Shown piece by piece: positions 1 through 64,000 of a stretch of 64,000 nucleotides of DNA. Position numbers and translations under genes: made by a program. Every line of letters begins with the position of its first letter. Position 1 is the first letter of the stretch. This DNA is from Bradyrhizobium erythrophlei (lineage in GTDB: Bacteria > Pseudomonadota > Alphaproteobacteria > Rhizobiales > Xanthobacteraceae). The stretch lies in the NCBI RefSeq assembly GCF_900129505.1, contig NZ_LT670818.1, forward strand, positions 8,031,001-8,095,000, given 5' to 3'. Under the pieces are notes generated by a model. The model did not search any database. It worked only from the letters and a program-made list of their open reading frames with translations, and was not told the DNA's origin.

Positions 1-992
1 CCGTTCATTTGCAAGACCGGCAACACGGCATCGATCATTGGCGTCGGACCACACGCGTAGGCGTCGATCGCACCGGTCAGCTTCTCTTCCCGCAAATGGC
101 GCAGGACGACCTCATGGATTAGCCCCGTCTCCCCGTCCCACGCGTCATCCGCGTCCGCGTGCGACAGCGCCGGTACAAATTTGAAGTCCTTTAGCTGCGC
201 CGCGATTGCGGCCAGTTCCTCGAGGTAGAATAGATCGGCGCGCGTGCGGGCCCCGTAGAAAAACCGCACAGGCCTTTCTTCATCACTCGCCATGTGATCG
301 GCCAGGATCGACCAAAGCGGCGACATGCCCGAGCCGCCACCGATCAACAACATGGGGCCTAGCCTCCCCTCCCGCCGGAAGCAGGTTCCATAAGGCCCTT
401 TGGCAATCAGGGCGTCGCCGACGCTCAATTTTCCATCGAGTTGGGACGAAAACGCCCCATTTGGATATTTCTTGATGATGAAGCGCAGGCTTGTGTTTTC
501 GCTGGGCGCGTTCGCCATTGAAAAGGCGCGGGTGATGGCGCCATTCCCAAGCGTCAGATCGACATATTGGCCGGCCCAGAATTTCAGGGGCATTTCGATT
601 TCGATTTCCAATAGCCTGATGTCGGACGTCAACGCGCTGATCTTTGCGACGCGGCCATCAAATGCCTTTACCGCGATCGAACGGCTGAGCAGATCTTCAT
701 CGTAATTGAGCAATTCGAAACTGACGTCGCTGTAGGCGTGCGTGCGGCACAACAGGACGTGGCCGGTATCGCTCTCGTAATCGGGCAAGGCGAAGGTCGA
801 ATATTTCAACAGCTCGATGTCACCATCAATGAGCTTTGACTTGCAGCTGCCGCATTGTCCTTCCTTGCAACCATGCATGAGCGAGATGCCCTGACGAAAC
901 GCCGCGTTAAGCACGGTTTCGCCCTCTTCCACTTCCATCTCGATGCCCAACGGCTCGAACCGAACCTTGTGAACTTGCGCGTCCGTCATCAT
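1..992 (-). CDS. mimB: MimB/PrmB-type monooxygenase reductase (C-terminus cut by window edge)
   Basis: Reductase that passes electrons from NAD(P)H through FAD and a [2Fe-2S] centre to the di-iron hydroxylase. Read from the minus strand, the protein opens with a plant-type ferredoxin domain (Cys 42, 47, 50 and 82 in a C-x4-C-x2-C...C pattern), then an FAD-binding barrel and an NAD-binding domain, including a GGGSGMSPL stretch. The frame has no stop before base 1, so the end lies outside the window. Tandem ATGs stand at 992 and 989. It follows mimA by about 100 nt, separated by a terminator-like hairpin. Members of this family sit beside the hydroxylase in propane/acetone monooxygenase operons. 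Confidence 0.92.
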   Translation of the reverse strand, partial: MMTDAQVHKVRFEPLGIEMEVEEGETVLNAAFRQGISLMHGCKEGQCGSCKSKLIDGDIELLKYSTFALPDYESDTGHVLLCRTHAYSDVSFELLNYDEDLLSRSIAVKAFDGRVAKISALTSDIRLLEIEIEMPLKFWAGQYVDLTLGNGAITRAFSMANAPSENTSLRFIIKKYPNGAFSSQLDGKLSVGDALIAKGPYGTCFRREGRLGPMLLIGGGSGMSPLWSILADHMASDEERPVRFFYGARTRADLFYLEELAAIAAQLKDFKFVPALSHADADDAWDGETGLIHEVVLRHLREEKLTGAIDAYACGPTPMIDAVLPVLQMN

Positions 993-1051
993 TTCGGCCT
1001 TGTCGTCGTCTTGGCGAACAGAATGGCGGGAGCATCTTGCCGCTCCCGGGC

Positions 1052-1078
1052 AAAAAGGGGCCGCCGAAGCGGCCCCTT
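1052..1078 (-). terminator. Hairpin with UUCG loop and T-run between mimA and mimB
   Basis: On the minus strand a perfect 10-bp stem (arms 1055-1064 and 1069-1078) closes a TTCG loop with a C-G pair, and the 3' arm runs into five T (bases 1052-1056). This is the layout of an intrinsic terminator, but it sits inside the operon, 14 nt after the mimA stop. It could end part of the transcripts or stabilise the upstream mRNA. Confidence 0.75.
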
Positions 1079-1091
1079 CCGGTTGTTATGC

Positions 1092-2762
1092 TCAGTGACA
1101 AGGATTGATCTTGAAGCCCTTGCGATAATCGGCCACCGCGACCTCACGCTCGATCGGCGAGAGCGCGCGGAATCCGCGGAGCGGGCTGCCAAGCTGGTGT
1201 CCGCGCACATGATCCAGCGTCCACATGTCCCTGGCCTCAAAGCGCAGATGCGGCTGCGCGATGAGGGTTTTGCCGTCAGACCGAACGAATCCGAGGTCCT
1301 TGATCGCGTCGGCAACATCCCAGCCGTGGTAGCAGTCCTCCCATTCACGGCGACCGCTGAAGCGGCCCATCGCTGGGGTGGGGCGACCTTCGTACTCGGC
1401 GGCAAAGCCCACCTTGTGGGTCCAGCGGCAGCCTTCCGAGCAATAGGTGTACATCTTGCCGTCGACTTCGTCACAAACGAAGTCTTCGCGAATCAGGCAG
1501 GGAACCATGCAGCTCCAGCACCGGTGCGGGTACACATAGCCCACCTCGCTGTTGAAGAGAATGTTGGTTTCGCCGGGAACGCTGAGTTTGGCATGCCATT
1601 TCCAGAAGTCGCCGAACTCGGCGTACCAGCCTGGATACTTGTGCTCGAACCACTCGAAGTCCTTTTCGGTCTGGGCTTCGATGCGCCAGAAATTCACCGA
1701 CCAGCCGACCGTGAAGAACTGCGCGGTCTTGTGGACGTAGTTTTTCTTAACGATCCGATCCCAGGCGGCGGCGACGTCGTCGTGATGGATCTTGATGCCG
1801 TACTTCTCGAGCGGCAGCATGTAGGTCCGATAATAGTCTTCGTAAATCCAGCGATGCCAGAGTTCGGCATAGGATTCCTTGTTCTTGTCGCGGTTCGTCG
1901 TGCCGTATTCAATGAAGGTCCCGATCGCGGCATCGACAATCGCGTGATTCTGCCAGAATGCATATTTCAGATCGCGCTCCAGCAACTGATGGTTCGACGG
2001 ATCGTTGATCATGGCCATCAACATCGAGTGACCGTTGCCGATATGGCGCGATTCATCCGACTGCACCGACAGGAACACCGTCGGCAACGCATAGTCGCCG
2101 TTGCGCGCGGCCTCCGACGGCATCGCCACGAACAGCGTGTTGGTGAATGCGGTTTCCGCAACCACCGTCAGATAGACGTTGGCGGCGGTGATGGCGTCAC
2201 CGGTCAGGAAGCCTTCAGCGAACTGACGGCCGATGGTGGTGGCGTAGCATTTGCCGAACGCAGCTTCCGTAATATCGAACCCGGCGGGATCGATATAGTT
2301 CTCCATGTACCATTTTTTGAGGTTCATCTGAATCGTCGAGTGCCGGAGCTCGTCGACCATCTGCATGGTAAACCCGGTGCGCAGCTCCTCGCCGGGCGCC
2401 AACCGACCGACCATTGCCATCGAACGCGCCGCCGAGATTTCCGGGAACGGGATGATCGCCAGAAACAGCTTCATCCACTCGACCCACCGCGGCTCGACGT
2501 TGCGGAACATATCGCCGCGCAAGGCCGCGTCCAACGCGCCGTAAACGCGGTTGTCCTTCTCTTCCTGCATGGGGAAATACGACCGCAGAACCTGTCTCAT
2601 CGGGTCGCGCGGCGTCTTCGAGATTTTGTAGTCGGTGGGGAAGGTCATCGCTTCCTGGACGTAGCTTGGCGTCCAGCCGAGATCGGCGACGCGGCTTGCC
2701 GCTTCGGCAATGGTGATGCCTTTCTGGGCTGTAATCTTATTTAGCGTCAGACTTGCAGACAT
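1092..2762 (-). CDS. mimA: Propane/acetone-type soluble di-iron monooxygenase, hydroxylase alpha subunit
   Basis: Catalytic subunit of a group V soluble di-iron monooxygenase; relatives hydroxylate propane, acetone or phenol with O2. The six expected iron ligands are visible at Glu108, Glu138, His141, Glu203, Glu237 and His240, each exactly six positions before its counterpart in methane monooxygenase MmoX. A Cys-rich segment follows (CWSCMVPC and YCSEGC), as in MimA proteins. The product has 556 residues, normal for the family. The start at 2762 is chosen because AAGGAG stands 7 nt upstream; an in-frame ATG at 2855 lacks this. The gene lies downstream of the alcohol dehydrogenase and two small genes, apparently in one operon. 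Substrate cannot be decided from sequence. Confidence 0.95.
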   Translation of the reverse strand: MSASLTLNKITAQKGITIAEAASRVADLGWTPSYVQEAMTFPTDYKISKTPRDPMRQVLRSYFPMQEEKDNRVYGALDAALRGDMFRNVEPRWVEWMKLFLAIIPFPEISAARSMAMVGRLAPGEELRTGFTMQMVDELRHSTIQMNLKKWYMENYIDPAGFDITEAAFGKCYATTIGRQFAEGFLTGDAITAANVYLTVVAETAFTNTLFVAMPSEAARNGDYALPTVFLSVQSDESRHIGNGHSMLMAMINDPSNHQLLERDLKYAFWQNHAIVDAAIGTFIEYGTTNRDKNKESYAELWHRWIYEDYYRTYMLPLEKYGIKIHHDDVAAAWDRIVKKNYVHKTAQFFTVGWSVNFWRIEAQTEKDFEWFEHKYPGWYAEFGDFWKWHAKLSVPGETNILFNSEVGYVYPHRCWSCMVPCLIREDFVCDEVDGKMYTYCSEGCRWTHKVGFAAEYEGRPTPAMGRFSGRREWEDCYHGWDVADAIKDLGFVRSDGKTLIAQPHLRFEARDMWTLDHVRGHQLGSPLRGFRALSPIEREVAVADYRKGFKINPCH

Positions 2763-2957
2763 TTCTTTCTCCTTTGAACGTTGCATTTGCTTCAGCATTT
2801 TCGCTGTTTTCACCGGATCAAAAGAAAGCTCAATTGCCGATTCTCTCGATCGCATTCTCCAAATTCACGTCTGCGCAACAAACTTTAAGTCCGGTAAATG
2901 TACTTTGATTTGCGAAATCACCGTTCCACTTCAGACCGGTTTGACGGTGCTGACCGC

Positions 2958-3206
2958 CTAGCCACCCCCGTTGTTTCGGTTGATGAGTGGCTTGCCTTCA
3001 GCGATGAATTTCGCCGAAAGGACGAAAGCGCCAATTGCGAAATCCTTGCCGTGCCGAGCGATCATTGCCTCAGCGATTTCGGCTATTTGAACGAAGAAGG
3101 CGTCTTTCGAACTTTCTTCCTCGTTCAATTCCAATTGCTGAGGCGGCGCTCGTTCTTGTCCAGTTTGCGCGACATTTCCCGCAGCTTTAATCCCGATCTT
3201 GGTCAT
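2958..3206 (-). CDS. Small unrecognised protein in the monooxygenase operon
   Basis: An 82-residue protein starting MTKIGIK; I do not recognise a family. It is polar at the N-terminus and has a hydrophobic-amphipathic helix around FAIGAFVLSAKFIAEG. Its ATG at 3206 overlaps the stop of the preceding gene (TGATG), which argues for translational coupling and for both frames being real; a GTG at 3209 is an alternative start. It stands about 195 nt before mimA. It is not the beta subunit or the coupling protein by length or sequence as far as I can judge. A role in assembling or adjusting the monooxygenase is only inferred from position. Confidence 0.6.
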   Translation of the reverse strand: MTKIGIKAAGNVAQTGQERAPPQQLELNEEESSKDAFFVQIAEIAEAMIARHGKDFAIGAFVLSAKFIAEGKPLINRNNGGG

Positions 3207-3613
3207 CACGAATGTCCCGAGCGTTGGTGTTCATTGGTCGAAGGACCGCTTTCAAATTCCAGCAATGACGCATTGAGCCATTCGCGTTCGGCGACGAGAC
3301 GCTGATGCTCCTCCTTGAGCGCCTGCAGACGCGCAGTCGCCATTTCCAGTTCGGCTTGCGCTCCGGCTCCGGCATCTCCCTGCGCAACATCGCGCCGGGC
3401 GCATTCGAGTTCGATTTCCGCTCCGCCACGCGCACTTTCGTTTTTCAGTTGCATCTCATTATTCCGAATCATGCCTTCGATCAGCTTGTGCCGCGCGAGC
3501 ATCCGTTCCCGAGCACGCTCGAGTGCAGCAGCTTCCTCGGCAGTAATTTGCGGTCCGCGCCCGCTGGCGTTCACTGTGATGACCTTCGTTCGATATCCCG
3601 TGCAGAGGATCAT
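3206..3613 (-). CDS. Coiled-coil protein of unknown function in the monooxygenase operon
   Basis: A 135-residue protein rich in Glu, Ala, Arg and Leu from about residue 24 on, with long heptad-like runs (AAALERARERMLARHKL, LQALKEEHQRLVAEREW), so mostly coiled coil. No family is recognised. It starts 17 nt after the alcohol dehydrogenase stop and overlaps the next small gene by the TGATG junction. No signal peptide or membrane segment is apparent. Frames on the other strand here look like shadows. It may be a scaffold or chaperone-like partner, but that is a guess from genomic position alone. Confidence 0.6.
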   Translation of the reverse strand: MILCTGYRTKVITVNASGRGPQITAEEAAALERARERMLARHKLIEGMIRNNEMQLKNESARGGAEIELECARRDVAQGDAGAGAQAELEMATARLQALKEEHQRLVAEREWLNASLLEFESGPSTNEHQRSGHS

Positions 3614-3630
3614 TTCTTTCGGCAGGATCG

Positions 3631-4674
3631 TTATGGGATCAGAACCGCGCGCCCATGGATGTGGCCATGGTGCAAGTCGTGCAGAGCATCGTTGGCCTGG
3701 TTCAATTTGTATTCTTTGGTGTAGAGATTGACGAGACCGCGATCCGCGAGCGCCATCAGCTCGACCAGTTCGGCGTAGGTGCCGACCAGATTGCCGACGA
3801 TGGTCTTTTCCGTCGTGATCATGTCGAGGGTCGGCAACTCGATCTTGCCGCCGTAACCCACGATGTAGTAGTAACCGCCGTTCGCGGTCATCGACAGTCC
3901 TTTGGCAATCGCGTCGCCCTCGCCGACGAAATCAATCACGGCTTCGGCGCCGCGCCCGCCGGTCAGCGCCAACACCGCCTCGACTTCGTTGGCGTCGGCT
4001 TTCACGAGATGATGAGCGCCGCATTTCTTGGCGAGTTCAAGCGACTTGTCGGCGCGGTCGACAACAATGATCTCGGCCGCACAGAGCGCCGCGAGCACCT
4101 GAATTCCGATATGTCCGAGACCGCCGGCGCCGATCACCACGACGTATTCGCCCGGCAAAAGATGTCGCGACGCTTTCTTGGCAGCGCGATAAGCCGTCAG
4201 GCCGGCGTCGGTATAGGGGGCGACATCCTTCGGCGCCAGCGACTTGGGTAACTTGATGAGAGAGCGCTGGCCCGTCAGCAGGTATTGCGCGTAACCGCCG
4301 TTGGCGTTGATGCCGGGAAACGAACTGTCCAGTGCGTGCATGTCGTCGCCCCGCCGGCATGCGAGACAATGTCCGCTAGTCACCAGCGGATGACAGATGA
4401 CGCTGTCGCCAACTTTTACGCCTTCGACGCCGGGCCCGATCGCCTCGACCCAGCCGGCATTTTCGTGACCCATGATGTAGGGAAGTTTTACGTCAACCTT
4501 GCTGCGCCAAATGCCTTCGACGATATGCAGGTCTGTACGGCAAACGCCCGCGCCACCGACCCGCACGATCACATCTGCCGGGCGCGTAATCTTTGGATCT
4601 GTCACATCTTCATATTTGACGAACTCTTTTGCCGTCAGCTTTTCGTCAAACGCATGGAGCACCGCGGCTTTCAT
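3631..4674 (-). CDS. Zinc-dependent alcohol dehydrogenase (MDR family), first gene of the operon
   Basis: Medium-chain dehydrogenase of 347 residues that would oxidise the alcohol made by the monooxygenase, for example 2-propanol. Catalytic-zinc residues are present (GVCRTD cysteine, GHEN histidine), as is a Rossmann nucleotide loop GAGGLGHIG. The structural-zinc loop is degenerate: where relatives have four cysteines, this protein reads SGHCLACRRGDDMHA, keeping only two. The start at 4674 follows a GGGGGAGA stretch. A sigma54 promoter lies about 60 nt upstream of the start, so this appears to be the promoter-proximal gene of the monooxygenase operon. Confidence 0.9.
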   Translation of the reverse strand: MKAAVLHAFDEKLTAKEFVKYEDVTDPKITRPADVIVRVGGAGVCRTDLHIVEGIWRSKVDVKLPYIMGHENAGWVEAIGPGVEGVKVGDSVICHPLVTSGHCLACRRGDDMHALDSSFPGINANGGYAQYLLTGQRSLIKLPKSLAPKDVAPYTDAGLTAYRAAKKASRHLLPGEYVVVIGAGGLGHIGIQVLAALCAAEIIVVDRADKSLELAKKCGAHHLVKADANEVEAVLALTGGRGAEAVIDFVGEGDAIAKGLSMTANGGYYYIVGYGGKIELPTLDMITTEKTIVGNLVGTYAELVELMALADRGLVNLYTKEYKLNQANDALHDLHHGHIHGRAVLIP

Positions 4675-4744
4675 TTATTTATCTCTCCCCCTCGGTGTTT
4701 TTTATTTCTAGTTGCAGCGCGAGCGCCATCTGACCAGCTAAGGC

Positions 4745-4760
4745 AGCAAGGGCTGTGCCA
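4745..4760 (-). promoter_or_regulatory. Sigma54 (-24/-12) promoter of the monooxygenase operon
   Basis: The minus strand reads TGGCACAGCCCTTGCT, a full match to TGGCAC-N5-TTGC with the GG and GC elements at the required spacing. It predicts transcription from about base 4734, giving a leader of about 60 nt before the alcohol dehydrogenase. Sigma54 promoters need an AAA+ activator, and such a gene is divergently encoded at 5025. Confidence 0.88.
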
Positions 4761-4815
4761 AGCCGATAACAGGTTGATCTTTTTTGACTTTCTCTGCATC
4801 TGGGTGTGATCGTCC

Positions 4816-4864
4816 CGCTCCGCATCGGACCAGATTTGACGGCCGTTTGTTCCGAGACGGAACA
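4816..4864. promoter_or_regulatory. Two inverted-repeat upstream activator sites
   Basis: A perfect dyad TGTTCCG-AGA-CGGAACA occupies 4848-4864. A second, degenerate copy CGCTCCG-CAT-CGGACCA occupies 4816-4832 with the same 3-nt spacer. Their centres are 32 bp apart (three helical turns) and lie about 90 and 122 bp upstream of the predicted sigma54 start, the usual range for enhancer binding. The divergent Fis-type activator is the likely ligand. Confidence 0.75.
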
Positions 4865-5024
4865 CTTCGAAGACGACCAGGACGAGTAAAGAGGAATTTG
4901 GATTTTCAGCTATTTGATCTTATGATTACCAAAAGCGCGGATGCGCGAACGCGGATGCGCGAAGAAGACGCCATCCGGGCTATGACCAAGAGGAAATCGC
5001 CGAACATCAGTTCCGGGAGGAGCG

Positions 5025-6908
5025 ATGATGCTGACTGCCAGCCGGCGCGTCGAGAATGCGTGGATGACGCTCGAGCAGCGCGGGGCGCCGCCGGCGGAAC
5101 TTCTATCGGCCGATATCTATGACAGCTGGATGCGCTGTATTTCGTTCGGCCTCGACACGCTGCGCCCGCCGGCGCCCGAGTTCGTCAGTCCCGCAATCCT
5201 ACGCCAGGAACAACAGCGTTGTTCGCTGGTCCGTGGCCTCGCGCTCGCTGAGATGCACACGCTGCATCAGCAGATCGCCGGTTCCAACTTCATGATTGCG
5301 TTTGCGAACCCGGACGGCTTGCTGCTCGACATCATATCCGATCCGAGCTTCAGCGACGCTTCGAACGCAGCGAGCATTCGTCCAGGTACTATTTGGAAGG
5401 AAAGCATTTGCGGCACCAACGGCCTTGGCACCGCAGCGCATCTCAAACGACCGATCGTCGTGCACGGGCGCGATCACTTTTTTTCGCGCTATAACAATCT
5501 TACCTGCATCGCCGCCCCGATCTTCGCGCCTGATGGCGAGTTGGCCGGAATACTGGATGCGTCATCGGATTGCGTATCGAGGCAGGCTCACACCCAGGCG
5601 CTCGTCGCCATGGCGGCGACGCAGATCGAGAACGGGCTATTCCGCGAACATCATCGCGGAAATATCCTGATCGCGTTCCACAATCGCGGCGAATATTTGC
5701 ACACGTTGAGCGCGGGCCTGCTGGCCGTCGACAATGAGGGCAAGATACTCGCTGCGAACAGAGCCGCGGGCATCTTGTTGCACGGTTTGCCTGCCTCGCC
5801 CGGGCGTCGCTTCGCCGACGTCTTTCGTACGAAATTCAGCACGTATCTCGATGAAGGCCGGCGCAAGGAACGCCAGCGCCTTGAAGATGACGTCGGCAGC
5901 CAGTTTGTCTCGACAATCGAGAACACGCGCCAGTTCCCGATGATTCAGGGAGTTTCCAGACCTCGGCCCCCGCTGCCGAAAGAGGTCGCCCCGCAATTCG
6001 TATCCGATGATCCGACGGTCGCGGCAGTTGTGCGACGGGTCGAGACTGCAGCAGCCCGCAAAATGCCGATCCTGATCCGCGGCGAGACTGGTACCGGCAA
6101 GGAGCAACTCGCCCGCCATGCCCATGTCGCCAGCGGACGGACCGGCGCCTTCGTCCCCGTCAATTGCGCCGCGCTCCCCGATAGCCTGATCGAAGCCGAG
6201 CTGTTCGGGTACGCCGAGGGCGCTTTTACCGGCGCCAAAAAAGGCGGCGCTGGTGGATTATTCAAAGAGGCAGACGGCGGCACCCTGTTCCTCGACGAAA
6301 TCGGCGATATGCCGGTGACGCTGCAAGCCGTGCTGCTGCGCTTTCTGGATGATTGGACGGTCCGTCCGGTCGGCGGCGTCAAACGCCAGGTCGATGTTCT
6401 CCTGGTGTCCGCCACGAACGCCAATCTCGACGAATCCATTGCAAAGGGCCGCTTCCGATCCGACCTCCTGTTTCGCCTCAACACGCTCGAGGTGACGTTG
6501 TCACCGCTGCGCGAACGTTCGGATTTCGCCAAGATTGCACGCCATCTGATCGAGAAGATTGATCCTTCCGGGGACTTGACCGAAAGCGCAATCGATCGAC
6601 TGGCCGAACGGAATTGGGAAGGCAATATCCGCGAATTGCGCAACATCCTCTCAAGATTATCGCTGGCCGAGCCGGGACATCTGATCGATGAAACGTCAGT
6701 CGACAACCTTCTCGGGCCTGCCTGCGGCGAGCGGCACCCTGAAAGGGTGTCCGGCAGCGACGGACTCAAACACAGCTTGCATGAGGTTCAGCGTGCCCTT
6801 GTGCTGACCGCGTATGCGGAAACCGGCAACAACATCAGCAAGACCGCGCGACGGCTGGGCGTGTCGCGCAATACGATCTATCGCGCCCTCCGTGACAAGC
6901 AGAGCTAA
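5025..6908 (+). CDS. Sigma54-dependent activator of AcoR/MimR type (GAF, AAA+, Fis)
   Basis: Transcription activator of 627 residues. A GAF-like sensor covers about residues 70-200. The AAA+ motor covers about 325-545, with Walker A GETGTGKE (353-360), the sigma54-contacting GAFTGA loop (399-404) and Walker B GTLFLDEIGDM. A Fis-type helix-turn-helix ends the protein (NNISKTARRLGVSRNTIYRAL). GGGAGGAG precedes the start; a second ATG is adjacent. It is divergent from the monooxygenase operon, with the sigma54 promoter and paired dyads between them, so it very probably activates that operon in response to substrate or product. The closest known logic is MimR of mycobacterial mimABCD. Confidence 0.93.
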   Translation: MMLTASRRVENAWMTLEQRGAPPAELLSADIYDSWMRCISFGLDTLRPPAPEFVSPAILRQEQQRCSLVRGLALAEMHTLHQQIAGSNFMIAFANPDGLLLDIISDPSFSDASNAASIRPGTIWKESICGTNGLGTAAHLKRPIVVHGRDHFFSRYNNLTCIAAPIFAPDGELAGILDASSDCVSRQAHTQALVAMAATQIENGLFREHHRGNILIAFHNRGEYLHTLSAGLLAVDNEGKILAANRAAGILLHGLPASPGRRFADVFRTKFSTYLDEGRRKERQRLEDDVGSQFVSTIENTRQFPMIQGVSRPRPPLPKEVAPQFVSDDPTVAAVVRRVETAAARKMPILIRGETGTGKEQLARHAHVASGRTGAFVPVNCAALPDSLIEAELFGYAEGAFTGAKKGGAGGLFKEADGGTLFLDEIGDMPVTLQAVLLRFLDDWTVRPVGGVKRQVDVLLVSATNANLDESIAKGRFRSDLLFRLNTLEVTLSPLRERSDFAKIARHLIEKIDPSGDLTESAIDRLAERNWEGNIRELRNILSRLSLAEPGHLIDETSVDNLLGPACGERHPERVSGSDGLKHSLHEVQRALVLTAYAETGNNISKTARRLGVSRNTIYRALRDKQS

Positions 6909-7019
6909 CACAATCGGCTGAGACAACGAGGGCTTCGGTGAAGCGGCGCGGCCGGTCCTTTACGGCAAGCACTGCACGCAGGCAATCCGATCCAGTATCA
7001 CGTTCAATGGGAGGCCGCC

Positions 7020-7439
7020 GTGTTTGAGCCGGAAAACAGTCTCGAAGCCCTGATGCAGGCCGCAGCCAAGGATCCCGGTGTCGCTCCTGCATTCTATCAA
7101 GCGCTGCTTGAAACCGAGATTTATGTTCTGACTCCTGAAGCGGCAATGAAGCCTGGCCGCCGCCGATCGCTCAAATTTCAGGAAAAGATCAACATTGCCA
7201 CAGTCGAATTCCAGGGCATGAAATGGCACCCTGCCTTTACCTCAAAGAAACGCATATCCGATTATGTAAAGGAACCGGAGACCTGTCTTGGGGCCGCCGC
7301 ACGCAATCTGTTCGAAATGTTGCCCGACTCCAATTTCTGGCTCAATCCGCTGTCCGAGTGCCAGAAGCCACTCCCCGCGAGTGAAATCGCTCTTTTGATG
7401 AACGGCAAGATTTTCGAGACGCTAAAAAAGACGAGATAA
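7020..7439 (+). CDS. SseB-family protein
   Basis: A 139-residue cytosolic protein whose first 45 residues match the SseB N-terminal domain pattern (FEPENSLEALMQAAAKDP followed by AFYQALLETEIYVLTPE). Family members are annotated from enterobacterial SseB but are widespread as small proteins of uncertain function in non-pathogens. It follows the activator gene by 111 nt on the same strand and may be independent of it. No signal peptide. Confidence 0.75.
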   Translation: MFEPENSLEALMQAAAKDPGVAPAFYQALLETEIYVLTPEAAMKPGRRRSLKFQEKINIATVEFQGMKWHPAFTSKKRISDYVKEPETCLGAAARNLFEMLPDSNFWLNPLSECQKPLPASEIALLMNGKIFETLKKTR

Positions 7440-7477
7440 GAGTCGCATTGCACTTTCCACCATTTCGCAGTCGAGCC

Positions 7478-7609
7478 ATGCCAAACAAAACCAAGCTGAA
7501 AGTTCGGATCCCGTTCCTTTTGGACGCGGCGGCCGAAGGCCATCTTGCCATTGTTCTACTGTTTGCACTCGCGCTGGTAACGATCACTCTGATCGGGGTT
7601 TGGCGCTAG
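7478..7609 (+). CDS. Small single-span membrane protein
   Basis: A 43-residue frame starting MPNKTKLKVRIPF with a hydrophobic segment HLAIVLLFALALVTITLIGVW at the C-terminus. The positive N-terminus and single predicted span suggest a small inner-membrane protein. It starts 38 nt after the SseB-family gene. No family recognised; support comes only from the composition and position. Confidence 0.5.
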   Translation: MPNKTKLKVRIPFLLDAAAEGHLAIVLLFALALVTITLIGVWR

Positions 7610-7769
7610 GGCTGACCGCGCCGAGCTTCGCCAGATCCCGCTCCGCCCTCGCCCGGTCCTCGTCGCCCTCAGCCTCCTTCACCCGATCGTTGAAGATCAG
7701 GATCAACTTTTCATTCAGCGGCATCTTGTCGTCGCCGTCGTCGGAGGTGCATTTGAGGAAAAGGATCAT
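7584..7769 (-). CDS. Small charged hypothetical protein
   Basis: A 61-residue frame, convergent with and overlapping the end of the preceding small gene by 26 nt. The C-terminal two thirds is highly charged and helical (FNDRVKEAEGDEDRARAERDLAKLG). An internal ATG at 7724 (MPLNEKLILIF) could be the real start; neither start has a clear Shine-Dalgarno. It looks more protein-like than the opposite-strand frame, but the call remains tentative. Confidence 0.4.
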   Translation of the reverse strand: MILFLKCTSDDGDDKMPLNEKLILIFNDRVKEAEGDEDRARAERDLAKLGAVSPSAKPRSE

Positions 7770-7880
7770 GGTACAAAAATACGGTCACGACGATTTCTGA
7801 TGCCCTTACGGCCCTTTTCTGGCCTCAGCGCACACAGCAGCTCAGCAGCAACGGATAGTCATAGTCAGCCGAGAACTCGG

Positions 7881-8867
7881 TCAACCCCTCCATTTCGGTT
7901 TGCGAGGCCGCTTGCCGAACATGTGCTCAAACAGCAGCATCTCCCCTCGCCCGCTTCTGTGCACCGATGTCTTTAAAATCGGCGAACTTTCGTGATGCGC
8001 GGAGAAAAGGGCGAAGTGCGAATAGCTGCCAGACAATATCATCCGGTATCCAAATTTCGCGACGATCGTGTTGTAACGACGAATCTCATCTGGACGACGA
8101 AGGTCAAGATGGCGGAAATCACGCGAGCCAAACGAGGTATAGCCGCGCAACAGTAGCTTTGAGCTTATCGGAAAAAGCAGCTCTATTGGACCATGCGGTG
8201 GCGAGACGGTATAGGGCCTCACGATGTGCTCGGGGACGAGTGGATCGAAGTAGCAGACCGGACAATCAGTAGTCAAAAACTGGTCACCGGTTTCATTGTG
8301 TAAAATTTGATAGCTCAGCGCATCAATCACTCGACCAACACCCTTGGCGAGATCAGTCATCGCCAAGATCGATCGGTGAGGGTCGATCGATACCTCCAAC
8401 ATGTCTACGATATCAGGAAATTCCTTCGGTGGCGGCGGTAAGCGCCCAGCGCGATGTAAAGCACGGGCGGTCGCCTTGACTTGCTCGGCTAGCGAGAGCT
8501 CAACCATATCACGAGCCGCTGGTACTCGGACGCGCATCATTAAGACAAACGTGAGCAACTCCACGAGATCTTGAGGTGCGACGGACCACGCCGAAAGGCG
8601 AACGACTAGCGCGGGCCAACCAGTCTCGAATTTATTGAATGCGTCCTCGATCGCATTATTGTTGCGACCGCCGTCCGGCAGCGGCTGAGAATAGTAATAA
8701 TTTTCAAAGCCAATCTCGTCCGGCTTCAGATGAATTTTGTCGTTAAGTGGCGCGTCTTTCAGAAATGCTCTGATCTTCTCGTCCTCATCACAAAACCCCT
8801 TCAGATAACCAACGGGTACGAAGTGATGGCGCTTTTTGTCATTCATGGCGGCTCTGAGCGAACTCAT
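7881..8867 (-). CDS. DUF4238 domain protein
   Basis: A 328-residue protein with the DUF4238 opening signature KKRHHFVPVGYLKGFCDEDEKIRAF and internal blocks (HNETGDQFLTTDCPV, FPISSKLLLRG) typical of the family. Function is unknown; genes of this type are scattered in accessory regions and near defence or mobile genes. Codon use is less GC-biased than in flanking core genes. A second in-frame ATG at 8846 (MNDKKRHH) is an equally good start. It sits on the 3' side of tRNA-Gly, which suggests acquisition by integration there. Confidence 0.8.
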   Translation of the reverse strand: MSSLRAAMNDKKRHHFVPVGYLKGFCDEDEKIRAFLKDAPLNDKIHLKPDEIGFENYYYSQPLPDGGRNNNAIEDAFNKFETGWPALVVRLSAWSVAPQDLVELLTFVLMMRVRVPAARDMVELSLAEQVKATARALHRAGRLPPPPKEFPDIVDMLEVSIDPHRSILAMTDLAKGVGRVIDALSYQILHNETGDQFLTTDCPVCYFDPLVPEHIVRPYTVSPPHGPIELLFPISSKLLLRGYTSFGSRDFRHLDLRRPDEIRRYNTIVAKFGYRMILSGSYSHFALFSAHHESSPILKTSVHRSGRGEMLLFEHMFGKRPRKPKWRG

Positions 8868-9030
8868 GCTTCCGTAGAAGCTATTGCTCTACTGACTTTT
8901 CAATGGCTTACGAAACCAGTGCGCCCGAGGAGCGCCCTAGAAAAAAATGGCGCAAAACTTTTGGGACTCTTGACTGACTCCGACCCCAATGTAACACATT
9001 GAATCGTAGGTGATTTTTGGGAGTTTGGAC

Positions 9031-9066
9031 TGGAGCGGGTGAAGAGCCCCATTGGAGCGGGTGAAG
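9031..9066. repeat. Duplicated 3' end of tRNA-Gly
   Basis: The 14-nt sequence TGGAGCGGGTGAAG occurs at 9031-9044 and at 9053-9066, where it is the CCA end and acceptor arm of tRNA-Gly. The copies are separated by only 8 nt. Partial duplication of a tRNA 3' end is the usual scar left by integrase-mediated insertion. Confidence 0.6.
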
Positions 9067-9126
9067 GGAATCGAACCCTCGTATTCAGCTTGGAAGGCTG
9101 CTGCTCTACCATTGAGCTACACCCGC
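9053..9126 (-). tRNA. tRNA-Gly (anticodon TCC)
   Basis: The minus strand folds as a 74-nt tRNA including an encoded CCA: acceptor GCGGGTG, anticodon stem CAGC with loop CTTCCAA (anticodon TCC), T-arm with GGTTCGATTCC. Its 3' end is duplicated immediately downstream. Confidence 0.95.
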
Positions 9127-9234
9127 GCTGGCGATGAACTATCACGCCGCGCAGGCGGCCTCAACAGTCGATCCGCACCCCTCGCCCACCCGCGGGCTCT
9201 GTTCCGCGGCCGGCCGCCGCACCAAGTGCACCCC

Positions 9235-9263
9235 TTAACATGGGCCGATTCGGTGCCTATACT
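9235..9263 (+). promoter_or_regulatory. Sigma70-type promoter of a tiny transcription unit
   Basis: TTAACA (9235-9240) and TATACT (9258-9263) are separated by 17 nt and each match the -35 and -10 consensus at five of six bases. Transcription would begin about 9270, only some 13 nt before the strong Shine-Dalgarno at 9283. Confidence 0.6.
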
Positions 9264-9297
9264 AAGCCTTCCACAAACAATGAAAGGAGGTGATCCA

Positions 9298-9342
9298 GTG
9301 TCTTACACCAAGCGCTGTCACCTCGCTGGGATCGCCCGCTGA
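9298..9342 (+). CDS. 14-codon small ORF with an extreme Shine-Dalgarno
   Basis: A GTG-started frame of 14 residues, VSYTKRCHLAGIAR, followed by TGA. Bases 9283-9298 (AAAGGAGGTGATCCAG) are complementary to the 16S rRNA 3' tail over 16 nt, far beyond a normal Shine-Dalgarno. An ATG at 9280 in the same frame would give 20 residues. A promoter lies just upstream and a strong terminator at 9404, so this is a complete transcription unit of about 165 nt. It may be a leader peptide, a dual-function RNA, or a ribosome-trapping RNA. I do not recognise the peptide. Confidence 0.55.
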   Translation: MSYTKRCHLAGIAR

Positions 9343-9403
9343 GCTCTTAGGCTTCGCAAACAGGGCGCTCTCAGCGCCTGGACCAGCGAGTTTCAACAAT
9401 CGG

Positions 9404-9435
9404 GACGCGGCGGGCACCATCCCGCCGCGTCTTTT
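9404..9435 (+). terminator. Intrinsic terminator of the 14-codon ORF unit
   Basis: Perfect 11-bp stem GACGCGGCGGG / CCCGCCGCGTC around a CACCAT loop, followed by TTTTG. A weaker hairpin (GGCGCT-CTC-AGCGCC) precedes it at about 9364-9378. Confidence 0.85.
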
Positions 9436-9479
9436 GTTTGTGAATGTCGACTTGGCCGATCGGGGTTTTGCGGCGTCGG

Positions 9480-10727
9480 TTAGCTCACCATCCGGTGCGG
9501 CGTGAACAGCCGGCCCTTTTCCACCACCAGCACGACCGCCAGCGCCGCCAGCGTGCAGAGGAAAAATCCGGTCGCGAACGGCAGCAGCGTGCCGTCATAG
9601 TCCTGGCCGATCGTGGTGCCGATGCCGATGCCGAGCAGCGTCGTGATCGAGCCGTAGAGCGAGGAGGCGGTGCCGGCGATATGGCCCTGCGGCTCCATCG
9701 CCAGCGCGGTGAAATTGGCGAACATCAGCCCGAACGCAAACATCATCAGCGCCGCCAGCGCCAGGAACAGCGGCAGCGGCAGCATCTGCATCCTCGCCGC
9801 AAACAGCATGATTCCGGCCACCGCGACAAAGCCGACCAGGGCGCCATGCGAAATCACGCGCATGCCGAGCCGGCCGACGAAACGGGCGTTGAGGAAGCCG
9901 GCCACGGCGACACCGATCGCGACGCCTGCAAAGGCAACCGGAAAATAATGACCGAGCTTGTAGATCTCGGTGAACACCTGCTGCGAGGAGAACACGAATG
10001 CGAACAGCGAGCCCTGCACGCCGCCGGCGGCCAGCGCATAGCCGAGCGTCTGGCGGTTGGTCACGGTCTGGCGAAAGGCGCCGAGCACATCGGGAATCGC
10101 GAGCGACTTCCGCTCCGACATCGGCAGCGTCTCCGGCATCCGCAGCGCGCTCCAGATCAGCGCCAGCACGCCGTAGAGCATCAGCACGATGAAGATGCCG
10201 CGCCACTGCGTCAGCAGCATCACCGCCTGGCCGAACGACGGCGCGATCACGGGCACCGCGATGAACACCATCATCGCCAGCGACATCACGCTGGCCATGC
10301 GCCGGCCGGCATAGCAGTCGCGGACGATCGCGGTGGCGATCACACGGGTGGCGGAGGTGCCGAGCCCTTGCAGCGCGCGCGCCAGCAGGATCGTCTCGAA
10401 CGACGGCGCGGCGATCGCGAGCACGCTGGCGATCACGTACAGAATCATGCCGCCGAGCAGCACCGGACGGCGGCCGAAGCGGTCGGACAAGGGTCCCATC
10501 ACGAACTGGCCGACGCCAAAGCCGAGCAGGAACGTCGACAGCACCGCCTGCGGCCGGTTGGCGGCGGCGATGTGGAAGGCCGAGGCGATGTTGGGCAGCG
10601 CCGGCAGCATCATGTCCATCGCCAGGGGGTTCAGGGCCATGATCGAGGCGATGACGATAACGAATTCGGGAAAGCCCATCGGGCGGTGGTTCGATGAAAC
10701 CCAGGCATCGGCATTGATGTCAGTCAC
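9480..10727 (-). CDS. Bcr/CflA-family MFS drug efflux transporter
   Basis: A 415-residue inner-membrane transporter with about 12 hydrophobic spans. MFS motif A is present in the first half (GPLSDRFGRRPVLLGG), and the N-terminal pattern LDMMLPALPNIASAF with a conserved acidic residue in the first span matches the Bcr/CflA branch, proton-driven exporters of drugs such as bicyclomycin or chloramphenicol, and of small peptides. It stands alone, divergent from the YCII gene. Confidence 0.88.
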   Translation of the reverse strand: MTDINADAWVSSNHRPMGFPEFVIVIASIMALNPLAMDMMLPALPNIASAFHIAAANRPQAVLSTFLLGFGVGQFVMGPLSDRFGRRPVLLGGMILYVIASVLAIAAPSFETILLARALQGLGTSATRVIATAIVRDCYAGRRMASVMSLAMMVFIAVPVIAPSFGQAVMLLTQWRGIFIVLMLYGVLALIWSALRMPETLPMSERKSLAIPDVLGAFRQTVTNRQTLGYALAAGGVQGSLFAFVFSSQQVFTEIYKLGHYFPVAFAGVAIGVAVAGFLNARFVGRLGMRVISHGALVGFVAVAGIMLFAARMQMLPLPLFLALAALMMFAFGLMFANFTALAMEPQGHIAGTASSLYGSITTLLGIGIGTTIGQDYDGTLLPFATGFFLCTLAALAVVLVVEKGRLFTPHRMVS

Positions 10728-10949
10728 GTAGCAAAATCCTCATTCACATCGCCTTTCTACCGGCCATGCTGCACTGCACAAGCGCTGTTTGGAGATGGCA
10801 GCCCCGCAGGGCCAACTCGAGGCCGCGCGGGACAATTGGGCGCACGTGCGCAGCCTCAAAAAGCGCCGAAAATGTCGGGATTGGCTCGGGCCAAACGTCC
10901 TGCGGGAGGTCCTGCGGGAGAAAGCCCGCTGCAACGAAAAGAGGCATCC

Positions 10950-11363
10950 ATGCTTTACGCCCTTCTTGCCTATCATGTGGAAGCGCACGTCATGTCCTGG
11001 ACTCCGGAGGAGGACTCGGCGGTGATGGCTAATCTGCATCGGGTCCATGACCGATTGAACGAAAAGGGCCGCCTCGGGCCGGCGGCGCGTTTGGGCGCGA
11101 CAAAAAGAGCGCTCACCCTGCGCGGGCCGGGTGCAGGCCTGGTAGTCGATGGTCCGTTCGCCGAGACCAAGGAACAAATGCTGGGCTTCTACGTCGTGGA
11201 CTGCGCCAGCGAAGACGCCGCCGTCGAGGCGGCGCGCGACCTGCGCCGCGTCAACCCCAGCGCGGTCTACGAGATCCGCCCGGTCTCGCTCTATCTGCCC
11301 GGCGTACCGTTTCCGGTGACGGAGGCAACGGCGGAGGCTCCCGCGCCGAGTGGGAAGCCATGA
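10950..11363 (+). CDS. YCII-related (DGPF) domain protein
   Basis: A 137-residue cytosolic protein of the YCII fold. The family signature is clear: MLYALLAYHVE at the start, then VVDGPFAETKEQMLGFYVVDC in the middle. Such proteins often accompany ECF sigma factors, but none is present here. The start at 10950 is chosen because the family begins with this strand; longer in-frame extensions upstream look non-coding. Biochemical function is unknown. Confidence 0.85.
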   Translation: MLYALLAYHVEAHVMSWTPEEDSAVMANLHRVHDRLNEKGRLGPAARLGATKRALTLRGPGAGLVVDGPFAETKEQMLGFYVVDCASEDAAVEAARDLRRVNPSAVYEIRPVSLYLPGVPFPVTEATAEAPAPSGKP

Positions 11364-11430
11364 CGCAAGAGCCGGAGTAGCCTCCGTCCAAGGGTAGCCC
11401 GTCAGCCACCGGACAGGCTGGTCAGCATTC

Positions 11431-11778
11431 TCAGCCCTTGAGCGCGGTGATCACAACCTCGATCAAGGCGCCGCCACCGAGATCGGCCACACCGACCGTT
11501 GCACGGGTCGGCAGATTGTCGCCGAAAAATTCGGTCCAGGCCGCGTCCATCTCCTTCTTCTTGGATAGATCCGTCACGAAGATCGAGGCGCTGACAACAC
11601 GGGATGCATCCGTTCCGGCCTCTTTCAGGTAGCCGGCAATCTTGCCGAGGATGTTGCGGGTCTGCTCGCCCATCGAGACGCTGGTGTCGTCGGCGATCGT
11701 GCCGCCGACGAACACGAACCCGTTGGCTTCAACGGCGCGGTGCATGATCGGCGTACGGATGTTGCGGATGATGTTCAT
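11431..11778 (-). CDS. RidA/YjgF-family deaminase
   Basis: A 115-residue protein of the RidA family, which hydrolyses reactive enamine/imine intermediates to keto acids and ammonia. The conserved arginine block LPTRATVGVADLGGGALIEVVITA is present near the C-terminus. It is the last gene of a nine-gene minus-strand operon, 18 nt after an FAD oxidase stop. That fits well: amino-acid oxidases make imines, which RidA clears. Confidence 0.92.
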   Translation of the reverse strand: MNIIRNIRTPIMHRAVEANGFVFVGGTIADDTSVSMGEQTRNILGKIAGYLKEAGTDASRVVSASIFVTDLSKKKEMDAAWTEFFGDNLPTRATVGVADLGGGALIEVVITALKG

Positions 11779-11796
11779 GATGTCCTCATCTTGGTT

Positions 11797-12918
11797 CTAG
11801 GGTGCGGAAGGGTGAAAGCGCTCGATGCCGAGATTGCCGATCGCGGTCTGGGTACCGCCGCCGACGATCAATTCCGTCATCACCGCGCCGGCACCGGGGC
11901 CGAGTTGGAAGCCATGCAGCGAAAAACCGAACTGGTGATAGAGCCCCAAGTGGCGGGCGCTCGGGCCGAGCACCGGCAGACCATCCGCTGTCCGCGCCTC
12001 GATGCCGGCCCAGGCCCGGACGATGGTGGCGTCGCGCATGATTGGAAACAGCTCGTACACGGTGCGCGCGCTGACAGCGAGGCCGCGCCAGTCCAGCACG
12101 GTCTCGTTGCGGTCTTGGTCCGGCGCCGCCAGATGACCGCCACCGATCAGCACCGTGCCGTTGGCGAACTGTTTGAAGGAGAGTTTGCGGCCGCGCAGGA
12201 TCACCACCGGATCGATGAAATGCGGCACGCGCGAGGTGATCATCAGCATCGGCGCCACGGTCTCAACCGGCACCGCCTCACCGAGTGCGGCGGCGATACG
12301 GCCGGCCCATGCCCCGGCGGCGTTGACCAGCACGGGCGCGGCATAGGTATCGGCACCAACATCAACCCGCCACAGGCCGTCTTCCTTCCGAATGTTGGCC
12401 GCCGCCACGCCCTCACGGACGGTGGTACCGAGCGCGGCTGCCTTGCGGCGAAAGGCGGTCGTGGTACGGGCCGGGTTGGCCGCGCCGTCGCGTCGCGACA
12501 CCACGCCGCCAGGGCAGCTCTCGGCGACGGCCGGCACCAGCCGCCGCAGCTCCGGGCCGTCGATCAGCTCCTCGTGGGTGAAGCCGAGCGCGTTGAGCTC
12601 GGCGACGCGCGCGCGACACGCATCGAATTCGGCGTCGTTCTCGGCCACCAGCACCTGGCCGTGGCTTTCGAAGCCGCAGCCATCGTCGACCAGCGCTTCG
12701 ATCCGCTCCCAAATTCCCATCGCACGGATCGAGAGTGGGATCTCGGCGACAAGCCTTGCGAGTTGACGAACGCCGCCGGCATTCACGCCCGAGGCATGGC
12801 GGCCGGCATAATCCTTCTCGATCAATACCGGCTTCATTCCCGCGAGACACATATGAAGCGCGGTCGAGCATCCATGGATGCCGCCGCCCACGACGATGGC
12901 ATCCGCAAGCTTCGTCAT
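11797..12918 (-). CDS. FAD-dependent amine/opine oxidase, HcnC/OoxB-like subunit
   Basis: A 373-residue DAO-fold flavoprotein with an N-terminal FAD motif (DAIVVGGGIHGCSTALH) and C-terminal block QFGFSLHGFQLGPGAGAVMTELI. Length and partners match the catalytic beta subunit of opine oxidases, D-hydroxyproline dehydrogenase and hydrogen cyanide synthase (HcnC). Its start overlaps the stop of the alpha-like subunit by 4 nt. Together with the next two genes upstream it would form an HcnABC-like trimer that oxidises a secondary amine or D-amino acid. Substrate is not determined. Confidence 0.88.
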   Translation of the reverse strand: MTKLADAIVVGGGIHGCSTALHMCLAGMKPVLIEKDYAGRHASGVNAGGVRQLARLVAEIPLSIRAMGIWERIEALVDDGCGFESHGQVLVAENDAEFDACRARVAELNALGFTHEELIDGPELRRLVPAVAESCPGGVVSRRDGAANPARTTTAFRRKAAALGTTVREGVAAANIRKEDGLWRVDVGADTYAAPVLVNAAGAWAGRIAAALGEAVPVETVAPMLMITSRVPHFIDPVVILRGRKLSFKQFANGTVLIGGGHLAAPDQDRNETVLDWRGLAVSARTVYELFPIMRDATIVRAWAGIEARTADGLPVLGPSARHLGLYHQFGFSLHGFQLGPGAGAVMTELIVGGGTQTAIGNLGIERFHPSAP

Positions 12919-14333
12919 CCGCGCACCACCGCGTTAACATCGGCCTCTGTCTTCGGCATGGAAGCGAGCTCGGCCAGTGTGATCGGCTTCACCGGCGCGC
13001 GTAGCCGGTAATAGCCGATCTCCTGAGGATCCTTGCCACGGGCTTGCGCCATCAGCTCGGTAACGGTCAGGCCGCAGAGCCGGCCCTGGCACGGACCCAT
13101 GCCGGTGCGGCGATAGGCCTTGAGCTGATTGGGACCGGTCGCACCGATCGCGACGGCATCGAGAATATCCTTGGCCGTGACCTCCTCGCAGCGGCAGACG
13201 ATGGTCTCGCCCGAAGGAATGCGAAACCGCGGCGCGGGGCGGAACAGCGTATCGAGAAAGGCGCGGCCACGCTCAGCCCGGGCCAGGGATGCTCTGAACG
13301 TCGCCATCGGGGCGAGCTTTGTCGCGGCCGCGGGCGCCAGAGCCTCGACTGCGGCTCGCGCAGCGATGCGGCCGCGGACGATAGCGGCCGCTGCGCCGCC
13401 GATTCCGGCACCATCGCCGGCAACAGCGATGCCCGCGACCGACGTGTTGCCGTCGTGATCCAGCACCGGCGACCAGCAGAGCTGCATGTCATCCCAGCGA
13501 TGCTCGATCCCTGCTGCCATCGCGAGATTGACGTTGGGCACCACGCCCTGGTGCAGCAGCAGCAGCTCGGTCGGAATCGTCTCCCGCCGGCTGCGGGCCG
13601 CATAGGTCACGGTCGCGAGCTGGCCGTCGCCGGCGGCAACGAGTTCGGTCACTCCCGTCACCACCGGCACTTTCGCCCGCACCTCCCTCATCATGGCAAG
13701 GCCCTTGGCGAAATAGGGCGAGGTCACGAAAGCGAAGGCGTGAGGCAGCGCGGCGAGATAGTTCGAGCGCTCGGTGGTATCGAGAATGCGGTCGATGCGA
13801 CCGCCAAGGCGCAGGATCTGCGCCGCGAGCAACCAAAGCAGCGCGCCCTGGCCCGCGATCACCGTGCGCCCGTCCGGCACCAGGCCGGAGGACTTCAGCA
13901 GCGTCTGTGCGGCGCCGGCGGTCATCACTCCCGGCAGTGTCCAGCCGGGGATCGGAAACGGCCGCTCCAGCGCGCCTGTAGCCAGAATCACGCGCCGTGC
14001 CCTGACGAAAGCAGAGACGCCGCCCACGGAGATACCGGCCTCGAGATTACGGTCAAGGCTCCACACGGTTGCGCGCTGGATGATCTCGGCGCCGCTCGAT
14101 CGAACCGCCTCAACAAGGTCCGCGCCCGCCCAATAGTCGGCACCCAAATGGTCGCGTTTCGTCACCGGAGTCGAGGCAATGGCGCGCCAGACCTGGCCGC
14201 CGGGGCCGGCATTCTCGTCGAGCAGCAGCGTCGACAGGCCGGCTTCGGCTGCAGTCGCAGCGGCGGCCAGCCCGGCAGGCCCGGCCCCGATCACCGCGAC
14301 GTCGTAGCTCTCGCGCCTGGGAATCGCGTTCAT
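12915..14333 (-). CDS. FAD/NAD-binding oxidoreductase with BFD [2Fe-2S] domain, HcnB/OoxA-like subunit
   Basis: A 472-residue subunit with an N-terminal dinucleotide motif (VAVIGAGPAGLAAAATAAEAG), a second NAD-type region in the middle, and near residue 380 a bacterioferritin-ferredoxin-like cluster (VCRCEEV then GPCQGRLCG, giving the C-x-C and C-x4-C pattern). This architecture is that of the alpha subunit of opine oxidases and HcnB. It overlaps both neighbours by 4 nt, so expression is coupled. It probably channels electrons from the DAO-fold subunit to the respiratory chain. Confidence 0.88.
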   Translation of the reverse strand: MNAIPRRESYDVAVIGAGPAGLAAAATAAEAGLSTLLLDENAGPGGQVWRAIASTPVTKRDHLGADYWAGADLVEAVRSSGAEIIQRATVWSLDRNLEAGISVGGVSAFVRARRVILATGALERPFPIPGWTLPGVMTAGAAQTLLKSSGLVPDGRTVIAGQGALLWLLAAQILRLGGRIDRILDTTERSNYLAALPHAFAFVTSPYFAKGLAMMREVRAKVPVVTGVTELVAAGDGQLATVTYAARSRRETIPTELLLLHQGVVPNVNLAMAAGIEHRWDDMQLCWSPVLDHDGNTSVAGIAVAGDGAGIGGAAAAIVRGRIAARAAVEALAPAAATKLAPMATFRASLARAERGRAFLDTLFRPAPRFRIPSGETIVCRCEEVTAKDILDAVAIGATGPNQLKAYRRTGMGPCQGRLCGLTVTELMAQARGKDPQEIGYYRLRAPVKPITLAELASMPKTEADVNAVVRG

Positions 14334-14626
14334 CGGCCAATCTCCCGCTTGCCCTTCTGAATTTCGATCTGCATGCCCTCGGCGACAGGCACCAGGCAGC
14401 CCTGGCGATTGCCGACGCCATCAATGGTGACGAGGCAGTCGAAGCACACACCCATCATGCAATAGGGCAAGCGCGGCGCACCGCTTACCGCGGTCGCGCG
14501 GCGCACGTCACGGCCGGAGGCGAGCAGCGCCGCAGAAACCGTATCGCCCTCGCGCGCCTCGACTGCCGCTCCGTCCACGAAGATGTGCACGGATTGTCTG
14601 CTGTCCGGATCGGATCGTTTGAACAT
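14330..14626 (-). CDS. Small [2Fe-2S] ferredoxin-like subunit (HcnA-like)
   Basis: A 98-residue Fer2-type protein with the cluster pattern CMMGVCFDC followed by a fourth Cys in NRQGCL. Such proteins are the smallest subunit of HcnABC-like dehydrogenases and of opine oxidase operons. The stop overlaps the start of the HcnB-like gene. There is a 45-nt gap to the upstream FAD oxidoreductase gene. Confidence 0.87.
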   Translation of the reverse strand: MFKRSDPDSRQSVHIFVDGAAVEAREGDTVSAALLASGRDVRRATAVSGAPRLPYCMMGVCFDCLVTIDGVGNRQGCLVPVAEGMQIEIQKGKREIGR

Positions 14627-14671
14627 TGGATGCCTCTTGGCCCTTCCTCGCCCATTCGGGCCGTGTCGATG

Positions 14672-15811
14672 TCAGTAGTAGCCACTACTTGTCGCGGCAT
14701 GGTTCGTGTCGAAGCGGCGGGCCGAGAACGCGCCGACGAGTTCCGGTTCAAGCGCGCCGACCGCGACCATCCGGGCAATCTCGAAGGCGTGGTTGGAGGC
14801 GAGCGTCACACCGGAATGACAGCAGGCGACGAAGGCGCCCGGCTCGCTCTCCGACTGGTCGTAGATCGGGAAGCCATCCTGCGGCATCACCCGGATGCCG
14901 GCCCAAGTCCTGATCACGTTGAGGCGCGCCAGATGCGGGAACGTGCGCTGCGCCCGATCCGCCATCACGGCGCTCACCGAATGGTTCAGCGCGCGATCGT
15001 CGAGCTGGTCTTCCTTGCTGTCCCCGATCATCACCGTACCCTCGTCGGTCTGGCGGATGGTGGTCAGCGGATACGGCAGGAACGGCAGGGTGCGCTCGGT
15101 TACCACGATCTGCCCGCGGGTCGGGCCCATCGGCGCCGACAGGCCGACCATCGGCGCCAATGTCTGGTTGGCGTTGCCGGCGGCAAGCACGACCTTCGCC
15201 GCACGGATCTCGCCCTGCCGCGTCGACAGCCGGAATTCGCCACCGCTCCGGGCGATCGCCGAAACCGGCCGCTCCGGGAAATAATCGACGCCGAGCAGTT
15301 TCAGCCCGGTGTGGAAGGCGCAGAAGGTACGCAGCGAATTCACGTGCCCATCCAGCGGACAGAAGCTGCCGCCCGACACCTCGGGGCCGATCAGCGGCAG
15401 CATCTTCTTGACGTCCGATGCCGACAACATCTCCATCTTGTAATCAGCCGCGCCAACCTGGTTGTGCATGCGCGTGACGAGCTGGCCGCGCTGCACGAAC
15501 TCGTGTTCGCCGAGGGTCAGGTGGAAGCCGCCATTCTGCTGCAGCGCGACGTCGAGCCCGGTCTGATCTTTCAATTCGGCGGCGAGCCTGCTCCAGCTCT
15601 CGGTCGCCCGCACCGTCCAGCCGGTGTAGGCCGGCATGCCCAGTCCCTTGCTCTGTACCCAGATCAGGGCAAAGTTTGCCCGCGAGGCGCGCTTGGCGAT
15701 GTCGCCCTCGTCGAGGACGACGACCTTCTTGCCGAGCCGGCCAAGACCCCAGGCGATAGCGGAGCCGAGCAGTCCGCCGCCCACGACAGCGACGTCATAA
15801 TCCTTTGGCAT
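14672..15811 (-). CDS. Second FAD-dependent oxidoreductase of the DAO family
   Basis: A 379-residue flavoprotein with FAD motif YDVAVVGGGLLGSAIAWGLGRLG and the family block GPTRGQIVVTERTLPFLPYPLTTIRQT. It is paralogous in fold to the HcnC-like subunit downstream but more divergent, so the operon encodes two DAO-type enzymes. The start at 15811 follows GGAGAACCC, 8 nt after the permease stop. It may act on the same substrate in a second step or on the other enantiomer; that is inference. Confidence 0.87.
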   Translation of the reverse strand: MPKDYDVAVVGGGLLGSAIAWGLGRLGKKVVVLDEGDIAKRASRANFALIWVQSKGLGMPAYTGWTVRATESWSRLAAELKDQTGLDVALQQNGGFHLTLGEHEFVQRGQLVTRMHNQVGAADYKMEMLSASDVKKMLPLIGPEVSGGSFCPLDGHVNSLRTFCAFHTGLKLLGVDYFPERPVSAIARSGGEFRLSTRQGEIRAAKVVLAAGNANQTLAPMVGLSAPMGPTRGQIVVTERTLPFLPYPLTTIRQTDEGTVMIGDSKEDQLDDRALNHSVSAVMADRAQRTFPHLARLNVIRTWAGIRVMPQDGFPIYDQSESEPGAFVACCHSGVTLASNHAFEIARMVAVGALEPELVGAFSARRFDTNHAATSSGYY

Positions 15812-15819
15812 GGGTTCTC

Positions 15820-16626
15820 CTAGCGCCCTGGGTCGCTCTTGCCGGCGAGCACGCGGTCGAGCCCGTAGAAACGGTCGAGCAGAATAAGGGCGGTCATGGT
15901 GATCGCGATCACGCAGGCCGACACGGATGTCACCAGCGGATCGATGTTGTCCTGGATGTAGAGGAACATGCGAACGGGCAGCGTCTCGGTGCCGGGCGCG
16001 GCCAGAAACACGGTCATGGTCAGGTCGTCGAAGGACTGTATGAAGGCGAGCGCCCAACCGCTGATGACACCCGGCAGGATCAGAGGCAAGGTTACGCGGC
16101 GGAACAGCGTCCAGCCGCCGGCGCCGAGCGAAACCGCGGCCATCTCGACCGAGCGGTCCATGCCGGTTGCGGCCGCCAGCGTCAGCCGCAGTGCGAACGG
16201 AAACACCACCACTACGTGAGCGACCAGCAGCGCCGGGAAGCTGCCGCCCATGCCGAGCGCCGTGAAAAAGCGCAGGAAGGCGATACCGAGCACGACATGC
16301 GGAATCATCAGCGGCGAGAGGAACAGTGCCGCGAGCGCCTCGCGGCCGCGGAAGCTGTAGCGCGCGATCGCAAGCGCTGCCGGCACCGCGAACAGGAGCG
16401 CCACGAATGAGGACAGCGCACCCAACCCGAGACTCACCCAGAAGGCGTGGACGAACTCGGGATAGTTCGCGATCGCCCTGAACCAGCGCAGCGAGAAATG
16501 GGTGGTCGGCATCGACAAATAACCCTCAGGCGTGAACGCGACGAGGCAGACCACCAGGATCGGCGCCAGCATGGCGACGACGAAGATCGTATGAAAGAGA
16601 AGCGCGAGCGGGCCGTTCGTCCTCAT
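15820..16626 (-). CDS. ABC transporter permease, PotC-like
   Basis: A 268-residue inner-membrane permease with about six spans and the EAA-type loop EMAAVSLGAGGWTLFRRVTLPLILPGVISG that contacts the ATPase. It belongs to the polyamine/opine/putrescine (PotC) class. Its start overlaps the upstream permease stop by 4 nt. Works with the PotB-like permease, PotA-like ATPase and binding protein encoded upstream. Confidence 0.9.
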   Translation of the reverse strand: MRTNGPLALLFHTIFVVAMLAPILVVCLVAFTPEGYLSMPTTHFSLRWFRAIANYPEFVHAFWVSLGLGALSSFVALLFAVPAALAIARYSFRGREALAALFLSPLMIPHVVLGIAFLRFFTALGMGGSFPALLVAHVVVVFPFALRLTLAAATGMDRSVEMAAVSLGAGGWTLFRRVTLPLILPGVISGWALAFIQSFDDLTMTVFLAAPGTETLPVRMFLYIQDNIDPLVTSVSACVIAITMTALILLDRFYGLDRVLAGKSDPGR

Positions 16627-17531
16627 CGGAACACCTCGGCATAGCGTCGCTCGATCAGCGCGTTGCTGCCGACGACGATCAGCACGAGCGCCAGCAGCAG
16701 CAGCACCGCCACCGCCGCGCCGAGCGGCCAGTTCAGCGTATTGAGAAACTCGTCATAGGCCAGCGTCGCCGCGACCTTGAGCCGGCGGCCGCCGATGATG
16801 GCGGGCGTCGCGAAAGCGCTTGCTGACAGCGAGAACACGATGATCGCGCCCGACAATACGCCCGGCATGATCTGCGGCAGCACGATGCGGCGGATGATGG
16901 TGAGCGGGTTGGCGCCGAGCGACATGGCGGCGTTCTCGATCTGCGGGTCGACGCGCTGCAGCGCGGCCCAGACCGACAGCACCATGAACGGCATCATCAC
17001 GTGTGCGAGTGCGACAACCATGCCGGTCTCGGTGAACATGAAGCGCAGGGGCGAGGCGATCAGCCCGAGTGACATCAGGAGCTTGTTGACGAGGCCATTG
17101 TTGCCGCCGAACAAAAGCGCCCAGCCGAGCGTGCGCGCCACCACCGAGATCAGCAGCGGACCGAGGATCACGAGCAGGAAGAAGCTCTTCCAGCGTCCGC
17201 TCATGCGGTTGAGGATGTAGGCCTCCGGCGCGCCGAGCATGGCCGTGATCAGCGTCACGAGCAGCGCGATGCGGAAGGTCCGCCAGAACATCTCGGCATA
17301 ATAGGGATCGGTCGCGATCTCGCGCCAGTTCTTCAGGATGAAGACCGGCTCGATGCCCTTGTACTGGCCCCAGTCGTGGAACGAGAGCATCACCGTCATG
17401 GCGAGCGGAATCACCAGGACGCCGAAGAACAGCATCAGCGCGGGCGCGGACAGCGCCCACGCCGCGCGTGCATCGCGCGTGTCCGCCGCCGGTGCTGCGC
17501 TCGCCGGAACGTTGTCGATGGCCGCGCTCAT
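16623..17531 (-). CDS. ABC transporter permease, PotB-like
   Basis: A 302-residue permease of the PotB/spermidine class with six to seven spans and the EAA loop ENAAMSLGANPLTIIRRIVLPQIMPGVLSG. The start at 17531 (MSAAIDN) overlaps the ATPase stop by 4 nt; a longer in-frame upstream extension is Arg/Pro-rich and overlaps the ATPase, so it is not used. Confidence 0.9.
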   Translation of the reverse strand: MSAAIDNVPASAAPAADTRDARAAWALSAPALMLFFGVLVIPLAMTVMLSFHDWGQYKGIEPVFILKNWREIATDPYYAEMFWRTFRIALLVTLITAMLGAPEAYILNRMSGRWKSFFLLVILGPLLISVVARTLGWALLFGGNNGLVNKLLMSLGLIASPLRFMFTETGMVVALAHVMMPFMVLSVWAALQRVDPQIENAAMSLGANPLTIIRRIVLPQIMPGVLSGAIIVFSLSASAFATPAIIGGRRLKVAATLAYDEFLNTLNWPLGAAVAVLLLLALVLIVVGSNALIERRYAEVFR

Positions 17532-18637
17532 GCGGGGGCTCCGGCGCCACGCAGACTCATATCCTCCGGCCGCCAGACGAGGCGGACGGCCTCGCCCTCC
17601 GCGGGCTGCGGCTGGCCGTCGTTTTGACGGATCACGATCGCGGGGCCGCATTCGCTCTCGCACTGAAACAACCAATGATTGCCCTGGAAAATGCGGGTGA
17701 CGATCTTCGCCGCGAGGCCCGTGCTACCGAAGCCAATCCGCTCCGGGCGAATGCTGACCGTCACCGGACCTGCGAGGCCACCCGGTGCAGGCGCGCTCCA
17801 GGAGCCGGCGACCAGCCGCGCCGGAGCGGCGGCCCGGTCGATGGTCGCGGCGAAATCGTTGGTCTTGCCGAGGAACTGCGCCACAAAGGCGGAAGCCGGC
17901 CGCTCGTAGGTCTCCTGCGGCGTGCCGATCTGCTCGATGCGGCCCTGGCTCATCACCACGATGCGGTCGGACAGCGACATCGCCTCGTTCTGGTCGTGGG
18001 TGACGAGGATCGTCGTGGTGCCGAGATTGCGCTGGATCTGGCGCAGCTCGATCTGCATCCCCTCGCGCAGCTTGGCGTCGAGGTTCGACAGCGGCTCGTC
18101 GAGGAGCAGCACGCTCGGCCGAATCACGAGCGCCCGGGCAAGTGCGACGCGCTGCTGCTGACCGCCCGACATACGGCGCGGATAGCGCTCCTCGTAACCG
18201 GCAAGCCCAACCATGGCCAGTACGGAGCGGACGCGCTCCGCACGCTCGGCTCGCGGCACACGCCGCATCTCCAAGCCAAAAGAAACGTTCTCGGCCGCGG
18301 TCATATGGGGGAACAGCGCATAGCTCTGAAACACGATGCCGAGGCCGCGCCTGGCCGGCTGCACCGCGGTCAGGTCACGCCCCTCGAGCCGGATTGCGCC
18401 GCGCGAGGGATCGAGGAAGCCCGCGATCATCTGCAGCGTCGTGGTCTTTCCGCAGCCGGACGGACCGAGGAAGGAGACGAACTCCCCTTTGCCGACCGCG
18501 AGACTGAAGTCATCGACGACTGTCTGCGGGCCAAACTGTTTCCCGACACGGTCGAGTTCGAGAAAGGGCATGGATGTGCTTCCGGGTGCTGCTGTGGCAG
18601 GGGTCGATGGAGGGCTTACGACGGCGCGCAGAGACAT
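17528..18637 (-). CDS. ABC transporter ATPase, PotA-like
   Basis: ATPase of a PotABCD-class importer. Walker A GPSGCGKTT, Q-loop, signature MSGGQQQRVALARAL, Walker B VLLLDEPLSNLD and the switch histidine in LVTHDQNEAMSLSD are all present, followed by a C-terminal TOBE-type regulatory domain. Start 18637 leaves 26 nt after the binding-protein stop; an ATG at 18571 (MPFLELD), with GGAAG upstream, is a good alternative and matches where the family usually begins. Fourth from the end of the transport part of the operon. Confidence 0.92.
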   Translation of the reverse strand: MSLRAVVSPPSTPATAAPGSTSMPFLELDRVGKQFGPQTVVDDFSLAVGKGEFVSFLGPSGCGKTTTLQMIAGFLDPSRGAIRLEGRDLTAVQPARRGLGIVFQSYALFPHMTAAENVSFGLEMRRVPRAERAERVRSVLAMVGLAGYEERYPRRMSGGQQQRVALARALVIRPSVLLLDEPLSNLDAKLREGMQIELRQIQRNLGTTTILVTHDQNEAMSLSDRIVVMSQGRIEQIGTPQETYERPASAFVAQFLGKTNDFAATIDRAAAPARLVAGSWSAPAPGGLAGPVTVSIRPERIGFGSTGLAAKIVTRIFQGNHWLFQCESECGPAIVIRQNDGQPQPAEGEAVRLVWRPEDMSLRGAGAPA

Positions 18638-18663
18638 CGCCGAAACCCGCCGGGCCTCAAAGC

Positions 18664-19698
18664 TCAGCGCTCGACCTCGCGATTCCACCGCTTGGTCCAC
18701 TCCTCGCGCTTGTCGTTGATGATGCTCCAGTCAGCCGTATAGAGCTTCGCTGCGCGCTCGCCGATCGGCGCCATCTTGCCGAGTTCCGGCGGCACCACGA
18801 CCGACTTCAGCACCGGGCCATAGCCGTAATCCTTCAGCATCACGAGCTGCAGTTTCGGTTCGAGCAGCGTCTTGATGAAGGCCGAGGCGAGCGGCGATGC
18901 GTTGGGCTTGGTGATCGGACAAGCGGTCGTCAGCAGCGTCGCTGCGCCTTCCTTGGGATAGACGAAGTCGACGGGGAAGCCGGTGTTGGCGAAGCTCTGG
19001 ACGCGGCCGGAGCCCCACACCGCCAGCACCGCCTGGCCGGACTGGAACAGCTCGGTCATCTTGCCGGGCGAAGGCTCATAGGCCAGCACGTTTGGATTGA
19101 TCTCGTTCTTGAAGATCTTGAAGCCGGCATCGACGTCGGATTCGCTGCCACCGTTCATCCGGGCGAGCATCAGCAACGCATGCAGGCCGTAAGTGTTGTT
19201 GATGGGCGGGATCACCAGCTGCTTCTGGTACTTCGGATCCTTGAGATCATTCCAGGAGGTCGGGGGCGCCCAGCCCTTCTCCGCGAAGACCCTGGTGTTG
19301 TACATCAAGCCGGTTGCGACCAGGCCAATGCCCACCGCGCGGTCGTCCTTGAAGCGTGCGGCCTCGTAGAGATCGGGAGGCACACCGTCGATGTTGCCGC
19401 AGAAGCCGAGCTGGATCGCCTGGTACATCGGACCGTCGTCGACGATGGCCACGTCGATCTGCTGATTGCCCTTTTGGGCCTGCAACTTGGCAAGCGTGTC
19501 GGTCGAATTGCCGGCGACGTATTCGACCTTGACGCCGTGGGCCTGCTCGAAGGCCGGCATCACCTCGTCGCGGATCGTCTTCTCGAAGGAGCCGCCGTAG
19601 CCCGCGACATAGAGCGTCTTCTGCTGCGCCAAAACCGCTGACGGGGCTAAGGCGAGCGCCGCGATGCTGACCACTGCCGCAAGGCCGAGATGTTTCAT
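18664..19698 (-). CDS. Periplasmic substrate-binding protein (PotD-like)
   Basis: A 344-residue exported binding protein, first gene of the transport/oxidase operon. A signal peptide (MKHLGLAAVVSIAALALAP, cleavage near AVLA-QQ) precedes a type 2 periplasmic fold beginning LYVAGYGGSFEKTIRDEVMPAFE, typical of the extracellular solute-binding family 1/PotD. GGAGA stands upstream of the ATG at 19698; the frame remains open further upstream but without coding character. The likely ligand is a polyamine, opine or modified amino acid, as judged from the catabolic genes that follow. Confidence 0.9.
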   Translation of the reverse strand: MKHLGLAAVVSIAALALAPSAVLAQQKTLYVAGYGGSFEKTIRDEVMPAFEQAHGVKVEYVAGNSTDTLAKLQAQKGNQQIDVAIVDDGPMYQAIQLGFCGNIDGVPPDLYEAARFKDDRAVGIGLVATGLMYNTRVFAEKGWAPPTSWNDLKDPKYQKQLVIPPINNTYGLHALLMLARMNGGSESDVDAGFKIFKNEINPNVLAYEPSPGKMTELFQSGQAVLAVWGSGRVQSFANTGFPVDFVYPKEGAATLLTTACPITKPNASPLASAFIKTLLEPKLQLVMLKDYGYGPVLKSVVVPPELGKMAPIGERAAKLYTADWSIINDKREEWTKRWNREVER

Positions 19699-19953
19699 AT
19701 CGATCGATCTCCAATACCGTTTGCACCCGGAGCGCATTCTCGGGCCGCCTCGCGCCCTCCGAACGAGGCACGCCCGCCCGTTGGTCATTATCGTCCGCTT
19801 GAGATTTTGGTCTTTACCGCCTCGCTCCGACCGGCTCCGCCCAAAAAACTGGCTAAATCCAGCCTTGATGAAAAAGATCGCAGTTAACACTTTTGTCGTC
19901 CAATTAATAATGGCACGCTCCACATGCCGAAATGTTATGGATGGGAACGGGGC

Positions 19954-20871
19954 ATGGTTCGGATTAATTCGCGGCAGGTCGAAGCCTTCCGCGCGATGAT
20001 GCTGACAGGCAGCGTGACAGACGCGGCGAAGCTGATGGCTGTGACGCAGCCGGCCGTAAGCCGGCTGCTGCGCGATTTCCAGGCGCTACTCAAAATGGAG
20101 CTATTCGAAAGACGCGGCAGCGGCCTGGCACCGACGGCATCCGCAACTGCGCTTTATATGGAAGTCGAGCGGTCTTTCGTGGGGCTCGAACGCATCGCGG
20201 CAGCGGCCGAAGAGATCCGCGGCCGCCGGACCGGTACGCTACGGATCGCGGCCCTGCCGGCGCTGTCCAACGGCTACCTGCCGCGGCTCGCAGGCGGTTT
20301 CCTGAAGGAGCGGCCGAACCTCAATTTGTCGTTTTTTGGCGTCATCTCGCCGCTCGTGATCGACTGGGTGCTGAACAACCAGTGCGACATCGGTTTCGCC
20401 GAGGTGCCGATCGCCCATTCCGGCCTGCCGAGCGTGCGGCTGCCGGCGCTGCCGCGCGTTGCAGTTCTGCCCGCCGGCCATCGGCTTGCAGCCAAGGCGA
20501 CGCTGGAGCCACGCGATTTCGAGGGCGAGGCTTTTGTATCGCTGTCGGCGGGATCGACCAGTCGCCATCTGATCGACCAGGCCTTCAACCGCGATGACGT
20601 TCGCCGCGTCCTGCGGGTCGAGGCCAACCTGTCGGAGATCATGTGCGGGATGGTGTCGTCGGGACTCGGCGTGGCGATCTGCGATCCCTTCACGGCGCAG
20701 GAGTTCGAGGGCCGAGGCGTCGTCGTGCGCCGCTTCCTGCCGCGGATCGATTTCGAATTCGCCGCCGTTTTTCCAGCGCAGCGCAGTCCCTCGCCGGTGG
20801 CTTTGGACCTGGTGGAGGTTATGCAACAGGCGTTAAGCGAACTGAGCGGGCGGCCTGTGGGTCAAAACTGA
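19954..20871 (+). CDS. LysR-family regulator, OccR/NocR-like
   Basis: A 305-residue LysR regulator. The helix-turn-helix INSRQVEAFRAMMLTGSV followed by AVTQPAVSRLLRDF closely resembles OccR, the octopine-responsive regulator of Agrobacterium. The C-terminal part is the usual inducer-binding domain. The start at 19954 is preferred over 19924 because it aligns with family starts. It is divergent from the ABC/oxidase operon with a 255-nt shared upstream region, the normal arrangement for a LysR activator and its target. The inducer is probably the imported substrate. Confidence 0.9.
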   Translation: MVRINSRQVEAFRAMMLTGSVTDAAKLMAVTQPAVSRLLRDFQALLKMELFERRGSGLAPTASATALYMEVERSFVGLERIAAAAEEIRGRRTGTLRIAALPALSNGYLPRLAGGFLKERPNLNLSFFGVISPLVIDWVLNNQCDIGFAEVPIAHSGLPSVRLPALPRVAVLPAGHRLAAKATLEPRDFEGEAFVSLSAGSTSRHLIDQAFNRDDVRRVLRVEANLSEIMCGMVSSGLGVAICDPFTAQEFEGRGVVVRRFLPRIDFEFAAVFPAQRSPSPVALDLVEVMQQALSELSGRPVGQN

Positions 20872-20984
20872 TGGCGGTGGTGGCCGATACCGACGGATGC
20901 CAAGGCTTCGGAGCTCGCGCCCAACGCCCGCCTTCGCCCTGCGGGCTTCGGCGCGGCAGCCTTGCTCGCTTCGCGAGCGAAGGC

Positions 20985-21070
20985 TGGTGGGGAAGGAAGG
21001 ACTCGAACCTTCGAAGCCATGAGGCGGCTGATTTACAGTCAGCTCCCTTTGCCACTCGGGACACTTCCCC
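20985..21070 (-). tRNA. tRNA-Tyr (anticodon GTA)
   Basis: The minus strand gives an 86-nt class II tRNA with encoded CCA: acceptor GGGGAAG, anticodon arm CTGACTGTAAATCAG (anticodon GTA), a variable arm, and a GGTTCGAGTCC T-arm. A TTGCTCGC/GCGAGC dyad at 20962-20978 lies just past its 3' end. Confidence 0.95.
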
Positions 21071-21274
21071 TCTCAACAGCGTCATTGGCCCACCCGCTGA
21101 AATGGCGGCAGGAAGGCCGTGGATGACGCTGAAACGCGGGGGCCCGATAACGGGCGCCCGGTCGGCGCGTTTATGGGCGAAGCCGCCCTCCAAAGTCAAC
21201 CAAGGCCGGCCGCTAAAACGGGCCGCCGAGGGGCTCAAATTGCCATTATTCGGAACCCGTGACAGAAGCTTGCC

Positions 21275-22102
21275 ATGAGCGATCGCGAGCGGAAACAGCA
21301 TTTTGGGCGCAGCGGCGGCAAAGGCCGGGAAAAGCAGCGCGAATCCGGCCGCCGGCCGGCCTGGCGCGGCCGCGAGGCTAGTCCCGACGGCCCGGTGATT
21401 CTCTACGGCTGGCATACCGTGGCTGCGGCCTTGGCCAATCCGCAGCGGCACATCCGCAAGCTGATGCTGACCGAGAACGCCGCGCGGCGGCTGGCGGACG
21501 AAAATATCGCGATTCCGCTCACCCCGGAAATCGTCCGGCCTGCCCTGATCGACCAGCGGCTCGGCCCGGACGCGGTGCATCAGGGGCTGTTGGCGGAAGC
21601 CGATCCCCTGCCCTCGCCCGACATCGAAGACCTGCCCGAGACCGGCATCGTGCTGGTGCTCGACCAGATCACCGATCCGCACAATGTCGGCGCGATCCTG
21701 CGCTCGGCGGCGGCGTTCGCGGTCAAGGCCATCGTCACCACGGCGCGCCACTCGCCGGAGGCAACCGGGGTGCTGGCAAAGTCCGCCTCGGGCGCGCTGG
21801 AGCTGGTGCCGCTGGTCACGGTGCAAAACCTTGCCCGCGCCCTCACCGAAATGAATGACCGGGGCTTTCTGACCGTCGGCCTCGACAGCCAGGGCGGCGA
21901 AAATCTCGGCAGCGTGGCGTTGCGGCAGCCTTTGGCGCTGGTGCTCGGCGCCGAGGGCAAGGGCCTGCGGCAGTTGACGCGCGAAACCTGCGGCGTGGTG
22001 GCGCGGCTCGACATGCCCGGCGAGATCAAGAGCCTCAACGTCTCCAATGCCGCGGTGCTGGCGCTCTACATCGGCGCCAGCCGGCTCGGACTGATGGGAT
22101 AA
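21275..22102 (+). CDS. rlmB: 23S rRNA (guanosine-2'-O)-methyltransferase RlmB (TrmH/SpoU family)
   Basis: A 275-residue SPOUT methyltransferase that 2'-O-methylates 23S rRNA. An Arg-rich N-terminal tail (about 40 residues) precedes the substrate-binding domain and the catalytic knot. The three SpoU motifs are present: DPHNVGAILRSAAAFA, VLGAEGKGLRQL and MPGEIKSLNVSNAAVLALY. The gene stands next to tRNA-Tyr on the opposite strand, as in related genomes. Confidence 0.93.
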   Translation: MSDRERKQHFGRSGGKGREKQRESGRRPAWRGREASPDGPVILYGWHTVAAALANPQRHIRKLMLTENAARRLADENIAIPLTPEIVRPALIDQRLGPDAVHQGLLAEADPLPSPDIEDLPETGIVLVLDQITDPHNVGAILRSAAAFAVKAIVTTARHSPEATGVLAKSASGALELVPLVTVQNLARALTEMNDRGFLTVGLDSQGGENLGSVALRQPLALVLGAEGKGLRQLTRETCGVVARLDMPGEIKSLNVSNAAVLALYIGASRLGLMG

Positions 22103-22133
22103 CTCGAAACGCCAAGGAAAGAAAAGATATGAG

Positions 22134-22174
22134 AAAAATCATCGCCCGCTCGCGGGATGCGAGCGGGCGATGAT
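22134..22174 (-). terminator. Long perfect hairpin, terminator for the minus-strand gene at 22262
   Basis: Arms 22138-22153 and 22159-22174 form a perfect 16-bp stem around a GGGAT loop. In the minus-strand direction it is followed by a T-run (bases 22134-22138), so it serves the Tyr/His-rich protein gene; without a T-run on the plus strand it is less convincing for rlmB. Confidence 0.75.
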
Positions 22175-22261
22175 GTCTCGAGTTAAGCCTTTTAGGCGCT
22201 GAGATCAATAATAGCGGCGGAGCACATGCTCGCGATAGCCGTAGTAGTGGTGCGGCATGCC

Positions 22262-22732
22262 TTAGTGCATGCTGTGATGAGCGTAGCCGTAGCGGTAGCC
22301 CGGATGCGTCGAATAGCCGTAGCCGTGATGACGGTAATAGGGGTGAGCCCGGTGGCCGTAGACGCGCGGACCGTAGGCGCCTTCATAATAGGTCGGACGA
22401 GGCGCGAAATCGCCGGGGCCGGTATAGGTCGGGCCCTGGTTCACGTAGTAATACTGGTGCCGCATCAGGGCGGCATAATACTGTGTCTCCGGCTCGACCA
22501 GCCGCTCATAGCCCCAGCCGCGGCCGCAGGTGTTGCAGCCGGAATAGACCGGCGCCGGGGGAACGTAGACCGGCGGCTGGTAAACTTGAGGCTGCGCGCA
22601 CGGCTCGACATAAGCCTGTCCGCACGGCGAGCACGAACCCTGGAACAGCCCGCCTCCGCACGCCATCGCGGGCGCAGCCCCAGCAACCATCACGGCGAAC
22701 GCCGCTACCAATCCTGAAATCGTCTGACGCAT
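22262..22732 (-). CDS. Secreted Tyr/His/Cys-containing hypothetical protein
   Basis: A 156-residue exported protein: signal peptide MRQTISGLVAAFAVMVAGAAPAMA, then a Cys-containing stretch (CGGGLFQGSCSPCGQ, SGCNTCGRG) and a Tyr/His/Gly-rich C-terminal tail. Low-complexity envelope proteins like this are common in Bradyrhizobium; function is unknown. The cysteines could bind metal or form disulfides. A clear terminator follows on the minus strand. Confidence 0.75.
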   Translation of the reverse strand: MRQTISGLVAAFAVMVAGAAPAMACGGGLFQGSCSPCGQAYVEPCAQPQVYQPPVYVPPAPVYSGCNTCGRGWGYERLVEPETQYYAALMRHQYYYVNQGPTYTGPGDFAPRPTYYEGAYGPRVYGHRAHPYYRHHGYGYSTHPGYRYGYAHHSMH

Positions 22733-22771
22733 TATACCCTCTCCTGTGGCCGTTTTTTCGTTGGCATAACT

Positions 22772-23266
22772 CTAGCGTGGAACTCTGCGGGGCTTTCGAT
22801 GCCCGGGATCCCAGTGCGGGCCTGCCGGGTCCCCGGGTATGCCGAGGTCGCCGCCCTGCGGAGCGAGAATGACCGGCGGCGGATAGAAGGGAACCTGCGG
22901 CTGCGGCGCCTGTGGGGTCGAATGCGCCGACCATGAATCGTGGTAGCTCTCCGCCGGCTGCGGCAGCTTGCGGTTGGCGGGCGGTTCGATTTCGAGGCGG
23001 CCATAGCCCGGCAGGTGCCCGCTGCTCGGATAATAATGGCCGACATTCGGCAAGGGATCGACGTAGCGCCCGCCATAGACAGTCGGCGTTACATGCGTGT
23101 TCTTGCTGAGGCCCCAATCGCCCTCGACGACCGCATAGGAGGCGTCGATGCCGTTGATGATGATGGGAACCCCGGGGCGGCCGGGAATGACCAGAACGGG
23201 CGCGGTGTCGGCCCAAGCCGCAGCGGTCGCTCCGATCAAAATGGCCAGTGCCAGCCCAGTACGCAT
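22772..23266 (-). CDS. Secreted Pro-rich hypothetical protein
   Basis: A 164-residue protein with a signal peptide (MRTGLALAILIGATAAAWAD) and a folded-looking first half (PVLVIPGRPGVPIIINGIDASYAVVEGDWGL) before a Pro/Gly-rich tail. I recognise no characterised domain. It precedes the Tyr/His-rich secreted protein on the same strand by 39 nt, so the two may be co-transcribed. Confidence 0.75.
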   Translation of the reverse strand: MRTGLALAILIGATAAAWADTAPVLVIPGRPGVPIIINGIDASYAVVEGDWGLSKNTHVTPTVYGGRYVDPLPNVGHYYPSSGHLPGYGRLEIEPPANRKLPQPAESYHDSWSAHSTPQAPQPQVPFYPPPVILAPQGGDLGIPGDPAGPHWDPGHRKPRRVPR

Positions 23267-23430
23267 TGTTGCAGGTCCCGATTACTCCGGACAACCTATC
23301 CGAAGGGGCCAGCCCAGAGGTTAAAGGGGTAGGCCAAAGTTCGGGTAAGCCTAACGCACAAGCGTTTATGCCCGCTCAATTGCCGATAATCGCGCTCAGG
23401 AAATGTTAACGGCGGGCGCCGGATCGAGCT

Positions 23431-24126
23431 CTACGCAAACACCGTCGCGACGATGGTGCGCACGCCGATCGACATCGTGATCACGCCGACCGCGCCCTGC
23501 AGTCCGCCATTGGCCCAGGTCAGCCAGCGCGCGGAGACCGCGAGCGGCACCGCAATCGCCGCCGAGAGCGCGCCCATCCCGACCATCGAGCCGATCCCGA
23601 ACAGCGCGACATAGCCGAGTCCGGCCACCGCGCTGGAGGCCTGCGATACCGCCAGCACCAACAGCGCCGCGGAGCCGGCCATGCCGTGCATCAATCCCAC
23701 CAGCAGCGTGCGCCAGCGGAAACCGTGCGCATGGGCGTGGGCGGCGCGGGCATGCGGCACGGTTTCGCCGGCATGGCTGTGGGCGTGGACATGCACGGTG
23801 CCGTCGCCATGGCCGTGGGCATGAAAGTGAATGCGGTCGCGCCACAGCCGCCACAGCACATGCGCCCCGAGGCCGACCAGCATGATGCCGACGGCGGTCT
23901 CGAGCGGCTGCGCGAAATGTTCGGGGATGGCGTGCCCGAGCAGGATGGCGACACCGGCGAAGGCGAACAGGGTGAGGGTATGCCCGAGCCCCCAGGTCAG
24001 ACCGTGCTTGACGATGTCGGAGATGTCGGTGCGGCGGGCGGCGATCGAGGACACCGCCGCGACATGGTCGGCCTCGAGCGCGTGCTGCATGCCGAGCAGA
24101 AATCCAAGCCCCAGAATTCCAAACAT
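23431..24126 (-). CDS. Nickel-transporter-like (NicO/UreH family) membrane protein
   Basis: A 231-residue protein with about six spans. The first span carries GMQHALEADHVAAV, the H-x4-D-H motif of nickel/cobalt permeases, and a cytosolic loop is very His-rich (HFHAHGHGDGTVHVHAHSHAG), as expected for metal handling. No urease or hydrogenase genes are nearby, so the partner enzyme is unknown. Confidence 0.82.
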   Translation of the reverse strand: MFGILGLGFLLGMQHALEADHVAAVSSIAARRTDISDIVKHGLTWGLGHTLTLFAFAGVAILLGHAIPEHFAQPLETAVGIMLVGLGAHVLWRLWRDRIHFHAHGHGDGTVHVHAHSHAGETVPHARAAHAHAHGFRWRTLLVGLMHGMAGSAALLVLAVSQASSAVAGLGYVALFGIGSMVGMGALSAAIAVPLAVSARWLTWANGGLQGAVGVITMSIGVRTIVATVFA

Positions 24127-24148
24127 GTGTGCCCTGTTCTTTACCGCT

Positions 24149-24271
24149 CATCATTGCGAGGGAGCGAAAGCGACGAAGCAATCCGCTCTTTCTTTGTGCC
24201 GGGAAATGGATTGCTTCGCGGAGTTTATCATCGGGCGGCGCTACGCGCCGACCCGTTGGCTCGCAATGATG
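24149..24271. repeat. Dispersed palindromic repeat with perfect 12-bp ends and an internal module
   Basis: The element is bounded by CATCATTGCGAG (24149-24160) and its exact reverse complement CTCGCAATGATG (24260-24271). Inside are two copies of a GCAATCC/GGATTGC pair and, at 24220-24259, a 40-nt module beginning GGAGTTTATCATCGGGC and ending CCCGTTGG. The same module appears at 51782 inside a different repeat. The element lies between the nickel-transporter-like gene and the broken hydrolase. Confidence 0.85.
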
Positions 24272-24312
24272 TTACACCAATGACTGCCTTTGCAATATTC
24301 AGGCCTGACCCG

Positions 24313-25034
24313 TCAGGTATGAAAGGCCTCCTCAAACAGGCCGCGCATCGATGCCCAGGAGCGGCGGTCGGCCGTCTCGTTGTAGAGCGCGGCGCGCATG
24401 ATCGAACCATCCGCCGTCGGATTGGTAAACCGTGCAGCGTGTTGCCGTAACTGACGACCTGCCAGTCCTGGACCCCGGCGCTGCGCATTTCTTCCTCGAA
24501 TGCCCGGATATGTTCCGGCGGCGCCAGCGGATCGTCTGCGCCGGTGCAGACCAGCACGCGGGCCGTCAGCTTGCCGCGCACCGCCGGCATCTGGTTGGTG
24601 AGCACGCCGTGAAAGCTGACGACGGCCGCAAGATCGGCGCCGTCGCGCGCAAGCTCGAGGGCCACCGAGCCGCCGAAGCAGAAACCGATCGCGCCCAGCC
24701 TGCTTGTATCGACCTGCGGCAGCGCGGCGAGCGTCACCAACGCGGCACGCGCACGCGCGCGCAGGGTTTGCAGATCGTTGCGAAGGCCGCCGACCAGATG
24801 GGTCGCTTCCTGCAGACTGTGCGCCTGCCGGCGGTCGCCGAACATGTCGGCGGCGAACGCGACATAGCCAAGTTCCGCCAGCTTGCGCGCCCGCGCGATC
24901 GCAAAGTCGCCCAGTCCCAGCCCCTCGTGAAACACCAGCACGCCCGGCCGCGGGTCCCCGGCGGTTTCGTCGAAGGCGAGATGCCCCCGCAACGTGACTG
25001 CCTCGCTGCGGTAATCGATGTCCTGATCATGCAT
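24313..25034 (-). pseudogene. Dienelactone hydrolase family protein, frameshifted near the C-terminus
   Basis: Alpha/beta hydrolase of the DLH family with the full triad visible: Cys in GAIGFCFGGS, Asp in CTGADDPLAPPE and His in GNTLHG. Directly after that His the frame breaks. The expected tail (TNPTADGSIMRAALYNE to GLFEEAFHT) is present in another frame and ends at 24313, so one base is missing around 24427-24430. As it stands, the frame runs on for a foreign 60-residue tail and stops at 24228 inside the dispersed repeat. Either a real mutation or a sequencing slip in a short homopolymer. Confidence 0.8.
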
Positions 25035-25238
25035 TGCGAAAATCGCCGGGTTTCAAAACAGCTGGAACCGGAACTTCCCACCGCTGCGCGGCGCGCACAA
25101 GGCCGGATCCGGAACATCGCAAAAAGCGAGAAGCGGCGGCGCCATCACATCTGTTTGAATCCTGCGTGAGGAACGTTTGGAACGTCCTCAGTTGCCGGCG
25201 CTTAGCCTTTGGATTGGATTACAGCAAGGGAGAAACGC

Positions 25239-25748
25239 ATGACGAAATTCGCACTTCTTGCTACGGCCGCCATGGTTCTTTCATCCGCGCTGGCGGGACC
25301 CGCGATGGCGCAGCGGGTGATCGACAATCCCGGCCGTTGCGCTCATCCAAACGCCAATTGCCAGAACCTGGGGCCGGGAAATCCCTATACCAGCAACGGT
25401 GATCAGCGGCGGATGGCCTATCGCCATGGTGTCGACAGAAACCGCGCCGCCAACGGGAACGACAACACCTGGAACAATGGCTGGCACGACAGCTGGAACG
25501 ACAACCGCCGCCACGATTCCGGCTTCTTGCCGGGCGATGCCGCGGCCGGCGTCGTAGGCGGCGCGATCGGCACCGCCGGCGCCATCGCCACAGCCCCCTT
25601 CCGCAACGATGCCTACGCCTATGACAACAGCGGCCGCTATGACAACAGCGGCTGGGACACTCGCAGCTACGCCGAGCGCAACGGCTTCGTTTGCCAGCCC
25701 GGCAAATGGTTCAAGGGCGAGGACGGCCGTCGGCATCTCTGCCGATAA
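25239..25748 (+). CDS. Secreted Asn/Gly-rich hypothetical protein with glycine-zipper region
   Basis: A 169-residue exported protein: signal peptide ending near GPAMA-QRV, an Asn/Trp/His/Asp-rich middle, a small-residue segment AAAGVVGGAIGTAGAIATA that resembles a glycine zipper, and a C-terminal block NGFVCQPGKWFKGEDGRRHLCR with two cysteines. The start at 25239 follows AAGGGAGAA. Function unknown; probably periplasmic or outer-membrane associated. Confidence 0.78.
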   Translation: MTKFALLATAAMVLSSALAGPAMAQRVIDNPGRCAHPNANCQNLGPGNPYTSNGDQRRMAYRHGVDRNRAANGNDNTWNNGWHDSWNDNRRHDSGFLPGDAAAGVVGGAIGTAGAIATAPFRNDAYAYDNSGRYDNSGWDTRSYAERNGFVCQPGKWFKGEDGRRHLCR

Positions 25749-25772
25749 GCCCTTTGCGTAACGAAAACGAAT

Positions 25773-25798
25773 AAGGCGGCTGCGAGGCCGCCTTTTTT
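25773..25798 (+). terminator. Intrinsic terminator after the secreted protein gene
   Basis: Stem AAGGCGGC / GCCGCCTT around TGCGAG, followed by TTTTTT. It begins 25 nt after the stop codon at 25748. Confidence 0.85.
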
Positions 25799-25920
25799 CC
25801 TGCGGGGCCGGGATTGCCCTCGGAGGTTCTGGCCCTTTGCCGGCAAGTCTGGTATTCGACCGGCCGCAAGATCGGCGGAATCGCGGGCTCGATTTCGACC
25901 ATGCCTGATCTCTGCAATAT

Positions 25921-25995
25921 GCCGGTTTAGCTCAGCGGTAGAGCAGCGGTTTTGTAAACCGAAGGTCGGGAGTTCAATCCTCTCAACCGGCACCA
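25921..25995 (+). tRNA. tRNA-Thr (anticodon TGT)
   Basis: A 75-nt tRNA with encoded CCA: acceptor GCCGGTT, anticodon loop TTTGTAA (anticodon TGT), T-arm GAGTTCAATCC. Its last 14 nt recur at 28944-28957, marking it as the attachment site of an integrated element. Confidence 0.94.
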
Positions 25996-26512
25996 CCAGT
26001 TTAGCCGACACTGAGTTCTTCACTATGGGGCCTGCCTTAGTCCCCGGCTTTGCCATGCCCGCCGCCGTAGCAGCCCCACCGGGCCCGCCAATCAAAGCTG
26101 TCAGGCGACCCCGGGTTTCGAGCCGGTACGGCTCCCCCGGCTTCCTAGCCATCACCACGACGCTATCTATAAGCTCTCGAAAACTGGCGGCGACTTGCGC
26201 GTCTATATGGCCTCCCGACCCTGAAATCTGCTCCAAGTTCTGCTTAAAGCGCTTGATCGCTGTCGGATGAAAATCGATGGACACGACCAGTGCATCCGCA
26301 GATTCCAGTTCGCGTTGTAGCCGGGCTTTTTCCGAGCGCTGAAGTTGCAGCAGCGATGCTATCTCTTCGGGCTCCAGAGTGCCCTTTTCAACGGCCCCAA
26401 TTAGATTCTCTATACCCCGCTGGCACGTCGCAATCTGAGCGGTGATCTTTACCTTATCGCGGCGCGCGTCTGCCGAGAGCGCACGCCGTTCAGCCAAACG
26501 CTCGACTCCCAT
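25996..26512 (-). pseudogene. C-terminal remnant of a large serine recombinase
   Basis: The minus-strand frame encodes the coiled-coil and C-terminal part of a site-specific recombinase (ENLIGAVEKGTLEPEEIASLL, RLQRELESADALVVSIDFHP, FRELIDSVVVMARKPGEPYR). The catalytic N-terminal resolvase domain is absent; the frame begins abruptly at 26512. At its 3' end the frame stays open through the tRNA-Thr sequence, so the original stop has been lost or lies in the former junction. It is the likely former integrase of the surrounding element. Confidence 0.75.
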
Positions 26513-26527
26513 AAAGAGGAATCAAAA

Positions 26528-26707
26528 TTGGCCAAGAAGAAAACAGCAGTTCGTCGCGCGTGGTCGAAGGAAGACTATCGGGTGCTAAAAACAATGGCCC
26601 GAGACAAACAGGGCGTGAAGAAAATCGCCAAGGCATTGAAGCGTTCGCCCGGCGCTACGAGCGTGATGGCTGCCACGCATGGGATATCGCTGAGCACACG
26701 GGGGTAA
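26528..26707 (+). CDS. Small Lys/Arg-rich protein, Myb/HTH-like
   Basis: A 59-residue basic protein from a TTG start (AKKKTAVRRAWSKEDYRVLKT then KGVKKIAKALKRSPGA-like helix-turn-helix). AGAGGAA precedes the start by 6 nt. The pattern (a W-S-K-E-D-R-L opening and a second helix KIAKALKRSPGATSVMA) resembles small DNA-binding proteins frequent in Bradyrhizobium genomes. It lies between the recombinase remnant and the insertion sequence. Confidence 0.6.
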   Translation: MAKKKTAVRRAWSKEDYRVLKTMARDKQGVKKIAKALKRSPGATSVMAATHGISLSTRG

Positions 26708-26726
26708 TGGACACATTTTAATCCAA

Positions 26727-27559
26727 GGGTCTGTTGAGATTCACCTGGAATGAATGACGGCGGTGGCGAGGTAGATCATCGCCTCGAAACTGCTGTCTGT
26801 CTTGTCGCATCGCATTGCTACGCGCTTGAATTCCTTCAGCTTGCCGAAGAAGTTCTCGATCAGGTGGCGCCATTTGTAAATGTCCTTGTCGATGTCGAGA
26901 GGCTTGGCGCGCCTTTGATGCTGCGAGATTACGACCTTCGCCTTGCGCTCGTTCATGTCTTCGATGATCCAATTGGAATCAAAAGCCTTGTCAGCGATCA
27001 AGCCCCCGAATTCGAGGTCCTTGATCAGGGGCGCGACGCCGACGGTGTCAAAGCGATGGCCGGGGAGCAGGATGAACCGCACCAGGTTCCCAAGCGCGTC
27101 GGTCAGCGCGAGGATTTTGGTGGTCCAGCCGCCCTTCGACTTGCCGATGGCCTGATTTTTGGTCCCCCTTTTGCTCCCTGCGCGTGGCGGTGAACTTTGA
27201 CGATTGTCGCGTCGACCATGGCAAACTCCATATCCGGATCATCCGATGCGGCATCGAAAATCCGCTTGAAAACGCCGGCCTTCACCCAATCGCGATAGCG
27301 CTTGAACACCGTATTCCAGTTGCCGAACGTCGGCGGCAAATCTCTCCATGGGCTGCCCGTGCGCGCGATCCAAAGCACAGCTTCGAGAAACAAACGGTTG
27401 TCACCCCCTGTGCGGCCAGGGTCCGTGGCCTTGCCCAAACAAAGCGGCTCCATCTTCGCCCATTGAGCGTCCGTCAAAACGAATCGGTGCATTCCAAACT
27501 CCTTTCGGAGCTTGAATCACGGCCATTCCAATCTGTGAATCCTGAATCTCAACAGACCC
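26727..27559 (-). mobile_element. IS5-family insertion sequence, 833 bp
   Basis: Perfect 17-bp terminal inverted repeats, GGGTCTGTTGAGATTCA at 26727-26743 and its complement at 27543-27559, enclose a two-frame transposase on the minus strand. Size, ends and frame layout fit the IS427/IS1031 part of the IS5 family. No clear target duplication is seen, which may mean an old insertion. Confidence 0.88.
26741..27492 (-). CDS. IS5-family transposase made by -1 frameshifting (two overlapping frames)
   Basis: The first frame (27103-27492) holds the N-terminal domain (MHRFVLTDAQWAKMEPL, then an SPWRDLP block and the first catalytic Asp in FAMVDATIVKVHRH). The second frame, with the remaining DDE residues (GLIADKAFDSNW and the Y/R/E block HLIENFFGKLKEFKRVAMR), continues in the -1 register as GTKNQAIGKSKGGWTTKIL-like sequence. 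The switch lies at a CAAAAGGGGG run near 27175, a classic slippery context. The fused product would be near 250 residues. The copy looks intact. Confidence 0.82.
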
Positions 27560-27639
27560 CAGCCCAAACCTGAATTATTTGTCACTAACTGACTAATTTG
27601 TCACTAGATGCCAGCCATCGCTCGCATTATTGCGACGCG

Positions 27640-27849
27640 ATGGTTTACTTCTTTCACATCGTTGGTGGTTCAGAACTGTATCCCGATGAACTGGGACGTC
27701 GTCTGCCCACGCTTGAATCCGCAAAACGTCACGCTAAGGTCCTTGCTGACGAATTGAGGACGGGCGGCGACTTCTTCGGATCAAGTTTCGTTCGCGTCGT
27801 TGATGAGCACGGCAATACAGTCTTCGAATGCCCGGTATCGTGCCAATAA
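27640..27849 (+). CDS. DUF6894 family protein
   Basis: A 69-residue protein starting MVYFFHIVGGSELYPDELG, the opening strand and acidic turn of the DUF6894 family, followed by a helix LESAKRHAKVLADELR and a C-terminal strand VRVVDEHGNTVFECPV. These small proteins are abundant in Bradyrhizobiaceae; function unknown. The start at 27640 aligns with the family and discards a 14-residue upstream extension. Confidence 0.75.
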   Translation: MVYFFHIVGGSELYPDELGRRLPTLESAKRHAKVLADELRTGGDFFGSSFVRVVDEHGNTVFECPVSCQ

Positions 27850-27871
27850 GCAAAAGAGCCAGAGGAAGGTA

Positions 27872-28256
27872 CTAGAAATATTTGTCGACAGGATCGTGGG
27901 CGTCTTCGTCGTCAGGCAAGGCCACCTTGCTGGAGTCGGTTGGTGTTGCGCCCATTTGGCCGAGACATAGCCGAAGAAGGTTGAGGCCGTTCACGCTTAC
28001 TTCGTCACCGCCAATAAGCTTGCCGCGAATCTCCGAAGCGATACCAGACTAATGCCTGGTGCAAGTGGTTCAACCAAGGCAACTCATCAGAGAAAGTTTT
28101 CCACGCTTCGATCTGATGCTTCTTGACCATCCATTTCGGTGGGCTACCGAGCGGCCCTTTTGATTTTGGTTCGCGGCGGTCTTTGAAACGGCTCGCGTGA
28201 TTCTTGTCTTGACCTGTAACTTTCGCTTTGGCCAACGGCGTGCGTCGGCGGAGCAT
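27872..28256 (-). pseudogene. Phage small-terminase-like protein, frameshifted
   Basis: Starting at 28256 (MLRRRTPLAKAK, with AAGGAC upstream), the frame encodes SPPKWMVKKHQIEAWKTFSDELPWLNHLHQALV, then shifts. The continuation is in another frame: GIASEIRGKLIGGDEVS then NLLRLCLGQMGATPTD, ending PVDKYF and a TAG at 27872. The joined product of about 128 residues resembles small phage-type terminase subunits (P-P-W...W...L-P-W-L layout, then LRLCLGQMGA). The interval is 385 nt, one base more than a whole number of codons. It supports a phage-derived origin for the element. Confidence 0.6.
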
Positions 28257-28516
28257 AATTGGAGTCCTTAAACTGTTTAATCTATCGATATTTCTGAAAA
28301 ACTTGGAATTGGCTTTTTGCGTACGGTGGGACCATGCGGTTTTTGCTCCTACCACACTGCACCTCTTACATGCCCCCCTATGGGGTAGATTTTCTAGCAG
28401 ATGGATTGTAAGTTGGGAGCGATACTTGCCGTAGACCCCTCGCTGGCCTGCCCGTTGTTACTTAACCAGCGCGCAGCCAGCGGATTAGGGCATTCGTCGC
28501 CGTTTGCGCAGCAAAA

Positions 28517-28543
28517 AGCCGCAGGCATTTACGCACTGCGGCT
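28517..28543 (-). terminator. Hairpin with T-run on the minus strand
   Basis: AGCCGCAG (28517-28524) pairs with CTGCGGCT (28536-28543) around an 11-nt loop; on the minus strand it is followed by TTTTT. No convincing minus-strand gene lies just upstream, so it may end a small RNA or be a leftover of lost cargo. Confidence 0.55.
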
Positions 28544-28778
28544 GACCGGGTTCGAAAATTGAATGTTTAAGAATGCCTACCCAGCCCCGGGTGAGAAAAG
28601 TTAAGGGCACGCTGCGGACCGCGTAAATTGAAATGCGCGGTTCCGATGCAGGAACAAAGCTCCTGTTGCCGCGTGGCCACAGAAACCGTGAGGCCACCGC
28701 GATTCCTAAAGGAACGATTTCCTTCCTGCTCGCTTACATGTCCGTGCCATTATCCAGCCCCCATGGCACGCCCCAACG

Positions 28779-28818
28779 ACGGCCTCAGTTGCTCCCCCCG
28801 CACTGAGGCCGTTTCTTT
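28779..28818 (+). terminator. Strong hairpin with TTTCTTT tail, possible small-RNA terminator
   Basis: Perfect 11-bp stem ACGGCCTCAGT / ACTGAGGCCGT (28779-28789 and 28802-28812) around a 12-nt C-rich loop, followed by TTTCTTT. The preceding few hundred bases hold no convincing ORF, so an untranslated RNA is possible. The rest of the 28257-29077 gap shows nothing else I can support apart from the attachment repeat. Confidence 0.5.
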
Positions 28819-28943
28819 GGGAATGCCCTGCCCTATCGGCGCTTTGACCTAGGGCGCGTCGGGATTATGGATTTCCCTGATTCGGACTAGATTCCGAAGC
28901 TAATGATTTCAACGGGATGCTGTCGGCTGGACTGAGTGAAGCA

Positions 28944-28957
28944 CTCAACCGGCACCA
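28944..28957. repeat. Distal attachment-site copy of the tRNA-Thr 3' end
   Basis: CTCAACCGGCACCA, identical to the last 14 nt of tRNA-Thr including CCA. No tRNA structure surrounds it, as expected for the far end of an integrated element. Confidence 0.75.
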
Positions 28958-29077
28958 TTCTCGGACGAAGTTCGATCCACTCCGCACCTTGCCGCACGAG
29001 ACGCGACTCAGTACCGGCGACCGGTTCGATCGTAGCACGAACAACGGCTGATCTTCGGTTGATCGCGGGCAGGTTGT

Positions 29078-30346
29078 ATGATTGGTTCCCCGCCCATGCT
29101 CAGTTCAAACCAGCCGCAAATTTCCGTGCCTGAACCACCCCGCAGCCTTCAGGCCGCGGCTGCTCGGCTTGCCATCGGGCTCGGACGCTTTCCGCTCTTC
29201 GCCATCGTGTGCCTGGGTCTCGCGCTGCGTTGCCTTTGGTGGCTGAAATATCCGGACATCAATTCGCCGGATGCGACTGTTTACCTCAAGGAAGCGGACA
29301 TTCTGTTCGCTACCGGCACGATGAAAACCATCGTTTATATGCCGCTCTACCCCCTCCTCATTCACATCGCCGGCGCAAACGGAGTCATCGTTCTTCAGAT
29401 CGTCCTTTCGACGATCTCAATCTATCTCGGATACCGGATCGCCTCCGATATCTGGCGCAGGCAGTCTGCCGGGCTGGTCGCCGCCGCCATGATGGCGGTC
29501 CATCCGATGCTGATTTATTACAGTACTTTCCGGCTGACAGAGACGGTCTTCATTTTTCTGCTGCTGTCGGGTCTCGTTGCGCTCTATCGAAACCACGTCC
29601 TCGCCGCCGCACTCGCATTCACGCTCGCCAACCTGACGCGGCCCTCGCTGGATCTCTTTTTCCCGGTGATTATCGCCGCAGCCACGTTCGCGACGCAAAG
29701 CAGCCCTTCCGTTCGCGAAATCGGAAGACGTCTCGGCATATACGCTCTCGTCTACGTCGCGCTGATGTCGCCGTGGTGGTTGCACAATTACACGAAATAC
29801 CACCGCTTCGTCCGTCTCGATCTGGCCGGGGGCATCACGATGATTTTGGAAAACAACGAACAATTCGAGCAATACGGGCTCGACTGGTCGAAATACGCGC
29901 CTTGGGCGCCGTTCGCGCATATCACCGATCCGGTGGAGCAAGACGAGGCGATGCGATCAGCGGCACTCGATTATATTCGGACCCATCCTTTGGCGTGGCT
30001 GCGCGGCGACGTCGATCGTGCAGAACGGTTCTTTACCCCCAGCGACCTCAACTACAGCAAGCTGCAGCGGATTGTTTCCGACGTGGTGGTGACGATCATG
30101 CTGATCGGCGCGTTGTTGTCGCTCACCTACTCCAGGATTCGCTGGAGGGTTCTTCTGCCGCTCTGGCTTCCGATCATCTTCCTCACGGCAATTCATCTTT
30201 CGTTTCACGCCACGGCGCGCTATCGCTTGCCGCTCGATCCGCTTCTGATCGCTTTGGCAAGTGGTGTCCTTGCTCGCGGGCAGTCGCCGAAGGATTTCAT
30301 ATCCGATAGACTGGTTTGGCGAGGCATCGGTTTGCGCCGGGCATGA
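29078..30346 (+). CDS. GT39-like multi-span membrane glycosyltransferase (first of tandem pair)
   Basis: A 422-residue polytopic protein with about ten spans. An early periplasmic loop carries an acidic pair after DINSPDATVYLKEADILF, and YMPLYPLLI follows, the layout of the ArnT/PMT (GT-C fold) superfamily that uses polyprenyl-phosphate sugars. The block LTRPSLDLFFP and SPWWLHNYTKYHRFVRLDLAGG is shared with the next gene. The start ATG at 29078 has a weak Shine-Dalgarno; another ATG at 29096 is possible. Probably glycosylates an envelope lipid or glycan; acceptor unknown. Confidence 0.75.
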   Translation: MIGSPPMLSSNQPQISVPEPPRSLQAAAARLAIGLGRFPLFAIVCLGLALRCLWWLKYPDINSPDATVYLKEADILFATGTMKTIVYMPLYPLLIHIAGANGVIVLQIVLSTISIYLGYRIASDIWRRQSAGLVAAAMMAVHPMLIYYSTFRLTETVFIFLLLSGLVALYRNHVLAAALAFTLANLTRPSLDLFFPVIIAAATFATQSSPSVREIGRRLGIYALVYVALMSPWWLHNYTKYHRFVRLDLAGGITMILENNEQFEQYGLDWSKYAPWAPFAHITDPVEQDEAMRSAALDYIRTHPLAWLRGDVDRAERFFTPSDLNYSKLQRIVSDVVVTIMLIGALLSLTYSRIRWRVLLPLWLPIIFLTAIHLSFHATARYRLPLDPLLIALASGVLARGQSPKDFISDRLVWRGIGLRRA

Positions 30347-30391
30347 ATTCGCGCCTTGGGATCAACAGTTTTCGATCCGACTATATAATTC

Positions 30392-31615
30392 TTGTCAACC
30401 TGCCTGATTGTTTGGAGTCGAGATGGCCCGGCCTTGACGTCGCCCGCTGCGCGTTTCGACCGCACGCTCCTTGCCGCCATACTCGTTCTTGCGATCATCC
30501 TTAGGCTGACCGCCGCATATCTTCTGCCCGACCAGAATTTTCCCGATGCCGTCGGCTATCGGCAGGCCGGGCGCGACTTATGGTCGTCGGGTATGCTAGG
30601 CACACCCTACTGGATGCCGCTTTATCCGGCGCTGGTAGGGTTGACCGGAGCAGGCTGGGGACAATTGGCGCTGGACATCGCATTGTCCACATCTGCGGTT
30701 TGGTTGATACATCGCATTGTCCTGGCGGTGTTTGCTGATGAAGCAGCGGCGCTGTTGGCCGCTTTTATGATTGCGATCTATCCCTACTTCATTTTCTACG
30801 CGGTCGTCGGACTGAGCGAGAGCCTGTTCATCGCGCTGCTGCTCGGCGCATTTTTGTGCTGGTATCGTGGCTCGTTCGGCATTGCCGCTGTCCTCATCGT
30901 GCTTTCAATTCTCACACGGCCATCCATCGAACTACTGGTTCCGTTTCTCATATTGTATTTTGCGGTGGTCATTCATCGACTACCGACTATGTCGGTTGTC
31001 CGTAACCTCTTTGTCTATTCGATCGTTTACATTGCGCTCATGTCGCCCTGGTGGATGCACAATTATCGCGCCTACGGCAGCTTTGTCCGGCTCGATCTTG
31101 CCTCAGGCTTTGTATTTTATTCCGGCAACAATCCGCTTAACCGAACCGGCGGCGGCATCGCCGGGCAGGACTTCGACGAGAAGTTTCTGGATGGTGTCGC
31201 TGATCCGGTTGCCCGTGACCGGGCAATGTGGAACGCAGGCATGTCCTACGTTGCCGAAAACCCGCAACGTTTCCTTGAACTCGCTCGTCTCAAGTTCCTG
31301 CGGTTCTGGCGGCTGTGGCCCTACGTGCAAGACTATGCAACTCATCTTTATGTGGTCGCCTCACTTATAAGCTTCGTTCCGGTGCTGATTCTTTCCGCTA
31401 TTTATCTCATCGTTTGGGGATGGCGGGAACACACCCGAATAGCGCCGATACTCGCCTGGGGAGCTTACCTGACGCTAATTCACATGATCTTCATCGGCTC
31501 ATTGCGTTATCGACTTCCGCTCGAGCCCTTTATGATCATGTTTGCTGCTGTAGCGACCATGCGGCTCGGCCGATTGGCACTGAGCCGTTATGAAAGCGGC
31601 TCAAAAAATTACTAA
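30392..31615 (+). CDS. GT39-like multi-span membrane glycosyltransferase (second of tandem pair)
   Basis: A 407-residue paralogue of the preceding protein, 45 nt downstream. Shared landmarks in the same order are DQNFPDAVGYRQAGRDLW, YWMPLYPALVG, LTRPSIELLVP and SPWWMHNYRAYGSFVRLDLASG, then a C-terminal SLRYRLPLEPF. About ten spans are expected. The frame begins with TTG at 30392, and another TTG at 30434 is possible, so the start is uncertain. The pair likely arose by tandem duplication and may transfer sugars in the same envelope pathway. Confidence 0.75.
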   Translation: MSTCLIVWSRDGPALTSPAARFDRTLLAAILVLAIILRLTAAYLLPDQNFPDAVGYRQAGRDLWSSGMLGTPYWMPLYPALVGLTGAGWGQLALDIALSTSAVWLIHRIVLAVFADEAAALLAAFMIAIYPYFIFYAVVGLSESLFIALLLGAFLCWYRGSFGIAAVLIVLSILTRPSIELLVPFLILYFAVVIHRLPTMSVVRNLFVYSIVYIALMSPWWMHNYRAYGSFVRLDLASGFVFYSGNNPLNRTGGGIAGQDFDEKFLDGVADPVARDRAMWNAGMSYVAENPQRFLELARLKFLRFWRLWPYVQDYATHLYVVASLISFVPVLILSAIYLIVWGWREHTRIAPILAWGAYLTLIHMIFIGSLRYRLPLEPFMIMFAAVATMRLGRLALSRYESGSKNY

Positions 31616-32007
31616 GCCGGACCCCGCGTTTCCATGAAACGAAAATCGCCACCCGAGCCAACGACATGGAACGGCAAGGGTCAGCCGGCGCCGCTGGCCC
31701 GGCTGCCAGCGACATCGTGCGGGCGATTCCCCAGAGCTAGTCTTGCCGACGTTCGACCGACCGGCGCTCCCGGTCCCGCGATGGTCTCCTCCGGCGTGTT
31801 ACAACCGTAACGAAGCTCTTCGCCGGCGACACCGAGTTGCAACATGGCGCCTGCATCGTCCGCGGCTGAGGCCCGGGGACATCCTGCTCGAGGTTCGTAT
31901 CGTGGCCGGAATTCAGAGCGGTCGACGACCATTTGGCGTTGATCGACGCCAGCGTTGCATCGGCCCTTCAGCGGGCCGCGCATGACAGGGATCGAGGGTA
32001 CCGAGAG
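31616..32007. other. Intergenic gap without a supported feature
   Basis: About 390 nt between the second glycosyltransferase and the hybrid kinase. Open frames here are short, Arg/Pro-rich and lack start signals. I see no hairpin followed by a T-run and no clear promoter; it presumably holds the kinase promoter. Confidence 0.4.
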
Positions 32008-34581
32008 GTGAACCTTTTATCACGGCTATTCGTCCTGGTGGCGGTAGCTTTGCTGCCGGCGATCGCGATCCAGGCCTATAACGAGTTCGAATTGCGGGCG
32101 GCGCGCCAGGTCGAGCTGCAGAACCAGGCATTGAGCCTGGCCAAGCTCGCCGCAGCGGAACAGCAGCAGATCGTTCAGGGAATCCATCAGGTCCTTGTCG
32201 CGCTCTCGGAACTTCCCGCAATCAAGGCGCGCGACAGCAACGCTTGCAATGCCTACCTTGCCACGATGAAGCAGCGGTTTCCGGGCTTCCTGACCTTCCT
32301 CGTGGCTGACCTCAATGGCCGGACCTTCTGCGACAGCAACACCGAGCATCGCGTTGTCGACATCTCCGCGCGGGCCTACTTTAACAACACGCTGAAGACC
32401 CAGGCATTTACCGTCGGGGAATTCTCGGTCGGCCTGTCGGTGCCGCAGAACGTGATTCAGTTTGCGCTGCCGTTCTACGGCGACGATGACCGCCTTGACG
32501 GCGTCATCATTGCGGCTCTCAGCCTCGATTGGCTCGCCCGCTATATTGCCGAGAAGGGCGTTCCGGAGGGAGCCGCACTCGTCATCACGGATCGCAACGG
32601 AACGTGCCTCGCCCGCTCCCCCCATAACAGCCGGTTCGTCGGCAAGAAAATGGCCGCCGACGAATACCTGAAACTCGACCATGGCACCGCGGCCGAGATC
32701 CTCGACCTCGACGGTGTGGCGCGGATTGTCGGCTTCGCCCCCATGGGGCCTGATTCCGGAGGACTTCTCGTCAGCTATGGCCTCGACAAGGCCCAGGCGT
32801 TCAAGACGATCCAGCACGGTACGCGGCGCGACATTTTCCTTATCGTGCTGAGCGCGGCGCTTGTATTGCTGCTGACGTCGTTGGGCGCCCGACGCTTCAT
32901 CCATCGGCCGCTCGGCCTGCTGGTCGATGCCGCGAACCAATGGCGGCGCGGCGAATTCGCCCAACGTGTGAATATTCGGGAAAAGTCCGAGATCGGCCGG
33001 GTCGCCGACGCATTCAACATCATGGCCGATGCGCTGGAGCACCGCGAGCACGAACTATATGCGGCAAAGGAGAAGGCCGAGGATGCCGCGGCCCGGATCA
33101 CGACGATTTTCGAGAGCACGACCGACAGCGTGCTCATCATCGATAAGGACTGGCGCGTCAGCTACGTCAATGAACGGGCCAGCATGCAGCTCTCCAGAGG
33201 ACGCGACGTCATTGGTATGGACGTCTCGGAGGCGTTCGAGGACGCGGCCGACACGGAAGCGCTCAGGTTGCTTCGGGCGGCGATGCTGGATGGGCGCCCG
33301 GCCTCGTTCGAAGCGCTCTGCGCTCAGCGCCAAATCTGGTACTCGCTCAATGCGTTCCCCTCCGACCAGGGCATCGCTGTCTACTTCCGGGATATTACCG
33401 AGCACAAATACGCCGTGGAGGCACGACGCCTCGCCGAGGAGCAACTCCACCAGAGCCAGAAGATGGAGGCGGTGGGTCAGCTCACCGGAGGCGTCGCTCA
33501 CGACTTCAACAACATACTTGCGGTGATATCCGGAAACCTGGAGCTCATCGAGGACATGGCGGGCCGCAGCAGGGTCCGGCAGTTCGCCGCGACCGCGCGC
33601 CGGGCCGCCGATCGGGGAGCAAAAATCACCGCCCAGCTTCTGTCCTTTTCCCGGCAGCAAAGATTGAACCCGGAACTGGTCAACGCCAATGCGCGCCTTG
33701 CGGAATTCGAGGGGCTGATCCGCCAGGCGGTCGGAGCAAAGTGCGAGGTGAGACTGCGAAGCGGAGAGCGGCTGTGGCTGTGCCTTGTCGATCCGGCGCT
33801 GCTGGAAGTCGCCCTTCTCAACCTCGTGCTCAATGCGCGCGACGCCATGCCGGATGGCGGCATCCTCGAGATCGAGACGCAGAATGTCGTTCTGGATGAA
33901 TGCGCCGTCGCCGGAAACGCGTCCGGACGGTATGTCAGGCTGTCCGTCAAGGATACCGGCTGCGGGATGACGCCCGAAGTACGCGACCGGATCTTCGAGC
34001 CCTTCTACACGACCAAGGGGACCGGCAAGGGTACCGGGCTCGGCCTCAGCATGGTCTACGGCTTTGCCCGACAATCCGGAGGGCACGTTACCGTCGAGAG
34101 CACGCCGGCAGTGGGGACCACAATGAGCCTGTACCTGCCTGCAGCCACGCGAAAGCCGAATGCCCCGGCGAAAGCCGTTCAAGACCTGGACAACGTCCCG
34201 GCAGGATCCGAGCGCATCCTGCTCGTCGAGGACAATGAGGACATTCTGGAGGTGACATCGGGGATGCTGACTAAGCTCGGCTACCGCGTGCGTTCCGCGC
34301 CGAACGGTGCGGAGGCCATCCGGATGCTCGAGAAATGCCAGAATTTCGACCTCCTGCTCAGCGATATCGTGATGCCGGGCGGAATCAGTGGTGTCGAGCT
34401 TGCCCACGAAGCGAGGCGACTGCGCAAGGGCATCAAGATCCTGCTCACCTCGGGCTACGCCGGGGATGTATTGGAACGACACCGTTCGTTGGAACAGTTT
34501 CCGTTCATCCGCAAGCCGTTCCGGCGGGCAGACCTGGCGCAGCGCCTGCGATCGATCCTGCACGAATCCGAAAGCCCCTGA
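32008..34581 (+). CDS. Hybrid sensor histidine kinase (CACHE-like sensor, HAMP, PAS, HisKA, HATPase, receiver)
   Basis: A membrane kinase of 857 residues. Order: transmembrane span (LFVLVAVALLPAIAIQA), periplasmic double-CACHE-like sensor to about residue 270, second span (IFLIVLSAALVLLLTSL), HAMP, PAS (about 365-470), HisKA with the phospho-His in GGVAHDFNNIL (near 498), HATPase with N box NLVLNARDAMP and G boxes DTGCGMTPEV and GKGTGLGLSMVYG, then a C-terminal receiver with Asp in LLLSDIVMPG. GTG at 32008 is chosen since upstream codons lack coding character. No cognate regulator is adjacent; the receiver may act by phosphorelay. Confidence 0.92.
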   Translation: MNLLSRLFVLVAVALLPAIAIQAYNEFELRAARQVELQNQALSLAKLAAAEQQQIVQGIHQVLVALSELPAIKARDSNACNAYLATMKQRFPGFLTFLVADLNGRTFCDSNTEHRVVDISARAYFNNTLKTQAFTVGEFSVGLSVPQNVIQFALPFYGDDDRLDGVIIAALSLDWLARYIAEKGVPEGAALVITDRNGTCLARSPHNSRFVGKKMAADEYLKLDHGTAAEILDLDGVARIVGFAPMGPDSGGLLVSYGLDKAQAFKTIQHGTRRDIFLIVLSAALVLLLTSLGARRFIHRPLGLLVDAANQWRRGEFAQRVNIREKSEIGRVADAFNIMADALEHREHELYAAKEKAEDAAARITTIFESTTDSVLIIDKDWRVSYVNERASMQLSRGRDVIGMDVSEAFEDAADTEALRLLRAAMLDGRPASFEALCAQRQIWYSLNAFPSDQGIAVYFRDITEHKYAVEARRLAEEQLHQSQKMEAVGQLTGGVAHDFNNILAVISGNLELIEDMAGRSRVRQFAATARRAADRGAKITAQLLSFSRQQRLNPELVNANARLAEFEGLIRQAVGAKCEVRLRSGERLWLCLVDPALLEVALLNLVLNARDAMPDGGILEIETQNVVLDECAVAGNASGRYVRLSVKDTGCGMTPEVRDRIFEPFYTTKGTGKGTGLGLSMVYGFARQSGGHVTVESTPAVGTTMSLYLPAATRKPNAPAKAVQDLDNVPAGSERILLVEDNEDILEVTSGMLTKLGYRVRSAPNGAEAIRMLEKCQNFDLLLSDIVMPGGISGVELAHEARRLRKGIKILLTSGYAGDVLERHRSLEQFPFIRKPFRRADLAQRLRSILHESESP

Positions 34582-34616
34582 TCCCACCGTCTTTGCCCGG
34601 GCGCTTGAGGCCGGGG

Positions 34617-35486
34617 CTACTTCGCGGCCACCAACGATCCCCTTGCCCCGATCTTCTCCAGCACCGGCAGCAGATAGTTGAAAAACTCCGCCGGGTTCTC
34701 GCTCATCGGGAAATGGCCGAGCCCCTTCATGATGGCCGCCTCGGAGCCGGGCACGCTCCTGGCGACGGCGAGCGTTTCCTCCGGCGTGCACGAATAGTCG
34801 TATTCGCCCGACAACAGAAACAATGGACAGCGGCTGGTGTCGATCTGCGCGACGCGGTCGCGGATGTCGCCGTCGAGCTTGTAGAAATAGAGGTCGCCTT
34901 TGAAGACGCCGGGGCCGCCCTGCATGTAATGCCACAACGTTTCCCAGCGCTCGTGATCGGGCGCATCGGGTCCGACCAGTCCGGAAACGACGGCGGCAGC
35001 GATCTCACCGCCGTGCACGTCGGGGCGGTGCAGGAAATTCAGGTCGTAATAGGGATCGACATGCGCACCGGCCTGCAGGCCGATGATGGCACGAAAGCGT
35101 TCGGGGTGTTCGAGCGCCAGATGCAGCGCGATGCGCCCGCCGATCGAGCAGCCGATCAGGATCGGCCGGTCGAGTTCGAGCGCGGTCATGATCGCGAGGA
35201 TGATGGTGGTGTAGTGCGCCGAGGTGAGTTGGTATTCCTCATCGTGCCAGCCGGCAGGCGGCGAGGATTTGCCGTGCCAGGGCATGTCGAAGGCGATCAC
35301 GCGGTGGCGCTGCGTGATGCGTTCGTCGTTCATCAGCGCCCGGTATTGGCGGCCGTCGGCGCCCGCGGTGTGGAGACACAGCAGCGGCGTGCCCTCGCCT
35401 GCCTGCTCGACATAGATGCGGTGTGTGCGCCCGAACAGATCGAGATGCATGTAGCGGCCGATGATCGGCTCGAAGCGCGCGCTCAT
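34617..35486 (-). CDS. Alpha/beta hydrolase
   Basis: A 289-residue alpha/beta-hydrolase. The oxyanion region LCLHTAGADGRQY, nucleophile elbow IGCSIGGRIAL, acid region LFLLSGEYDYSCTPEETL and His in KGLGHFPMSENP are all in place. The sequence resembles C-C bond hydrolases or esterases acting on ring-cleavage products, but the substrate is not clear. The start at 35486 overlaps the stop of the upstream gene by 4 nt, so the two are translationally coupled. Confidence 0.87.
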   Translation of the reverse strand: MSARFEPIIGRYMHLDLFGRTHRIYVEQAGEGTPLLCLHTAGADGRQYRALMNDERITQRHRVIAFDMPWHGKSSPPAGWHDEEYQLTSAHYTTIILAIMTALELDRPILIGCSIGGRIALHLALEHPERFRAIIGLQAGAHVDPYYDLNFLHRPDVHGGEIAAAVVSGLVGPDAPDHERWETLWHYMQGGPGVFKGDLYFYKLDGDIRDRVAQIDTSRCPLFLLSGEYDYSCTPEETLAVARSVPGSEAAIMKGLGHFPMSENPAEFFNYLLPVLEKIGARGSLVAAK

Positions 35487-35863
35487 GCCTCGACCCCCGC
35501 TTTGGCGCCCCCGGCGCGCAGCTTGGCGAGCGCCTCCTTGAAGTAGCGAAGATTGGCCATGAAGATTTGAAGGTCGCCTTCGGCCTTCAGGACGCGCCGC
35601 TTGATCAGCGCCATCAGGTCGTTCGAGCCGGGCGGCGGCCGCTTGCTCCAGAATTTCCGCCATTCTTCTTCCGGCGCGCGCAGCGCGAACGACGACGACG
35701 GCATCACGAACGGTCCGCGGGCCACCGACACGATCCGACCCTCGAAGATCGAAATCATCCAGGAGGTCGGGCCGACTTCCAGCAGGAATGTCGTCGTCAG
35801 AAAGCGCCCGCGCCGGACCAGCGCCTCGTCGCCGTTGACCCGCTGGGGAAGCGTCTCGATCAT
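35483..35863 (-). CDS. SCP2-like small protein coupled to the hydrolase
   Basis: A 126-residue protein (MIETLPQRVNGDEALVRRG start) with a strand pattern FLLEVGPTSWMISIFEGRIVSVARGP resembling sterol-carrier-protein-2 folds and a helical C-terminus LQIFMANLRYFKEALAKLR. Starts further upstream (35884) are possible. Its stop overlaps the hydrolase start (ATGA), implying a shared pathway. It may bind the hydrophobic substrate of the hydrolase. Family assignment is tentative. Confidence 0.6.
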   Translation of the reverse strand: MIETLPQRVNGDEALVRRGRFLTTTFLLEVGPTSWMISIFEGRIVSVARGPFVMPSSSFALRAPEEEWRKFWSKRPPPGSNDLMALIKRRVLKAEGDLQIFMANLRYFKEALAKLRAGGAKAGVEA

Positions 35864-35985
35864 CCTGGGCCTCCCGCCCGCCATATCCGCAAGGTCGAGC
35901 GCCTCGCGGCGGCCTCGCTTTTGCCGGATATGATGCCGGGATCGGCGCGGCGTCAATCACCTCCACGCCGCGAAGCCGTGGCGCA

Positions 35986-37413
35986 CTAGCCGCGCTCGGA
36001 AATCCTCCTCGGGCCGTCGGCCGCCTCCAGCACCGCGGCGCGCCATTCGCGCTTCACCGGCAGGATCGGGGGCATCGGCGCGAGTTCCGGTTCGGCCGTG
36101 GGTGGGGCGATCGATTCGATGTTCTCGGTCTGCGAGGCCTTGCGCATGAAGAGATTGTAGATCAGCCACTGCGCGCGATGCCGCGCGCCGCGCAGCGGAA
36201 ACCGCCTGGCGATCGAGGACTTGGAATAGAAATTCTCGTAGGCGCTGCTCTGACCGAGCCGCAATTCGTCCGCCGACATTCCGGCCGGCTGGTAGACCAC
36301 GTGACCCTGGTCGTACATGGTCCAGTCAAAGGACACGACGCGGCCGGCCTTTTTCATCTCGTACCAGGTGAGCGTGCCGGGATAGGGCGTCAGCACCGAA
36401 TAGGCGCAGGCGTCGTACCTCGCCGCGACGTTGAAATCGACGGTTTCACCGAACACCGAGGTGTTGTCGCTGTCGAATCCGAACATGAACAGGCCGAACA
36501 CCGAGATGCCGTAGGAATGCACCTTGTCGACCAGCGCCATGAAGTTTTCCGGCCGGTTGACGTGCTTGTGGACGCTCTTCAGCGTTTCCCGCGAGATGGA
36601 CTCGAAACCGATGCTCAGCATGGTGCAGCCGCTTTGCGCTGCGAGTTCGAGCATCCGGTCATCCTGCGCGAGCTTCGAGGTAACACCGGCCTGCCATTGC
36701 AGTCCGCGCCCCCGCATCGCGCGCATTACTTCCTTCGGCCGGTCCGGCGTGCCGAAAAAATCGGCGTCATTGATCGAGATGGTGCGCGATCCGCAATTCT
36801 CCATCTCCTCGATCACTTCGTCGACGGGGCGATAGCGAAACTTCAGGCCGTTCATCAGCGGTTCGGCACAAAAGGTGCAGCCCTGGTGACAGCCGCGCGA
36901 GGTCTGGACAAAGGTGCGATTGACGTAGCGGTGTTTCTTCAGGAGGTCGTAACGGGGCATTCTCATCCCGGCCATCGGATGCAGCACGTCGGACTTGTAA
37001 AGTCCGCGCATCGCCCCATGCTCGAGGTCGTCCAAGAGCTTGTCGATCACGAGTTCGACTTCGCCGATCACTACCGCGTCGCAATGCTGAAGCGCCTCCT
37101 GCGGCATGAAGCTCGGGTGGACGCCGCCCATCGCGACCGGGGTGCCGCTGGCGCGAAACCTGTCGGCGATTTCATAGCCGCGGTTGACATAACTCGTCAT
37201 CGCGGAAATCCCGACGAGGTCGGCCTTCAGCCCGAAATCGATGGTCTCGATGTTCTCGTCCGTCAGCACCACTTCGTATCGGTCGCCCGGGATCACCGCT
37301 GCGACGGCGAGCAAGCCGGCAAGCGGAGAATACAGCGCGCGATTGAGATAGATCGGGCGGGTCGTCAGTGAGTCGGTCTTGGGATTGATGAGATGGATGA
37401 CGCGAGTACGCAC
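35986..37413 (-). CDS. B12-binding-type radical SAM protein
   Basis: A 475-residue enzyme with an N-terminal cobalamin-binding-like Rossmann domain (DENIETIDFGLKADLVGISA, VAMGGVHPSFMPQEAL) and a radical SAM barrel with the cluster motif CHQGCTFC and a following GFESISRETLKSVHKHVN block. The class includes methyltransferases and ring-forming enzymes such as HpnP and BchE; I cannot choose among them. GTG at 37413 has AGGAGG 5 nt upstream, which decides the start over 37449. It is on the same strand as the hydrolase pair but 120 nt from it. Confidence 0.85.
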   Translation of the reverse strand: MRTRVIHLINPKTDSLTTRPIYLNRALYSPLAGLLAVAAVIPGDRYEVVLTDENIETIDFGLKADLVGISAMTSYVNRGYEIADRFRASGTPVAMGGVHPSFMPQEALQHCDAVVIGEVELVIDKLLDDLEHGAMRGLYKSDVLHPMAGMRMPRYDLLKKHRYVNRTFVQTSRGCHQGCTFCAEPLMNGLKFRYRPVDEVIEEMENCGSRTISINDADFFGTPDRPKEVMRAMRGRGLQWQAGVTSKLAQDDRMLELAAQSGCTMLSIGFESISRETLKSVHKHVNRPENFMALVDKVHSYGISVFGLFMFGFDSDNTSVFGETVDFNVAARYDACAYSVLTPYPGTLTWYEMKKAGRVVSFDWTMYDQGHVVYQPAGMSADELRLGQSSAYENFYSKSSIARRFPLRGARHRAQWLIYNLFMRKASQTENIESIAPPTAEPELAPMPPILPVKREWRAAVLEAADGPRRISERG

Positions 37414-37647
37414 GAGAACCTCCTGTTGCCTGAACGGGCGCCTCGCCAAGGCGCGGCATGGCCATGCAAGTCGGACTCATGACAGCTTGCGGCGCTGGCC
37501 CAAGAAAACTCAGCTCAAGAACACTCAACTCAGGCGTCCTTCATCGGTTGCAGGCGCGGATCGGAAGTCTGCCGGAATTTCAGGCTAGCTGAGTCCGGTC
37601 CCGGACCAAGCGCCCGGGGGTGCGCGGCGCGTGCCAGCCGTCCGCAT

Positions 37648-37755
37648 CTACAGCCAGGAGCACACCAGCAACAGGTTCGCCGCGCATGCCGCCAGCAGCG
37701 CCACTGTCAGCGCCACATGCACGCGCTCGCCGGATGATTTGAAGGTCGTTCCCAT
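37648..37755 (-). CDS. Small single-span membrane protein (35 residues)
   Basis: Frame MGTTFKSSGERVHVALTVAL followed by LAACAANLLLVCSWL, one hydrophobic helix preceded by a basic stretch. It is short but complete with ATG and TAG, and stands alone between the radical SAM gene and the gene at 37986. No family recognised. Confidence 0.45.
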   Translation of the reverse strand: MGTTFKSSGERVHVALTVALLAACAANLLLVCSWL

Positions 37756-37985
37756 GACGGCCAAAACATCCGGCGATTCTAGCCGGTGAGTCTCGGGGAT
37801 TATTTTTCGTTCGATTCAGGACTCGTTTACGACTCAGGGATTCCTGGCCCGAACCCGCAAGACTCGGCCCGAAACGGCCGGAAAAACGAGGATACAAGCC
37901 TTCAATTGCGCGTGAACCGGCCGCGGCCGGGCTGAAACCCTGCCGCTGTCCGGCGCGTTGGGAGGTGTTTCCGCGGAGAGATCCA

Positions 37986-38240
37986 ATGCCCTACGCGCTG
38001 TTCAGCAATGACGTCAAACTGAGCAAGGCCTATCCGACCGAGGCGGACGTCTGGAAGCACGCCCGGAAAAGCGGCCTGGTGGTTGACGTCATGTCCGACG
38101 ATGACAGACCGGCGCCGCGGCCGGTGCTGGACAACGACTACGAAATCCGGCCCTGCCGGCCGGACCCGCACGAAGACCCGGCCCAAAACCAGGCCGATGC
38201 CGAGCGCGAAGAGCAGCAGGATTTCCAGCTGAACTCGTGA
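37986..38240 (+). CDS. Conserved small hypothetical protein
   Basis: An 84-residue acidic protein, MPYALFSNDVKLSKAYPTEA followed by a helix and a Pro/Asp/Glu-rich tail ending EREEQQDFQLNS. GGAGAGA precedes the start. The folded first 40 residues and disordered tail are typical of small Bradyrhizobium cytosolic proteins of unknown role. An upstream extension to 37965 is not needed. Confidence 0.65.
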   Translation: MPYALFSNDVKLSKAYPTEADVWKHARKSGLVVDVMSDDDRPAPRPVLDNDYEIRPCRPDPHEDPAQNQADAEREEQQDFQLNS

Positions 38241-38411
38241 ACGGACAATTCCGCCGCCCTCCCCGCATCCTTCGGCGAGCGCCGGGACCCCATGCGCCGG
38301 GTCTTGTGGTTTCACTACCGTGGGGAGATGCCATTTGCCGGCAAGCAGCGCCGGTTGTTATGGGACCCGGTGTTCCCCGACAGACCCAATGACGGGCTTG
38401 TGCGTCTTACC

Positions 38412-38657
38412 CTACGGCGTCGCCACGGCCAGCGACGCCTGATCGGAAGCGAGCGTCACGCAAGCCTTCTTGCGATGCAAGCCCCTGATCACGCCGGTGA
38501 CCTTGAGCACCTTCCCGGCAGGACAGGAAGCATCCTGCACATAGGCGATCTCATAGGGCGCTAGCACCAGCGGCTCGGATCTCAGGATGTTTTGGGCAGG
38601 GCACGGCAAGGTAAGAGCGGAAAAGAACAAAACTGATAACCAGACACGCATTTTCAT
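38412..38657 (-). CDS. Small secreted protein with two cysteines
   Basis: An 81-residue exported protein: signal peptide MKMRVWLSVLFFSALTLPCPAQ, then a compact domain SEPLVLAPYEIAYVQDASCPAGKVLKVTGVIRGLHRKKACV with two cysteines likely to form a disulfide. It resembles a small DUF6719-like family, an assignment I hold only moderately. Function unknown. Confidence 0.7.
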   Translation of the reverse strand: MKMRVWLSVLFFSALTLPCPAQNILRSEPLVLAPYEIAYVQDASCPAGKVLKVTGVIRGLHRKKACVTLASDQASLAVATP

Positions 38658-38772
38658 CGTCCACCAACCGGCAAGCCCATAATAGCCGATTACGGGCGCA
38701 AGTTCCCTAGACGGTAAGAATTATTTTTCGATTACCCCGAAGCACGGTCATAGCCCACGCCGGGAAAACGAA

Positions 38773-38795
38773 AAGGCCGGCGCGAGGCCGGCCTT
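38773..38795 (-). terminator. Terminator of the outer membrane protein gene
   Basis: A 9-bp stem AAGGCCGGC / GCCGGCCTT around GCGAG lies 26 nt after the porin-family stop on the minus strand and is followed by a T-rich stretch (TTTTCGTTTTC). Confidence 0.75.
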
Positions 38796-38820
38796 CCCGT
38801 ATCATGCAAGCGCAACTGCG

Positions 38821-39531
38821 TCAGTAACGCGGGGCGGTCGGGCCGCCCCAGCCGAAGCGGTAGTTGACGCCGACCTTGACGGTATGCTCGTCGTCGCGGA
38901 AACGGGAGCCCACGATCGGAGCCGGCCCACTAGTGAAGGTGGTGTTGCCGAAATTGTAATACTGGTACTCGGCCTTTGCCGACCAGTTCGGCGCAAACAT
39001 GTATTCGAGGCCGGCGCCGACGGTGTAACCGTCCTTGTGACTGCCATCGGTCGTGAAAGCCGCCGGCACGCCACCGACGCTCACGCCGACATTGGGGTTG
39101 TCGCGCCAGGCGTAGCCGCCCTTGGCGTAGAGCAGTGCCGGACCCCAGGTGTAGCCGAGCCGGCCGGTCACCGAGCCGAGCTGGTTGTTGTTGGTGGTCA
39201 CGAGCGTGCCGCCCGGGAAGACCGCGCCATTGTTGTTGTTGGCCAACCAGCTGTACTGAGCTTCCGCGCCGATCACCCAGTTGGTGGCGAACTGGTAGTC
39301 GGCGCCGCCCTGCACGCCGCCCAGGAACCGGCCGCCACTTCCTTCCAGGCTGTTATTGCCCGCGAACGCGCCGCCGATATGGCCGCCGATATAGAAACCG
39401 GTCCAGTCATAGACCGCCTGCGGCGCCGTATAGACCGGAGCCTTGGTGTAGGTACGCGCAGGCATGTCAGCCGCGAACACGGGAGCCGCGAATGCGATAA
39501 AGGCAGCTCCGCCGAGCAGAAATTTCTTCAT
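38821..39531 (-). CDS. Outer membrane beta-barrel protein (Omp25/Omp31-like porin family)
   Basis: A 236-residue outer membrane protein. Signal peptide MKKFLLGGAAFIAFAAPVFA-AD is followed by a short Pro/Thr linker and the opening strand VYDWTGFYIGGHIGGAF, the hallmark of rhizobial Omp25/31-like barrels. Eight amphipathic strands can be traced, ending VKVGVNYRFGWGG with a near-terminal aromatic. These barrels are abundant surface proteins; many paralogues exist per genome. A terminator follows. Confidence 0.9.
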   Translation of the reverse strand: MKKFLLGGAAFIAFAAPVFAADMPARTYTKAPVYTAPQAVYDWTGFYIGGHIGGAFAGNNSLEGSGGRFLGGVQGGADYQFATNWVIGAEAQYSWLANNNNGAVFPGGTLVTTNNNQLGSVTGRLGYTWGPALLYAKGGYAWRDNPNVGVSVGGVPAAFTTDGSHKDGYTVGAGLEYMFAPNWSAKAEYQYYNFGNTTFTSGPAPIVGSRFRDDEHTVKVGVNYRFGWGGPTAPRY

Positions 39532-39778
39532 AACTGGATCCCCGTGAGTGTCGTAGTCAGATCAATTCAAACAACATGGCGCCAATTTGGTTGCTCCGCG
39601 GCGGTGCCGGAGCTGTGATGGTTCGCAACTGTGACGGGGCAGCAACAATGGCCCTTTGTTCTACGCGAACGACTTTTTGCCCGAAAGGCAAGCATTTCTA
39701 CACCTATGGTTCCGTCCATGCCGTTTGCGGCGAGGTTCAAGTCTCGCTGAAAAGTGATCGCGGTTCCCGCCCCCCTGA

Positions 39779-39970
39779 TCAGCAGGCTTCGTCGTCCTCG
39801 TCGGCCCAGGCGGTTCGAGGATCCGGCACCGGATGCGGCAATGGCCCGCGATGCTCCGCGACAGCAAGCGGATCGCTTCGATCGAGCCAGCCCTGACAGC
39901 GCGGACAGCGCTCGAAACTCCCGGCATCGAACGACCGGACCTGAGCGGGACAATTGCGGCGGTCGGCCAT
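39779..39970 (-). CDS. Small Cys-containing hypothetical protein
   Basis: A 63-residue protein MADRRNCPAQVRSFDAGSFE followed by CPRCQGWLDRSD and an acidic tail ending DEDDEAC. The CPRC and the other cysteines could form a small zinc site. Its ATG lies immediately after the TGA of the upstream gene (one base between), so it is probably translated by re-initiation. Confidence 0.55.
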   Translation of the reverse strand: MADRRNCPAQVRSFDAGSFERCPRCQGWLDRSDPLAVAEHRGPLPHPVPDPRTAWADEDDEAC

Positions 39971-39971
39971 G

Positions 39972-40208
39972 TCAGCGCCGGGAACCGAGGGCACGCCCCG
40001 GCCGCTCGCGCGCGTCAGCAGCGGCACGCCAGTGCGGCGCTTGTCCTTCCAGCCAAGCCTCGGTTTTTGCCAGTTCGCCGAGCGCGCGCGCGAACCGGCG
40101 TGCGGCGTGGCGTTCCGGCCCCGGCGGCATCGCGCGCGCCTTGCGCATGATCTCGAGCGCGGTGTGACGGTAGGCAAGGGAACGGCGGAAGAACAAGAGA
40201 TTGCTCAC
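39972..40208 (-). CDS. Small basic hypothetical protein
   Basis: A 78-residue helical, Arg-rich protein from a GTG at 40208 (SNLLFFRRSLAYRHTALEIMRKARAMPPGPERHAARRFARALGEL pattern, shown here in part only as a description of composition). GGAG lies 8 nt upstream. The stop is one base before the start of the next small gene, so the two form a tight pair. No family recognised. Confidence 0.55.
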   Translation of the reverse strand: MSNLLFFRRSLAYRHTALEIMRKARAMPPGPERHAARRFARALGELAKTEAWLEGQAPHWRAAADARERPGRALGSRR

Positions 40209-40375
40209 GGGCTCAACTCCAATCAAACACGCGGTCATCATGGCCAAGTGGACCTGAACGCCGCCTGAAAGCCCTCTTGGCCTGCGGTTCACCTGCGGCA
40301 CCCTCAATGATCCGGATGCCAGGGAACCGGGCATCGGTTGCGGCGTTTTCGTGGCGACAGGCCGCGGAGACGCCT

Positions 40376-40630
40376 ATGCGGACGAAAAAACCGTCGGAGT
40401 TGGCTAGCCCGTCGGGGCTGCTGAGACTGGTGTGTCACACGGCCATGGGCGCGGCGATGGGTGCTGGCTTCGCGCTGATGCTGGTCCTCATCGATCCCGC
40501 TGAAATTGCGACCCTGATTGCGCATGGCGGAACCGAGGCGACGGCCGTGTTTGTCGGCACCCTCGTTCTGACCTTCGCGATCGGCGCGACCTTGAGCGGA
40601 GCGGTCTTCATCCTGACGGAAGACCACTGA
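40376..40630 (+). CDS. Small two-span membrane protein
   Basis: An 84-residue protein, MRTKKPSELASPSGLLRL, with two hydrophobic helices (HTAMGAAMGAGFALMLVLI and ATAVFVGTLVLTFAIGATLSG) and a short C-terminus ending LTEDH. The ATG at 40376 is the natural start for this architecture; a longer upstream reading is not membrane-like. Unknown function. Confidence 0.65.
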   Translation: MRTKKPSELASPSGLLRLVCHTAMGAAMGAGFALMLVLIDPAEIATLIAHGGTEATAVFVGTLVLTFAIGATLSGAVFILTEDH

Positions 40631-40702
40631 GCGCACCGCAACATCAAACGGTCCGCCCCGTAGCTGACGGACCAATTCGCGTTGACGCGGGCTCAGACTT
40701 CC

Positions 40703-41059
40703 CTAGGTCATGCTGCCCGGCATGAAGCACCGGATCGATATCTGATTGTCGAAACGGATCGGCCAAACCATCGTACGCCCCGCACGGTTAGGTTCGGTGA
40801 TCACGGCATCGTCGGGAACGTCGACCCAGCTATTCTCGAGGCGAACCCGATAATGACCGTCCTTGGATTCCCAATCGGGATCCGCGACGCTTTCGCCATC
40901 CGCCATCGAGCAGCACAATCCCTTACCGCTCGCCAGATGATCGAACCAGGGTTTGAGCGGTGAATTGGCGTAGCGGCCATCAAGGTCGCGCGCCCTTACG
41001 CCGCCAACAACGCAAGCAACCACCAGACTTAGGATCAGACCAAACACGATGCGCTTCAT
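40703..41059 (-). CDS. Secreted hypothetical protein
   Basis: A 118-residue protein with signal peptide MKRIVFGLILSLVVACVVGGVRA and a compact domain with the motifs RDLDGRYANSPLKPWFDHL, GKGLCCSMADGE and SWVDVPDDAVI, ending IRCFMPGS. Three cysteines may form a disulfide. This pattern is shared by small periplasmic proteins in the Bradyrhizobium group as I remember it; role unknown. The next 297 nt (41060-41356) hold no supported feature. Confidence 0.75.
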   Translation of the reverse strand: MKRIVFGLILSLVVACVVGGVRARDLDGRYANSPLKPWFDHLASGKGLCCSMADGESVADPDWESKDGHYRVRLENSWVDVPDDAVITEPNRAGRTMVWPIRFDNQISIRCFMPGSMT

Positions 41060-41356
41060 GTGCCACGCTCCTGAATGTCAAAACCCACCCCATGTCGTCT
41101 TAAGCAATGTTCGTGCCGCAACCTCTCTGCAACGCTGTGCGAATCGCGGTGCTATGATAGCTTGATCCTAGATAATGCGCGATTACGGCGGCCGATCGGC
41201 ACGCGCTATTATACGCGTTCGATTGCGAAACGTCGTGCGATCGCGAAATCGCCGACGGCCGCATCCGACAGACGCATCAAGCACGATGGAGTGCATTGGT
41301 TCCGGCTGTTTTCGTCGCCGGTCACGCCGGCAAGACCGGTCGATCGCGGCGCGACG

Positions 41357-41785
41357 CTAGCGCGTCAGCTTCTCCAACTCGGGAAACGGCGCGTAGACCG
41401 CCCCGGCGCATAGTTCGCCGGCGTTCTCGGCCACGCGATCGAGCCGGCCGTTGACATAGAGAATGGCGCGTTCGCGCGGCTCGCGATAGCTGCCGTCGGA
41501 TTCACGCGGCGCGAAGCGCAGGCAGCTGACATAGCGCATCCGCCCGCCGACGGTACGCTGCACCGGGTCAGCCATCACTGCACCATGTACGCCGACGGGA
41601 TTGTTGAGATAGGTCCGCATGAACGCCAGCAATTCGGGGCGGTAATTATCTGGAAAAGGCTGGTTGGCGTTGCCGCCGCTGTCGATGTTGAACACAGCGT
41701 CCCGGTCCTCGCCTCCAGCACAGGCTGCAAGCGCGCTTCCCAGCAGCAGGATCACCACACATTTTGTTGTTATTCCCAAGTTCAA
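41357..41785 (-). CDS. Small putative lipoprotein
   Basis: A 142-residue protein with a lipoprotein-type signal (VVILLLGSALAAC-AGG lipobox), then a globular domain with YRPELLAFMRTYLNNPVGVHGA and RYVSCLRFAPRESDGSY. Expected to be anchored in the envelope by a diacylglyceryl-Cys. Function unknown. Confidence 0.75.
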   Translation of the reverse strand: MNLGITTKCVVILLLGSALAACAGGEDRDAVFNIDSGGNANQPFPDNYRPELLAFMRTYLNNPVGVHGAVMADPVQRTVGGRMRYVSCLRFAPRESDGSYREPRERAILYVNGRLDRVAENAGELCAGAVYAPFPELEKLTR

Positions 41786-41912
41786 CCCGTTCGAAGACCC
41801 GACGCCAATCGTTCCAGACCTCAGGTGCTTCTAGACCTTCCGCGGAGCAAATGGAATCCGCATTTCGATCCGCGTCCCCTTCTATGTTCACAACGATTCC
41901 GGCCCACACCAC

Positions 41913-41958
41913 CGCATGATCCGCCAAAGTGTGAGCGGTTTGGCGACCGGATCATGCG
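41913..41958. repeat. Palindromic intergenic repeat
   Basis: CGCATGATCCG (41913-41923) and CGGATCATGCG (41948-41958) are perfect complements, with an inner GCCAAA/TTTGGC pair around a GTGTGAGCGG core. The shape matches widespread short palindromes of Bradyrhizobium and relatives. It lies in the 314-nt gap between the lipoprotein gene and the His/Lys-rich gene, in which I see nothing else. Confidence 0.7.
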
Positions 41959-42099
41959 CTCTTCTATAAAAGAGGGCGCGATCGGATGCAAAACCGGCTT
42001 CCACTTTTGCTGACCGTGGGACGCAATGGCGCGGGCCGGAGCTGATATCCGCGGGGAGCGGCGGGGGCAATGTGGACAACCACCCCCCGCGGATCAGTT

Positions 42100-42390
42100 T
42101 TAGCCGCGCTTGGTGGCGGGCGTAACGTGCTTGGTCGAAACCTTGGAGAACTTGTGCGACTTCAGCGAGCCGATGTGCTTGTGAAAGCGATGATGGCTGG
42201 CATGCCGGACATGATGGCGGCCCATCGTGGCGTTGGCGTTCAGCACGCTCGGCTTGGTCTTCACCTGCTCGGCCTTGATGACAGGTGTCTGCGCCGTCTT
42301 GGTGGCCTGATGGGTGGCTTGGCCAGCAGCCAGCGCGGGTGCGGCGAGAACGGAAACTGCAAGCAGGGCTGCGGAAATGGTCTTCAACAT
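42100..42390 (-). CDS. Secreted His/Lys-rich small protein
   Basis: A 96-residue exported protein: signal peptide MLKTISAALLAVSVLAAPALA then an Ala/Thr/Gln segment and a strongly basic His/Lys-rich tail (GRHHVRHASHHRFHKHIGS). It could bind metals, nucleic acid or surface polyanions. No domain recognised. The 42391-42692 gap upstream holds only a small dyad ATGAC-N6-GTCAT at 42520-42535, possibly an operator. Confidence 0.7.
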   Translation of the reverse strand: MLKTISAALLAVSVLAAPALAAGQATHQATKTAQTPVIKAEQVKTKPSVLNANATMGRHHVRHASHHRFHKHIGSLKSHKFSKVSTKHVTPATKRG

Positions 42391-42692
42391 GGTCGTCTCC
42401 TCGTTCAGGGGATCACCAGGTGGCCGGTCGGATGGCCGGGCCCGTCGATCATGGCCGCGACCCTAGCGGCCGCGCGCTGAACCCATCGTGAAGCGCGGCG
42501 ATGGACTTCGTTCATCGGGATGACATAATCGTCATGTTCGCTCGGGCATGCGCTGCGCACGAGGCTTGGCGGAGATGGCTGAAACAAGAACGGCTCAAAT
42601 AAAGACCAATGTCCGGGAATGTTTTGATCCCCTGGGTGTTCAGGTCAAAGGCTCGGGTGCAGCATCAACTCACTGAAAATCGGGAGCGACGA

Positions 42693-43235
42693 ATGAACAA
42701 ACTTGCAATCAGGCTTTTGACGTTGGCCATGTTCACGATGGCGCTGGTCGTGGTGCCCCTGCTCACCCCGGCCCACGCCTCGGGCGACGAAAATCCTTCG
42801 CCTCCGGCATCGTCGGGCACCAAGAAGGGCAAGAAGGACAAGAGCTCCAGCCTCGAGGACGGCCGGTTCATCGCGGCCTATCATGCGGCCTACGCAACGG
42901 TCTACGACCGCAACGATTACACTGCCGCAATCGAGCAGTTGAAGGCGCTCGGCCACGACGACAACGCCTCCGTCGCGACCCTGATCGGCTATTCCTATCG
43001 CAAGCTCGGCGACTACAAGGTCTCGCAGATCTGGTACGAGCGTGCGCTGAAGTCCGATCCCAACCACGTCAAGACCTGGCAGTATTACGGGCTGTGGCAG
43101 GTCGAACAGGGCAATCGCGATCAGGCGCAATATCATTTGAGCAAGATCGCCGCTCTCGCCGGCACCGGCAGCGAGGAATATCGTTCGCTCGCCGCCGCGC
43201 TCGAAAAGCCGCCGGGCACCGGCCTCGTCTACTGA
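42693..43235 (+). CDS. Exported TPR-repeat protein
   Basis: A 180-residue periplasmic protein. Signal peptide (MNKLAIRLLTLAMFTMALVV to HAS) and a Ser/Lys linker precede two to three TPR-like repeats (DYTAAIEQLKALGHDDNASVATLIGYSYRKLGDYKVSQIWYERALKSD region), so it likely mediates protein contacts. The start at 42693 is used because it begins the signal peptide. A strong terminator follows. Confidence 0.78.
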   Translation: MNKLAIRLLTLAMFTMALVVVPLLTPAHASGDENPSPPASSGTKKGKKDKSSSLEDGRFIAAYHAAYATVYDRNDYTAAIEQLKALGHDDNASVATLIGYSYRKLGDYKVSQIWYERALKSDPNHVKTWQYYGLWQVEQGNRDQAQYHLSKIAALAGTGSEEYRSLAAALEKPPGTGLVY

Positions 43236-43255
43236 GTTCGACCGCTCCAGGGTTC

Positions 43256-43295
43256 AACCGGCGCAACCCAAAAAGGTTGCGCCGGTTTTGTTTTG
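43256..43295 (+). terminator. Terminator of the TPR protein gene
   Basis: Perfect 13-bp stem AACCGGCGCAACC / GGTTGCGCCGGTT around CAAAAA (43256-43287), followed by TTTTGTTTTG. Confidence 0.9.
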
Positions 43296-43381
43296 TCCGG
43301 TGGCATCCGTCAACGATTTTGCCGAACAATCGAAATTTCATCGATCGTCATCCTCATCTGAATTTTCCGGAGACCGCTCCC

Positions 43382-44770
43382 GTGGAACCGTGGCTGCAAC
43401 CCGCGACCGGCTACATTCACGACTGGATCGAATTTCAGGTGCGTGCGTCGCAGCAACCAGGCTGCATCGTCGCCATCGCACATCGCGGCAGGATCGTTAC
43501 CGAATACGCATTCGGCCACGCCAACCTTTCGACCGGCGAAAAGCTGACGCCGCGCCACCGGTTTCGGATCGGATCGCATTCGAAGAGTTTCACCGCGGCC
43601 GGCATCATGAAGCTCCGGGAGCAGCGCAAATTGCGGCTCGACGATTCGGTCGGCCAATATGTCAGCGGCCTCCACCGCCAGGTTGCGGAAGCCACGATCG
43701 CGCAGCTTCTCTCCCACAGCGCCGGCCTCGTTCGCGACGGCACCGCCAGCGGGCAGTTTTCCGATTACCGGCCATTCCTTGCCATCGAGGAATTGATCGC
43801 CGATCTCAAGTCGCCTCCCCTGCTCGAACCCAATACGCGCTTCAAATATTCCAACCACGGGTTCGGGTTGATCGGCCTGCTGATCGAAGCGGTCACCAAA
43901 CAGCCGTATCGCGTCTGGATCGAACGCGAGATCGTCGCCGCCGCGGGCCTGCGTGAAACTCAATCGGACATGCCGCTTGGCAGAGGCGTGCCTTTCGCGC
44001 GCGGCCATAGCCCCCGGCTCCCGGTCGGCCGCCGCCTCGTCATTCCCGGCGAGAACAGACTCAATGCCATTACGCCGGCCGGCGGCTTCGTCAGCACGGC
44101 TGCGGACGTGGCTCGCTTCTTCGCGCAACTGTCGCCTGATGGGAAGCGAAGCATGCTCTCCGCCCGCAGCCGCCGGGAGATGACCCGCGGACAATGGCGC
44201 AATCCGCAATCGAGCATCGAGGGCTTCTACGGCCTCGGAATCATGAGCGGCAATTTGGCCGGCTGGGATTGGTTCGGCCACAGCGGCGGACTGCAGGGCT
44301 ACATTTCGCGGACCGTCGTGATCCCGGCTTGCGACCTGAGTGTCAGTATCCTGACCAATGCCACCGATGGCTGGGCCGGAGTCTGGGTCGACGGCGTCTT
44401 GCGTATCCTGCGCACCTTCGCCGACCGCGGCGCGCCGAAGCGGCGCGTCCGCGACTGGAGCGGACGCTGGTGGTCCCAATGGGGCGCGTTCGATCTCGTG
44501 CCCATGGGCAATCTCGTCGTGGTCGGCAATCCGCATGCCGTCAACCCGTTTATCGATGCCACGGAAATCGCCGTCGCCGGCCGCGATATGGGCCGGGTAT
44601 CGTCCGCAACCGGCTATGCAAGCTTTGGCGAAACGGTGCGACGCCTGCGCAACAAGGCCGGCAAGGTGACAGAGATCTCGTTCGCCGGCGGTCGCGCCAA
44701 GGCCGAGAAAGCGGTCGCGGCGGACATGGAGCGCAGGTACGGGCCGCGCAAACGCCGCACCGCCCGCTGA
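43382..44770 (+). CDS. Serine beta-lactamase-like hydrolase (class C / EstB type)
   Basis: A 462-residue beta-lactamase-family protein. The S-x-x-K nucleophile is GSHSKSF, the Y-x-N motif is KYSNHG and the third motif is HSGGLQG. A C-terminal extension of about 110 residues follows the catalytic domain. There is no signal peptide, so it may be a cytosolic esterase or peptidase rather than a true beta-lactamase. GTG at 43382 with GGAG 9 nt upstream is chosen because the longer frame would overlap the preceding gene and its terminator. Confidence 0.82.
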   Translation: MEPWLQPATGYIHDWIEFQVRASQQPGCIVAIAHRGRIVTEYAFGHANLSTGEKLTPRHRFRIGSHSKSFTAAGIMKLREQRKLRLDDSVGQYVSGLHRQVAEATIAQLLSHSAGLVRDGTASGQFSDYRPFLAIEELIADLKSPPLLEPNTRFKYSNHGFGLIGLLIEAVTKQPYRVWIEREIVAAAGLRETQSDMPLGRGVPFARGHSPRLPVGRRLVIPGENRLNAITPAGGFVSTAADVARFFAQLSPDGKRSMLSARSRREMTRGQWRNPQSSIEGFYGLGIMSGNLAGWDWFGHSGGLQGYISRTVVIPACDLSVSILTNATDGWAGVWVDGVLRILRTFADRGAPKRRVRDWSGRWWSQWGAFDLVPMGNLVVVGNPHAVNPFIDATEIAVAGRDMGRVSSATGYASFGETVRRLRNKAGKVTEISFAGGRAKAEKAVAADMERRYGPRKRRTAR

Positions 44771-44780
44771 GCGCCGCCCC

Positions 44781-46340
44781 TCACTTCATCAGCGCCTCGA
44801 CCTCGGTCCGGAATGCACTCCGCGCGACGTCGCGCGAATAGAACATGTGGCCGCCCGGATAGACCACGAACTTGACGCGATCAGGCCCGGCAAAGGCCGG
44901 CAGCTGGTCGAGTTCGATCCTGGTGCCGAAATAGGGCGTCGCCAGATCGAACAGCCCGTGCCCCACCAGCAATTTCAGCTTGGGGTCGAGCGCGAGGATC
45001 TGCCGCAATTCGGAAATCGATTCCGGGGGATTGATGCCGTGGCCGAAATCCCAGGACTTTTCGACCTCGCCGTTGAGCAGATGGTAGGAGCCGTCCGGCC
45101 GCCAGTTGAGCTTGCGCGTCGTGAGGTCGACCACAGCACTGGTGAGCGGCGCCAGCAGCGCATCGCCCGAGGGATCGCTGAAATGAAAGAAGCTGGAGTC
45201 GGGAAAGGGATCGATCCCCATCACCGACGCATCGTAGCGCCCCGTCACCTTGCCGTTCTGGCGATCGAATTCCCGGCGGAATTCCATTCCGTCGAAGCGT
45301 CCGGCCAGCCGGCGGCTCAACGCCTGATCGATCCCTGTCAGTGCGGCCACCTTGTCGGCCAGCCGGCTGGTGGCGGCGGTGTCGGCTTGCCCTTTGGCGA
45401 GGTCGATCAGAAAATCGCCGCGCGCGTAATTTTCCACGTCGGCCATGTCGGCACGGCTGACCGCGCCCTTGGTCTCGCGCGCCACCGCCGCCATGGTAGG
45501 AAGGCTCGCCACATATTGCAGCATGCTGGAGCCTGAAAACTCGCGGAAGTCCAGCACCGGCGAAATCAGGATCAGGCCCTTCACGCCGACGCCCTGCTCG
45601 GTCTGCAAATTGTGAACGATCTTCGGGCCGCGGATGCCGCCATAGCTTTCGCCGGCGACGAATTTCGGCGACAGCAGGCGGCCGGACTTTTCCAGCCAGC
45701 GGCGGATCACAAGCGCGATCGAAGTGACGTCGCCGTCGATCGAGAAGAACCGCTTGCGCACGTCGTCGCCGGTCGCGACGAAGCGGCTATAGCCGGTGCC
45801 GACGGGATCGATGAAGACGAGATCGGTGAAGTCGAGCCAGGTCTCGGCGTTGGGCTGCAGATCGGGCGACGCGGAGGGAATTCCCGCATCGCCATTGATG
45901 GCAAGCCGCCACGGACCGGTGGCACCGAGCTGCAGATAGGCGGAAGCAGCGCCCGGCCCGCCGTTGAACAGGAACGTCACCGGCCGCGTGGCAGGATCCG
46001 CGCCGTCCAGCTGATAGGCGGTATAGGCGATATCGGCCTGCGGATCGCCCTTGCCGTCGAACAGGCGGATCGAGCCCGCGGTCGCGCTGAAGGAGAGCGT
46101 GCGCCCGGCGAGCGCCAGCGTCTGTTTGGTCGTGGAATCCGGCGGCAATCTGTGCTGCTCAGCCGCGGCGGGCGAAGCCGGCGTCGACGCGCGTCCGCCC
46201 TGCCCGCCCGATTTCTGCCCCGACACGGTCGCGGTGGGGTGATCCTGAGGCGGCGGCGCATCTTCCGCGCACGCCGCCGCCAGCACGGCGAAGGCAAGAA
46301 ATGCCGCGGCGAAGCCTGGCGCGGCAAACCGAATGGCCAT
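44781..46340 (-). CDS. S10-family serine carboxypeptidase
   Basis: A 519-residue exported peptidase. The N-terminal signal ends near LAAAC-AED, which may be a lipobox. Catalytic landmarks of family S10 are intact: FLFNGGPGAAS oxyanion region, Ser in VAGESYGG, Asp in GHGLFDLATP and His in VYPGGHMFYS. Related bacterial proteins are periplasmic carboxypeptidases of unknown substrate. It converges on the beta-lactamase-like gene with a 10-nt gap. Confidence 0.92.
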   Translation of the reverse strand: MAIRFAAPGFAAAFLAFAVLAAACAEDAPPPQDHPTATVSGQKSGGQGGRASTPASPAAAEQHRLPPDSTTKQTLALAGRTLSFSATAGSIRLFDGKGDPQADIAYTAYQLDGADPATRPVTFLFNGGPGAASAYLQLGATGPWRLAINGDAGIPSASPDLQPNAETWLDFTDLVFIDPVGTGYSRFVATGDDVRKRFFSIDGDVTSIALVIRRWLEKSGRLLSPKFVAGESYGGIRGPKIVHNLQTEQGVGVKGLILISPVLDFREFSGSSMLQYVASLPTMAAVARETKGAVSRADMADVENYARGDFLIDLAKGQADTAATSRLADKVAALTGIDQALSRRLAGRFDGMEFRREFDRQNGKVTGRYDASVMGIDPFPDSSFFHFSDPSGDALLAPLTSAVVDLTTRKLNWRPDGSYHLLNGEVEKSWDFGHGINPPESISELRQILALDPKLKLLVGHGLFDLATPYFGTRIELDQLPAFAGPDRVKFVVYPGGHMFYSRDVARSAFRTEVEALMK

Positions 46341-46569
46341 GTATGTTCCCTCTACCTGCTGCCCGCGTCGTCCGATACCGCCCCCATCACCGCATGAGAT
46401 CTTCCCGGATTGCTGAGGGTTCTAGCGCAAAACTGCGACAGACTAGCGTTATCATGGTGATCGAGAACGATCACAATGTCGGGGGCCCCGATGATGGCTT
46501 GGCTGGCAACACGCACAAAACACCGTCGCCCGAATTGACGCTCTGATCCGTCCACGGCTCCGCTGTCTT

Positions 46570-48720
46570 CTACTTCCCTTCCAACGTGCTGACCGGATCC
46601 CAATCCGCACCGGGGGGATTGCTTCGAAACGCCTTCGCCCGGCCGAGAAACAGCGCGGACGGCTTGTCGATCCCGGCGACACGCTCGAAACAGGCTGCGG
46701 CGGCGTCAAATCCGCGAGCCCGCCAGTGCGCCAGCCCCTCGGCATAGGCCGCAGCGGACGTTACTTGCTTTGGTGTCTCCTGCCCCGTTTCGGCGAGAAG
46801 TTCGTAGATCTTGACCGGACCAGAGCGTCCGCGGACCCGGACGGCGTCAAGTTCGCGCCACGCGAATTTCGATCCGGTCAGCGCGACCGTCATTTCGGAA
46901 GCGACGATCGTGGTGCCATAGTATTTGTTGGCACCCTCGAGCCGCGAGGCGACGTTGACCGCGTCGCCCATCACCGAATAATTAAAGCGGCGCCGCGAGC
47001 CGATGTTTCCGACCAGCGCTTCACCGGAATTGAGCCCCATCCGGTGCGCTACTTCGTGGCCCCTAAAGGCCGCGGAACCCCGATTGAGTTCCGCCAGACG
47101 CGCACGGCAACCGAGTGCGGCATGCGCCGCACTGCTCGCATGGTCGCGATCGTCCGCCGGCGCACCGAACACCGCAACTATCGAGTCGCCGATGTACTTG
47201 TCGACGTAGCCGCCTTTGCTTTCGATGATTTCGGTCATGGCAGACAGATATTCGTTCATGAACGCCACGAGGTCCGCCGGCGTCATCTTTTCCGAGATGG
47301 CGGAAAAGCCCTCCAGATCCGAAAAGAACACGGTAACCTCGCGCGTTTCGCCGCCCAACACCGGCTGCTTGTTGGACGCCAGCATCTTTTCAATCACCTG
47401 CGGCGCAAGATAAAGGGCGAAGCTCTTCCGGAGCAATCGTTCCCCCTTGTCCGTGACGCCGAGGCGATATGCGACGATCGCAATCATCGATGAAAGCCCG
47501 GCGAGAAACGGCTCGCTGAGCGGCAACGCCAATGCCTTCGTGAATGCAAATGTCGCCACGCTTGTCCAGATCGCAAACAGGCCGAGAAAGACAAGCGCGG
47601 CAGCACCCGGCGCCAACATGCGTGCCGCGAGCGCGGCCAACACCGCAAAAGCGATCGCGATCAGGGTCGACGCCAGACGGCCGGGCTCGAAAAGCGCGTC
47701 GCGCGCCATCAGGTTTTGGACGGCCGTCGCATGAATATAGACGCCGGCGATCGAACTCCGTTTGAACTGCCCGGGAGACGGCTGCACCGGCGGCAGCGCG
47801 CACCTTGGCGCCCGCGGCCCATCGAGCCCGGTCGCAAAGCGCTTGGAGGTGATTTTCTGGTCCTCCGAACCCAGCAGCGTGCCGAAGATGACAATCCTGT
47901 CAGCGAATTCACGGCGGAAAAACTCCGTATCGTCGCGCTCGACACATGCACGCAGATCGGCAAACGAAAACGTCCGAACATCATTGGCGCCACCCTCGAA
48001 ATTCAATGTCAGTGTATTCGGCACCGCGCTCGGAATGAGGTGGCCGGCAAGCGTCACGCTCTCATTTTCGGCGAGCACCGGTTCGGTGTTGAGCGCGCGC
48101 GCCGCAAGCTCCAGCGCCATCGAGGGTATTTTCTCCCCGTCAGTCCGGAACGTCAGCGGTACTCTGCGCACCACGCCATCGGGGTCGGAAACGACATTGA
48201 GCGCCCGGATGTTCTTCTGCTGACCGACGGCGATCCGTTGTCCGGGCGAAGGCCGGTCGCCGCTCAGGGTCTCACCCAGCACCACCTTGCCAGCGGAAGC
48301 GCCCCTCGCAAGAGATCGCAGGAAGGGCCGGTCGAAGCCGCGCATTCGCGCGCCCAGCAAATCGTCGCCAAAAGGAAGCTCGGACTGCTCGATCGACGTC
48401 GGAAACACGATATCGAAGCCCACCACTTTGGCTCCGCCGTCGATGACCGCGCTCAGGACCCGGCCGAGTTCCGTGGTCCAGGTCAGGGTCGGCGATCCCT
48501 TGAAGGGCGGTGTTTGATAGGTCTCCTCGTCGATCGCGATGACCGTGACCGGCGTAGTGGCGGGATCGCGGCGCGTGCCGAACGCCTCCCACCGCAAGGC
48601 CGTCAGCGCGTCGATCGACCAGCCATGAATCAGGTTGAACGGCGGAAGGGTGGAAACCACGCCACACGCCACGGCGACCAGAATGACAGCGACTGCATCG
48701 CGCTTGGTGAGGCCGCGCAT
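46570..48720 (-). CDS. CHASE2-domain adenylate/guanylate cyclase
   Basis: A 716-residue membrane cyclase. A span near the N-terminus (AVAVILVAVACGVVSTL) leads to a periplasmic CHASE2 sensor (VTVIAIDEETYQ, VVGFDIVFP, VYIHATAVQNLM), then three spans and a class III cyclase domain (EVTVFFSDLEGFSAISEKM, YVDKYIGDSIVAVFGAP, GLNSGEALVGNIGS, NYSVMGDAVNVASRLEGANK). Both metal-binding Asp are present. A short C-terminal helical region follows. The start at 48720 sits 28 nt after the stop of the FecR-like gene, a frequent partner of such cyclases. Confidence 0.92.
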   Translation of the reverse strand: MRGLTKRDAVAVILVAVACGVVSTLPPFNLIHGWSIDALTALRWEAFGTRRDPATTPVTVIAIDEETYQTPPFKGSPTLTWTTELGRVLSAVIDGGAKVVGFDIVFPTSIEQSELPFGDDLLGARMRGFDRPFLRSLARGASAGKVVLGETLSGDRPSPGQRIAVGQQKNIRALNVVSDPDGVVRRVPLTFRTDGEKIPSMALELAARALNTEPVLAENESVTLAGHLIPSAVPNTLTLNFEGGANDVRTFSFADLRACVERDDTEFFRREFADRIVIFGTLLGSEDQKITSKRFATGLDGPRAPRCALPPVQPSPGQFKRSSIAGVYIHATAVQNLMARDALFEPGRLASTLIAIAFAVLAALAARMLAPGAAALVFLGLFAIWTSVATFAFTKALALPLSEPFLAGLSSMIAIVAYRLGVTDKGERLLRKSFALYLAPQVIEKMLASNKQPVLGGETREVTVFFSDLEGFSAISEKMTPADLVAFMNEYLSAMTEIIESKGGYVDKYIGDSIVAVFGAPADDRDHASSAAHAALGCRARLAELNRGSAAFRGHEVAHRMGLNSGEALVGNIGSRRRFNYSVMGDAVNVASRLEGANKYYGTTIVASEMTVALTGSKFAWRELDAVRVRGRSGPVKIYELLAETGQETPKQVTSAAAYAEGLAHWRARGFDAAAACFERVAGIDKPSALFLGRAKAFRSNPPGADWDPVSTLEGK

Positions 48721-48748
48721 GGCGCTATCCCGGCTCCGATTCGCCCCC

Positions 48749-49411
48749 TTATTCCACGCGCACCAGCCGCCCAATGATCGGGGTCGAGCCCGGTTCGGCG
48801 CCTTGATCGACCGAGAAAACGGTCCTTCGCGCGCCGACACTTGCGGCGTAAATCCCGCCCGGTTGCAGCGTCGTGCCGGCCTTGGCAAAGTCGTAGAACC
48901 TGGCCCGCGCAACGGAAGCCGCGGCGAGATCCACATCGTGGCGCTCGCCCTTCAGATCGAGCCTTTCAACGACCAGCTTGCCGCGGCCGCTGGTCTCGAA
49001 AATCGGCGAAAGGCCGTAGATCGTAAACTGCGGCGACATCGCCCCCTTTGAGGCCAGGCTGCGGACCACGGTCGCAGCACTTTCGCCGACTTCCCGATCG
49101 AGTAGCGAATGGCTGGAGTCGCACTTTACCTTGCCGGCCTTGACCTCGCTCAGATGGACCATGCTTTCCTCGGCGCCCACGATGACCGTGCCCACACCCG
49201 TGATCACTTCGCGCCAGCAGGATTTCATGTAGCTGAGCACGATCGAGCCGGGCTGCCCGAGCTTTATGACTTTTCCGGGAGCGACGTAGTCCATGAACTC
49301 GGCGCCGCTCACTTTTCCCTGCACGTCCTCGACGACAGCGACCGGCGCCTGCGCTGCAGCCAGTCCCGTAAAACCAACCATCGCGACAAGCGCGGCAAAC
49401 ATGGTCTTCAT
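48749..49411 (-). CDS. Exported FecR-like protein upstream of the cyclase
   Basis: A 220-residue exported protein: signal peptide MKTMFAALVAMVGFTGLAAA then a FecR/caspase-adjacent type beta domain (APVAVVEDVQGKVSG, LGQPGSIVLSYMKSCWREVITGVGTVIVG). It precedes the CHASE2 cyclase by 28 nt on the same strand, a pairing seen in other Bradyrhizobium-like genomes, and likely feeds signals to its periplasmic sensor. Start 49411 is chosen for the signal peptide. Confidence 0.75.
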   Translation of the reverse strand: MKTMFAALVAMVGFTGLAAAQAPVAVVEDVQGKVSGAEFMDYVAPGKVIKLGQPGSIVLSYMKSCWREVITGVGTVIVGAEESMVHLSEVKAGKVKCDSSHSLLDREVGESAATVVRSLASKGAMSPQFTIYGLSPIFETSGRGKLVVERLDLKGERHDVDLAAASVARARFYDFAKAGTTLQPGGIYAASVGARRTVFSVDQGAEPGSTPIIGRLVRVE

Positions 49412-49655
49412 CCGGAAACCTCGCAGTTTCGAAAGTGACGATCTGGCAAGACTGCTATAACAAGTGCCGGTCGTTGCCAAATACTGATCGCCGCCGGGCG
49501 GACAAGATTAAGGTTTATCCGAAAAGCGTGTCGGGCGATCGCGTGAGCCGCCCCAAACTATGGTCTATCATCTCGACAAGGACAGCCAAGGTCGTATAGA
49601 CGACCTTCCGCGCAACCCCGCTTCCCCCTTCGCGCAAAGAAGAGCCCGCGATCCC

Positions 49656-50435
49656 ATGGACAGCCCCAAGCGATATCACCGGATCGCCTTCGTCGCGAGC
49701 GCCAGTATTGAAGCGCAAACGGCGCTGAAGCAACTCGCCGCGCTTTATGGCAATTGCGATCCCGCCGACGCCGACGTGGTGGTGGCGCTCGGCGGTGATG
49801 GCCTGATGCTGCAGACGCTGCATCAGCAGATGCGCACGGGCAAGCCGATCTACGGCATGCATCGCGGCACCGTCGGCTTTCTGATGAACGAGTTCTCGAC
49901 CCACGACTTGCACGCCCGGCTCGCGGCTGCGAGGGAATCCGTGATTCATCCGCTTCTGATGCGCGCCACCGACGTGCACGGCGTGGTGCACGTTCACCAC
50001 GCCATCAACGAAGTCGCGCTGTTCCGCCAGACCCATCAGGCGGCGCGCTTGCGGATCCTGATCGACGACCGCGAGCGCATGGCCGAACTGGCCGCCGACG
50101 GCGTGCTGGTGGCAACCCCGGCGGGATCGACAGCCTACAATCTTTCGGTGCAGGGGCCGATCATCCCGATCAATGCCCCGCTGTTGGCGCTGACCCCGAT
50201 CAGCCCGTTCCGCCCTCGCCGCTGGCGCGGGGCGTTGCTGCCGAACACCGCCTTCGTCGTCATCGAGGTGCTCGAGAGCGACAAGCGTCCGGTGGCGGCG
50301 GTGGCCGACCACGACGAGGCGCGCGACGTCTGTCGCGTCGAGGTGCTGTCCGACAAGACCATCGCGATGCGGATGCTGTTCGACCCCGGCCACAGCCTGG
50401 AAGAGCGTATCCTGAGCGAACAATTCGGGGTCTGA
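49656..50435 (+). CDS. nadK: NAD kinase
   Basis: A 259-residue NAD kinase, the ATP-dependent source of NADP. Diagnostic motifs: [16 protein letters not shown] (GGDG), the NE/D-type AINEVALFR, and [13 protein letters not shown] at 49656 ([15 protein letters not shown]) matches where family members begin. Confidence 0.93.
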
Positions 50436-50546
50436 CCCCCGATTTCGACCCTGCCCCGGAGAGCGCCGCAACCTTTCGTTAACGGGGGCGCGATATGGTT
50501 AACGCCGGGTATACCGTTATCCGCGGTGCGCCCTCGGGGCCCGGCG

Positions 50547-51092
50547 ATGTTTCGTATCGATTTCAACAAGCTGCGATTTCTCGTGTGCGACGACAATCCG
50601 CATATGCGCCGTATTTTGCGGACGCTGCTGCATTCGTTCGGCGCGCGCGAAGTCTATGAAGCCGAAGACGGCGCAACCGCGCTGGAAATGTACAGCCACT
50701 ACGTTCCCGATATCGTCATCACCGACTGGTCGATGCCGATTTTCGACGGCCTCGAGCTCGCGCAGATGATCCGGCAGCCGGAATCGAAGGGCAACCCGTT
50801 CGCTCCCATCATCATGCTGACCGGCCATTCCGAGAAGCGGCGCGTCACGGTGGCGCGCGACGCCGGCGTGACCGAATTCCTCGCCAAGCCGATCTCGGCC
50901 AAGGGGCTTTATCAGCGCATCCTGAACGTCGTCGCCAACCCGCGCCCGTTCATCAAGACCAAGACCTATTTCGGGCCGGACCGAAGGCGCAATACCAGCA
51001 CCGCCTATATCGGTCCCGAACGGCGCGTCGGCGGCGAGGTGGAAGTGCTGCAGCAGCCGTCGCTGCTCGACAAGGCCCGCTCCAGCGTCTAG
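50547..51092 (+). CDS. Stand-alone receiver-domain response regulator
   Basis: A 181-residue protein with one CheY-like receiver (acidic pair FLVCDDN, phospho-Asp in DIVITDWSMP, Lys in EFLAKPIS) and a C-terminal tail with two GPDRRR/GPERRV motifs instead of an output domain. Such regulators act by protein contact. It is followed 24 nt later by an HPt-domain gene, so the two may form a phosphotransfer pair. Two GTTAAC-type half-sites lie just upstream of the start. Confidence 0.88.
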   Translation: MFRIDFNKLRFLVCDDNPHMRRILRTLLHSFGAREVYEAEDGATALEMYSHYVPDIVITDWSMPIFDGLELAQMIRQPESKGNPFAPIIMLTGHSEKRRVTVARDAGVTEFLAKPISAKGLYQRILNVVANPRPFIKTKTYFGPDRRRNTSTAYIGPERRVGGEVEVLQQPSLLDKARSSV

Positions 51093-51116
51093 CGCCGGCG
51101 AGGCGAGGAAACCATC

Positions 51117-51692
51117 ATGGCGAGAGACAAGCGCGACATCGAGATCAAGGCCTTCGCCGATCATCACGTCATCACGCAGCCCAATCCCCTGCGCAAGGTG
51201 CTGCGGCGCGTCGACGACACCGATTCCGACGATCCCATTGCGCGCGCGGAAAAGGCGCTCGCCGGCCTGTCGGGCGAGTTCAAGAACTGGATGACGGTCG
51301 AGGCCGACCGACTGTCGGCCGCGCACGCCGCCATTCTCAAGAACGGTTATACCGACAACAATTGCCAAGAGCTGTTTCGCGCCGCCCACGACATCAAGGG
51401 CGACGCCGCCACCTTCGGATACCCTTCAGCCGGCGCCGCCGCCGACAGCCTCTGCCGGATCATCGAGCACGCGCCGGAGCTCGCCGAGGTGCCATCCGAT
51501 CTGATCGCGCATCACATCAACGCCATCCAGGCGATCGTGCGCGAGCGCACCAAGCTCGACACCGTAGCCATGGCGACCATGTTGAGCCGGCACCTTCGCG
51601 GCGTCGCCGACGAATTTCTCATGCACGCCAATCGCGACCGCCCCGAACATCTCGAAGCGGTCCTCGCACCGAGCCTCGCGCCGGCGGATTGA
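51117..51692 (+). CDS. HPt-domain phosphotransfer protein
   Basis: A 191-residue cytosolic protein with a helical HPt domain; the phosphorylated His is in FRAAHDIKGDAATFGYP. It follows the receiver protein by 24 nt and ends 9 nt before a dispersed repeat. Probably shuttles phosphate to or from the neighbouring receiver in a relay with a distant hybrid kinase. Confidence 0.88.
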   Translation: MARDKRDIEIKAFADHHVITQPNPLRKVLRRVDDTDSDDPIARAEKALAGLSGEFKNWMTVEADRLSAAHAAILKNGYTDNNCQELFRAAHDIKGDAATFGYPSAGAAADSLCRIIEHAPELAEVPSDLIAHHINAIQAIVRERTKLDTVAMATMLSRHLRGVADEFLMHANRDRPEHLEAVLAPSLAPAD

Positions 51693-51700
51693 AGCTGCCA

Positions 51701-51836
51701 TGTAGGGTGGGCAAAGGCGCGATTGCGCCGTTCCCACCATCTGAGAATTCCGAACTCTTTGGCGAAAAATGGTGGGCACGCGGAGTTTATCATCGGGCGC
51801 GCATTCGCACGACCCGTTGGCTTTGCGCACCCTACA
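51701..51836. repeat. Dispersed repeat carrying the same 40-bp module as at 24220
   Basis: Ends TGTAGGGTGGGCAAAG (51701-51716) and CTTTGCGCACCCTACA (51821-51836) are inverted with one mismatch. Inside, GGAGTTTATCATCGGGC to GACCCGTTGG (51782-51820) is the module also found at 24220-24259 in an unrelated repeat family. The element lies in the gap between the HPt gene and the DUF2336 gene. Confidence 0.85.
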
Positions 51837-51871
51837 GATTCTGCATTCGCCGAGACACCGAGCCCGTTGAT

Positions 51872-53047
51872 TTAAGCCGCGATCAGCTGGTCCGGCATCA
51901 GCGCGACGGCCTCCTCGGCCATCAGCTCGTCGCAGAACAAGCGGGCTTCTTCCCGCGCCGACTCGGTCGCAAAGCGTCGCAGCAGGATCAGGAGCGGCTC
52001 GGCGGCCAACGGATCGGTCTCGCAATGCGTCAGCACGCGCTCGACCATCCGGCGCCGCAATCTGGCGGCACCGCCGAGCGTGTCGACGAACCCGGTCTCA
52101 TGGCAGACTTCGAGCGCGACGCGGAATGCGGCGAAGGTCGATTCCGGCAATCCGGCGCGCATCAGCAGCGCCTGCAGGCTGGCGCCGCCGCGTTCGTGCA
52201 ACAGCGCGGAGACGCGCGCCTGCGGCAGGCCGGACAATTCCGACAGCGCATGGTCGAACAGCTCGAGATTGCCCGACAGCAATGCGCGCAGGATCAGGCC
52301 GGCGGTGAGCTGGCCGGTGGCGCGCAGATGCCGCACCAGGCCTCGCATGTCGTCACCGCGCGAGCGCGCAGCGATATTGACGGTCGAGCGCTCGCGCGCC
52401 TCGCTCGCGATCCGGCCGGCGCGATCGGGGCTCAGCCAGTTACGGGCGACCACGAATTGGGCCAGCGTGTCCGAGAGTTTTGCCACCAGCGCGAGCCGCG
52501 TGGCGGCGGGAAGATCCTCGAGCACCAGCATCGATTCCCGGATCGCGGCGAGATGGCCGTGGCGCTCGACGATGCGATCCCATGAAAATGACGCGAGTTC
52601 CGCATAGGCGTTCTCGATCAGCTCGAGCGCCGCCGCGGCGGAGCCGACTTCGGCGATCGCGGCGCAGACGGAAGGCGGCAAATTGATGCGGCGGGCGATG
52701 GCGCATTGCATCTCGTCATTGCCGGTAGCGACGATGTCGACGAGATCGGCGTCGATCAGCAGCGGGGAATGTTCGAGGACCGGCAACGCCACCGACGGCT
52801 GGTCGAGCGACAGCGCCTGCACGATGGCCGCGGGGGCTTCCGTGCTGCGGGCGAACACCTCCGCCATAGCCTGGCGCACCAGCGGCGAAGCGTCGTCCAG
52901 CAGCATCAAGAGCGCGCCCTCGGCGGCGGCGCGATCCTCCTCGGTGAGATCGGAAATCAACCAGGCCCGCGCCAACGACCGCGTTGCCTCTGCCCGCTCG
53001 CCTGCCGGAGCGGTACGTATCCAACTGATGAACTGCCGAACGATCAT
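51872..53047 (-). CDS. DUF2336 protein
   Basis: A 391-residue Ala/Leu-rich, all-helical protein of the DUF2336 family (LLMLLDDASPLVRQAMAEVFARS, LLIDADLVDIV and CAIARRINLPPSVCAAIAEVG blocks). The family has HEAT-like repeats and is often found near motility or cell-cycle genes in alphaproteobacteria. A CtrA-like site lies 75-90 nt upstream of the start. Confidence 0.85.
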   Translation of the reverse strand: MIVRQFISWIRTAPAGERAEATRSLARAWLISDLTEEDRAAAEGALLMLLDDASPLVRQAMAEVFARSTEAPAAIVQALSLDQPSVALPVLEHSPLLIDADLVDIVATGNDEMQCAIARRINLPPSVCAAIAEVGSAAAALELIENAYAELASFSWDRIVERHGHLAAIRESMLVLEDLPAATRLALVAKLSDTLAQFVVARNWLSPDRAGRIASEARERSTVNIAARSRGDDMRGLVRHLRATGQLTAGLILRALLSGNLELFDHALSELSGLPQARVSALLHERGGASLQALLMRAGLPESTFAAFRVALEVCHETGFVDTLGGAARLRRRMVERVLTHCETDPLAAEPLLILLRRFATESAREEARLFCDELMAEEAVALMPDQLIAA

Positions 53048-53121
53048 GTTCCTGCCGGCTTACGCAACCTGAAACGACACCGTGACGCGGTGCCACTAGA
53101 ATAGAAAATAAACCACGACGC

Positions 53122-53136
53122 TTAACAAAGCGTTCA
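53122..53136. promoter_or_regulatory. Candidate CtrA site upstream of the DUF2336 gene
   Basis: TTAACAAAGCGTTCA fits the CtrA box TTAA-N7-TTAA with one mismatch. It is 75-90 nt upstream of the DUF2336 start; no start site is mapped, so the call is tentative. Confidence 0.4.
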
Positions 53137-53207
53137 CCATAAATGGCTGGTTCTATTGACGTTTTGTTAAGGCTGCGAGACCGGACCAGCCTGCGCGAGC
53201 CGCAAGG

Positions 53208-54248
53208 TCAGCTGAAGGTGCCGTTGCGGTCGCTGAAGAGATCGAGCGGTCCGGGGGCGCGGACCTCGGGCGTTTGGCTCAATGCCGGGCTTGCATCCGC
53301 AGCCGGCGCAGCATTTGCAATCGACGTCAGCGATGAATTCTTGCCCCATAATTCGCGAACCGTCGGTGAGATCGGCTGCGTGCGTTCGCCGCTAGCCTGA
53401 AACAGCGATCGGAAAATCGGATCGCTCGACGGCGCGGTGGAGGCGGAGGCCACCGTGACCGGCGTCACCGCGCGGACATCCGGAAAGCTCGAGAGATAGG
53501 CGGCGTTGTCGATCGCGGGCGCGGCTGGCGCGGCGCTGGCGAGTGCGAAATTGGGCGCAATGTCGCCGCCGACCGAGGCCATCGCGGTGCGCGTGGCCGG
53601 GGAATTGGCGGCGCCGGCGTAGCGCGCCGACAGCACCGAATAGACTTCGGACACCGTGCGCGCCTGCCCGGAGTGATCGTAGAAGATCGAGCGGTTGGCC
53701 GTGGCGGCGTTGGGAAACAGCTGCGCCGCCGAGGCTTGCGGATTGTCCTCGGCGTTCGAGATCAGCTTGGCCGCGCCGCCGACCCCCATGAAGTGCGCCA
53801 TATAGAGTTCGCCGTCGGTCGGGCGCCGGCCGAGCTTGCCGGTGAGCTTGAAACTGTTGGACTGGGTCAGCACGCCGGCCATCGAGGAGGCGGCGGCCGG
53901 ATCATCGCGCAGCTTCAGAATCGCATTTCGCGCGGCGGGATCGCTGACCGAATAGCCGCCGGAGCCGGTCTTGCTGATGGCGTCGGCATATTGGCCGTAG
54001 CCGAGCTGGGTGCCGGCTTCCTTCACAGTGCCAAGCCAGGTCTGGTCGATGAACTGGAACAGCCCGCGCGCCGACGACGTCGACGCTCCCGCGGTCGGAT
54101 TGAAATTGGATTCCATCTTGGCGGTGGCGAGCAGATATTCGAAGCTGGTGCCAGTGGTGCTGGCGGCCTGCTTGATCGCGCCGGCTATCCGCGCGCGCGA
54201 CGGATCGACACCTGCCGTTGCCGTGGCGTTTGAAGTGTCAACCGACAT
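53208..54248 (-). CDS. Lytic transglycosylase (SLT) domain protein
   Basis: A 346-residue protein with an SLT-type domain near the N-terminus: catalytic Glu in LLATAKMESNFNPTAG followed by SARGLFQFIDQTWL, the family pattern. A long Ala/Pro/Ser-rich C-terminus follows. There is no signal peptide, as in flagellum- or secretion-associated transglycosylases of rhizobia. Start 54248 (MSVDTSN) is chosen over a longer low-quality extension. Confidence 0.85.
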   Translation of the reverse strand: MSVDTSNATATAGVDPSRARIAGAIKQAASTTGTSFEYLLATAKMESNFNPTAGASTSSARGLFQFIDQTWLGTVKEAGTQLGYGQYADAISKTGSGGYSVSDPAARNAILKLRDDPAAASSMAGVLTQSNSFKLTGKLGRRPTDGELYMAHFMGVGGAAKLISNAEDNPQASAAQLFPNAATANRSIFYDHSGQARTVSEVYSVLSARYAGAANSPATRTAMASVGGDIAPNFALASAAPAAPAIDNAAYLSSFPDVRAVTPVTVASASTAPSSDPIFRSLFQASGERTQPISPTVRELWGKNSSLTSIANAAPAADASPALSQTPEVRAPGPLDLFSDRNGTFS

Positions 54249-54379
54249 GTCTGGTCCTCGCTCCCCGCGAAATGACCCACCCTGGCCTGTTCGAGAGCTC
54301 CCACTGACGCCCAAGCCGACGTCACACTGCGGCAATTATGGTTAATGGCGGGTTAATCAGTTCCCAGCCTCCGGTCGTG

Positions 54380-54488
54380 ATCCGGGATGCGCCGTCAGGC
54401 GCAGATCTCAGATGCGCAATTGCGCATCGGGGAATCTGGAGATTGTCGGCGCGAGATTCCGGGTTCGCCTTCGGCGCCCCGGAATGAC
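54380..54488. repeat. Dispersed palindromic repeat between the transglycosylase gene and hisI
   Basis: Contains a perfect 18-bp palindrome GATGCGCAATTGCGCATC (54411-54428) and a hairpin ATTCCGGG / CCCGGAAT (54456-54463, 54478-54485). The CCGGAATGAC end and overall layout resemble multi-copy Bradyrhizobium repeats. It ends six bases before the hisI stop codon. Confidence 0.65.
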
Positions 54489-54493
54489 AGGGA

Positions 54494-54922
54494 CTATTTC
54501 CGATAAACCGTCTTCGGATCGAACAGCCTGTCCGCATCCACGAACGACAATCGCGCCCCATTCTCGCCGGCCTCGACCTTGCGGTAGAAGCACGAATGGC
54601 GGCCGGTGTGACAGGCGGCGCCGTTCTGCTCGACCCGGATCCAGACCGCATCCTGATCGCAATCCAGCCGCATCTCGACCACGCGCTGCGTCTGACCTGA
54701 AGTCTCGCCTTTCCGCCATAACGCGTTGCGGGAGCGGCTGAAGTACCAAGCCTCGCCGCTCGCGATGGTCTTGCGCAGGGCCTCCTCGTTCATATGGGCG
54801 ACCATCAACACGTCACCCGTCGCCGCATCGGTCGCCACGCAGGTGACGAGTCCGGACGCGTCGAATTTGGGCCTGAACGTGAGCCCTTCCTCGATGTTAT
54901 TGATGTCAGTCGATGTCGACAC
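54494..54922 (-). CDS. hisI: Phosphoribosyl-AMP cyclohydrolase
   Basis: A 142-residue HisI enzyme, third step of histidine synthesis. Active-site and metal-binding motifs are present: AWYFSRSRNALWRKGETSG, RLDCDQDAVWIRV and ACHTGRHSCFYR. The GTG at 54922 is preferred because it gives the family length and lacks the basic extension upstream. It stands apart from other his genes, as in rhizobia. Confidence 0.92.
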   Translation of the reverse strand: MSTSTDINNIEEGLTFRPKFDASGLVTCVATDAATGDVLMVAHMNEEALRKTIASGEAWYFSRSRNALWRKGETSGQTQRVVEMRLDCDQDAVWIRVEQNGAACHTGRHSCFYRKVEAGENGARLSFVDADRLFDPKTVYRK

Positions 54923-55012
54923 GGTCAGTTCTCGCGAATTCCATAGCGTTTTCGAGCGAGGTGGACGCCGGTTCGCGTGAAGAAAACGCGCCAAACCAAA
55001 ATATACGCGAGG

Positions 55013-55753
55013 TTACCGCGACGTGCCTCGCACCATGGACAGGAAACGCGCCTGCTCCGCGGGATTGTCGCGGAACATGCCGGTAAAGCGGCTGGTGAAG
55101 GTCGAGGCGCCGTGCTTGGCGACGCCGCGCACCGACATGCAGGTATGCTCCGCCTCGATCATCACGGCAACGCCGCGGGGTTTTAGGACCTCGTCGATCG
55201 CGGCGGCAATCTGGGCGGTCAGATGCTCCTGGGTCTGCAGCCGGCGGGCAAAGATGTCGGTCAGCCGCGCCAACTTCGACAGCCCCACCACCCGCTCCAC
55301 CGGCGTATAGGCGATATGCGCCTTGCCGTAGAACGGCATCATGTGGTGTTCGCATTGCGAGGTGAACTCGATGTCGCGGATCAGCACAAAATCGTCATAG
55401 CCGGCGGTCTCGCCGAAGGTGCGGTTGAGCACCTCGGCCGGACACTGATGATAGCCCTGATAGAGTTCGTCAAAGGCCTCGACCACGCGGCGGGGCGTAT
55501 CGAGCAGACCCTCACGCTGGGGGTTCTCGCCGATGTAGCTGAGTAACGTGTGCACCGCCGCTTCCGCCTCGGAGCGCGACGGACGCGGCTGATCGGCGCG
55601 GACGGCGGCCGCCAGAAATTCGGAAGGATCGAGTTCCGCCGGACGCATGTCCGCGAGCTTCGCCTCCGCAGTTTTGCTGTCGGAAGGCTTCGTTTCGGAA
55701 GGCTTCAGTTCGGAAGGCTTGCCTGGGCGGATGGATTTGATCAATGCGTCCAT
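55013..55753 (-). CDS. folE: GTP cyclohydrolase I
   Basis: A 246-residue FolE, first enzyme of tetrahydrofolate synthesis. The zinc and catalytic residues are intact ([21 protein letters not shown] and [12 protein letters not shown]). A low-complexity N-terminal region of about 50 residues carries Lys-Pro-Ser-Glu repeats, absent from typical FolE and encoded by a 15-nt tandem repeat. GGAG stands upstream of the ATG at 55753. Confidence 0.93.
55680..55724. repeat. 15-nt tandem repeat, three copies, within folE
   Basis: Three consecutive copies of TCGGAAGGCTTC-like 15-mers encode the KPSE repeats in the FolE N-terminus. Copy number could vary between strains without changing the reading frame. 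Confidence 0.75.
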
Positions 55754-55972
55754 GTCAACTCCGTTCGACCGATCCAGAATGGACCGGAGTGTCACCGGCA
55801 GACGGGGCGGTTTGCCGCCGGACGCCTGAGTCTCACAATAACATCATCGCGCCGGATCGGTTTCGATTCGGCCGATGGCCGGACTGTATTTCCGGCATCG
55901 GCTCCCATATATAGGACCGTCGCCCCCAGCCGCCAAGGGCGAACGTACCAGACAGCCCGAGACGTCAAGCCT

Positions 55973-56422
55973 ATGCTGAACGACATTTACAACAAGCGGA
56001 TCATCGAATTAGCCGGGAATATCCCCCGGCTGGGGCGGCTCGCCGCGCCGGATGCCAGCGCCACGGCGCATTCCAAGCTATGCGGCTCGACCGTCAAGGT
56101 CGACCTCAAGATGGACGGCATAGTGGTCACCGACTTTGCCCATGACGTGAAGGCCTGCGCGCTCGGCCAGGCCTCTTCCTCGATCATGGCGAGCCATGTG
56201 GTCGGCTCGACCGCGAGCGAACTGCGCGAATTACGCGAGACCGTGCGCAGAATGCTGAAGGAAAACGGCCAGCCGCCGCAAGGCAAATGGGCCGATATCG
56301 CCCTGCTCGAGCCGGTCCGCGATTACAAGGCCCGCCACGCCTCGACCCTCCTGACCTTCGATGCCGTGGTCGACGCCATCGGCCAGATCGAGGCCAAGGC
56401 AAAACAGCCGGCATCGGCGTAA
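55973..56422 (+). CDS. IscU/NifU-like iron-sulfur scaffold
   Basis: A 149-residue protein of the IscU/SufU fold. Cysteines of the first two cluster-ligand motifs are present (SKLCGSTV and VKACALGQASSSIM), but the third Cys position reads RHASTLLTF, with no cysteine. Rhizobial members of this group commonly lack it. It may be a SufU-like or U-type protein with altered cluster binding. Adjacent folE and hisI are probably unrelated in function. Confidence 0.82.
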   Translation: MLNDIYNKRIIELAGNIPRLGRLAAPDASATAHSKLCGSTVKVDLKMDGIVVTDFAHDVKACALGQASSSIMASHVVGSTASELRELRETVRRMLKENGQPPQGKWADIALLEPVRDYKARHASTLLTFDAVVDAIGQIEAKAKQPASA

Positions 56423-56442
56423 GGGGTCAATACGCGGTCGCC

Positions 56443-56533
56443 ATGCCCGCGAATGCGGGCATCTGGTACGTCGGGAAATCTCGATCAACCGCTGAAGCCG
56501 CGTCGTACTGGATCATCCGCTTTCGCGGATGAT
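56443..56533. repeat. Two-hairpin dispersed repeat
   Basis: ATGCCCGC / GCGGGCAT around GAAT (56443-56462) and ATCATCCGC / GCGGATGAT around TTTC (56512-56533) flank a GTACGTCGGG-type core. The two-hairpin layout is that of REP-like elements. It fills the gap between convergent genes ending at 56422 and 56560. Confidence 0.65.
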
Positions 56534-56559
56534 GACATCGTTTTTTGGGTCTATTGTCG

Positions 56560-57468
56560 CTACTTCGCCGGCGTCGCCACGATCCCGCCGGTCGGCGCGG
56601 CGGCTTCCGCCGTCCTGGTGGATTTCACGGCCTGCGGATTGATCGCGGCGTCTCCGGCATTGCCGACAAACCGATCCTGCACCGGCTTGGGCGCAAGCTC
56701 GGCCACTGGCACAATGGCGACGTCCAGCTTCGGCAGCACCTCGGCGACCGCATCGGTGGTCACGAGATTGGTCAGCCGCAGTTCTTCGTGCGACAATTCG
56801 TGCAGATCTTCCCACGGCGGCACGTTCAGCGACAGCGACAAAAGATCGCCCGCGCCGCCCATGTCGAAGGTGTACTTGGCAAGCCGCCCGATGTCGCGCT
56901 CGACGATCATCATGTCCTGCGCGGTGTAGCTGGCGGCCTTGGCGTCGTCGGCGCGGTCGCCCATCCAGATTTGATGGACCCGCACGTGCGCTGCCTCAGG
57001 CACGTAGCGCGTCTTGCCCGACAGCAGCAGGTAAACGCACATCGACTCGCAATAGGCCTCGGGATCGATGCTGGCCCGGCCGCCCTTCGCGGTGCGGGTC
57101 TGCACGTTGATGCCGACGGTGGTCAAGAGACCCAGACTGCGCCAGCGCCGTCCGAGCGTGATGGAATCGTTGACCGAACCGCCGCTGGAATCCAGCACGA
57201 TCGTCGCGCCGCCGAGATCGCGTCCTTGCGCGAATTCATCGAAATCCCTGGGGCTGTCGGCGGTCACGATGCCGACCGCGCTGATCCAGCCGCCGCAATT
57301 CGGCTCGCAGGCGACCCAGCTGAAGCGCATCGGCATTTTGCGCTCTTCGAGGGTGGCGCCGGCATTCGCCGGACCGCCGGGCGCAGCCAGGCCGGGCAAT
57401 GCAATGCAGAAGGCCATAGCGCCAAGCAGCGCCAAGCCGCGAAGATTGAGCGACCTCACGAGACCCAA
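56560..57468 (-). CDS. Exported ClpP-fold-like protein (COG3904 type)
   Basis: A 302-residue protein with an N-terminal signal (LNLRGLALLGAMAFCIALPGLAA) and a crotonase/ClpP-like core: VLDSSGGSVNDSITLGR (oxyanion-type glycine loop), ESMCVYLLLSGKTRYVPEAAHVRVHQIW. The position that holds the nucleophilic Ser in ClpP is Met/Cys here, so peptidase activity is doubtful. Periplasmic proteins of this sort have no known role. Start 57468; an earlier start is not evident. Confidence 0.7.
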   Translation of the reverse strand: MGLVRSLNLRGLALLGAMAFCIALPGLAAPGGPANAGATLEERKMPMRFSWVACEPNCGGWISAVGIVTADSPRDFDEFAQGRDLGGATIVLDSSGGSVNDSITLGRRWRSLGLLTTVGINVQTRTAKGGRASIDPEAYCESMCVYLLLSGKTRYVPEAAHVRVHQIWMGDRADDAKAASYTAQDMMIVERDIGRLAKYTFDMGGAGDLLSLSLNVPPWEDLHELSHEELRLTNLVTTDAVAEVLPKLDVAIVPVAELAPKPVQDRFVGNAGDAAINPQAVKSTRTAEAAAPTGGIVATPAK

Positions 57469-57712
57469 TTCGGTTCCTTCCCCACTGGCCCCAAAACGAA
57501 CGGTGGCAACGGTCCCAGTCCAACGCCAATTGATTCTGTCATGCGGGCGTTATCAAAAGGGTAGCCGTCGCAAACTTCATCGTCCATAGAACCTTTGCTG
57601 CACCGCCACCCAAATCATTGATATTTCTCAAACTGTGGCACAATTACTTGCGACGACGAGTTCCATGCCCGGGAACTGCGCAGATCCCGCTTATGCTTGC
57701 AGCAAGCCGCCC

Positions 57713-58057
57713 ATGAAGCATTCATCGTCACAACATTGTGTGGACTGCGCCAACGCGGCCGCCCGCCTGCCGCGCAATGCCGGGCGCGCCTTGATCTGGA
57801 TTTACCGGCATACGCTCTCGCCGTTGGTCGGTTACAACTGCCGGCACCTGCCGACCTGTTCGCTCTATGGCGACGAGGCGATCGAACGGTTCGGATTGTG
57901 GGGCGGCGGATGGATGACGCTGGCTCGCCTGTTGCGCTGCCAACCCTGGGGCACCTCGGGAATCGACAATGTGCCGGCGACAACCCCACCGGGCGCGCGG
58001 TGGTATCTGCCGTGGCGATACGGACGCTGGCGCGGCGTCAACGCGCCGCCGGGTTGA
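57713..58057 (+). CDS. yidD: Membrane protein insertion factor YidD
   Basis: A 114-residue YidD. The conserved core LIWIYRHTLSPLVGYNCRHLPTCSLYGDEAIERFGLW is intact, including the Cys-x5-Cys and RCQPWG block. It assists YidC-dependent insertion. The start is uncertain: 57713 (MKHSSS) is used, and ATG at 57665 gives 16 more residues. Confidence 0.87.
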   Translation: MKHSSSQHCVDCANAAARLPRNAGRALIWIYRHTLSPLVGYNCRHLPTCSLYGDEAIERFGLWGGGWMTLARLLRCQPWGTSGIDNVPATTPPGARWYLPWRYGRWRGVNAPPG

Positions 58058-58221
58058 TCCAGGTCCGCCGAGCCGCGCTGCTTCGATCCTTCCCCGACAG
58101 CCGCGGCGGCGGAGCCCCTCTTCGCTGCAGTGCTTCCAAGCGAAAGGTGCATTGCTGCCGTGACGGGAACCGCGGCGCCGCAGTGACATTGATTTGGTAG
58201 CTTCGACTCGAGGCCCAATCA

Positions 58222-58407
58222 ATGCGCTGGAAAATCAGCCCGTGGAAATTGAGCAATGGCGATCACCACGATCCCCGCCACCTTGATTTGATCGCGGCGC
58301 TTGCGCTCGTCATCGTGATCGTCGCGGTCTGCAGATTTGTGAGCGGCGGACACGAGCCGCCAAGCAAGGCAGCCTTCATCGTGCCGAGCCAAAGCGTTCG
58401 CTGGTGA
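58222..58407 (+). CDS. Small single-span membrane protein
   Basis: A 61-residue protein (MRWKISPWKLSNGDHHD start) with one hydrophobic helix LIAALALVIVIVAVCRFV and a polar C-terminus. GAGG precedes the ATG. It lies between yidD and the secreted protein at 58431. Unknown function. Confidence 0.6.
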   Translation: MRWKISPWKLSNGDHHDPRHLDLIAALALVIVIVAVCRFVSGGHEPPSKAAFIVPSQSVRW

Positions 58408-58430
58408 GGTCGCAGGGGGCGTAAGATACT

Positions 58431-59657
58431 TTAGCGCGAAAACCAGAAGAAGGGTTGCGACTGGCCGATCGGAGCCGGCGGACGCGGCGCGCGCGAACGT
58501 CGCGGTTTGAATGACCCCGGTTCGACCGATGGGGCCGCCGACGAGGTGTCGACGCCGCCCTCATCATCGGAAGCCGTCCTGACCGCCAGCAGCAAGTTCG
58601 ACTCATGCGAGCGCCAGCGATAGCCGATGCCGAAATCCATCGGCTGGGCCCGGCGGAACAGCTCGGCATATTGCGCCTGGTACATTCCGGGGAATTTGTC
58701 GATCGGACCGGCATAGCGACCGAACGGGAAGAACCGCCAACTCCTCGGATTGTAGTTGGCGAGCGGGATGCCGGAATCATCCTGGATAATGGTGGCGCTA
58801 TGGGCGAGCAGGAAATTGCGGACGGTGGAGAAATTGCCGGAATGCAGCAGATAGGACGCGCTCTTGATCAGGCTGTTGCCGGGCCCAAGCGCCTCGCAAA
58901 ACTTCAGGAATCCCCTGGCCTTGACGCCGGGATTGGAGAGATCGGTCGAGAAGTAATACAGCGTCTTCGGCTGGCCATCATGGCCTGAGAACACGATCCG
59001 CACCCCGCGGGTCGCGTTCTTGCCCGGATTTTCGCCTGCGGCATACGCCGCGCCCTTGTCGTCGAGCGCGACCGGACCGACCTCGCGGATGGTCTTGCCC
59101 GAACGCGCCAGGAATACGTAGAGGATCGGCAACGTGCCGCCGAGCTCTCCGGCGCGCAGATCGACCTTCATCTGCTTGGTAATGAAAAAGCTGAAGCTCA
59201 GGATCGAGCCCATCGAACGCTCGACATCGTAAATCGCGGCTCCCACCCCTCCCTGCGGCAATTTCGTCAGATCGGGCACTGAACCCGGCGGCTCCAGCGC
59301 GCTCAGCACGTAGGTTGTGGCCTTCGAATAAAACGCATCGGCGTAGAGGAAATCCGGCCCCGAAAACATGTAGAACATCGCAGGCTTCGGCGCGGCCAGA
59401 TTGGCGGTTGCCCAGGCCCGGATCTTCGAAAGCTGGCGCTGCTCGAGTTCGGCGAACGCCGCATCGAAGAACTTCGCATGCCGCTGCCAGGAAGGGTCCC
59501 TGGTCAACGGCAGCAGCGGTGAATTGGCCGAGGGCATCATCCCCGCAAGGAACAGCGCCGTATCGTTGGCGGTGACGGCATCGGCCGCGCGCGAAGGCAG
59601 CGCGGCCACCAGGCACAGGGTTGCTGCAGCGAGCACAATTTTCGTGAACTGACGCAT
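58431..59657 (-). CDS. Secreted hypothetical protein (408 residues)
   Basis: An exported protein with signal peptide MRQFTKIVLAAATLCLVAALPSRA, then a large globular region with motifs FLAGMMPSANSPLLPLTRD, MFYMFSGPDFLYADAFY, LSFSFFITKQMKVDLR and TLYYFSTDLSNPGVK, and a Pro/Ser-rich C-terminus. I recognise no characterised family; the pattern is like large periplasmic hypothetical proteins of the Bradyrhizobium group. It follows the APC permease by 2 nt, so the two form an operon. Confidence 0.78.
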   Translation of the reverse strand: MRQFTKIVLAAATLCLVAALPSRAADAVTANDTALFLAGMMPSANSPLLPLTRDPSWQRHAKFFDAAFAELEQRQLSKIRAWATANLAAPKPAMFYMFSGPDFLYADAFYSKATTYVLSALEPPGSVPDLTKLPQGGVGAAIYDVERSMGSILSFSFFITKQMKVDLRAGELGGTLPILYVFLARSGKTIREVGPVALDDKGAAYAAGENPGKNATRGVRIVFSGHDGQPKTLYYFSTDLSNPGVKARGFLKFCEALGPGNSLIKSASYLLHSGNFSTVRNFLLAHSATIIQDDSGIPLANYNPRSWRFFPFGRYAGPIDKFPGMYQAQYAELFRRAQPMDFGIGYRWRSHESNLLLAVRTASDDEGGVDTSSAAPSVEPGSFKPRRSRAPRPPAPIGQSQPFFWFSR

Positions 59658-59659
59658 AT

Positions 59660-61066
59660 CTATTCGCGGCCTGGAGCTGAAGTTGCAGATTCGTCGCGCT
59701 TGCGGAAAACGGCATAAATCAACAGGCCGGAAATCATGATCAAGCTACCGAGCGCCGACTGCAACGGCCGTTCCATTAGAAGATAGTACATCATGAAGGC
59801 GGTCACGAGCAGGAAAACCAAAGAGGTGATCGGGTATCCCCAGGCGCGATAAGGCCGCGGCGTGTCGGGCTGGGTGATGCGCAACTTGATCACGCCGAGC
59901 ACGGTGAAGAACGAGCAGAACAACAGCGCGAACTGAATGAAATCGAGCACCGCCTCGAAACTGCGGGTGAACAGCATCAGGCTCGCCACCGCGAGCTGGA
60001 AAAGGATGGCGTAGGCCGGCGCGCCCTGGCTCGATTTGCGGGCGAAGACCCGCAACGCCGGGATGTCCTCCCCCATCGTCATCATCACGCGCGGGCCGAT
60101 CCACATCATCGCGCTGATCGAGGAGATCAGCCCGATGCAGATCATGGCGCCGACGATGCGGCCGCCGATGTCGCCGAAGATGAAGCTGCCGGCGATGCGG
60201 GCGACGTCGAGCTGCCCGGACAACCTGTCGATCGGCGTGGTGTGCAGGAACACCGCGTTCAGCGCGACATAGAGCACCAGCACGATCAGCGTTCCTGCAA
60301 GGAGCGCGCGCGGCAGGTTCTGCTGCGGCGCCTGCATCTCGCCGATGATGTAGGTCGCCGCGTTCCATCCCGAGAAGGAATACATCACGAACACGAGCCC
60401 GATCGCGAACGGCGCGCTGGCGATGTGGGCGAAGTCGCCAGCCTGCGGCGCGAACGAGACCGGCTGCGGCGTGCCGACGACAAATCCGGCGATCAGGAAC
60501 GCTGTGATCAGCACCACTTTCAAAATGGTCGAGATCAATTGAAACGTGCTGGAGTGCCGGACCCCGGACAGCTGCACGATCGACACCAGCCAGACCACGC
60601 CAACGGCGAGCGCAAGCGGCGGCGCTCCCGGCAGCACCGATTTGCCGTATTCCCCGAACGCCATCGCGGCCAGCGCCACGGGGGCCGCAAAGCCGACGGT
60701 TGCCGACACCCAGCCCGCCAGAAATCCGAACGCCGGATGAAAGGCGCGGCTGAGAAAATTGTATTCGCCGCTTGAGCGCGGAAACATCGCGCCGAGTTCG
60801 CTGTAGGAAAACACGCCGCACAAGGCGACGATACCGCCGACGGTCCACAGCAGCAGGATCGCAAAGCCGGATGGGATGTCCTTGACCTGAAAGCCGAGGC
60901 TGGTGAAGACGCCGACGCCGACCATGTCGGCGACGACGATGGCGGCCGCCACGATCACCGAAACGGTGGAACCGCCTCCGGGAAGCTGGGCGGGCCATGC
61001 CACTGTTCCCGTCTCTGATGCCGCCATGCCAGTCCACACTTGGGGCGTCGCGCCCGCTTGCTTCAT
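59660..61066 (-). CDS. APC-family amino acid permease
   Basis: A 468-residue transporter with 12 spans. The first span has the APC signature ADMVGVGVFTSLGFQV, and FSGWNAATYIIGEMQAPQQNLPRAL matches the family's central motif. Likely a proton-coupled amino acid or amine importer. A CRP/FNR-like dyad (61106-61119) and a longer 13-bp dyad (61123-61152) lie between its start and the next, divergent gene. A second in-frame ATG is present at 61027. Confidence 0.87.
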   Translation of the reverse strand: MKQAGATPQVWTGMAASETGTVAWPAQLPGGGSTVSVIVAAAIVVADMVGVGVFTSLGFQVKDIPSGFAILLLWTVGGIVALCGVFSYSELGAMFPRSSGEYNFLSRAFHPAFGFLAGWVSATVGFAAPVALAAMAFGEYGKSVLPGAPPLALAVGVVWLVSIVQLSGVRHSSTFQLISTILKVVLITAFLIAGFVVGTPQPVSFAPQAGDFAHIASAPFAIGLVFVMYSFSGWNAATYIIGEMQAPQQNLPRALLAGTLIVLVLYVALNAVFLHTTPIDRLSGQLDVARIAGSFIFGDIGGRIVGAMICIGLISSISAMMWIGPRVMMTMGEDIPALRVFARKSSQGAPAYAILFQLAVASLMLFTRSFEAVLDFIQFALLFCSFFTVLGVIKLRITQPDTPRPYRAWGYPITSLVFLLVTAFMMYYLLMERPLQSALGSLIMISGLLIYAVFRKRDESATSAPGRE

Positions 61067-61105
61067 CGTGCAGGCTCACCCGTATCAATTCAAGCAGGCT
61101 TAACA

Positions 61106-61119
61106 GTGATTTAGATCAC
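61106..61119. promoter_or_regulatory. CRP/FNR-like dyad upstream of the APC permease
   Basis: GTGAT-TTAG-ATCAC is a perfect palindrome and fits GTGA-N6-TCAC, the core of CRP/FNR sites. It is 40-53 nt upstream of the permease start. Confidence 0.45.
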
Positions 61120-61122
61120 GGC

Positions 61123-61152
61123 CCAGGTTCGGTATTTTCATACCGAACCTGG
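61123..61152. promoter_or_regulatory. Perfect 13-bp dyad in a divergent promoter region
   Basis: CCAGGTTCGGTAT / ATACCGAACCTGG around a TTTC spacer. No T-run follows on either strand and both neighbouring genes point away, so an operator for a dimeric regulator is likelier than a terminator. Confidence 0.5.
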
Positions 61153-61312
61153 CTGCGGCATTGCGAAAGCAGGACGGCGGTCCCACAATCAGGACACGAT
61201 TTTGTGTTCTTTGCCGGTTTCCGGATGGGGAGTTTTCCGGATGCTTAACGTCACCTCAACGTTAGCGAGCTGACATACGCCGGTCGCCGGTGGACATTGG
61301 GGCAGAGGGTGG

Positions 61313-62623
61313 ATGGTCGGGGCGGAATTCCAGACATCTGATGGCGCAGGCCGGGTGCCGACACCGGGCGCGTCGCGCTGTGCGCGGCTGATAGTCCCTG
61401 CCCGCCGCGCCGGTTCGGATCGATGGCGCTGGATCGCCAGTCTGGCGGCGCTTGTGCCGCTGTCCTTGGTGCTCGCCCAGTGCGGCAAGGCGCCCGGCGC
61501 CGGCCAGCTCGCGGCCAATTCGCAGGCCGCGAGCGCTGACAATTTCGACGACCGCTTCCCACCACCTCAATTCAAGGATCGCTTCCCGAGCGCGGACGAG
61601 AGTTTTCAACCACTCAAACCCGCCGAGGCGCCGGCCAAACGAACGGCGCAAACCCAGCCCGCGCCCTATCGGGTTGCGTCGCTGGAGCCGACGGGACCTT
61701 ACCAGCGCCCGCCGCGGGAAGATCTGACCACGCTGGTTGGCCTGAAATCCTCGGCCTTCCCCTATCTTGGCAACAATCCGCGTACTGACGCCCCGTTCCT
61801 GGACGTTGCCAAGGACGGACGCCGCGGCCACCGCAGCTATGGCGGCAGGGTTTACTGGCAGGACACGACCTACAACGACAACCGCGTTCTGATGCATGTC
61901 CCGGAGAATTTCGATATCCGCAAACCCGGGGTGATCGTCGTGTTCTTCCATGGCAACGGCGCTACGCTGGAACGCGACGTGCGCGACCGGCAGCTGGTGC
62001 CGCAACAGATTACGGATTCCGGTGTCAACGCCGTGCTGCTCGCACCGCAGCTTGCGGTCGATGCCGCCGATTCCAGCGCCGGCAAGTTCTGGCAGCCCGG
62101 TGGACTCAAACGCTTCATCGATGAATCGGCCGGTCATCTCGCCAGCCTCTATGGCGACCCGCGCTCCGCCAGGGAGTTCGCGAACCTGCCGGTCATCCTG
62201 GTCGGCTACAGCGGCGGCTTCGTGCCGACCGCCTGGAGCCTCGAAGTGGGCGGGCTCGGCAATCGCATCCGCGGCGTGTTCCTGCTCGATGCCGTCTATG
62301 GCGAATTGGACAAGTTTGCCTCCTGGATCGAGAATAACCGGTCGGGCTTCTTCGTCAGCGCCTATACGCACTACACCCAGCGGCACGACCAGGAGCTGAT
62401 GCAGATGCTGCGGCAAAGGGGCATCGCCATCTCGGACGAGATGGATGGTCCGCTGCGGCCCGGCAGCGTGGTCTTCGTCAAGACACAGGATGGCGTGACG
62501 CATCGCGACTACGTCACGCATGCGTGGACGGAAAACCCGGTCAAGGAAGTGCTGCTCAAGATGGCGGCAACGCCGGCGCTGACGCGGGTTGTGGCCGGCG
62601 CTGCATCGTCCACGAGCCGCTGA
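61313..62623 (+). CDS. Exported alpha/beta-hydrolase-like lipoprotein
   Basis: A 436-residue protein. Within the first 60 residues a hydrophobic stretch ending SLVLAQCGKAPG forms a lipobox-like sequence, so it is probably a lipoprotein with a long N-terminal region; a later start would suit this better. The core has oxyanion motif VVFFHGNGATLERD and nucleophile VGYSGGFVPTAW. Such proteins are poorly characterised secreted esterase-like proteins. The upstream 60 codons are less certain. Confidence 0.68.
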   Translation: MVGAEFQTSDGAGRVPTPGASRCARLIVPARRAGSDRWRWIASLAALVPLSLVLAQCGKAPGAGQLAANSQAASADNFDDRFPPPQFKDRFPSADESFQPLKPAEAPAKRTAQTQPAPYRVASLEPTGPYQRPPREDLTTLVGLKSSAFPYLGNNPRTDAPFLDVAKDGRRGHRSYGGRVYWQDTTYNDNRVLMHVPENFDIRKPGVIVVFFHGNGATLERDVRDRQLVPQQITDSGVNAVLLAPQLAVDAADSSAGKFWQPGGLKRFIDESAGHLASLYGDPRSAREFANLPVILVGYSGGFVPTAWSLEVGGLGNRIRGVFLLDAVYGELDKFASWIENNRSGFFVSAYTHYTQRHDQELMQMLRQRGIAISDEMDGPLRPGSVVFVKTQDGVTHRDYVTHAWTENPVKEVLLKMAATPALTRVVAGAASSTSR

Positions 62624-62698
62624 CCGCGCTCGGGACGGTCGCTTCATTATGGCCTGTTCGACTGATCAAGCCGCCTCTCGCCGGCGCGCCCTGCCCCC

Positions 62699-63076
62699 TT
62701 AGAATTTGGGAATTTTATCGGCAAACCCGTTGAAGCAGGTCAACCGGTCGTCCTCTTCCTTGCTGAAGCGGCAATCCGCGACGCCCTTCGCGGCCGGCGC
62801 CTTCGGATTTGGCTTGGGCGGGAAAATCGCATCGTAGCAATCGAGCCGGCCTTTAGTGCCATCGTCGATGTCTTGACAGGCCAGCAAACGCTTGGCGATC
62901 GACAGGTGCTCTCCCTTCGGCGCCGGGGTCCCTTTCGGCGTCGAACCGCGCGGCTGCACCTGGACCAGCGGCTTTCCCCCGACGGTCGGCGGTGGGCTGG
63001 AGTCGGCCGGTGCCGTGGCCTGAGCCAGGGCCGCGCCCGAGTAAAGGACCACGACGAGTGCGAGTATCGTTCTCAT
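62699..63076 (-). CDS. Small secreted Cys-containing protein
   Basis: A 125-residue exported protein, signal peptide MRTILALVVVLYSGAALA. A Pro-rich segment is followed by a four-cysteine region (RLLACQDIDDGTKGRLDCYDAIF, ADCRFSKEEDDRLTCF) resembling a C-x-D-x-RL-x-C-motif repeat. Expected in the periplasm; function unknown. The start at 63076 is set by the signal peptide. Confidence 0.72.
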   Translation of the reverse strand: MRTILALVVVLYSGAALAQATAPADSSPPPTVGGKPLVQVQPRGSTPKGTPAPKGEHLSIAKRLLACQDIDDGTKGRLDCYDAIFPPKPNPKAPAAKGVADCRFSKEEDDRLTCFNGFADKIPKF

Positions 63077-63224
63077 ATCACTTCTCATTCCCCTTGCGAC
63101 TGCGCCCGCCGATTTAGGGCAAAGCAAACTTCGAGTCGAGCCGCGTGGCGCCTCGGAGCGCGAAATTCCGGGGTAAAAGGCCATGCGCCGAAGCTGGCTT
63201 CCCGGCGCCGTGGGAGGTCTTGCT

Positions 63225-64000
63225 CTATGCGGGAGATCCCGCTTGTCGCCGTCGTCCGGTCGCGACCACCATCAGCAGCGCCAGCGCGACAAAACCCATC
63301 GACACATAGCCTTCGGCATAAAGCAGATCGCGCGCGAACAGCGTGCCGCCGATCGCCGAGCCGACGGCCTGCCCGATATACAGCACCGAGGTATTGAGCG
63401 ACACCGACGCTGGCGCGAGCGCCGGCGCCGCGATCACCAGCCGGACCTGCTGCATCGAGTTGGTCGAGGCAAAACCAAGTCCCCAGATCGCGACCGATGC
63501 GGCCATCAACGGATAGCTGCCGGCGCTGAACGCCCATCCGGTGACTCCGGTCAGCAGTAGGCTCGTGAACAGAAGCGAGGTCTTGTAGGGCCCCCAGGAA
63601 TCGACGATGCGCGTCGCGATCGCAATACCGACGAAGCCGCAGACGCCGTAGCACGCGAATACCAGGCCGACCGCGTCCGGACCGGCATGCGTCAGTTTGG
63701 TCAGCAGCGGCGCCATGAAGGTGAACACCACGAACTGGCCGGACATCTGCAATGTCGTGATCGACAGCAACAGAAGGACCATGCGGTTCCGCGAAAGCTC
63801 GGCCCAGGTCTTGAGATCAACGGGCGAACCGATCAATCCGCGCGGCAGCCGCCACGCCAGCAACAGGAAACTGCAGCAGCCGGTCAAGCCGATGCTGCCA
63901 TAGACCGCGCGCCAGCCGTAGCGGCTGGCGATGAAGGTGATCAAGGGCAGACCGACCGCGGCGGCAAGCGACCAGCCGAGAAAGATATAGGCGATGGTGC
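63225..64000 (-). CDS. MFS transporter (N-terminus beyond the window end)
   Basis: The C-terminal part of an MFS permease, about eight spans with motifs FACYGVCGFVGIAIATRIVDSW and GLGFASTNSMQQVRLVIAAPALAPASVSLN, close to the DHA1/Ydhp-like sugar-efflux or drug-efflux branch. The frame is still open at base 64000 (TIAYIFLGWSLAAAVGLPLI upstream), so the start lies outside the window. Confidence 0.85.
   Translation of the reverse strand, partial: TIAYIFLGWSLAAAVGLPLITFIASRYGWRAVYGSIGLTGCCSFLLLAWRLPRGLIGSPVDLKTWAELSRNRMVLLLLSITTLQMSGQFVVFTFMAPLLTKLTHAGPDAVGLVFACYGVCGFVGIAIATRIVDSWGPYKTSLLFTSLLLTGVTGWAFSAGSYPLMAASVAIWGLGFASTNSMQQVRLVIAAPALAPASVSLNTSVLYIGQAVGSAIGGTLFARDLLYAEGYVSMGFVALALLMVVATGRRRQAGSPA

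Follow-up and report, generated by a model that had tools for sequence, protein, structure and literature searches.

The window, by which we mean the whole 64-kb stretch of DNA analysed here, carries on its minus strand the first genes of an operon that is best read as encoding a propane/acetone-type monooxygenase, and on its plus strand, divergent to the alcohol dehydrogenase (ADH) gene at the head of that operon, the gene of an activator that we call A (Table 1). Beyond the window the operon continues with genes for a beta subunit, a coupling protein, an amidohydrolase, an FeS-assembly protein and GroEL, after which comes the opposing gene of a second activator, B. The beta subunit, the amidohydrolase, the FeS-assembly protein and GroEL were assigned by Pfam, and the coupling protein, a small ORF, by size and position only; with this protein and the reductase recognised by position or by eye only, the gene set of the mim/prm (group V) clusters is present. 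The hydroxylase alpha subunit resembles MmoX structures (best E 4.1e-63), and its conserved part starts near Met32, at about 2762. Propane or a ketone as inducer, which an earlier sequence-only reading of this DNA had put forward, is a guess from this resemblance in gene content to mim/prm clusters; a Bradyrhizobium-like host, also proposed in that reading, is plausible. The 135-aa protein has a tblastn match in all 24 of the loci with activator A that are compared below and in none of the 28 loci without it; by eye, our impression from its sequence is that it is probably a coiled coil.

Table 1. Features of the locus, numbered from the first base of the window unless a contig is named
Feature	Position	Strand	Remarks
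Reductase	1-992 (ORF 3-992 open), running off window	minus	by eye only
Di-iron monooxygenase hydroxylase alpha subunit	1092-2855	minus	PF02332
135-aa protein, family unassigned	3206-3613	minus	no Pfam/NCBIfam match; between ADH and hydroxylase
Zinc alcohol dehydrogenase (ADH), operon gene 1	3631-4674	minus	PF08240, PF00107
Predicted +1	4734	minus	placed by convention, the C of the GC at 4746 taken as -12
-24/-12 sigma54 promoter TGGCACAGCCCTTGCT	4760-4745	minus	exact consensus match
IHF-like site GATCAACCTGTTA	4767-4779	minus	8/9 fixed positions of WATCARnnnnTTR; 19 bp upstream of TGG
Proximal activator dyad CGCTCCGCATCGGACCA (minus strand TGGTCCGATGCGGAGCG)	4816-4832		3 mismatches; centre 4824, about -90
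Distal activator dyad TGTTCCG-AGA-CGGAACA (TGTTCCGAGACGGAACA)	4848-4864		0 mismatches; centre 4856, about -122
Activator A, 627 aa	5025-6908	plus	GAF PF01590, sigma54-interaction AAA+ PF00158, Fis-type HTH PF02954
Activator B, 646 aa	G000:C1:8023757-8025697, ending 5.3 kb left of window	opposes operon, facing groEL	GAF/AAA+/Fis HTH

The divergent control region

The 64-kb window contains one exact match to TGGCAC-N5-TTGCW, namely TGGCACAGCCCTTGCT, in which the GG and GC of the -24/-12 consensus are correctly spaced. Copies with at most one mismatch number three in the window against 2.15 expected; a full match on either strand arose in 1 of 3000 dinucleotide shuffles of the 350-bp divergent region, and the promoter alone is clearly beyond chance, judged from this one sequence. 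The genome has a single match to rpoN (431.6 bits, cut-off 277.35) and one match over the cut-off for the IHF-alpha gene.

Upstream of the promoter lie two palindromes, which are predicted to be binding sites for activator A. The distal one is perfect and, as an exact sequence, occurs at a single place in the 9,184,651-base genome. Any perfect dyad with 7-bp arms and a 3-bp spacer was met in 70/3000 shuffles of the 350-bp region, and promoter and perfect dyad jointly in 0/3000. The proximal dyad is degenerate: a pair of 17-mers 30-34 bp apart that share at least 11/14 arm positions was found in 35/600 shuffles of the region, so that this dyad is not significant in this sequence alone, and it owes its credibility to its conservation in relatives. 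Genome-wide, single dyads with up to two mismatches were counted at 41 per strand, as compared to 21 when the pattern was reversed as a control, and those with 1 mismatch occur elsewhere just once each at two loci, L002 and L003. Because neither of these has a full sigma54 site within 260 bp of the dyad (best 8/11), we claim no genome-wide regulon.

Between the proximal dyad and the promoter the best match to WATCARnnnnTTR, the IHF consensus as quoted in PMC8899819, is GATCAACCTGTTA. On the other side of the dyads, activator A carries the GAFTGA motif, and its sensor half resembles DhaR (4lrx, E 3.9e-5), the only solved structure to match the sensors of A and B at useful E-values; both proteins show the AcoR-type make-up of GAF domain, AAA+ domain with GAFTGA and Fis-type HTH. 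The leader of the activator A gene holds a perfect 14-bp tandem duplication at 4936-4963 (CGCGGATGCGCGAA twice) that is seen in none of the other 23 aligned loci. A conserved block, TTGGAT-17-TATGAT at 4898-4926 (+), was noticed by eye and is perhaps the gene's own promoter; the scan returned no sigma70 promoter there at its threshold.

Conservation within and beyond the genus

Of 242 congeneric genomes, 53 contain the hydroxylase; 52 loci were examined, G175/L091 being set aside at a contig end. These comprise 24 loci, the window included, with A divergent to ADH, 21 with hydroxylase and ADH but without A, and 7 with the hydroxylase only; over the class, the hydroxylase search found one genome besides our own (G916) among 289. 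In all 24 loci with A the promoter and the two dyads are kept at near-fixed spacing, although imperfectly in three (L135-L137, where the dyads have 5 and 4 of 7 complementary pairs). Each orthologous intergenic region contains one TGGCA[CT]N5TTGC. The distal dyad matches at 14/14 arm positions in 20 loci and at 12/14 in the other four, and stands 97 bp (21 loci) or 96 bp (three loci) from the -24 GG; the proximal dyad matches at 9-12 of 14 positions and stands 63-65 bp from the GG throughout. The best IHF-like match begins 19 bp upstream of TGG in 24/24 loci, with a mean score at that offset of 8.08/9 against 4.54 at the runner-up offset and lower scores in L133 (6/9) and L134 (7/9).

Mean pairwise column identity over the 24 loci is 0.89 for the promoter, 0.88 for the distal dyad, 0.78 for the proximal dyad and 0.68 for the IHF-like site, as compared to 0.46 for the other 256 intergenic columns; for the whole intergenic region, pairwise identity ranges from 0.39 to 0.98 (median 0.57). 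Promoter, both dyads and IHF-like site are thus conserved islands in an otherwise diverged intergenic region. The sequence-only reading had described a promoter of the sigma54 type, a pair of sites upstream of it and a GAFTGA-containing Fis-type activator on the divergent side, and the comparison bears it out on all three, since they are conserved together in the 24 loci. Its statement that the dyads are centred exactly 32 bp apart describes the window and does not serve as a rule: the spacing is 32 bp in 12/24 loci and 33 bp in the other 12.

The 28 loci without A have no dyad-like site above 11/14 within 400 bp (best 8-11). A sigma54-like site is present in them at 11/11 in the 7 hydroxylase-only loci, and at 10/11 in 20 and 9/11 in one of the other 21; upstream of ADH or the hydroxylase it reads TGGCACRAAAAATGCT in most of the 21 (L138-L158) and TGGCACGTATGTTGCT in the 7 (L159-L165). 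Far-side DNA was available for 40 of the 52 loci and for our own, L170 ending before the region. In the group of 21 a different activator, 31-34% identical to B and with the recognition helix SR[AS]TLYRKL, lies beyond groEL in 14/14 loci examined, and the six hydroxylase-only loci (of 7) that were examined, over about 9-12 kb of far-side DNA, showed no enhancer protein.

Outside the genus, relatives of A were recovered from 13 further genomes out of 296 (family search) and 11 further out of 397 (order search), and ADH is divergent to the relative in 23 of these 24 genomes, the exception being L232, which has no ADH and was left out of the dyad comparison. In two further loci, L065 and L070, ADH is not divergent. 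A search with A across the genome contigs recovered 80 loci, for the most part different enhancer proteins at 30-42%, and few of these loci were used. Six loci whose activators are 75-79% identical have promoters at 10-11 of 11 and distal dyads at 13-14 of 14, with palindromicity peaking at 97 and 64 bp. Where activator identity is 56% or lower (17 loci) the site sequence differs, and palindromicity peaks at 96 and 64. When palindromes were scored as twins separated by 32 bp, the placement at about 64 and 96 bp from -24 ranked first of 88 offsets over these 17 loci, and first again with one locus per genus (7 genera); the L228 promoter (TGGCATGAAACTTGGA) was placed by hand for this statistic. 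The paired geometry is kept in four of the seven distant genera (both sites in L216, L231, L228 and L238). L234 has the proximal dyad only at the expected offset, and L229 and L230 have neither there, their TGTTCAnnnnnTGAACA dyads lying about 118 bp from -24. The IHF-like site is missing at the 19-bp offset in the 17 distant loci (2-4 of 9) and is therefore characteristic of this clade. In L221, L231, L233, L234 and L235 a weak IHF-like match, scoring 6-8 of 9, is seen 34 bp upstream of TGG instead.

We note that the sequence of the dyad arms appears to follow the recognition helix of the activator. SRN[TM][IV]YR pairs with TGTTCCGnnnCGGAACA (CCG/CGG arms), SRTT[VI]YKH with CCAG/CTGG arms, and SRNTVYK, the helix of L229 and L230, with the TGTTCAnnnnnTGAACA dyads (TCA/TGA).

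Activator B and a probable exchange of effector halves

B is present in 18 of the 20 A-bearing genomes with informative DNA, beyond groEL in 16 and in tandem after A in two (L136 and L137). Only a remnant of B is left in L118, no B lies within 12 kb in L134, and the B gene of the L129 genome has an in-frame stop. As the dyads stand in L118 and L134, where no intact B was found, B would appear to be dispensable; probably A suffices and B adds an input.

Between A and B about 24% of the residues are shared in the sensor, and 69% in the effector half. In the 18 genomes with both, their sensors are 0.21-0.30 identical, and their effector halves 0.63-0.71 in 16 genomes and 0.97-0.98 in L136 and L137; the AAA+ core is 0.82-0.90 identical as compared to about 0.2 for the sensors, and the recognition helix is identical in the A and B of the window genome. 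The effector half of A resembles that of B (0.69) more than it does the effector halves of A relatives from other genera (0.42-0.49; 0.62 for L228), while its sensor is closer to the sensors of those relatives (0.39-0.47) than to that of B (0.23).

In the sensor tree the A of L136 and L137 groups with A (100/100), and in the effector tree it falls inside the B clade, with B_L136 and B_L137 (99/98). These trees are midpoint-rooted and have no outgroup because several rows had been dropped, namely A_L135 (contig end) and A_L117, A_L119, A_L124, A_L133, B_L131, C_L189 and C_L196 (split motif not found). A and B of L136 share 98.7% DNA identity over 923 bp, and L136 and L137 both show GSFTGA in place of GAFTGA. 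The simplest reading is that recombination replaced the effector half of A by that of B, and these natural chimeras of A sensor and B effector suggest that the effector half can be exchanged.

Near the B gene no dyad beyond chance was found, and sigma54-like sites there are at chance level; a single 3-mismatch dyad lies within the B coding region, and autoregulation of B was not adopted as a candidate. From the identical recognition helix, the nearly identical AAA+ core and the effector swap we infer that B probably uses the same twin dyads as A.

Proposed mechanism, rival readings and known systems

We consider it likely that the 350-bp divergent region is an IHF-assisted, enhancer-type sigma54 switch driven by A and probably also by B. 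RNA polymerase with sigma54 would sit closed on the -24/-12 site, and dimers of A would occupy both dyads, three helical turns apart, from which the AAA+ ring would be assembled. IHF would bend the DNA at its putative site and so let the ring contact the polymerase, whereupon ATP hydrolysis would open the promoter and lead to transcription of ADH, the 135-aa gene, the monooxygenase, the accessory genes and groEL. The GAF-type sensor of A would respond to some small molecule, either substrate or product (an alcohol, ketone or alkane), and B, with the same recognition helix and another sensor, would be a second input on the same pair of sites. The sequence-only reading had called the switch complete; it missed the conserved IHF-like site and the paralogous activator beyond groEL, and with these the mechanism shifts from one sensor to possibly two.

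It is scarcely credible that the promoter and dyads arose by chance from the GC-rich composition of the genome. Degenerate copies are indeed common, as the promoter matches with one mismatch and the shuffled counterparts of the second dyad attest, but the two exact features never arose together in the shuffles, and the comparison across loci contradicts such a reading: the elements are conserved over 24 loci and their geometry is kept in more distant ones. Alternatively, the dyads might be an operator through which the activator gene regulates itself, and not an enhancer of the operon. They do stand between the two divergent genes, some 160-210 bp short of the start of the activator gene, and proteins of this kind can regulate their own genes; however, the spacing of the distal dyad is fixed with respect to -24 in all 24 loci, while its distance to the activator start varies with indels, and we regard this alternative as very unlikely. 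Enhancer and autoregulatory roles may coexist.

We speculate, at about even chances, that two sensors serve one enhancer: the effector halves of the paralogues would be held alike or exchanged by recombination while the sensors differ, and both proteins would drive the twin dyads, perhaps as mixed rings, so that two chemical signals (e.g., an alkane or ketone and an alcohol) are integrated. Somewhat less probable is that A alone acts on the enhancer, B either binding and activating at other places or being a duplicate in decay that resembles A through common descent only. The retention of the dyads in L118 and L134, the in-frame stop in the B of L129 and the finding that neither dyads nor full sigma54 sites exceed chance around B all fit such a role for A alone. 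It sits less easily, however, with the presence of B in nearly all informative genomes and, in 16, at the same place, with the identity of the recognition helices of our own A and B, with an AAA+ core kept so much more alike than the sensors, and with the replacement in L136 and L137 of the effector of A by that of B, the sensor being kept. Moreover, the only other genomic dyads with one mismatch, one each at L002 and L003, have no full sigma54 site close by.

The arrangement is real, well conserved and of a known type; its interest lies in the possibility of two sensors and in the covariation of helix and site. XylR/Pu of the TOL plasmid is alike in its -24/-12 promoter, IHF site and twin upstream sites and differs from the present locus in sensor domain, site sequence and spacing, and MimR, to our knowledge, works without sigma54. 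AcoR and DhaR share the combination of GAF domain, sigma54-interaction AAA+ domain and Fis HTH, DhaR (4lrx) being the match to the sensor halves of A and B, but belong to different operons and respond to different ligands. Likened by description, the nearest studied system appears to be BmoR/PBMO of Thauera butanivorans, in which, as described in PMC8899819 and PMC8784404, a sigma54-dependent activator governs a di-iron alkane monooxygenase operon from an inverted-repeat upstream site, IHF is thought to bend the DNA and alcohols are the inducers. The activator, the type of operon and the inverted repeat are alike; the BmoR upstream site, however, is reported to lie 193 bp upstream of -24/-12, as compared to two dyads at about 64-65 and 97 bp here, and the native promoter has no IHF consensus, whereas here one is conserved.

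The prmABCDGR genes of Methylocella (PMC6778391) and the mycobacterial mimABCD-mimR genes (PMC8394569) likewise combine group V-like monooxygenase genes, GroEL and a regulator gene; in those clusters one regulator is named, as compared to two paralogous ones here. A group V cluster with the same accessory gene set appears in a figure legend of PMC9213486. For two enhancer-binding proteins acting on one sigma54 promoter, LuxO and SypG at qrr1 of Vibrio fischeri, with an OR-like logic (PMC10162802), offer a parallel, although those are phosphorelay response regulators and the present pair are GAF-sensor paralogues that flank their target operon and show a natural swap of effector halves. No description of the arrangement at this locus was found in the open-access literature searched.

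The analysis provides a promoter that can be tested directly, its sites and spacings being exactly defined, for a monooxygenase operon of soil bacteria that has received little study. The pairing of each recognition helix with its site sequence could moreover allow the specificity code of this class of activator to be read. If B does share the enhancer, the locus would be a naturally occurring example in which one AAA+ motor and one enhancer receive input from two sensors, and the natural half-swap could serve in the construction of sensors that respond to small alkanes, alcohols or ketones.
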